From positions 1 to 23,627 of the forward strand of contig JAISRY010000201.1 in the NCBI GenBank assembly GCA_031273385.1: DNA of 23,627 nt, read 5' to 3'. The first letter of the stretch is position 1. Each line of letters starts with the position of its first letter. The notes under the pieces are model-generated. The model did not search any database and was not told where the DNA came from. It worked only from the letters and a program-made list of their open reading frames with translations. Of this stretch, positions 1 to 23,627 are shown in pieces. Source of the stretch: Tannerellaceae bacterium (GTDB lineage Bacteria > Bacteroidota > Bacteroidia > Bacteroidales > Tannerellaceae). A program made the position numbers and the translations under genes.

Positions 1-333
1 GACATGACGTTCTTGCTTGAGCTCGGTTATAATGACGGATACTATTTGATTTTCACACGATTATGATTCGTCGTCATTATAAGTGCCCAATAAACTGCGT
101 TTATCAAAAAGGGAAATGACGGCGATTGCAATCCCGTTAGGGGGACCGAGCGGGAGAACGTCATGTCGACCGATCGCAGCGAGTGGAGACACCTCAGATC
201 GAAAGGGCAGGCGGGTGCGATCGGAGATGTCTCCACTCGCTGCGCTCGGTCGACATGACGTTCTTGCTTGCGCTCGGTTATAATGACGGATACTATTTGT
301 TTTTCACACGATTGTGATTCGTTGTCATTATAA
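1..333. repeat. Tandem intergenic repeat, period about 251 bp
   Basis: Bases 1-82 recur almost exactly at 252-333, with only a few substitutions, so the window opens inside a tandem array whose unit is about 251 bp. The unit contains the palindromic element described for 81-262. There is no convincing gene in 1-437; apparent open frames here are low-information translations of the repeat. The rest of the stretch (334-437) is AT-rich and leads into the Lrp gene. Repeats of this sort are common between genes in Bacteroidetes genomes; their function is unknown to me. Confidence 0.85.
81..262. repeat. Dispersed palindromic repeat, copy A
   Basis: A lead segment at about 81-156 is followed by an inverted repeat. 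The left arm is 157-200, the right arm 219-262 (44 bp each, 41 of 44 pairs complementary), and the loop is 18 nt at 201-218. The same element recurs at 12053-12248, where the arms pair perfectly and the loop is present as its exact reverse complement. It sits upstream of the Lrp gene. Confidence 0.9.
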
Positions 334-381
334 ACGGAGTGGATTTTTGAGGGTAAACTATGTTATTTGTTTTAATTTGAT

Positions 382-389
382 TACTTTTG
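382..389 (+). promoter_or_regulatory. Candidate -7 promoter element for the Lrp gene
   Basis: TACTTTTG matches the Bacteroidetes -7 consensus TAnnTTTG and lies about 48 bp before the Lrp start. A TTTG at 366-369 is too close (12 nt) to be a good -33 element, so the assignment rests on the -7 box only. Confidence 0.45.
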
Positions 390-437
390 TGTTAGATTGT
401 AAGTAGCAATGCGGATTAATATTCAAATTATAAGATT

Positions 438-911
438 ATGACACATCATCAGTTAGATGCATTGGACGAGAAGATTTTAAAATTGATCGTAAGCAATGCC
501 CGTATGCCTTTCCTTGAAGTAGCGAGGGAATGTAATGTTTCAGGCGCCGCTATCCACCAGCGTATTCAGAAATTGACAAACTTAGGCGTGATTAAAGGAT
601 CGGAATATATTATTGATAACACGAAAGTGGGATACGAAACGTGCGCTTACATCGGCCTGTTCCTCAAGTCGCCCGGGCAGTTCGGCGCGGTGACGAAAGC
701 GCTCGAAGAGATACCGGAAGTGGTGGAATGTCATTACACCACCGGACAGTATGACCTGTTTATCAAGATATATGCCAAGAATAACCAGCACCTGCTCAAT
801 GTCATTCACAACAAACTCCAACCCCTTGGACTGGCGCGGACAGAGTCGTTGATCTCTTTTAAGGAGGCATTCAGGAAGCAGATCCCGATAGACTTTGAAG
901 AGGAGGAATAA
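438..911 (+). CDS. Lrp/AsnC family transcriptional regulator
   Basis: The protein is 157 residues, the usual length for a one-HTH Lrp/AsnC regulator. Residues 5-60 form the winged helix-turn-helix (LDEKILKLI, then VARECNVSGAAIHQRIQKL), and residues 68-150 form the RAM/AsnC ligand-binding domain (YIGLFLK, then VVECHYTTGQYDLFIKIYA, typical of its beta-alpha-beta fold). Such proteins form dimers and octamers and usually sense amino acids. The ligand cannot be read here. The stop codon is only 2 bp from the stop of the convergent glmM gene, so the two transcripts must run into each other. A -7-like box lies upstream at 382-389. Confidence 0.93.
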   Translation: MTHHQLDALDEKILKLIVSNARMPFLEVARECNVSGAAIHQRIQKLTNLGVIKGSEYIIDNTKVGYETCAYIGLFLKSPGQFGAVTKALEEIPEVVECHYTTGQYDLFIKIYAKNNQHLLNVIHNKLQPLGLARTESLISFKEAFRKQIPIDFEEEE

Positions 912-913
912 AC

Positions 914-2299
914 CTACCTTATGCTGTTGATCAGCTCGATCAGCCGGTTCCCCAGCCCGGTCGCCTCCTCCATCGTCTGCGCTTCGGAATAGATGCGGAT
1001 AATGGGCTCGGTATTGCTTTTGCGAAGATGCACCCATTTGTCGGGGAGGTCGATCTTTATGCCGTCGATGTCCGTGATGTCGTATGCGGCGAACCGCTCC
1101 TTTACCTTTTCGAGGATGATGTCGACGGGCGTATCGGGCGTAAGCTCTACCTTTTGTTTTGCGATGAAATAGGGAGGGTAGGTGGCGCGGAGTTCGCTGG
1201 CTTTCATCTTCTTCTTCGCCAGGAAAGTCAGGAAAAGTGCGATACCGACCAATGCGTCGCGTCCGTAATGGGCTGCCGGATAGATGACGCCGCCGTTCCC
1301 CTCGCCGCCGATGACGGCGTTTGTCTCTTTCATTTTAGCTACCACGTTGACTTCGCCCACCGCCGCCGCATCATACCGTCCGCCATGGAGGTGGGTGATA
1401 TCGCGCAGGGCGCGGCTTGAACTTAAATTGCTGACCGTATTCCCGGGCGTATGGCTTAGTACGTAGTCGCTGACGGCGACCAGCGTATATTCTTCGCCGA
1501 ACATCTCTCCGTTTTCGCATACGATAGCCAGGCGGTCTACGTCGGGATCGACCACGAAACCGACGTCGGCTTTGGCCTGCGTCATCAGGCGGGATATCTC
1601 CGTCAGGTGTTCGGGCAGAGGCTCCGGGTTATGGGAAAAGTTCCCATGCGCCGCACAGTGGAGTTTGAAGATCTCTTTGACGCCCAAGGCACACAGCAGG
1701 CCGGGCAGCACAAGGCCGCCTACGGAGTTGACCGCATCAATGGCTATCCGGAAATCCGCCGCCCTGATCGCTTCCGTATCGACAAGCTCCAGGCGGAGGA
1801 TGCTCTCGATGTGTTTTTGTGTGTATGTATTATCCTCGGTGACCTGCCCCAGATGGTCGACATCCGCAAATACAAACGCTTCCGAAGCGGCCAGGTCCAG
1901 CACCTGCCGCCCCTCTTCGGCATTGAGGAACTCCCCGCGTTCGTTCAGCAGTTTCAGGGCGTTCCATTGCTTCGGGTTATGGCTTGCCGTGAGGATGATG
2001 CCTCCGCAGGCCTGTTCTTCGGCTACGGCGTATTCGGTGGTCGGTGTGGTCGCCATGTCGATATCGACCACATCGAAGCCCATTCCGGTCAGCGTACCCA
2101 GGACGATGTGTTTGACCATCGGCCCGGATATGCGTGCATCCCGTCCTACGACGATTTTGTTTGAAGTTGCTTTCGAGTTTTTTCTGATGAATGTAGCGTA
2201 GGCGGCTACAAATTTAACGATGGCCAACGGATTCAGTCCGTCGTCGGGATATCCGCCGATTGTTCCGCGTATACCCGAAATGGATTTGATGAGCGTCAT
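914..2299 (-). CDS. glmM: Phosphoglucosamine mutase / phosphohexomutase (GlmM type)
   Basis: This is a 461-residue alpha-D-phosphohexomutase. The phosphoserine loop TASHNP places the catalytic Ser at 106. The metal-binding loop DPDVDR is at 251-256. The sugar-binding loop is GEGNGG at 332-337, a variant of the more common GEESG. The phosphate-binding loop RKSNTEPIIR begins at 426. All four domains are complete. GlmM makes glucosamine-1-phosphate for peptidoglycan and LPS in the cytoplasm; Bacteroidetes members of this branch are usually annotated GlmM, but phosphomannomutase activity cannot be excluded from sequence. It is the last gene of the minus-strand run, 8 bp after the DUF4827 gene. 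Confidence 0.9.
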   Translation of the reverse strand: MTLIKSISGIRGTIGGYPDDGLNPLAIVKFVAAYATFIRKNSKATSNKIVVGRDARISGPMVKHIVLGTLTGMGFDVVDIDMATTPTTEYAVAEEQACGGIILTASHNPKQWNALKLLNERGEFLNAEEGRQVLDLAASEAFVFADVDHLGQVTEDNTYTQKHIESILRLELVDTEAIRAADFRIAIDAVNSVGGLVLPGLLCALGVKEIFKLHCAAHGNFSHNPEPLPEHLTEISRLMTQAKADVGFVVDPDVDRLAIVCENGEMFGEEYTLVAVSDYVLSHTPGNTVSNLSSSRALRDITHLHGGRYDAAAVGEVNVVAKMKETNAVIGGEGNGGVIYPAAHYGRDALVGIALFLTFLAKKKMKASELRATYPPYFIAKQKVELTPDTPVDIILEKVKERFAAYDITDIDGIKIDLPDKWVHLRKSNTEPIIRIYSEAQTMEEATGLGNRLIELINSIR

Positions 2300-2307
2300 G
2301 CGTATAA

Positions 2308-2856
2308 TTATTTTTCAAAGATATATCTTACCCGGCTATAATATAATGGTATACCATACTGGCTGTGGTATTCGGAACCCATGGCAAAGGGGACGATCAG
2401 TTTCACCCATGCGCTGTCGCCGACATATTCCAACCCCGAGGCAAGCCCTTGATTGTAATAATAAGTACCGAAAGAGCTACCGGAGGTCAATCCTATCCCG
2501 TACTTGAATTCGATCGGATATGTCCCATTACTGAAGTTTTCTTGGGGAATGGTATCGTCTAAAAGCTCTTTCACGCTAAAACGGCACAAAATGGTGGTAT
2601 TTACCGTCGCGCGTTTCCCGTTACCGGAGTCTATTACATTAATATATAAGCCGCTTTTCAGTTTGACAAACTGGTTTTCCTTAAACACGCCGTTCTCCGG
2701 GTAACTGCTCAATACCTCAAAGCCGTTTTCGTCGATCAACCTGCTGATCGCCCTTTTTTCCTCTTTCAACATCTCCGTGTACGATTTATTGCTGTCACAG
2801 GATAAAACAAACAATACGGCGAACAGTATCAACACTATATTACATCCTTTTTTCAT
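2308..2856 (-). CDS. DUF4827 family lipoprotein
   Basis: The protein has 182 residues and a lipoprotein signal peptide: hydrophobic residues 6-18, then the lipobox VLSC with the lipidated Cys at 20. The mature part (SYTEMLKEEKRAISRLID, then GLYINVIDSGNG) resembles DUF4827, a Bacteroidales family of unknown function with an FKBP-like look (Y/F-x-F-x-L-G type strands; a possible peptidyl-prolyl isomerase fold, which is inference). It starts 3 bp after nrnA ends and stops 8 bp before glmM, so all three should be co-transcribed. I recognise this gene order from other Bacteroidales. The product is probably anchored to the inner or outer membrane facing the periplasm. Confidence 0.85.
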   Translation of the reverse strand: MKKGCNIVLILFAVLFVLSCDSNKSYTEMLKEEKRAISRLIDENGFEVLSSYPENGVFKENQFVKLKSGLYINVIDSGNGKRATVNTTILCRFSVKELLDDTIPQENFSNGTYPIEFKYGIGLTSGSSFGTYYYNQGLASGLEYVGDSAWVKLIVPFAMGSEYHSQYGIPLYYSRVRYIFEK

Positions 2857-2859
2857 CTG

Positions 2860-3918
2860 TTATTCTTTTATTAATTGTTTATTTGATTCTTTAAAATTGG
2901 TCGGATTAAAATCGTTAAGCCCCTTTTCGAAAGCGGCGACGGCGTCGTCGAGGGAGCCGTAAAACTCTCCTCCCGACGCATTCTTATGCCCGCCGCCGTT
3001 AAAGTAGGCGGAGGCGAACTCATTCGTCGGGAAGTTGCCTGTCGACCGGAAAGAGATTTTTATATAGTCCTTGTCTTCCCGGATAAAGACGGTAAACGAT
3101 ATGCCTTTGATCGTCAACGGAAGATTCACAAACCCCTCCGTATCGCCCGTCACATATTGGAAGCGCTTCAGGTCTTCCCGCGAAAGCGTGATCAGCGCCG
3201 TATGTTTATCGGGGTAGACTTTCATCCTTTCATACAGCGTGTACCCCATCATACGGAGGCGCGACTCGGAGTAGACCTGGTTGACCTGCTGGTAGATCAG
3301 GTCTTTGTCGATCCCTTTCTTGATCAGTTCGCTGATGATGGTGTATATTTCCGGTTTGTTGGAGTTGTAGGTAAATGAGCCGGTATCGGTCATCATGCCG
3401 GTATAGATACAGGTTGCGGCATCCTTATTGATCATGTCGAACAACCCCATACGGCAGATGAAACGGAATACGATTTCGCTGGTCGACGATATCTGGGGGT
3501 AGGAGATGACCACTTTGCAAAAGTCCGCCGGATTGAGGTGGTGGTCGATCATGACTTTCCGTCCGGCAGAGGCTACGACGGCGGGCGCCAGCTTCTCCAT
3601 GCGCTTGGGTTCGTTGAAATCCAGGCAGAAGATCACATCGGCTTTGCTGATCAATTGTCCGGCAAAGTCGGGGTATTTGTCATAAATAATGATGTCTTTC
3701 ACCCCCGGCATCCACTTGTAAAAAGAGGGGAAATCATTGGGTACGACCACCGAAACGGCGTCTTTCCCATAGTTGTTCAGGAAATGATACAATCCCAAAG
3801 ATGAGCCGATAGCGTCGCCATCGGGAGTAACGTGAGTTACAATAACAAACGTCTCGCCTTTTTCTACGTAATTCTTAGCCCTCTGGATTTGCTCCTCTTG
3901 AATGATCTTTGTAATCAT
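2860..3918 (-). CDS. nrnA: DHH-family oligoribonuclease / pAp phosphatase NrnA
   Basis: This 352-residue protein carries the DHH phosphoesterase motifs in order: THVTPDGDAIGSS at 28-40 (motif I), LDFNEP near 99 (motif II), IDHHLNP with DHH at 125-127 (motif III), and GMMTDTGSF at 174-182 (motif IV). The C-terminal DHHA1 substrate-binding motif GGGHKNASGG is at 308-317. The family degrades short RNA oligonucleotides (nanoRNA, pGpG) and dephosphorylates 3'-phosphoadenosine 5'-phosphate, using divalent metal in the cytoplasm. It lies 45 bp downstream of comEC. A -7-like box in that gap (3942-3949) suggests it can also be transcribed on its own. Confidence 0.92.
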   Translation of the reverse strand: MITKIIQEEQIQRAKNYVEKGETFVIVTHVTPDGDAIGSSLGLYHFLNNYGKDAVSVVVPNDFPSFYKWMPGVKDIIIYDKYPDFAGQLISKADVIFCLDFNEPKRMEKLAPAVVASAGRKVMIDHHLNPADFCKVVISYPQISSTSEIVFRFICRMGLFDMINKDAATCIYTGMMTDTGSFTYNSNKPEIYTIISELIKKGIDKDLIYQQVNQVYSESRLRMMGYTLYERMKVYPDKHTALITLSREDLKRFQYVTGDTEGFVNLPLTIKGISFTVFIREDKDYIKISFRSTGNFPTNEFASAYFNGGGHKNASGGEFYGSLDDAVAAFEKGLNDFNPTNFKESNKQLIKE

Positions 3919-3941
3919 ATCGCATTTATGTTTTCGTGCGT

Positions 3942-3949
3942 CAAAGGTA
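3942..3949 (-). promoter_or_regulatory. Candidate internal -7 promoter element before nrnA
   Basis: On the minus strand this reads TACCTTTG, an exact TAnnTTTG. The nearest TTTG upstream (3973-3976 on the plus strand as CAAA) is 23 nt away, slightly longer than the usual 19-21. It would give a leader of about 20 nt before the nrnA start. Confidence 0.4.
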
Positions 3950-3963
3950 CTACTTTTTTAGAT

Positions 3964-5226
3964 TTATTCCAGCAAATAGGAAACAAACAAAATAGCCAGC
4001 AAAAGAGAAACCGACCCAACCAGCCACCGGCGGCGCCCGTACCTGATGTACAGGAGCAGGAAACCCAGCGATCCGTACCCCGCCAACAGCGTGGTGAAGC
4101 TGATCCTGAATGTAACGGCGGCGCCCGGCAGGCGGCTGAATTGATCGACAAACCACACCATGCAGTGGGTGAGCCTCTCTATGCCGTATTGCAGGTACGC
4201 CATGCCGTACAGCCCCTCCGGCAGGAGGGCCCACAGCAGGGTGAGGGGAATCAAGAGGGTGGCCAGCAGGGTGAGGGGGAGGTTCGTCAACAGGAAGAGG
4301 GTAGAGGCCTGTCCGAAATAGTAGAGGCACAGCAGCGCCACCCCTGTCTGGGCGGACAGGGTGACGGTCAGCCATTTCCAGGGAGTGGCCAGCAGAGGGT
4401 TTTTCACTTCGATGAGCTGTTCGATGCGCGGTTGCAGGAACAGGATAAAAGCGACGGCGATATAACTCAGCTGAAAGCCAATGTCAAACAGGTAAAAAGG
4501 GTCGTATACCAGCATACCGAAAGCCGATGCCGCCAGCGTATTATACCCGTCGACCATCTGCCTCAGTTGCCTCCCCGTAAGGTAAAGCGACAGCATGATG
4601 GCCGCACGGACGGCGGATGGGGCTAAGCCTGTAATGATGGTAAATGTCCACAGCAGTACGATCATGGAGAGGTACCTGATCCATCTGCCCACCGCCGTCC
4701 CGGAAAGGAAAGAGAGTGCGAAAGAGAGGAATCCGCACACAATGGCGACATGAAAACCGCTTATGGCCAGCAGATGTGCGACGCCGGTCAGGGAGAACCG
4801 CCGCTTTATTTCGCGTGGCATCCGCTCTTTTCCGCCCAATGTGATGGTGGCCAATACCGCCCGTTCCTCTTCCGTCAACGTGAGCCGGCCGAGCGGCTTT
4901 AGCAGCTGTCGTTGCCGGTCGGCAGCCCATTCCCGTATCCGGCCTGAAGAGGCGGGCGGGGGTCTGTTCTCATGATAGGCCGTCATCTGTATGGAGAGGA
5001 ACAACATCAGGCAGGAAAAGATCGCCCCCCATAGCCAGCGCAGGCTGTAACCGAGGTCGTCCTGTCGTTTCCCGGACAGGAATTGCGGCAGGAAAAAGAG
5101 GATGACCGAGACGGGCAGCAACCCGAAAGAGAGGAAGCGGACACCGCAGAGCGTTTGCAGGATAATCCCGGCGATCCACAGGATAAGCGGACGTACAAAA
5201 GGGCGCTTCCGTATCGTTTTGATCAT
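3964..5226 (-). CDS. ComEC/Rec2-like membrane protein, short form
   Basis: The protein has 420 residues, much shorter than typical Bacteroidales ComEC proteins (roughly 650-700). Residues 10-50 and 62-82 give N-terminal membrane segments. After these the sequence goes almost directly (about 20 residues) into REWAADRQRQLLKPLG and the competence-domain signature HLLAISGFHV at 151-160. Multiple membrane helices follow to the C-terminus. The DUF4131/OB-fold region normally found between these parts is missing, and so is the C-terminal metallo-beta-lactamase domain. ComEC forms the inner-membrane channel for single-stranded DNA uptake; whether this short form transports DNA is not known. It lies 23 bp after rpe. 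The frame is intact, so it is not an obvious pseudogene. Confidence 0.82.
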   Translation of the reverse strand: MIKTIRKRPFVRPLILWIAGIILQTLCGVRFLSFGLLPVSVILFFLPQFLSGKRQDDLGYSLRWLWGAIFSCLMLFLSIQMTAYHENRPPPASSGRIREWAADRQRQLLKPLGRLTLTEEERAVLATITLGGKERMPREIKRRFSLTGVAHLLAISGFHVAIVCGFLSFALSFLSGTAVGRWIRYLSMIVLLWTFTIITGLAPSAVRAAIMLSLYLTGRQLRQMVDGYNTLAASAFGMLVYDPFYLFDIGFQLSYIAVAFILFLQPRIEQLIEVKNPLLATPWKWLTVTLSAQTGVALLCLYYFGQASTLFLLTNLPLTLLATLLIPLTLLWALLPEGLYGMAYLQYGIERLTHCMVWFVDQFSRLPGAAVTFRISFTTLLAGYGSLGFLLLYIRYGRRRWLVGSVSLLLAILFVSYLLE

Positions 5227-5249
5227 AGCAAGGCGGTTTCCGAGTGGGT

Positions 5250-5903
5250 TTACAATGCTTTTAACTCTTTTATGGTTTGCATGGGGTGGGGGGATTTGAA
5301 GATAAAGTCTCCGGCGACCAGGATGTCCGCTCCGGCGGTAAGCAGCCGTTTGCCGGTCTCCATATTGACTCCCCCGTCTACTTCGATCAGTGTAGGTAAA
5401 CCCTTACGGGTAATCATATCTTTCAGCCGGGCGGTTTTCTCTACCGAATGTTCGATAAACCGCTGTCCCCCGAATCCGGGGTTGACCGACATCAGCAACA
5501 CCATATCCACATCCTGGATGATATCTTCCAGCAGGCGGATCGGCGTGTGGGGGTTGAGCGTCACCCACGCTTTCATCCCCGTTTCCTTTATCGCCGCGAC
5601 TGTCCGGTGCAAATGCGTACATGCTTCGTAATGCACCGTCATCATATAGGCGCCGGATTCGGCTACCCTGTCAATAAACTTCTGGGGCTCCACGATCATC
5701 AGGTGTACATCCATCGGCTTCTTCAGGACAGGCGCGACGGCATGGAGTACCGGAAAGCCGAAAGAGATATTGGGTACAAATACGCCGTCCATCACATCCA
5801 TGTGCAACCAGTCGGCATCGCTGTCATTCACCATCTCCACCGCCTGCCGGAGATGCATAAAATCGGCAGCTAACAGGGAGGGCGCTATCTTATGTTTCAT
5901 CAC
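5250..5903 (-). CDS. rpe: Ribulose-phosphate 3-epimerase
   Basis: This is a 217-residue TIM-barrel epimerase that interconverts ribulose-5-phosphate and xylulose-5-phosphate in the pentose phosphate pathway. The family signatures are APSLLAAD at 7-14, LHMDVMDG at 33-40, DVHLM at 65-69, MSVNPGFGGQ at 138-147 and EVDGGV at 174-179. The expected metal ligands and acid/base residues are present (His34, Asp36, His67, Asp176). The start is MM, so translation may begin at either Met (5903 or 5900). It is followed after 23 bp by comEC and preceded after 14 bp by a small gene. Confidence 0.95.
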   Translation of the reverse strand: MMKHKIAPSLLAADFMHLRQAVEMVNDSDADWLHMDVMDGVFVPNISFGFPVLHAVAPVLKKPMDVHLMIVEPQKFIDRVAESGAYMMTVHYEACTHLHRTVAAIKETGMKAWVTLNPHTPIRLLEDIIQDVDMVLLMSVNPGFGGQRFIEHSVEKTARLKDMITRKGLPTLIEVDGGVNMETGKRLLTAGADILVAGDFIFKSPHPMQTIKELKAL

Positions 5904-5917
5904 GCTTGGGGCTTTGT

Positions 5918-6091
5918 TCAGTTGATCACGAATCCGCAGAGCTTTTGTCGTATCAGCGGTTCCGCGTGATAAACCCGGGCAAACTGCGAAAGAAAATCAA
6001 GCGTCTGTTTACGCGGGGCTTTCCTCTCCCCGTTCCCATTCTTCCCTGTATGTTTAAATCTGTCCATGCATTGTGTAGAAAACTTCTTCAT
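5918..6091 (-). CDS. Small conserved-looking protein of 49-57 residues
   Basis: A short minus-strand frame lies between the sigma factor and rpe. From the ATG at 6091 it encodes 57 residues beginning MKKFSTQCMDRFKHTGK; an in-frame ATG at 6067 gives 49. The body is basic at first (HTGKNGNGERKAPRK), followed by a helical, hydrophobic-aromatic stretch (QTLDFLSQFARVYHAEPL) and the tail LCGFVIN. The stop is 14 bp before rpe, an operon-like spacing. There is an in-frame stop just upstream of 6091. I have an impression of similar small proteins with a QFARVYH core in Bacteroidales but cannot confirm it. There is no signal peptide or membrane segment. Its position 74 bp after an ECF sigma gene makes a regulatory partner conceivable, with no direct evidence. 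Confidence 0.6.
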   Translation of the reverse strand: MKKFSTQCMDRFKHTGKNGNGERKAPRKQTLDFLSQFARVYHAEPLIRQKLCGFVIN

Positions 6092-6165
6092 AGGCTGCTT
6101 CTTAATTTATTTACTAATAGAACGCAGCCCTGTGTCCGTTTATTGCATGGAGGGGAGAATATTTT

Positions 6166-6759
6166 TTATTTAAGCGACAATTCCATTTGATTTTCGGCGG
6201 CCATCCGGCGCATGTTCAGGATGGCATAACGCATCCGGCCAAGCGCGGTATTGATGCTGACTCCGGTGAGGTCGGCAATTTCCTTGAAACTTAAATCCTG
6301 GTAGTAGCGCATCTTCAATACTTCGCGTTGGTTTTCGGGAAGATGCTGCACCAGCTTTTTCACGTCGGAGAGTACCTGGCGGCGCACCAGGTGGTCTTCG
6401 ATCGTTTCGTCGCAAAGTTTGATATTGTTAAACAGATCCATCTCGGCATCGTCGTTGGATACCGTGTTCTCGTTGCGCTCCTGACGGAAATAATCAATAA
6501 TCAGGTTGTGGGCGATACGTGTAATCCAGGCCTTAAACTTGCCGTTTTCCGTATACCGTCCCTGTTTGATCGTCATGATGGCCTTAACGAACGTCTCCTG
6601 AAAGATGTCTTCCGTCAGGTCGTTGTTGCGAACGATAAAGTAAATGTAGGAGTGGATACTGTTTTTGTACCGATTTAATAAAACGTCAAAAGCCGTATTT
6701 TCACCTTTAGCATAAAGAACGACCAACTCCTCGTCGGTCATTGATTTTAATGTGTTCAT
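6166..6759 (-). CDS. ECF-type RNA polymerase sigma-70 factor
   Basis: The protein has 197 residues. Sigma region 2 spans about 24-95 (AFDVLLNRYKNSIHSYIY, then DIFQETFVKA, then KFKAWITRIAHNLIIDYFR). Region 4 spans about 134-185 (LPENQREVLKMRYYQDLSFK, then EIADLTGVSINTALGRMR) and contains the HTH. It directs RNA polymerase to a specific promoter set. No FecR-type or zinc-containing anti-sigma gene lies next to it, so it is not the usual SusCD-linked ECF. In Bacteroides fragilis a stand-alone ECF (EcfO) controls stress genes together with a downstream partner; whether this is its orthologue cannot be told from here. No clear TAnnTTTG box was found in 6760-6900. Confidence 0.92.
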   Translation of the reverse strand: MNTLKSMTDEELVVLYAKGENTAFDVLLNRYKNSIHSYIYFIVRNNDLTEDIFQETFVKAIMTIKQGRYTENGKFKAWITRIAHNLIIDYFRQERNENTVSNDDAEMDLFNNIKLCDETIEDHLVRRQVLSDVKKLVQHLPENQREVLKMRYYQDLSFKEIADLTGVSINTALGRMRYAILNMRRMAAENQMELSLK

Positions 6760-6901
6760 TACTGTCTGTTTTTGAGATTCTTCGAGTAATGGTATACTAT
6801 AGGCAAATCGTTTTAATGGTGATACATTCTATTATTTAGAAAGCAAAATAAAGAAAAGATTCTTGAATAAACAACTATTCAACCCGTTTTTATGAAAAAA
6901 T

Positions 6902-6937
6902 GTCCCCTGCGTACCGTTTTTTGTACAAACAGGGGAC
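6902..6937 (-). terminator. Rho-independent terminator after the FadL-like gene
   Basis: On the minus strand an 8-bp perfect stem GTCCCCTG/CAGGGGAC encloses an inner GTAC/GTAC pairing and is followed by ATTTTTT. It begins 25 nt after the stop codon at 6963. Placement and composition fit an intrinsic terminator and separate the FadL-like transcript from the sigma gene downstream. Confidence 0.85.
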
Positions 6938-6962
6938 TTTTACAGGACGAAACCGCCGGATT

Positions 6963-8564
6963 TCAGAACTTAAACCCAAGCGTGAACGCTATGCGCGCCG
7001 TTTTTGTTTTCAACGCGGCGGGCGTAGAATCGATGATTGTCGCTCCGTTGTCGTCAAATGTCCTTGAAAAAGCGTAGGCCTCCTCTTTATGCGTACGAAG
7101 CACGTAAGCCAGGTCGGCATAGCAGTTGGGCGTAAACCGGTAGCCCAAACCGAGGGAATAGGAGCTCACCCCTTTATCTATGGTATAGTGGGGGATCGTT
7201 CCGGCTGTCAGCACCTCCGTCGCGCCATTCATCAGATTGGCTTTTATCGGGCTGGTTTGCCATGCCGCGCCGGCGCGTACGGCAAGCTGCGGCGTGACCT
7301 TGACTTCGGCGCCCACTTTCAGGTTCTGGGACGTTCCGAAGTCCTCCTTTATAAAGTCATTATCGGCAAATCCCCTGTCTTCACGGTCGGATAGGTACAT
7401 GTTTTTGTAATTGATCAGCTCATAATCCACGCTCAACAGGGCGCCTTGCCCAAAGATACAGGCCGCGCTGAATATCCATTTGTCCGATGTCCGCAGCTTG
7501 TAATCATAGAAAGCGTATTCAGGCGTCGCCCCCCATTTCTTGGCATCATCTCCCGGATAGAAAGAATTATAGGTTTCGGCATAGCCGTTAAAATAATCGG
7601 TCATCTTATACCACGTCGGCGAGTTGTAGGCTACGCCCACCCGGAGAAAATCCACAGGGCGGATGATCGTCCCGACATTCACCGAATACCCTGTCCCTTC
7701 GGTAGACAACCCATTGTCGAGGAGCAGATAATCATCATCGGTGTTCCCAAACCCCTCCTCATAATAATTGGACGAGAGCTTGTAGTTGATGTCCGTGACG
7801 GAGAGGGTGGCGCCCAAAAATACCCGGTCGGAAATGTTGGTGGAAAACGAGAAGTTGTATTGGTCGATCGCCCCCTTTTCCCTCATCTCCAAAGAGGTGT
7901 TGTCCGGGTTGAAATTATACCAGGTATTTCCTCTCCATTCCCCAAATTCCGAATGGTACCTCGAATTGGAGTTCGGGAAATTGGTGTATAATCCGCCATC
8001 CATACCTAAAATCGGTAACCAGGGCAGGCTGGCATTGTCATAAGCCTCATAATCGTCCGTGGATATCAGATCGTTGGCATTCAGTCCGCGCATTTGTGCA
8101 ATATCGGCCATATAGTCGCCCATGGAATAGGTCTGTTGCCCCGACATCCTGAATGTACGGTTAAACGTCTTCAGGCGGTTATAGGCCACGCCGATGTTCC
8201 ACCCTTTTATCCCGTTGTCGCCTCCCGTAGGGAAATAGGCGACATAAGCGATATTGTCGAAATTGAATTTAGTCCTGCTTGCATCATACTTTGAGCCGTT
8301 CCAGTTTGTGTTGGTATTAATCATGTTCAAACTCAACGTGGTGACTACTTCCGAACTGCGGTATATGGACAAGCCGGCAGGATTGGCCGTCATCACCGTG
8401 ACGTCCCCGCCTAATGCCCCGAATGCTCCCCCCATGCCCAAGTACCTTGCCGTACCGCTCAAACCGGATTCCGACAGTTTATAGGCGTCCATCTCACCTT
8501 GTGCATATACCATAGAATGACCCACGAGTAATGCCGAAACAAATAAATACGTTATCTTTCTCAT
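6963..8564 (-). CDS. OmpP1/FadL-family outer-membrane protein
   Basis: The protein has 533 residues. A signal peptide ends near VYA-QG (cleavage about 21/22). Just after it come the family hallmarks ARYLGMGGAFGALGGD (39-54) and NPAGLSIYRS (61-70), as in FadL/OmpP1/TodX proteins. The rest is rich in alternating aromatic strands with short turns, and the chain ends in IAFTLGFKF with a terminal Phe, the usual beta-barrel assembly signal. FadL proteins carry hydrophobic compounds across the outer membrane; Bacteroidales members are often labelled hemin receptor without proof. The gene starts 44 bp after the Ser/Arg-rich gene with no terminator between them, so the two are probably co-transcribed. 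A strong terminator follows it. Confidence 0.87.
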   Translation of the reverse strand: MRKITYLFVSALLVGHSMVYAQGEMDAYKLSESGLSGTARYLGMGGAFGALGGDVTVMTANPAGLSIYRSSEVVTTLSLNMINTNTNWNGSKYDASRTKFNFDNIAYVAYFPTGGDNGIKGWNIGVAYNRLKTFNRTFRMSGQQTYSMGDYMADIAQMRGLNANDLISTDDYEAYDNASLPWLPILGMDGGLYTNFPNSNSRYHSEFGEWRGNTWYNFNPDNTSLEMREKGAIDQYNFSFSTNISDRVFLGATLSVTDINYKLSSNYYEEGFGNTDDDYLLLDNGLSTEGTGYSVNVGTIIRPVDFLRVGVAYNSPTWYKMTDYFNGYAETYNSFYPGDDAKKWGATPEYAFYDYKLRTSDKWIFSAACIFGQGALLSVDYELINYKNMYLSDREDRGFADNDFIKEDFGTSQNLKVGAEVKVTPQLAVRAGAAWQTSPIKANLMNGATEVLTAGTIPHYTIDKGVSSYSLGLGYRFTPNCYADLAYVLRTHKEEAYAFSRTFDDNGATIIDSTPAALKTKTARIAFTLGFKF

Positions 8565-8608
8565 TGTTCTAAGTTTAACTAAAATATGATTTCATTTCCA
8601 CTGTGGCG

Positions 8609-9988
8609 TTATCTGCGTCCTCCGCGTGAACCGCCACCACCTCCGCCACTGCTGCCGCTACTGCTTGAACGGCTGCTGCCGCTGCTGCTCGCCGGTGCGG
8701 AATAGGAGCTTGAACTCCTGGTACTGCTCGACGGGGCGGAATAGGAACTCGAACTCCGGTTGCTGCTGCTGCTTGAACGGCTGCTACTGCTCTCGCTCCT
8801 TGAAACGGTCGCCTGGCGGGTGGACGAAGTGCTTGAACTTCTGTTTGTCGTCGCTTCGCTCCTGCGGGTCGTCGTGCGCGGCGTGCTTGCCGAACTCTCC
8901 TGGCGCGTTGAAGCGCCGGAACGGACGCTACCGCTACTGCTGCTCCTGTTGGAGCTATTGCTGCTGCGTACCGAGTTGGTAGACGAGTTGGCCGACGACG
9001 AGCGGTTGGTTGCCGAACGGTTGGCCGCCGATGAACGGTTGGCCGCCGACGAGCGGTTGGCCGCCGATGAACGGTCTGCCGACGATGAGCGGTTGCTGCT
9101 GCTGCTTCTCAAGGAAGAGCTTCGTCCGCCGTTGCTGCCGGATCTGTTGGCCGTACTGCTTCGGAGGCTGCTTGCAGAAGAACTCCTGTACGTCGTTCCG
9201 CGTCCTCCTCTGTTCGCAAGGCTGCTGCGCCCGTGTGAGCTGTAATAGGATGGTGTATAATAATGATGGTGGTGATGTCCGTAATAGCCGCCGCCATAAT
9301 AGCCTCCGTAGTATCCGCCATAATAGCCGCCATAGTAGCCTCCCCAGCTCCAGTAGGGGTCATACCAGGGGTTGTAATACCACGAATGGTATCTGCCCCA
9401 TCCCCACGACGGGCCATACCAGGATGAATAATACCAGGGGTTATAGTACCAGGGGTCGTACCAGCCGCCATATCCGCCCCAACTGTTTCCCATGTTGATA
9501 TTGAAATTCACATGGGCGCCTCCGTCGGAGTAATCGGTGTCATAATCGTAGGCATAATAGCCGTCGCTCAGGTAAAGGTCTACCTGATCCGCCCCGGCGA
9601 TGGTGATCTTGCTGGGCGAATGATAACGGATAATCCGTTCGGTATATTCCGTATCCGACGTCCGTTCCGTCTTCTTAGACACTTTATCGTCGTCATCCGC
9701 TGCGGAATAATCCACATCGGCATCATACGGTTCGACCATTTCAACGCCCGTATACCGGCGGTTGTATTCGTCGACGTTACGGTCTTCGCTCTTTGCCGGC
9801 GCCTCTTCACCTTTTGAAGCATAAGCGACGGTCTCTTTTGACGATATAGCGGGTTTCTCTTCGGCTTTTTCTTTTTTCTTATTTTTGCCGGAAGAGAAAT
9901 AAACATCATCAAAGAATTCTTCCTGGGCGGTCAAACTAAACGCCATCAGAAGCATCACGAGCAGGGATGTGCATTTTACAGGTTTCAT
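8609..9988 (-). CDS. Secreted Trp/Tyr/Gly- and Ser/Arg-rich low-complexity protein
   Basis: A protein of 459 residues with a clear signal peptide (ends SLTA-QEE, about 21/22). The parts in order: an acidic/basic charged stretch (about 22-110); a short normal-complexity block (about 110-165, containing YHSPSKITIAGADQVDLYLS); an extreme Trp/Tyr/Gly region (about 165-240) with repeated WYYNPWY- and YYGG-type units; a five-His run; and then about 200 residues of Ser/Arg/Asn repeats such as RSSAAN, ending in Gly/Arg. I do not recognise a characterised family. The composition suggests a disordered, cationic, surface or periplasmic protein, perhaps able to bind polysaccharide, nucleic acid or metal; that is inference. 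It is followed after 44 bp by the FadL-like gene and preceded by a structured leader. Confidence 0.8.
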   Translation of the reverse strand: MKPVKCTSLLVMLLMAFSLTAQEEFFDDVYFSSGKNKKKEKAEEKPAISSKETVAYASKGEEAPAKSEDRNVDEYNRRYTGVEMVEPYDADVDYSAADDDDKVSKKTERTSDTEYTERIIRYHSPSKITIAGADQVDLYLSDGYYAYDYDTDYSDGGAHVNFNINMGNSWGGYGGWYDPWYYNPWYYSSWYGPSWGWGRYHSWYYNPWYDPYWSWGGYYGGYYGGYYGGYYGGGYYGHHHHHYYTPSYYSSHGRSSLANRGGRGTTYRSSSASSLRSSTANRSGSNGGRSSSLRSSSSNRSSSADRSSAANRSSAANRSSAANRSATNRSSSANSSTNSVRSSNSSNRSSSSGSVRSGASTRQESSASTPRTTTRRSEATTNRSSSTSSTRQATVSRSESSSSRSSSSSNRSSSSYSAPSSSTRSSSSYSAPASSSGSSRSSSSGSSGGGGGGSRGGRR

Positions 9989-10040
9989 ATTCGTTTCTCC
10001 TCTCCTTTATGTAAATAATACTTCATTTAATTTTTCTATT

Positions 10041-10090
10041 AGACAAACTCACCCTGCCAAGGGTTTAACCCCCCGCGCAGTAGTTTGTTC
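10041..10090 (-). promoter_or_regulatory. Structured 5' leader of the Ser/Arg-rich gene
   Basis: Two nested inverted repeats lie here: an outer 7-bp stem (10043-10049 with 10082-10088, ACAAACT/AGTTTGT) and an inner 5-bp hairpin (10051-10055 with 10060-10064, loop of 4). If transcription starts just after the -7 box at 10102-10109, the structure begins within about 10 nt of the 5' end of the mRNA and lies about 55 nt before the start codon. It could protect the mRNA or regulate it; it matches no riboswitch class that I recognise. Confidence 0.4.
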
Positions 10091-10101
10091 TATTTTCTAC
10101 A

Positions 10102-10109
10102 CAAATATA
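10102..10109 (-). promoter_or_regulatory. Candidate -7 promoter element for the Ser/Arg-rich and FadL-like genes
   Basis: The minus strand reads TATATTTG, an exact TAnnTTTG. No TTTG is found at the expected -33 distance. A near-palindrome (TAGGGGAA, one base, TTCCCCCTA, from 10117) occupies that region and might be an operator. The predicted leader is about 105 nt. Confidence 0.45.
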
Positions 10110-10192
10110 AGGAAAGTAGGGGAACTTCCCCCTATTTACAGAATCTTTAACAAAGATAATGTACTGTTACTTCCTTTTTGAAGAATGAGCCA

Positions 10193-10537
10193 TTACAGCA
10201 CGGCGGACAGTTTGCGGATGTTTGCAAGCCGGTCGGCAAAGGATTTGTCCCTTTTGGCGGTCTGCATGTGGTAGCGTGTTTGCATTTTTATCCACAATTC
10301 GGCATCAATCCCTAATGCAGCTTCAACGAGCATCGCAAATTGGACATTTACGGGACGCTTACAGTTCAGAATTTCATTAAGCACGGTGTATTGTATGCCG
10401 ATTTGCGCGGCAAATTTCCTTTGTGATATGCCGCGGTACTCAATTTCTTCTTTCAACACTTCGCCCGGATGGGTCGGCTCATCCGGTTCAATATTGTTTG
10501 CGATCATGTCAGGGGCAACGCCCGGTATGGTAATCAT
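10193..10537 (-). CDS. higA: HigA-family antitoxin (XRE HTH)
   Basis: The protein has 114 residues. The HigA signature HPGEVLKEEIEYRGIS starts at 23, followed by the XRE helix-turn-helix (QRKFAAQIGIQYTVLNEI, about 39-56) and the dimerisation/DNA-contact region RPVNVQFAMLVEAALGIDAE to about 80. The C-terminal tail (ADRLANIRKLSAVL) is typical of longer HigA proteins. It binds and neutralises the toxin and represses the operon. It follows the toxin gene after 8 bp, in the toxin-first order typical of higBA. Confidence 0.92.
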   Translation of the reverse strand: MITIPGVAPDMIANNIEPDEPTHPGEVLKEEIEYRGISQRKFAAQIGIQYTVLNEILNCKRPVNVQFAMLVEAALGIDAELWIKMQTRYHMQTAKRDKSFADRLANIRKLSAVL

Positions 10538-10545
10538 ATCTACTT

Positions 10546-10863
10546 TTATTTATAATGGTTAGATAATTCTAAGATATTACACACAGTAATCAGCGGTTCA
10601 ACGCCGTTGTCTTTTACCGTAAATTCAATACGGTATTTCTTGTTTGCCCTTATGGAAGAAATACCTTTTTTGTCACCCTCCAATACCTTGTAATTTAGAG
10701 AATGGATGGTGTACAACACTTCAATATCTTTCGCGCCAAGTAATGTATCAATGCAATGCCGGTATTTTCTGACAATTTCAGGCTGAAAGCGATGTTTTTT
10801 GTCCGCCGTTTTGCCTGTTTTATACAAGTCGCGCAAGTAATCCTCTGCAAAAGTAACTTCCAT
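10546..10863 (-). CDS. higB: HigB-like toxin (RelE/ParE superfamily)
   Basis: The protein has 105 residues, slightly longer than the classic HigB of about 92. The core matches the HigB/RelE fold: LEGDKKGISSIRANKKYRIE (about 61-80) holds the conserved basic residues used on ribosomal mRNA, followed by ITVCNILELSNHYK at the C-terminus. Family members cut mRNA on the ribosome and stop growth. The start codon lies about 13 nt after the predicted transcription start, so the leader is very short. The gene forms an operon with higA downstream. Confidence 0.88.
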   Translation of the reverse strand: MEVTFAEDYLRDLYKTGKTADKKHRFQPEIVRKYRHCIDTLLGAKDIEVLYTIHSLNYKVLEGDKKGISSIRANKKYRIEFTVKDNGVEPLITVCNILELSNHYK

Positions 10864-10882
10864 TTCGTATTGTTTGATGTGG

Positions 10883-10922
10883 CAAAGATAAGCATATTTC
10901 TTTGCATTCGCAAAAAAGCGAA
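10883..10922 (-). promoter_or_regulatory. higBA promoter with overlapping inverted repeats
   Basis: On the minus strand TTTG (10911-10914), 20 nt and TATCTTTG (10883-10890) form a full-consensus Bacteroidetes promoter. Two inverted repeats overlap its upstream end: TTTGC-N4-GCAAA (10901-10914) and TTCGC-N6-GCGAA (10907-10922). They are good candidates for the HigA/HigBA operator, because binding there would cover the -33 box. Confidence 0.75.
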
Positions 10923-11010
10923 CTTATTTGGGGGGAGGAGAAATATAAGGAATTTATCCCTGTCGTTCTGTTTTTTTGCCTACTTTTAGGCTTCATTCAA
11001 TTTATAGGTT

Positions 11011-12003
11011 ATGAAAACATTCTTTTTTGTCGCACTTACTGTACTGTTACTTCTTCTCTGCGAGGGGAATACAAACGATGGCGGGGATAGAACGTATACG
11101 AATCCGGTCATTGAACTCAGCCTGCCCGACCCGACGATCATAAAGGCCGGCGATGGTTATTTCTATTTGTATGCGACGGAGGATATTGCGTATACGCCTA
11201 TTTTCCAGTCCAAAGACCTGATGAACTGGAAACAGGTGGGCGCCGCTTTTACGGAAGAGACCCGTCCGTCGTGGGAACCGAAGGGTGGCGTTTGGGCGCC
11301 CGACATCAACTACATCAACGGGCAATATGTGCTGTATTACTCCATGTCGGTCTGGGGAGGTGTCGAAACGTGCGGCATCGGCGTTGCCGTATCCGGTAGT
11401 CCGGAGGGGCCGTTCACCGACCTGGGGCCGCTGTTCCGGAGCAATACCATCGGGGTAACGAACTCCATCGACCAGTTTTATATCGAAGACCAGGGAAAGA
11501 AACACCTGGTTTGGGGAAGCTTCAATGGTATCTATTGTATTGAATTGGAGGAGGATGGACTGGCGATCAAGCCGGATGTGGAAAAGGTGCGAATTGCCGG
11601 TACGGCTACCGAAGGGTCATACATACACAAACGGGGCGGATATTATTACCTGTTCGGCTCGACGGGAACCTGTTGCGAGGGAGCCAAAAGCACCTATACG
11701 ACGGTTGTAGGCCGTTCGGAAAACCTCTTTGGCCCTTATGTAGACAAAAAGGGGGAATCCATGATGGAGAACCATTACGAAATCCTGATCCAAGGGAATA
11801 CCCGTTTCGCCGGAACAGGCCATAACGCCGAAATTGTTTCGGACGACGAGGGAAACGACTGGATCTTCTACCACGCCTACCTGCGCGACCACCCCAAAAA
11901 AGGCCGCGTCCTGCTCATGGACAGAATACACTGGGAAAACGACTGGCCCAAAGTCCTCAACCAAACCCCATCCTCCAAAGCCAAAGCCCCAACGTTTCAT
12001 TAG
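11011..12003 (+). CDS. Secreted glycoside hydrolase family 43 enzyme (arabinanase-like)
   Basis: The protein has 330 residues. It begins with a hydrophobic signal sequence (residues 3-17); the Cys at 17 may be a lipidation site, though the preceding Leu is unusual. A single five-bladed propeller follows: the catalytic base is in LPDPTII (Asp40), the pKa-modulating Asp probably in NSIDQFYIED (Asp154), and the general acid in EGSYIHKRGGYYYLFGS (Glu201). This pattern is that of endo-arabinanases and alpha-L-arabinofuranosidases. There is no accessory beta-sandwich domain. It probably cuts arabinose-containing glycans at the cell surface or in the periplasm. It converges on fucI and ends directly at a heptad repeat. 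No perfect promoter is seen; TACTTTTA at 10981 is a near match to a -7 box. Confidence 0.87.
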   Translation: MKTFFFVALTVLLLLLCEGNTNDGGDRTYTNPVIELSLPDPTIIKAGDGYFYLYATEDIAYTPIFQSKDLMNWKQVGAAFTEETRPSWEPKGGVWAPDINYINGQYVLYYSMSVWGGVETCGIGVAVSGSPEGPFTDLGPLFRSNTIGVTNSIDQFYIEDQGKKHLVWGSFNGIYCIELEEDGLAIKPDVEKVRIAGTATEGSYIHKRGGYYYLFGSTGTCCEGAKSTYTTVVGRSENLFGPYVDKKGESMMENHYEILIQGNTRFAGTGHNAEIVSDDEGNDWIFYHAYLRDHPKKGRVLLMDRIHWENDWPKVLNQTPSSKAKAPTFH

Positions 12004-12031
12004 TTGAGAATTGAGAGTTGAGAGTTGAGAG
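12004..12031. repeat. Heptanucleotide tandem repeat
   Basis: Four copies of TTGAGAG/TTGAGAA start immediately after the GH43 stop codon. This heptad array is common after genes in Bacteroidales. It is followed by the copy B palindromic repeat. Confidence 0.85.
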
Positions 12032-12052
12032 TGAACAGCCATATCATTGCGA

Positions 12053-12248
12053 GTACCCAATAAACTGCGTTTATCAAAAAAGGGGAAATGACGGCGATAG
12101 CAATCCCGTTAGGGGGACCGAGCGGGAGAACGTCATGTCGACCGAGCGCAGCGAGTGGAGACACCTCAGATCGCACCCGCCTGCCCTTTCGATCTGAGGT
12201 GTCTCCACTCGCTGCGCTCGGTCGACATGACGTTATAATGACGACGAA
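12053..12248. repeat. Dispersed palindromic repeat, copy B
   Basis: This is the same element as 81-262. Inverted arms at 12129-12172 and 12191-12234 are perfectly complementary over 44 bp. The 18-nt loop (12173-12190) is the exact reverse complement of the copy A loop. The lead segment 12053-12128 is nearly identical to 81-156. The stretch 12004-12488 between GH43 and fucI holds this repeat and three tandem arrays; 12249-12367 shows nothing I can identify. Confidence 0.9.
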
Positions 12249-12367
12249 TGTCAACCCACCTGTAGAGACGTTGCCCCAACAATCACACCCGACAACTTTT
12301 TGTGTGAACAAAGGGAGGTTTCGCCTTTTTATGGTGGAGTATACGCCAGAACATTACACATAAGACC

Positions 12368-12409
12368 CTTAAGATTCTTAAGATCCTTAAGTCTCTTAAG
12401 ATTCTTAAG
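12368..12409. repeat. Nine-bp tandem repeat of CTTAAG
   Basis: CTTAAG occurs at 12368, 12377, 12386, 12395 and 12404, an exact 9-bp period, with variable triplets between the copies. Each copy is itself palindromic. It lies next to the hairpin array that follows fucI. Confidence 0.85.
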
Positions 12410-12410
12410 C

Positions 12411-12480
12411 CTCTTTCGAGAGAGTATGCATACTCTTTCGGAAAAGGATGCACCCTCTTTCGGAAAAGGGTGCACCCTTT
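12411..12480 (-). terminator. Array of three TGCA-loop hairpins at the 3' end of fucI
   Basis: There are three 22-bp tandem units (from 12411, 12433 and 12455). Each contains a 16-bp palindrome centred on TGCA: 12421-12436, 12443-12458 and 12465-12480. The stems differ between units (AGAGTA/TACTCT and AAAGGG/CCCTTT) but stay paired. In the middle unit the two imperfect pairs become G-U wobbles only in minus-strand RNA, so the structure suits the fucI transcript. The unit nearest fucI (AAAGGG-TGCA-CCCTTTT in minus sense) is 9 bp past the stop codon and looks like an intrinsic terminator. Confidence 0.6.
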
Positions 12481-12488
12481 ATTCATGA

Positions 12489-14261
12489 TCACCTGTATAG
12501 CGGGCCGTAGGCGGCGCAGGCGCGGTAGTCGGAGCCTTCGGCGTCGGAGCCGAAAGCGTTCCATGCCGATGGGCGGAAGATCTGCGTCTCGTCTACGTTG
12601 TGCATGCAGACGGGGATAGAGAGGATGGAGGCCAGCGAGATCAGGTCGGCGCCGATATGGCCGTAGCTGATCGCCCCATGGTTCGCCCCCCAGCAGTTCA
12701 TGACGGAATAGACGTCCTTGAAGTTTCCTTTACCGGTGAGGCGGGGAACGAAGAATGTGGATGGCCATGTCTTGTCTGTCCGTTTGTTGATGATATCGAA
12801 CACGTGGGGAGGGAACGTATCCGTCCAGCCCTCGGCGATCTGCAAGACCGGGCCGAGCCCTTTCACTACGTTGAGGCGGCTCATGGTGACCGGCATACCC
12901 GCTCTGGTCAGGAAGTGCGACGAATAGCCGCCGCCGCGGAAATACTCCAGCGAGGCGGGGTACCACGTCGTGGCTTTCAGCATCTTGTCTACCTCTTCCT
13001 CCTGTATCTCCCAGAACGGTTTGATCACCGGCTGGCCATCTCTGCTCTGCTGCCCTGTCCCGTCCAACGTACATGCGCCGGAATTGATCAGGTGGATGGC
13101 GCCATTAGCCAGTAAGCCCTCCGGCTTCCATCCGCTGACCCGTTCGATCGCTTCGGCGCTCCAGTAGGTACGGACGTCGGCGAAGAGTTGGGAGGTATTG
13201 GTCAGCAGTTTGCCGAAGAGCATGGCAAGGCCGTTCAGGTGGTCGTTTTCGGTAGCGACGACAAACGGTTCGCGCCGTCCGTTCCAGTCGAAAGAGGAGT
13301 TGAGTATCGCCTCCGAGAAGTCGCCGTTCGGCAGATGGTCCGTCCACTGCCGCTGTCCCTGAAAACCGCCGGCAATGGCGTTATGCCCCATCGCCTCTTC
13401 GTCGTAGCCGATCGCTTTCAGCTTCCCGTTGCCGGTCATCAGGTCCCGTATAATGAGGGTCATCTTGACGACAAATTCCCAGTCACGGTCTTTCACTTCG
13501 CGCGACTTTTTGTAGGTGTCGGAATTGAAGTCCGTTCCCTCGTTGGGGATGCAATGTTGTTTTGTCCATGCCAGGGCTTTTTCGTATTCCTCCTTGTCGT
13601 AGATACCGAGGTTGATCCGGCGTACCAGTTCGACGCTGTCGACATATTCGGTACGCATACCCAGGTAGTCCTGCAACAGGTCGGCATTCACGATAGAGCC
13701 GGCAATCCCCATCGAAACGGAGCCGATAGAGAGATAGGATTTGCCGCGCATCAAGGCCACAGCCAGGCCGGCTTTGGCAAAGCGAAGCAGTTTCTCTTTC
13801 ACATCTTCCGGTATCGTGGGATCCGTCACATCCTGCACATCCCTGCCGTAAATGCCAAAGGCCGGCAGCCCTTTCTGGTTATGGGCAGCCAAGGCCGCCG
13901 CCAGGTAGACCGCTCCCGGTCGCTCCGTCCCGTTGAATCCCCAGATCGCTTTGGGGATCAGCGGGTTCATGTCGATCGTCTCCGAACCGTAACACCAGCA
14001 AGGCGTCAGGGAAAGGGATAGGCCGACACCCTCTTTTTCAAACTTTTCGGCACAATTAGCCGCCTCTTTCACGCCACCGATACAGGTATCGGCAATGACA
14101 CATTCGACGGGCGAACCGTCGGGATATTGAATATTCTCAGCATAAAACTGGGCTATCCTTTTGGCCAATCCCATCGTCATATCTTCCAACGACTCGCGCA
14201 CACCGCGTCTTCGCCCGTCAATGATTGGACGAATACCGATTTTAGGGAATACACTCTTCAT
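12489..14261 (-). CDS. fucI: L-fucose isomerase (also a D-arabinose isomerase)
   Basis: The protein has 590 residues, against 591 in E. coli FucI. It matches over its full length, starting [20 protein letters not shown]. The metal/catalytic residues fall where expected: Glu338 in VVATEND, Asp362 in [10 protein letters not shown] and His528 in NCWGANHGA. The enzyme uses Mn2+ and converts L-fucose to L-fuculose; the family also isomerises D-arabinose to D-ribulose. It acts in the cytoplasm. It is the last gene of the minus-strand operon, 35 bp after the DUF6786 gene. No fuculokinase or fuculose-phosphate aldolase gene is present in the operon. Confidence 0.95.
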
Positions 14262-14296
14262 GATTATACGTTTTAACTATTTATGTATATTAAGAA

Positions 14297-15523
14297 TCAA
14301 AATACCTGTTTAATCTCTTGTATGGAAACGCCCAGCAGGGCTTCCGTCACCTCCGACAGCGCATCCTCCCCGCCGGTAAAGTGGAACACATGGTGGCTGT
14401 GCGCCAACGATTCGCCCGGGGAAAGGAACGCAGCGGGCGAGGCGCTTTCCAACTCCAGGAACGGCCCCATGATGCTGCCGTCTTCCAACGGCCCGTCGTT
14501 ATAGGCGTTCAGCGCATCGCCCACCAGCGGGTCTTTCTCCGGGTTCCATTCCTGGTTCAGGTAGATGCCCTCCCGGTCTTTATCGAACGTGATAATGGTC
14601 AACTGCCCGGAATCGGGATCGTAGTTGCCGGCAATGGCTGTCGTCCGTCCGGCGCTCATCCCGATCTTGCTGCGGAAATGGCCGTCGGTTTTCAGGTAAG
14701 CCACGCTGCCCACCGTCTTAAAGCGGTCGGCGGGGATCTCCCCGAAGTAATCGGTAGTCGCCACAACGCCCGCCGCCTTTTCGTCGAAAGGCACGACCGT
14801 TACCGCGCGGGGAGCGGTATTGAACATATCCAGTATCCAGATACAGACCGTTCCTGTCTCTTCTGTCCAGGCAAAATCGCCGGCGTTCGTGACGCTATTC
14901 TCCGTAGCGTAGGCCACCAGCTTTACCCCTCCGGCGGGGGCGATGCCCAGCCTCTCCTTTATCTCCGACGCTTCGAGCAGCCTTACTTTCCGGCTCAGCT
15001 TGACCTGCAGGCGGTTTCCAAGGTAATTGGATACCTGCATCTCTTTCTCCAAAGCCACCTCGCGGCGATCCGAAAAGAGCACCGTCCAAGGCTCGATATC
15101 CAACGGCTTCGGGGTATGCCAGTTGTCGAAAACCTGCGCCGCCCCAGGCTCGAAGAAGACCGAATAACGCCCTCCCTCGGGGCCTAACCACAGGCGGTTC
15201 TCCCCGCCGTAGGCATTGATGTGTTCGTTGAGCTCTTCCGCCTCCAGCGCCGTATAATTCAGGTATCCCAGGCTTTTACCGCCCAATCCCCCGGAGGTGG
15301 AGGTGAATACTTTCCCCTGATAGCGGGGCGAAACGATGACCTGCGCCTCGCCGTCGCCGCTCGTCAGCGTGACCAAGCTGTCTTTCTGTGAGAGGAAGTG
15401 CAAGTCATACCCAAATGTACCTTTTTTATAAGATTCCATATTGTCTGTTGTTGTTTTGTTGTGGCGGCACGCCGGTAACGCCGTAAGCAGGATAGCCGCC
15501 AATAGATAAATATTCCGTTTCAT
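14297..15523 (-). CDS. DUF6786-type lipoprotein, mutarotase-like
   Basis: From the preferred ATG at 15523 the protein has 408 residues; an ATG at 15535 would overlap the upstream gene and add MVGV. A lipoprotein signal ends in LPAC (Cys19 from the preferred start). The mature part (GTFGYDLHFL, then GEAQVIVSPRYQGKVFTSTS, GGENRLWLGPEGG, DVEPWTV-like strands) resembles the Bacteroidetes family DUF6786, which I associate with the galactose-mutarotase-like beta-sandwich fold. A role in binding or mutarotating the sugar handled by this operon fits, but no activity is established. It starts 5 bp after the GH172 gene. Confidence 0.72.
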   Translation of the reverse strand: MKRNIYLLAAILLTALPACRHNKTTTDNMESYKKGTFGYDLHFLSQKDSLVTLTSGDGEAQVIVSPRYQGKVFTSTSGGLGGKSLGYLNYTALEAEELNEHINAYGGENRLWLGPEGGRYSVFFEPGAAQVFDNWHTPKPLDIEPWTVLFSDRREVALEKEMQVSNYLGNRLQVKLSRKVRLLEASEIKERLGIAPAGGVKLVAYATENSVTNAGDFAWTEETGTVCIWILDMFNTAPRAVTVVPFDEKAAGVVATTDYFGEIPADRFKTVGSVAYLKTDGHFRSKIGMSAGRTTAIAGNYDPDSGQLTIITFDKDREGIYLNQEWNPEKDPLVGDALNAYNDGPLEDGSIMGPFLELESASPAAFLSPGESLAHSHHVFHFTGGEDALSEVTEALLGVSIQEIKQVF

Positions 15524-15528
15524 AACAC

Positions 15529-16707
15529 CTACCATTTAGGGATTTCCAGCTCGTCTTTCGATGGCAGCGCAGGGAAGCGGGCATGAGGCTCGGCCTGATA
15601 CCAGAACGTGGTGGAGGAGATGTCCGACTTCTGGTTGAGGTACCTGCCGTCGTGACGCCATCCCAAATCCTGTATCGTCACTTTCAGCTCCCTGTCAAAA
15701 CGCACCGGATCCAACACATGCCAGCGATACAGCCCGAAAGCCGTCACGGCACGGTACAGCCCATCCGGGCGGATCACCTGGTGCATCCCCGAATAGGGCG
15801 TCGTAAATTCCTGGTACTGGTGTGTCTTCTGGTTCTCGAAATTATACGAACCGCAGAAATAATCCTCCGTTCCCGTACCGCAAATGGTCGGGTACTCCTT
15901 GTCGCCATCCATGTAGAATTTGATCTCTCCCTCGCCCCACCAGGCATTATCGTTCACCCGCCAGGCCAGGTAGGTACCGACATATTGTCCCTTGCCCTTG
16001 ATGCCGTCCACCAGGGTATGCAACGACCCCTCGGTCGGGTTCGAGCGGCGGAACTGGGCATGGAAATAGCCCTCGTCTTCCGGCACGCCGGTCAGCGTAT
16101 AGTTGATCTGGTAATAGAGGCGCATCTCATCCCGTCCGTTGATATTCTCCATCGTTATCCGCGCTTTCTTCCTGAAAGGCATTTTCCAATAGCAGTTGAA
16201 CGCACTCCCCGGATTGACGCACACGGCGAGGGAAGACAACTGGGCATATTCGTTATAGGCGCTGGCGAAGAAGTCGCCGACAGGACATTCGACCGACGGC
16301 TCTTTCTCGTCATCCCAATACATGCGGAGGATCGAGAAACGCCAGTTCCCCGTAGGCGTCATCCATATCTGCTGTATCGCGCCCGGCCCGTCGATCTCGG
16401 CGATGGTGATCGTCTCGCCCGGCTTGATGATGATAAAGGGGTTGACTTTCCAGCCTTTCCCCAAGTCCCTTGCCGCTCCATGCGAGTTGGCGCGGTTGAC
16501 GGCGTCTTTGTCTTTCACGGGGTCGGCCATGCCCCCTTTGCCCGGCTCGCCGGTGTAGTTCTCCGGACTGATCGAGCGCGTCTTTGCATCGGAGAGCCTC
16601 GACAGGCTCCCCATATTCATATCCAGGCCGTTAAAGGGATAATGCTGCGCATTCCCCCAACAAGCCATCAGTAAAAAAACGGTGAATAAAACAGTTGACT
16701 TTTTCAT
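15529..16707 (-). CDS. GH172 (DUF2961) glycoside hydrolase
   Basis: The protein has 392 residues. The ATG at 16707 overlaps the fucP stop as ATGA and begins a good signal peptide (MKKSTVLFTVFLLMACWGNA-Q). A reading frame continuing upstream to 17010 lies inside fucP and is not real. The DUF2961 features are SLSRLSD near 34-40, the block GPGAIQQIWMTPTG (107-120), WWGEGEIKFYMDGD (256-269) and GTGTEDYF (277-284). DUF2961 is now CAZy family GH172, which includes difructose-anhydride-forming enzymes and exo-alpha-D-arabinofuranosidases. The two catalytic acids probably lie in GEGE (Glu259 or Glu261) and TED (Glu281), matching the spacing of about 21 residues in the characterised enzyme. The product is probably periplasmic and trimeric or hexameric, as in the family. 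Confidence 0.87.
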   Translation of the reverse strand: MKKSTVLFTVFLLMACWGNAQHYPFNGLDMNMGSLSRLSDAKTRSISPENYTGEPGKGGMADPVKDKDAVNRANSHGAARDLGKGWKVNPFIIIKPGETITIAEIDGPGAIQQIWMTPTGNWRFSILRMYWDDEKEPSVECPVGDFFASAYNEYAQLSSLAVCVNPGSAFNCYWKMPFRKKARITMENINGRDEMRLYYQINYTLTGVPEDEGYFHAQFRRSNPTEGSLHTLVDGIKGKGQYVGTYLAWRVNDNAWWGEGEIKFYMDGDKEYPTICGTGTEDYFCGSYNFENQKTHQYQEFTTPYSGMHQVIRPDGLYRAVTAFGLYRWHVLDPVRFDRELKVTIQDLGWRHDGRYLNQKSDISSTTFWYQAEPHARFPALPSKDELEIPKW

Positions 16708-17990
16708 TTTTTCTCTATTTTTTCTATATAAAAGCCATAGAACAAGACGACGAGAAAACAGCAAAGCGGCACGACGTAGGAATAGTTGATCGACCCCATG
16801 CTGTCCGATATGCCCCCCTGTGCGGCGGTAATGATGGCGCCGCCCAGGATGGCCATAATATGCCCCGATCCCCCGATCTTCGTATCTTCGCCCAACCCGG
16901 TAATCGTGATCCCATAAATGGTCGGGAACATCAAAGACATGAAAAAGGAGATCATCATCAGGCATACGACCCCCGCATAGCCATGCAAAACGATCGTCAG
17001 CCCGCAACACACGGCAGCCATGGCAGCCGCAAAAAGCAGCAGTTTACCCGGACTGTAATACTTCATCAACCCCGTAAAGATAAACCGCGCGCTGACGAAC
17101 AAAACCAACGAGATGATATACACCGTAGAGGCGCCCTCTTCGTCAATCGACAACTCCCTCATGGCATACCGGATAATGAACGACCATACGCTGATCTGCG
17201 CCCCCACGTAAAAGAACTGGGTGATGATGCCGTATAGGTATTTCTTGTTGGCGAAGAGGCGTTTGCACGTCGGGACGAGGTTCAGCGAGGCGCCGCCGTC
17301 CGACGCTTTCGGCATTTTGGTAAAGATAATGAGAATCAGAATGATGATCAGGATAACGGCAACCCCGACATACGGCCCCATCACCGCGTTCAGCTCGGCG
17401 GACTGTATCCCGTTCAGCTCTTCGGCAGTCATCTCGGCACGCTGCGCCGCCGAATAGGAGGCCAGCCCGGAGAGGATGAAAAACTTACTGAGGATCACGC
17501 CCGTGATCGAACCGATCGGGTTGAACGACTGGGCGAGGTTCAGCCGGCGGGTCGCCGTCTCCTCCGGCCCCATCAGGATAATATAGGGATTGGCCGTCGT
17601 TTCGAGTACCGACAAACCACCCGCCAGGATATAAAGCGAGGCCAGGAAATGGCCGTAAACCATGGTTTGACTGCACGGATAAAACAACAACGCACCGGTG
17701 ATAAACATCGCCAACCCGATCACGATCCCCGTCTTATAGGTCGTCTTCTTGATGATAATAGCCGCCGGCAGCGCCAGGCAGAAATAGGCGCCGTAAAAGG
17801 CCATTTGAATCCACGACGTCTGGAAGTCCGTCATACTCATGATCTTCTTGAAAGCGGCCAGCAGGGTGTCCGTCATATTATTAGCCAGACCCCATGCGAA
17901 AAACAGCGAGGTAATTAAAATGAAAGGCAAAAGATAGGCTTTAGGAACTAAAGCGTTTCCCCCTTTCGATGAATGAAAGATTGATCCCAT
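16704..17990 (-). CDS. fucP: FucP-type sugar:H+ symporter (MFS)
   Basis: The protein has 428 residues and twelve predicted membrane helices. It matches the FHS family: FFAWGLANNMTDTLL with Asp41, GLSVLETTANPYI with Glu130, and the second-half motif SFFMSLMFPTIYGI. Asp41 and Glu130 correspond by a constant offset to Asp46 and Glu135, the proton/sugar residues of E. coli FucP, which imports L-fucose and can also take D-arabinose. Its stop overlaps the start of the GH172 gene by 4 bp, so translation is probably coupled. As the first gene of the operon it is preceded by a -7-like box at 18031-18038. Confidence 0.9.
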   Translation of the reverse strand: MGSIFHSSKGGNALVPKAYLLPFILITSLFFAWGLANNMTDTLLAAFKKIMSMTDFQTSWIQMAFYGAYFCLALPAAIIIKKTTYKTGIVIGLAMFITGALLFYPCSQTMVYGHFLASLYILAGGLSVLETTANPYIILMGPEETATRRLNLAQSFNPIGSITGVILSKFFILSGLASYSAAQRAEMTAEELNGIQSAELNAVMGPYVGVAVILIIILILIIFTKMPKASDGGASLNLVPTCKRLFANKKYLYGIITQFFYVGAQISVWSFIIRYAMRELSIDEEGASTVYIISLVLFVSARFIFTGLMKYYSPGKLLLFAAAMAAVCCGLTIVLHGYAGVVCLMMISFFMSLMFPTIYGITITGLGEDTKIGGSGHIMAILGGAIITAAQGGISDSMGSINYSYVVPLCCFLVVLFYGFYIEKIEKK

Positions 17991-18030
17991 AATATTATGT
18001 TTTAAGTATACCTATGTGGCTACAGAGGTA

Positions 18031-18038
18031 CAAACATA
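18031..18038 (-). promoter_or_regulatory. Candidate -7 promoter element of the fucP operon
   Basis: The minus strand reads TATGTTTG, an exact TAnnTTTG, about 40 nt upstream of the fucP start. No TTTG lies at -33. A 14-bp palindrome (ATGTT-ATAG-AACAT, 18074-18087) upstream of the box could bind a regulator, which would fit an activator-dependent promoter. Confidence 0.45.
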
Positions 18039-18108
18039 CTATAAGTACAGCGTTTTAACCTTCTCCCCGCTAAATGTTATAGAACATGGTTGTAAGATTT
18101 AACGTTTG

Positions 18109-19977
18109 TTAGAACGTAATGTCCACGCCACCCATAACAATGGCCTTGGGCATCGGGAAGCCTTCGTTGATGACATAACGCGCCGCCGTCAGGTTTTCGC
18201 CCTTCAGAAAGAGGGTCACCCCCTTGTGTCTGGAGCCGAAGAGGTAGGCGGCCTTAGCGTTCAGGGTCGTGAAGCTTTCCTTTGCCGGCGTATCGGTATT
18301 GATGTAGAGGCCGGAGATGGACTGCACGTTCAGGTTGAAGGTAAACCGCCCGGGCTGATACGTCACGTTGGCCAGGTACTTATGTTTGGGGGCGGCCAGG
18401 AGAGGCGTGTTGGTATGCAGGTAGCTGTAATTGGTATTCAGGCGGAGGCGGCTCGTGATCCGGTACTGGACATCCAACTCGATCCCCTTGTTGTAAAACC
18501 GGCCGGTATTCAGGTTCTTGAATGGCGGCATGCCGTCCCCGCTCACGCTCTGGACGCTGATCATATCCTTTCCGTCGATATAAAACGCCGTAGCCTCGGC
18601 AAACAGGGCGCCGTCCAGGAAAGACTGCCCCACAGACAATTCGTAGTTGACCATGCTTTCCGGCTTCAACTCCGCGTTCTGCGGGGGAAACATATACATT
18701 TCGCGCAGGTTGGGGCTTCTGAACCCTTTCGAGAGGGAGGCCTTAACCACACTCCCCTCGCGGGGACGGAACGTCACCCCCGCCTGCGGCACCCATTCGC
18801 CGCCAAACACGCCGTTGTACTCAAAACGAACGCCGGCATTGAGGCTCAGCTTTTCAAACAGATCCTGTTGGGCGATCAGGTAGCCGGCCACTTCGTCGAC
18901 CGACTTGTTCACCAACTCCTCCCCTTTCCAGGCCTTTCCTCCCCAGTTTTTGTAGTCGACGCCGAGCGTGAAACTGTTTCCCTCAAACAGGCGGAACGAC
19001 TGGTAGAGCAGCAGGCCGGCATTGTGGTCGTCCGAGTTGAACATGTATTGCTGCGGAGAGCCGCCGGGCGAGTACCCGTCGTTGATATCGTGATGCCCCC
19101 AGTTATAGAACGCACGAAGGGCGCCGCTGTTTTTGCCGTGTGTGTTTTCCAAAGCAAACGACGCCGTCCCGCGCACGATATCCATGATATTGTCGATGAT
19201 AGGAGCGTCGACGCTGCCGGGGTTGTGATTCTTGAACGAGGCGACGCTCACATCCCCGGTGGCCTTATAGGCATCGTTAAACCGGTAATCCACTTTAGCG
19301 AATCCATTGGTGATATAAAACTTCGAGTCCGGGCGATGGCCGTCCGTACGATCATGGTTCAAGGAGATGAAAGAGCTGAATTTCCCCACGTTATATCCGT
19401 TATTGATCAGGTATTTCTGCGTATTGTACGACCCGTACATCAGGCGCGCCTGCGTATGCCGCCCATCCTCCGTATGCCTGCGGGTGATGATATTAACGAC
19501 TCCCCCCATGGCATTCGACCCGTACAGCAACGACCCTGGCCCGCGGATCACCTCCACCCGCTCCACATCCGAAGCCACATACGTATCGGGCAACGAATGT
19601 CCGAAAACGCCCGCCCACTGTGGCTGTCCGTCAAAAAGCATCAACACCTTATTGCCTTGCCCGACGCCGCGTATATTCACCGTCCCGGCCGCCCCCTCGG
19701 ACACACCGAAACCGGTAATCCCTTTCTGCGTCACAAATAGCCCGGGAACATACTGCGACAACACCGGCAGCAAAGCCGATTCGCTGCTCGCCTCAATCTC
19801 TTCCCTCTCAATAACGGAGATGGACAACGGAACACTGTTCCGGTTAACCTGTATCTTATTCGCAGAAACAACGACTCCCCTCAACGGAATCACACTGTCG
19901 ACCACCTCCGGCGCCACCGCAAAAGCAGAACCCCCAGCCAACCACACACAAAGGATAAGTAAAATGTCTTTTTTCAT
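18109..19977 (-). CDS. TonB-dependent outer-membrane receptor (BtuB/Cir type)
   Basis: The protein has 622 residues. The signal peptide ends near AFA-VAP (about 20/21). A plug domain spans about 45-166 (SISVIEREEI, VPGLFVTQKGITGFG, GTVNIRGVGQGNKVLMLFDG, then VERVEVIRGPGSLLYGSNAM, GGVVNIITR). A barrel follows, ending in MGGVDITF with a terminal Phe. The N-terminal carboxypeptidase-like domain of SusC proteins is absent, no SusD gene is adjacent, and the length is that of siderophore, heme or cobalamin receptors. The substrate cannot be assigned. It lies 118 bp upstream of the fucP operon on the same strand, so a shared role is possible but unproven. Confidence 0.9.
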   Translation of the reverse strand: MKKDILLILCVWLAGGSAFAVAPEVVDSVIPLRGVVVSANKIQVNRNSVPLSISVIEREEIEASSESALLPVLSQYVPGLFVTQKGITGFGVSEGAAGTVNIRGVGQGNKVLMLFDGQPQWAGVFGHSLPDTYVASDVERVEVIRGPGSLLYGSNAMGGVVNIITRRHTEDGRHTQARLMYGSYNTQKYLINNGYNVGKFSSFISLNHDRTDGHRPDSKFYITNGFAKVDYRFNDAYKATGDVSVASFKNHNPGSVDAPIIDNIMDIVRGTASFALENTHGKNSGALRAFYNWGHHDINDGYSPGGSPQQYMFNSDDHNAGLLLYQSFRLFEGNSFTLGVDYKNWGGKAWKGEELVNKSVDEVAGYLIAQQDLFEKLSLNAGVRFEYNGVFGGEWVPQAGVTFRPREGSVVKASLSKGFRSPNLREMYMFPPQNAELKPESMVNYELSVGQSFLDGALFAEATAFYIDGKDMISVQSVSGDGMPPFKNLNTGRFYNKGIELDVQYRITSRLRLNTNYSYLHTNTPLLAAPKHKYLANVTYQPGRFTFNLNVQSISGLYINTDTPAKESFTTLNAKAAYLFGSRHKGVTLFLKGENLTAARYVINEGFPMPKAIVMGGVDITF

Positions 19978-20005
19978 GTCTATCAGAATTTAATGAGAAT
20001 ATCCG

Positions 20006-20013
20006 CAAAAGTA
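20006..20013 (-). promoter_or_regulatory. Candidate -7 promoter element of the TonB receptor gene
   Basis: The minus strand reads TACTTTTG, an exact TAnnTTTG, about 29 nt before the start codon. There is no TTTG at the usual -33 distance. An 8-bp inverted repeat upstream (TGCTATCA at 20033-20040, TGATAGCA at 20080-20087) could be an operator; it has no T-run, so it is a poor terminator for the Abi gene. Confidence 0.45.
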
Positions 20014-20103
20014 ACACGTTTCTCAAAGAATGTGCTATCATTGCTGCAAAAAAACATTAAAACACAAATGAATAGTATTTGATAGCAGATCGCACCCCGT
20101 TGT

Positions 20104-21003
20104 TTATTGCCAAAGGGGTTCGGTTTGCCAATTGGCGGGGAAACCCATTGCTTTGCTGTCGATAGTAGGATATTGCGCCAAGAGTGATTTTAATTTTTCA
20201 GTAAATGTATTGTTGGGCGAAACGGTAAAAAGCAGGTATTTGATGATGCAAATACGATAGTAAATACGTTTCATATCGGTAGTGGAACTGTCAATCCACG
20301 GGAAAACGGGATTTTTGAGCGGAGCGGGAATAAGCGGAATTTCCTTATTCCATGTCCGGTTATGATGTCCGCATAAATTTCTTAAATTGACCAGCGATAC
20401 AATCCACGAAGCAAAAACTGGCACGGAAAGGCCAAAATAGCCTACCACCCTCTTTTGGGTTGATTTACTTTTTAAGTTGTTGAAAGTACTACATAAAACG
20501 CCAAAAGGCACAATCTCGGCAATCATCCATGCAGGAGGATATGAGTCCGCATATTTGTTCTGGAAATGGATGATGAATTCCTCATTCGTTTTCTCCATTT
20601 CCGACTTGATAATAGCTAACCTCTTTGTGAAAATCGCCGGATTATTGAAATTATTGGAATCAGTCATCCAAAAAACATCACTCAAAACATCGGTAATCAA
20701 ATTACACATTGTGCTGCGAATGGCTACTTCAATTTTCTCAATTTCGTTGAAAAGCAAAATCCGCAATTTGCGATCGAAACGGTACATATCAAGAGCCATA
20801 TCAAAAGTTGCACTGTCTTTATAAAGGTGGTCTTCTTTCGGGTACTTCAACAATGGATACAAATAGGCGCTTAATCTGAAATAATTAATATTGGCAAGAT
20901 AACTGATTGCTTTTTGCTCATCGGCAATTGACAATCCACGTTTTTTTAGCAAAGGAATCAAATCCTGAGGAAGCGTACACGTTTTAGCGTAATTTACTTT
21001 CAT
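20104..21003 (-). CDS. Abi family protein (Abi_2; AbiD/AbiF-like)
   Basis: The protein has 299 residues and matches the Abi_2 family of phage abortive-infection proteins. The N-terminal signature is LKKRGLSIADEQKAISYL and NYFRLSAYLYPLL (19-52). The middle block is FDRKLRILLFNEIEKIEVAI (76-95), followed by PAWMIAEIVPFG. A HEPN-like R-x4-H motif is RNLCGHH (Arg208, His213), with NRTWN after it. HEPN proteins are often RNases, so it may act as a toxic RNase upon phage attack; that is inference from the family. The ATG at 21003 is preferred because a longer frame (to 21201) would translate the promoter repeats. A 14-codon frame overlaps this start as ATGA. Confidence 0.85.
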   Translation of the reverse strand: MKVNYAKTCTLPQDLIPLLKKRGLSIADEQKAISYLANINYFRLSAYLYPLLKYPKEDHLYKDSATFDMALDMYRFDRKLRILLFNEIEKIEVAIRSTMCNLITDVLSDVFWMTDSNNFNNPAIFTKRLAIIKSEMEKTNEEFIIHFQNKYADSYPPAWMIAEIVPFGVLCSTFNNLKSKSTQKRVVGYFGLSVPVFASWIVSLVNLRNLCGHHNRTWNKEIPLIPAPLKNPVFPWIDSSTTDMKRIYYRICIIKYLLFTVSPNNTFTEKLKSLLAQYPTIDSKAMGFPANWQTEPLWQ

Positions 21004-21041
21004 AAACGATATAAAATAAAACGCCCCGCCGATTTGAGCAT
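21000..21041 (-). CDS. Possible leader peptide of the Abi gene
   Basis: The short frame MLKSAGRFILYRL begins in the loop of the leader hairpin. Its TGA overlaps the Abi ATG (ATGA). The second, upstream cassette starts a similar peptide (MLKLAGRFILYQ...) from the equivalent ATG, with some silent differences. This is far too short to prove translation, but the overlap suggests coupling to the Abi start. Confidence 0.35.
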   Translation of the reverse strand: MLKSAGRFILYRL

Positions 21042-21071
21042 TGTGAAGAGGCTTGGCGGGTGCTGACGGGA

Positions 21072-21102
21072 CAAAGATAGAAACTATATTTGAATTACCA
21101 AA
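21072..21102 (-). promoter_or_regulatory. Proximal promoter of the Abi gene
   Basis: On the minus strand TTTG (21099-21102), exactly 19 nt, then TATCTTTG (21072-21079): a full-consensus Bacteroidetes promoter. The predicted leader before the Abi start is about 60 nt and contains the hairpin. Confidence 0.8.
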
Positions 21103-21198
21103 CTGTTTCTTTGTTTTTTCGTAAAAATAAATTGGTATAAAATAAAACGGCCCGCTAATTTGAGCATTGTGAAGAGGCTTCGCGGGCACTGTCGGGGG

Positions 21199-21229
21199 CA
21201 AAGATAGAAACTATATTTGAATTACCAAA
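21199..21229 (-). promoter_or_regulatory. Distal, duplicated promoter of the Abi gene
   Basis: This is identical in arrangement to the proximal one: TTTG (21226-21229), 19 nt, TATCTTTG (21199-21206) on the minus strand. Its transcript would cross both hairpins before reaching the Abi gene. Confidence 0.8.
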
Positions 21230-21353
21230 CTATTGGGTGCATTTTCAATTTGAATTGTACCCCTTCCCTCGCGCGGCGGGTTATTGTGTAATATGATATC
21301 TGTTTTTGTTTTCTGTAAACCGCAGAAAAGGGACAAAATCTGGCAAAATCTAC

Positions 21354-21722
21354 GCTCCCCAGGAAAGTTTGCGTTTTTTTGCCTTCACTCCTTCACCTTT
21401 CGTGCAATATGCTGATTTATAAAATGATGTGGTGAAGGGAGGGTGAAGGGAGGTGAAGGGAGGGTGAAACGGGGTACCGGGGATATCCAGGCGGGCTTAT
21501 TGTGTAATTTGGCAAACGACTGATCTTCGGGGCGGCAAGAGCGAATGTCAATTTATTATCGACAAATTTATACAATAAGATACAACTTATCTCTCAGATA
21601 CCCCGTTTTACTCTCCCTTCACCTCCCTTCACCCTCCCTTCACCACATTTAGGTATAAATCAGCATATTGCACGAAAGGTGAAGGAGTGAAGGCAAAAAA
21701 TGCAAAACTTTATTGGGGAGGC
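21354..21722. repeat. Long inverted repeat, MITE-like, 124-bp arms
   Basis: The left arm (21354-21476) and right arm (21599-21722) are imperfect reverse complements of about 124 bp around a 122-bp spacer with no gene. Inside each arm, GGTGAAGGGAG-type units repeat with a period of 10-11 bp. A separate short repeat (GCGGGttattgtgtaat type) occurs at 21276 and 21491. The stretch 21232-22068 has no convincing gene. A short non-autonomous element or a folded RNA are the two readings; flanking target duplications are not obvious to me. Confidence 0.8.
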
Positions 21723-21824
21723 TTTTTGCCCTGTTTCTTCAATTTTGTAGGAAAAAGTGCAAAATTTATAACGAAAAGAGTAAAGCGTATAAACGGCGAA
21801 TATCATAAAAGAACAAACAATAAG

Positions 21825-21908
21825 CTCAATAGGACGGGAGCTATTTGAAACGGGACGGGAGCTATTTTTTTTCAGTCGGGAGCTATTTTTAGTCGGACGG
21901 GAGCTATT
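21825..21908. repeat. 21-bp tandem repeat, four copies
   Basis: Four units start at 21825, 21846, 21867 and 21888, each ending in CGGGAGCTATT with a variable first half. On the minus strand the 21-bp period would encode a repeated NSSRP heptad in an open frame (21660-21923), but that frame also crosses the long inverted repeat and has no other sign of being a gene. Confidence 0.85.
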
Positions 21909-21915
21909 TCCGGTT

Positions 21916-22025
21916 TTACACAATTGTATAGAGCCGGCTATACAACTGTCTTGTTCCGGCTACTCAGTTGTGTAGCCCGACCAAGACAATTGTGTAGTTC
22001 CGGCTACACTGTTGTGTGTTTCCGG
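21916..22025. repeat. 22-bp tandem repeat, five copies
   Basis: Units start at 21916, 21938, 21960, 21982 and 22004. Most end in CCGG and have a palindromic core like ACAATTGT. The period is not a multiple of three, so the array is not coding. It directly follows the 21-bp array and lies downstream of the M48-like gene. Confidence 0.85.
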
Positions 22026-22048
22026 CGGTATGCGCTTTTGTCATACCG
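22026..22048 (-). terminator. Candidate hairpin after the M48-like gene
   Basis: A 7-bp stem (CGGTATG/CATACCG) with a 9-nt loop begins 20 nt past the stop codon. It has no T-run on the minus strand, so intrinsic termination is uncertain. Confidence 0.35.
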
Positions 22049-22068
22049 GAGGGGTTTGTCGCCGGGGA

Positions 22069-22866
22069 TCAGCGGATCAGGGCGGCGCGGAGGGTGTTTT
22101 TGGAATTTACCCTGTTGAATTTGGCGGCGGGGCTGATTTCCAGTGCGCTGTTTTCGCTCTCGGAGGCGGCGATGTCGTTGGCTTCCAGTTCGCCCAGTTT
22201 AGTGAGGGCGGTGGATAGCGAACGGGGGTTTTTGCCGTTCTTTTTCAGGAGGTCGGCAGCGTATTTGTCGGCCGCTTTGTTTTGCTCGTCGGTGTAGGGG
22301 ACTTGTATCAACTCGTTGACGACGGTGCCCAGTTTATCGCCGGAGGCGGATAGCAGTTTTTCCAGTTGGGCGGTAGCTGCGGTGGTGGCCTGGTCTTCGG
22401 AGACTACCTTGAGCAGGGCGCCGCGCGCATCTTTGCTGACGATATGGCCGATTTGGGTGGTGATGATCGCCAGCACTTCATCGTCGTCGTCGAATGTGTC
22501 CAGCAGGCCGGAGTAGACGCGGATAGCGCCGTTGGACAAGGCCAGGACGTTGATTTCGGGGTTTTCGTAGACTTTGTAAGACAGGCTGGCGCCGCCGACA
22601 TTGACGAAGTTCTCCCCTACAATCGAGTTCAGGCGAAGCGTGTAGGGGCTATCGTCGGCGGACAGGACGCTGTTTTTGTCCATCCAGTCGACAAGTTTGT
22701 CCGACACCTTGTTCGTACTGAGATCTAAAGCGATCTCTTCGGCGGCGTCTCCAGCCGCTTTACCTACGGATTTACCTGCGTTTTTAAGCGCTTTCCCCAG
22801 CTGCGCCTGGGTGTTGAATACGGTAGACAGCGCAATAATGACTACAAAAAAAAGATTTCTTTTCAT
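22069..22866 (-). CDS. Secreted M48-like protein lacking the protease motif
   Basis: From the ATG at 22866 the protein has 265 residues, with a signal peptide ending near TQA-QL (about 21/22). A frame running further upstream (to 23031) crosses the promoter and is not used. An amphipathic Lys/Ala/Gly stretch (LGKALKNAGKSVGKAAGDAA, 23-42) is followed by a fold matching secreted M48 peptidases: VLALSNGAIRVYSGLLD (107-123) and DDDDEVLAIITTQIGHIVS (126-144). The usual HExxH is here T137-Q-I-G-H141, so the first His and the catalytic Glu are lost. The expected Glu of the second motif (E-x3-D before the next helix) is Asn196, although Asp200 is kept. It is therefore probably not an active zinc protease; a scaffold or chaperone role is inference. 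Confidence 0.75.
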   Translation of the reverse strand: MKRNLFFVVIIALSTVFNTQAQLGKALKNAGKSVGKAAGDAAEEIALDLSTNKVSDKLVDWMDKNSVLSADDSPYTLRLNSIVGENFVNVGGASLSYKVYENPEINVLALSNGAIRVYSGLLDTFDDDDEVLAIITTQIGHIVSKDARGALLKVVSEDQATTAATAQLEKLLSASGDKLGTVVNELIQVPYTDEQNKAADKYAADLLKKNGKNPRSLSTALTKLGELEANDIAASESENSALEISPAAKFNRVNSKNTLRAALIR

Positions 22867-22913
22867 AAACAAACGGTTTAATTTATAAGTTAGTTCGTAC
22901 AATAAAACAGATA

Positions 22914-22921
22914 CAAAGTTA
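22914..22921 (-). promoter_or_regulatory. Candidate -7 promoter element of the M48-like gene
   Basis: The minus strand reads TAACTTTG, an exact TAnnTTTG, about 48 nt before the start codon. The expected -33 TTTG is absent. Confidence 0.45.
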
Positions 22922-22942
22922 GTCATAAAATTCATATAGAGA

Positions 22943-23414
22943 TTATTTGAGCCAGAAACTTGTGCCAAAGCGGAGTCCGATTTTTTTGTCCATTTCCACT
23001 TCTTCGGGTAAGAAACCTTGTGTTTTTGCAACGATACCTAAATTGATTGAAATGCCTGACAAGCGGCTAATATGACGCACGGGAAAACGGTATTTGAACA
23101 GTAAATCAATTGCACCTCCCACTTTACCGTCTTTTTGATAGAATAACAGATCTTTCGGCTGCGACCAGCCGTGAAGAGAGGCGTTTGCATATATTTTTTT
23201 CGCAAATACCACATCTTGAAAATCAACGCCAAAGGCAGGAAACCACGTTGATTTGTTTTGATATTGACGGAAATAAACATGCGTCTTTAACGACCTGTTC
23301 ACCAACCAGAAATGTTCGTCAATAAAATCGCCGAATGGCGCCATCGAATAACCCAGGCTGAAATTCATCCGGAGTTGATTCCTGATATGAAAACCATGAT
23401 GCAAAAACAACGTA
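22943..23414 (-). pseudogene. 3' remnant of an outer-membrane-barrel gene cut by an IS
   Basis: About 155 residues remain. The sequence shows alternating aromatic strands (HVYFRQYQNKSTWFPAFGVD, then AIDLLFKYRFPV, INLGIVAKTQGFLP, IGLRFGTSFWLK) like the C-terminal part of a beta-barrel protein; I cannot name the family. There is no signal peptide and no ATG at the front, and the frame runs straight to the IS boundary at about 23414, where the IS sequence closes it with a stop. The 5' part of the gene should lie beyond the IS, outside the window. Confidence 0.6.
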
Positions 23415-23426
23415 GTGTCAAGTCAA

Positions 23427-23458
23427 TTTGATAATGTCTGATATAATTACTACCTTTG
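23427..23458 (+). promoter_or_regulatory. Transposase promoter inside the IS left end
   Basis: TTTG (23427-23430), 20 nt, TACCTTTG (23451-23458) is a full-consensus Bacteroidetes promoter 14 nt before the transposase start codon. Confidence 0.75.
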
Positions 23459-23472
23459 CCGAAAAAACGGCT

Positions 23473-23627
23473 ATGGTAAGATATAAGGTAACATTAACGA
23501 AAGAAGAACGCACAGTCTTGGAAGGCATAATAGGGAAGGGGAAACATACCTCACAAGAATTTCGCAATGCGTGTATATTGCTTAACAGTGATGAAGGGGA
23601 ATTTGGGAATAAGTCAACGGCAGAGAC
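23473..23627 (+). CDS. IS630-family transposase, N-terminal part
   Basis: The first 51 residues are visible (MVRYKVTLTKEERTVLEGII, then GKGKHTSQEFRNACILLNSD, EGEFGNKSTAE). This is the start typical of IS630-family transposases: a short strand, KEER, then a helix ending in an LLN-SDEG-type motif, which leads into the helix-turn-helix domain that binds the IS ends. The catalytic DDE domain lies outside the window. The start follows a consensus promoter closely. Confidence 0.8.
   Translation, partial: MVRYKVTLTKEERTVLEGIIGKGKHTSQEFRNACILLNSDEGEFGNKSTAE

Follow-up and report, generated by a model that had tools for sequence, protein, structure and literature searches.

The abiF RNA family (Rfam RF03085) reportedly goes back to Weinberg et al. 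2017. In Clostridioides difficile, the Abi_2 HEPN toxin AbiF-Cd is preceded by RCd22, a single transcript that carries two abiF motifs, is driven by one SigA promoter and has a separate terminator, with termination ahead of the gene (PMC12373285). In that account, RCd22 binds AbiF-Cd and neutralises it in cis and in trans; stem-breaking mutations abolish neutralisation and binding, compensated mutations do not, and premature termination at the RNA limits abiF-Cd transcription, with readthrough (PMC12373285). The structure 8vz6 shows the HEPN protein PbAbiF from a Prevotellaceae bacterium as a homodimer with two ncRNA copies, and its R210A+H215A variant is described as inactive (PMC12373285); the complex is credited to Zilberzwige-Tal et al. 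in PMC12373285 and PMC12737573. Type III toxin-antitoxin systems (ToxIN and kin) are summarised in the same source as an RNA antitoxin made of short tandem repeats before an RNase toxin, with a terminator between them (PMC12373285).

The locus analysed here lies in a 23,627-nt stretch of Tannerellaceae DNA, hereafter the window, and is very probably an AbiF RNA-antitoxin/toxin locus with two tandem abiF RNA genes, in which the toxin would be restrained by RNA instead of a leader peptide. The toxin gene, abiF (20104..21003, minus strand, as are all features of the locus), encodes a 299-aa Abi_2/AbiD-F family protein and putative HEPN toxin, which matches Pfam Abi_2 at 167.7 bits (cut-off 25.6), PADLOC AbiD at 216.5 bits and PDB 8vz6 with an E-value of 4.5e-95 across residues 3-299. 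PbAbiF is thus a full-length homologue solved together with its ncRNA, and it has the same R....H motif: R208-N-L-C-G-H213 here aligns with R210...H215 of 8vz6, the HEPN catalytic motif. By analogy with these published relatives, the product would form a homodimer and exert toxicity as an RNase. The window has two separately promoted RNAs before the gene, and the comparison with PbAbiF covers the protein and its ncRNA complex rather than the RNA arrangement at its locus. The window differs from RCd22 in having a promoter sequence for each motif and a T run behind the stem itself. Compared with type III systems, it has a HEPN toxin with an abiF hairpin, and two separately promoted units instead of one repeat array. 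In the window's own genome, no second Abi_2 gene and no further abiF RNA was found (assembly 70% complete; 150 of 926 first-look RNA candidates scored).

Two cassettes spaced 126-127 nt lie upstream of abiF; in each, an exact Bacteroidota promoter is followed by a hairpin, whose 6-bp GC stem encloses a conserved loop with an ATG, and then by a T-rich tail. The first-pass annotation had called both promoters perfect, and the pattern TTTG-N19-TAnnTTTG indeed has two exact matches in the whole window against 0.05 expected by chance, a proximal one at 21072..21102 and a distal one at 21199..21229, both reading TTTG-N19-TATCTTTG. In Bacteroides, the primary sigma factor has the published consensus TAnnTTTG at -7 with TTTG near -33 (PMC7366714). 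The 33-nt block that holds the promoter shows no differences between the two copies, and a repeat finder reported a 40-nt promoter repeat at 95% identity and a 61-nt hairpin repeat at 89%. Of 47 RNAs compared, 43 have a strict TAnnTTTG box 10-12 nt ahead of the core, and 37 of these 43 also have the full TTTG further upstream.

Both hairpins fold as had been described, with a 6-bp GC stem followed by a T-rich run. The proximal core (21024..21060) combines the stem CCCGCC/GGCGGG (-11.1 kcal/mol) with a 3-bp inner helix, AGC/GCU, which the Rfam structure line places within the "loop" and which takes in the G of the loop's start codon. The distal core (21150..21186) has the stem GCCCGC/GCGGGC (-11.4 kcal/mol), in which the inner pair is lost and an outer pair is gained with the use of 21187. 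Linked changes on both sides do keep 6 bp, as first proposed, by sliding the distal stem one register. The tails at 21010..21023 (proximal, a candidate terminator tail) and 21136..21149 (distal) each hold 9 T of 14; across 47 RNAs the mean is 9.0 and the minimum 7 T of 14, against a background T frequency of 0.28. Between the proximal stem and its T run stands GCG. A terminator scanner that accepts only loops of 3-8 nt reported neither hairpin. Taken singly, the folds are not significant (cores: z of -1.5 and -1.9; 68-nt pieces: z of -1.0 and -0.4); the evidence for structure comes from comparison.

Both hairpins are members of RF03085, scoring 58.4 bits (proximal) and 42.6 bits (distal) against a cut-off of 37, and the Abi_2 gene starts 20 nt past the proximal core. 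Apart from the separately promoted tandem pair, we found no difference from the family. A model built from 48 other RNAs with the window copies left out (R1) scored the two almost alike, 73.3 bits for the proximal copy (21018-21066) and 72.7 bits for the distal one (21144-21192); the lower Rfam score of the distal copy goes with its slid stem and not with decay. Covariation was assessed in an alignment of 48 RNAs, 42 of them distinct, from which the window was excluded (45 loci of the main set plus L092, L093 and L095; L086 was left out as too distant). Of its cells, 96.4% are paired, and 5 of 10 pairs (18 cells) show both-side changes. None of 500 shuffles was as high on these measures, and slid controls were at most 45% paired, so the check on stem covariation proposed by the first-pass annotation came out in favour of the outer stem. 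The number of further pair types was not above shuffles (179/500), and the alignment is silent on the inner helix because that helix never varies in it. The suggestion of a new control mode for Abi_2 proteins is not supported, as the RNA is already in Rfam and an antitoxin role has been published for relatives.

Loci selected by their Abi protein numbered 52, of which 51 came from named genomes and one from a viral contig, and RF03085 was found at cut-off in 46 of them; L040, L057, L078, L080, L081 and L082 gave no match at that threshold. The main set of 46 loci used below consists of 45 RNA-Abi loci and the proximal copy of the window. It excludes L070, where the RNA match lies behind the matched gene and before the start of another AbiF, and the gene start of L032 was set by hand to the start after the RNA. 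The RNA-first sample comprised 29 loci at or above cut-off, some of them mutual repeats, from up to 395 genomes searched with the window excluded; by tblastn, an Abi relative lay within the fetched flanks in 20 of the 29 and none in 9. Taken together, these counts speak mostly against a generic dispersed repeat that sits beside unrelated genes. Three genomes (G326, G1134 and G1137) carry abiF RNA with no Abi_2 match, which together with the nine loci that have no Abi nearby shows that RNA and toxin are separable. Viral contigs yielded one Abi relative and no exact copy of the loop, and the matching plasmid and phage records (412 and 57) were all below 60% identity.

The solitary abiF RNAs are at L010 (1501-1537) and L029 (1260-1296) in G326, at L092 (1501-1537) in G1134, and at L096/L097 in G1137, the last with scores that only just reach the cut-off. 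The promoter box and the T tail are both present at L010 and L029, and the box is missing at L092. G326 has a third RNA, at L031, ahead of what we read as a cut-short AbiF start. The abiF RNAs in genomes with no Abi_2 match may be relics or solitary antidotes. A literature search combining AbiF with antitoxin, orphan and ncRNA returned no paper, a result that covers those terms and does not extend to whether abiF RNAs standing alone or in tandem are described elsewhere.

The loop ATG is most likely a by-product of the conserved letters of the RNA, and the peptide that it opens an accident of sequence. In the proximal copy it begins a short ORF, MLKSAGRFILYRL (21000..21041), whose TGA overlaps the Abi ATG as ATGA (21003-21000), and in the distal copy it opens MLKLAGRFILYQ...; the peptide starts and the overlap were both described correctly in the first-pass annotation. 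It had read them as a leader-peptide switch, in which ribosomes would initiate at the loop ATG, melt the hairpin and pass to the Abi start through ATGA. The ATG is indeed present in 45 of the 46 loci (absent in L072), yet its G belongs to the AGC/GCU helix of the RNA family, and the ATG could therefore persist through RNA constraint alone. The opening MLK-x-AGRF occurs in 22 of 45, or 30 if the 8 with a stop at x are included, because the RNA letters are conserved. One extra base follows the ATG in 7 of 46 RNAs, which keeps the hairpin and changes the peptide by a frame shift.

Neither the frame nor the length of the peptide is kept across the 46 loci. The loop-ATG ORF ends right after MLK in 10 loci and elsewhere before Abi in 4, abuts the Abi ATG in 1, has a stop overlapping that ATG in 11, continues in frame into Abi in 9 and overruns it out of frame in 10, the remaining locus having no loop ATG. 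Frames 0, 1 and 2 are represented 14, 8 and 22 times among the 44 placeable loci. Frame phase was also followed on an AbiF tree of 34 proteins (33 of the 45 loci and the window, from whole or near-whole readings with a few cut short; L032 was left off for the broken copy ahead of its gene). It flips about as often as at random, with 14 changes against 15.5 when shuffled, and 41 of 200 shuffles were as low. The overlap of the stop with the Abi ATG speaks for the switch: random phase predicts 6.0 such overlaps among 44 loci and 11 were counted, a modest excess, and on the tree they cluster, with 5 changes compared with 8.1 in shuffles (a value as low in 1 of 200). Of fifteen further loci tried, L016, L089 and L093 were not scorable, and the overlap was present in 4 of the other 12 (L005, L009, L011 and L012). 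L006, L013, L094 and L095 score exactly as counted loci and are probably repeats, which leaves 4 of 8 non-repeats; these overlaps were kept out of the main counts. Recounting the eight loci moved our estimate for the switch up slightly, from extremely unlikely to very unlikely, where it stays. Shared ancestry is the simplest reason for the excess, though not a proved one.

N-terminal extensions resembling translated abiF RNA occur in 12 of 13 longer AbiF proteins examined (P0004, P0005, P0010, P0011, P0015, P0019, P0043, P0044, P0048, P0075, P0100 and P0101). Depending on the frame they read PAKPL-NAQI, MLKSAGRF or ASLQC, and they are probably mis-called starts. Between them these hairpin-bearing extensions use all three frames, which also argues against a leader peptide in a fixed frame.

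In the RNA-antitoxin model that we favour, each RNA would be transcribed from its own promoter, start just upstream of its hairpin and tend to end in the T-rich tail. The nascent RNA would bind the AbiF HEPN RNase and keep it off cellular RNA, and occasional readthrough of the proximal RNA would give the abiF mRNA. The distal copy would act as a second full-strength antitoxin gene, independent of readthrough into the toxin gene. The RNA-protein binding, RNase toxicity, termination and readthrough proposed for the window locus follow the published relatives; expression of the distal copy, and its contribution of antitoxin, would go beyond direct precedent. As compensated stem changes are harmless in the C. 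difficile RNA, the slid-stem distal RNA may well neutralise the same AbiF.

The earlier idea of hairpin control thus survives in part: the hairpins accompany Abi genes and, by analogy with termination as described in C. difficile (PMC12373285), probably control them, and it is the leader-peptide switch that is not supported. The hairpins could in principle be pure cis attenuators, signal-sensing terminators with no antitoxin role in trans. Their T-rich tails would suit this, as would the termination and readthrough documented upstream of abiF-Cd (PMC12373285). However, a terminator needs no run of invariant loop letters, and the loop has one; moreover, the C. difficile abiF RNA is reported to act in trans and to bind the protein (PMC12373285). 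We therefore regard a purely attenuating role as extremely unlikely.

The tandem arrangement itself is rare in our samples. A model search of 94 other loci, some of them repeats, found no other head-to-tail abiF RNA pair within 300 nt, and Rfam searches with strict filters over four overlapping samples (393, 395, 395 and 60 genomes) showed such a pair, at that distance, in the window alone. Related arrangements do occur. L062 is ordered RNA-abi-RNA, L096/L097 has two RNA copies 1,450 nt apart, and at L032 a broken cassette, the 3' half of an RNA plus an abi start interrupted by a stop, stands before another RNA and gene. The extension of P0075, as inferred from its amino acids, reads as RNA, abi start, RNA, abi. 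At L070 (2501-4177), we also observed an AbiF gene, then a strong abiF RNA (75.2 bits), then the start of another AbiF, with only a weak RNA match (12.4 bits) before the first gene. Cassette doubling thus recurs, and the extra copy in the window has kept its promoter, RNA and tail. The separately promoted second RNA is a small variation on a known kind of system.

The distal copy, and it alone, could have a different history that is compatible with the RNA-antitoxin model for the rest of the locus: it may be the relic of a second AbiF cassette that lost its toxin gene, and not a functional antitoxin. Cassettes do accumulate and decay (L032, L070, L062 and P0075), and solitary abiF RNAs exist. 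However, the distal promoter, stem, loop and tail are all intact, and the R1 score is 72.7 against 73.3 bits for the proximal copy. An old relic is less expected, because some of these parts should then have been lost, and we consider this origin doubtful, if well within consideration. That the two copies share one promoter block without differences points to local duplication or conversion. The distal RNA is nearest to L039 and L069, with 3 differences, followed by L043 and L044 with 4, and the proximal RNA is nearest to L035 (1 difference), L033 and L034 (2). Stem types cluster on the 34-protein tree, with 6 changes against 9.5 and none of 200 shuffles as low. A derivation of the distal RNA from a sister AbiF clade was considered and is not upheld: L069, which has a distal-type RNA, carries an Abi fragment nearest to L035/L033, the window's own group.

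Further upstream, the window holds other repeats. A palindromic element of 366 nt (21355-21720), with 132-nt arms that are 87% complementary, lies just upstream of the abiF locus and is dispersed in its own genome, with 96 matches when both strands are counted (40 of 48 first-look candidates scored), many near full length at 68-79% identity; we take it for a short repeat of a mobile or REP/MITE-like type. Two short tandem arrays follow at 21835-22020, with 21-nt units (CGGGAGCTATTT...) and 22-nt units around ACAATTGTGTAG.

The AbiF toxin-antitoxin family is regarded as ancestral to Cas13 (PMC12737573). The window locus is now best explained by the documented RNA-antitoxin model instead of a leader peptide. 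A broader proposal has two parts, that the distal RNA, made regardless of events at the proximal terminator, uncouples antitoxin supply from toxin transcription as a reserve, and that solitary RNAs such as those at L010 and L029 are anti-addiction antidotes against incoming AbiF elements; that both hold together is unlikely on our present estimate. The slid-stem tandem pair and the solitary RNAs are natural test cases for the dose of antitoxin RNA that an AbiF requires, and for whether such an RNA may outlast its toxin.
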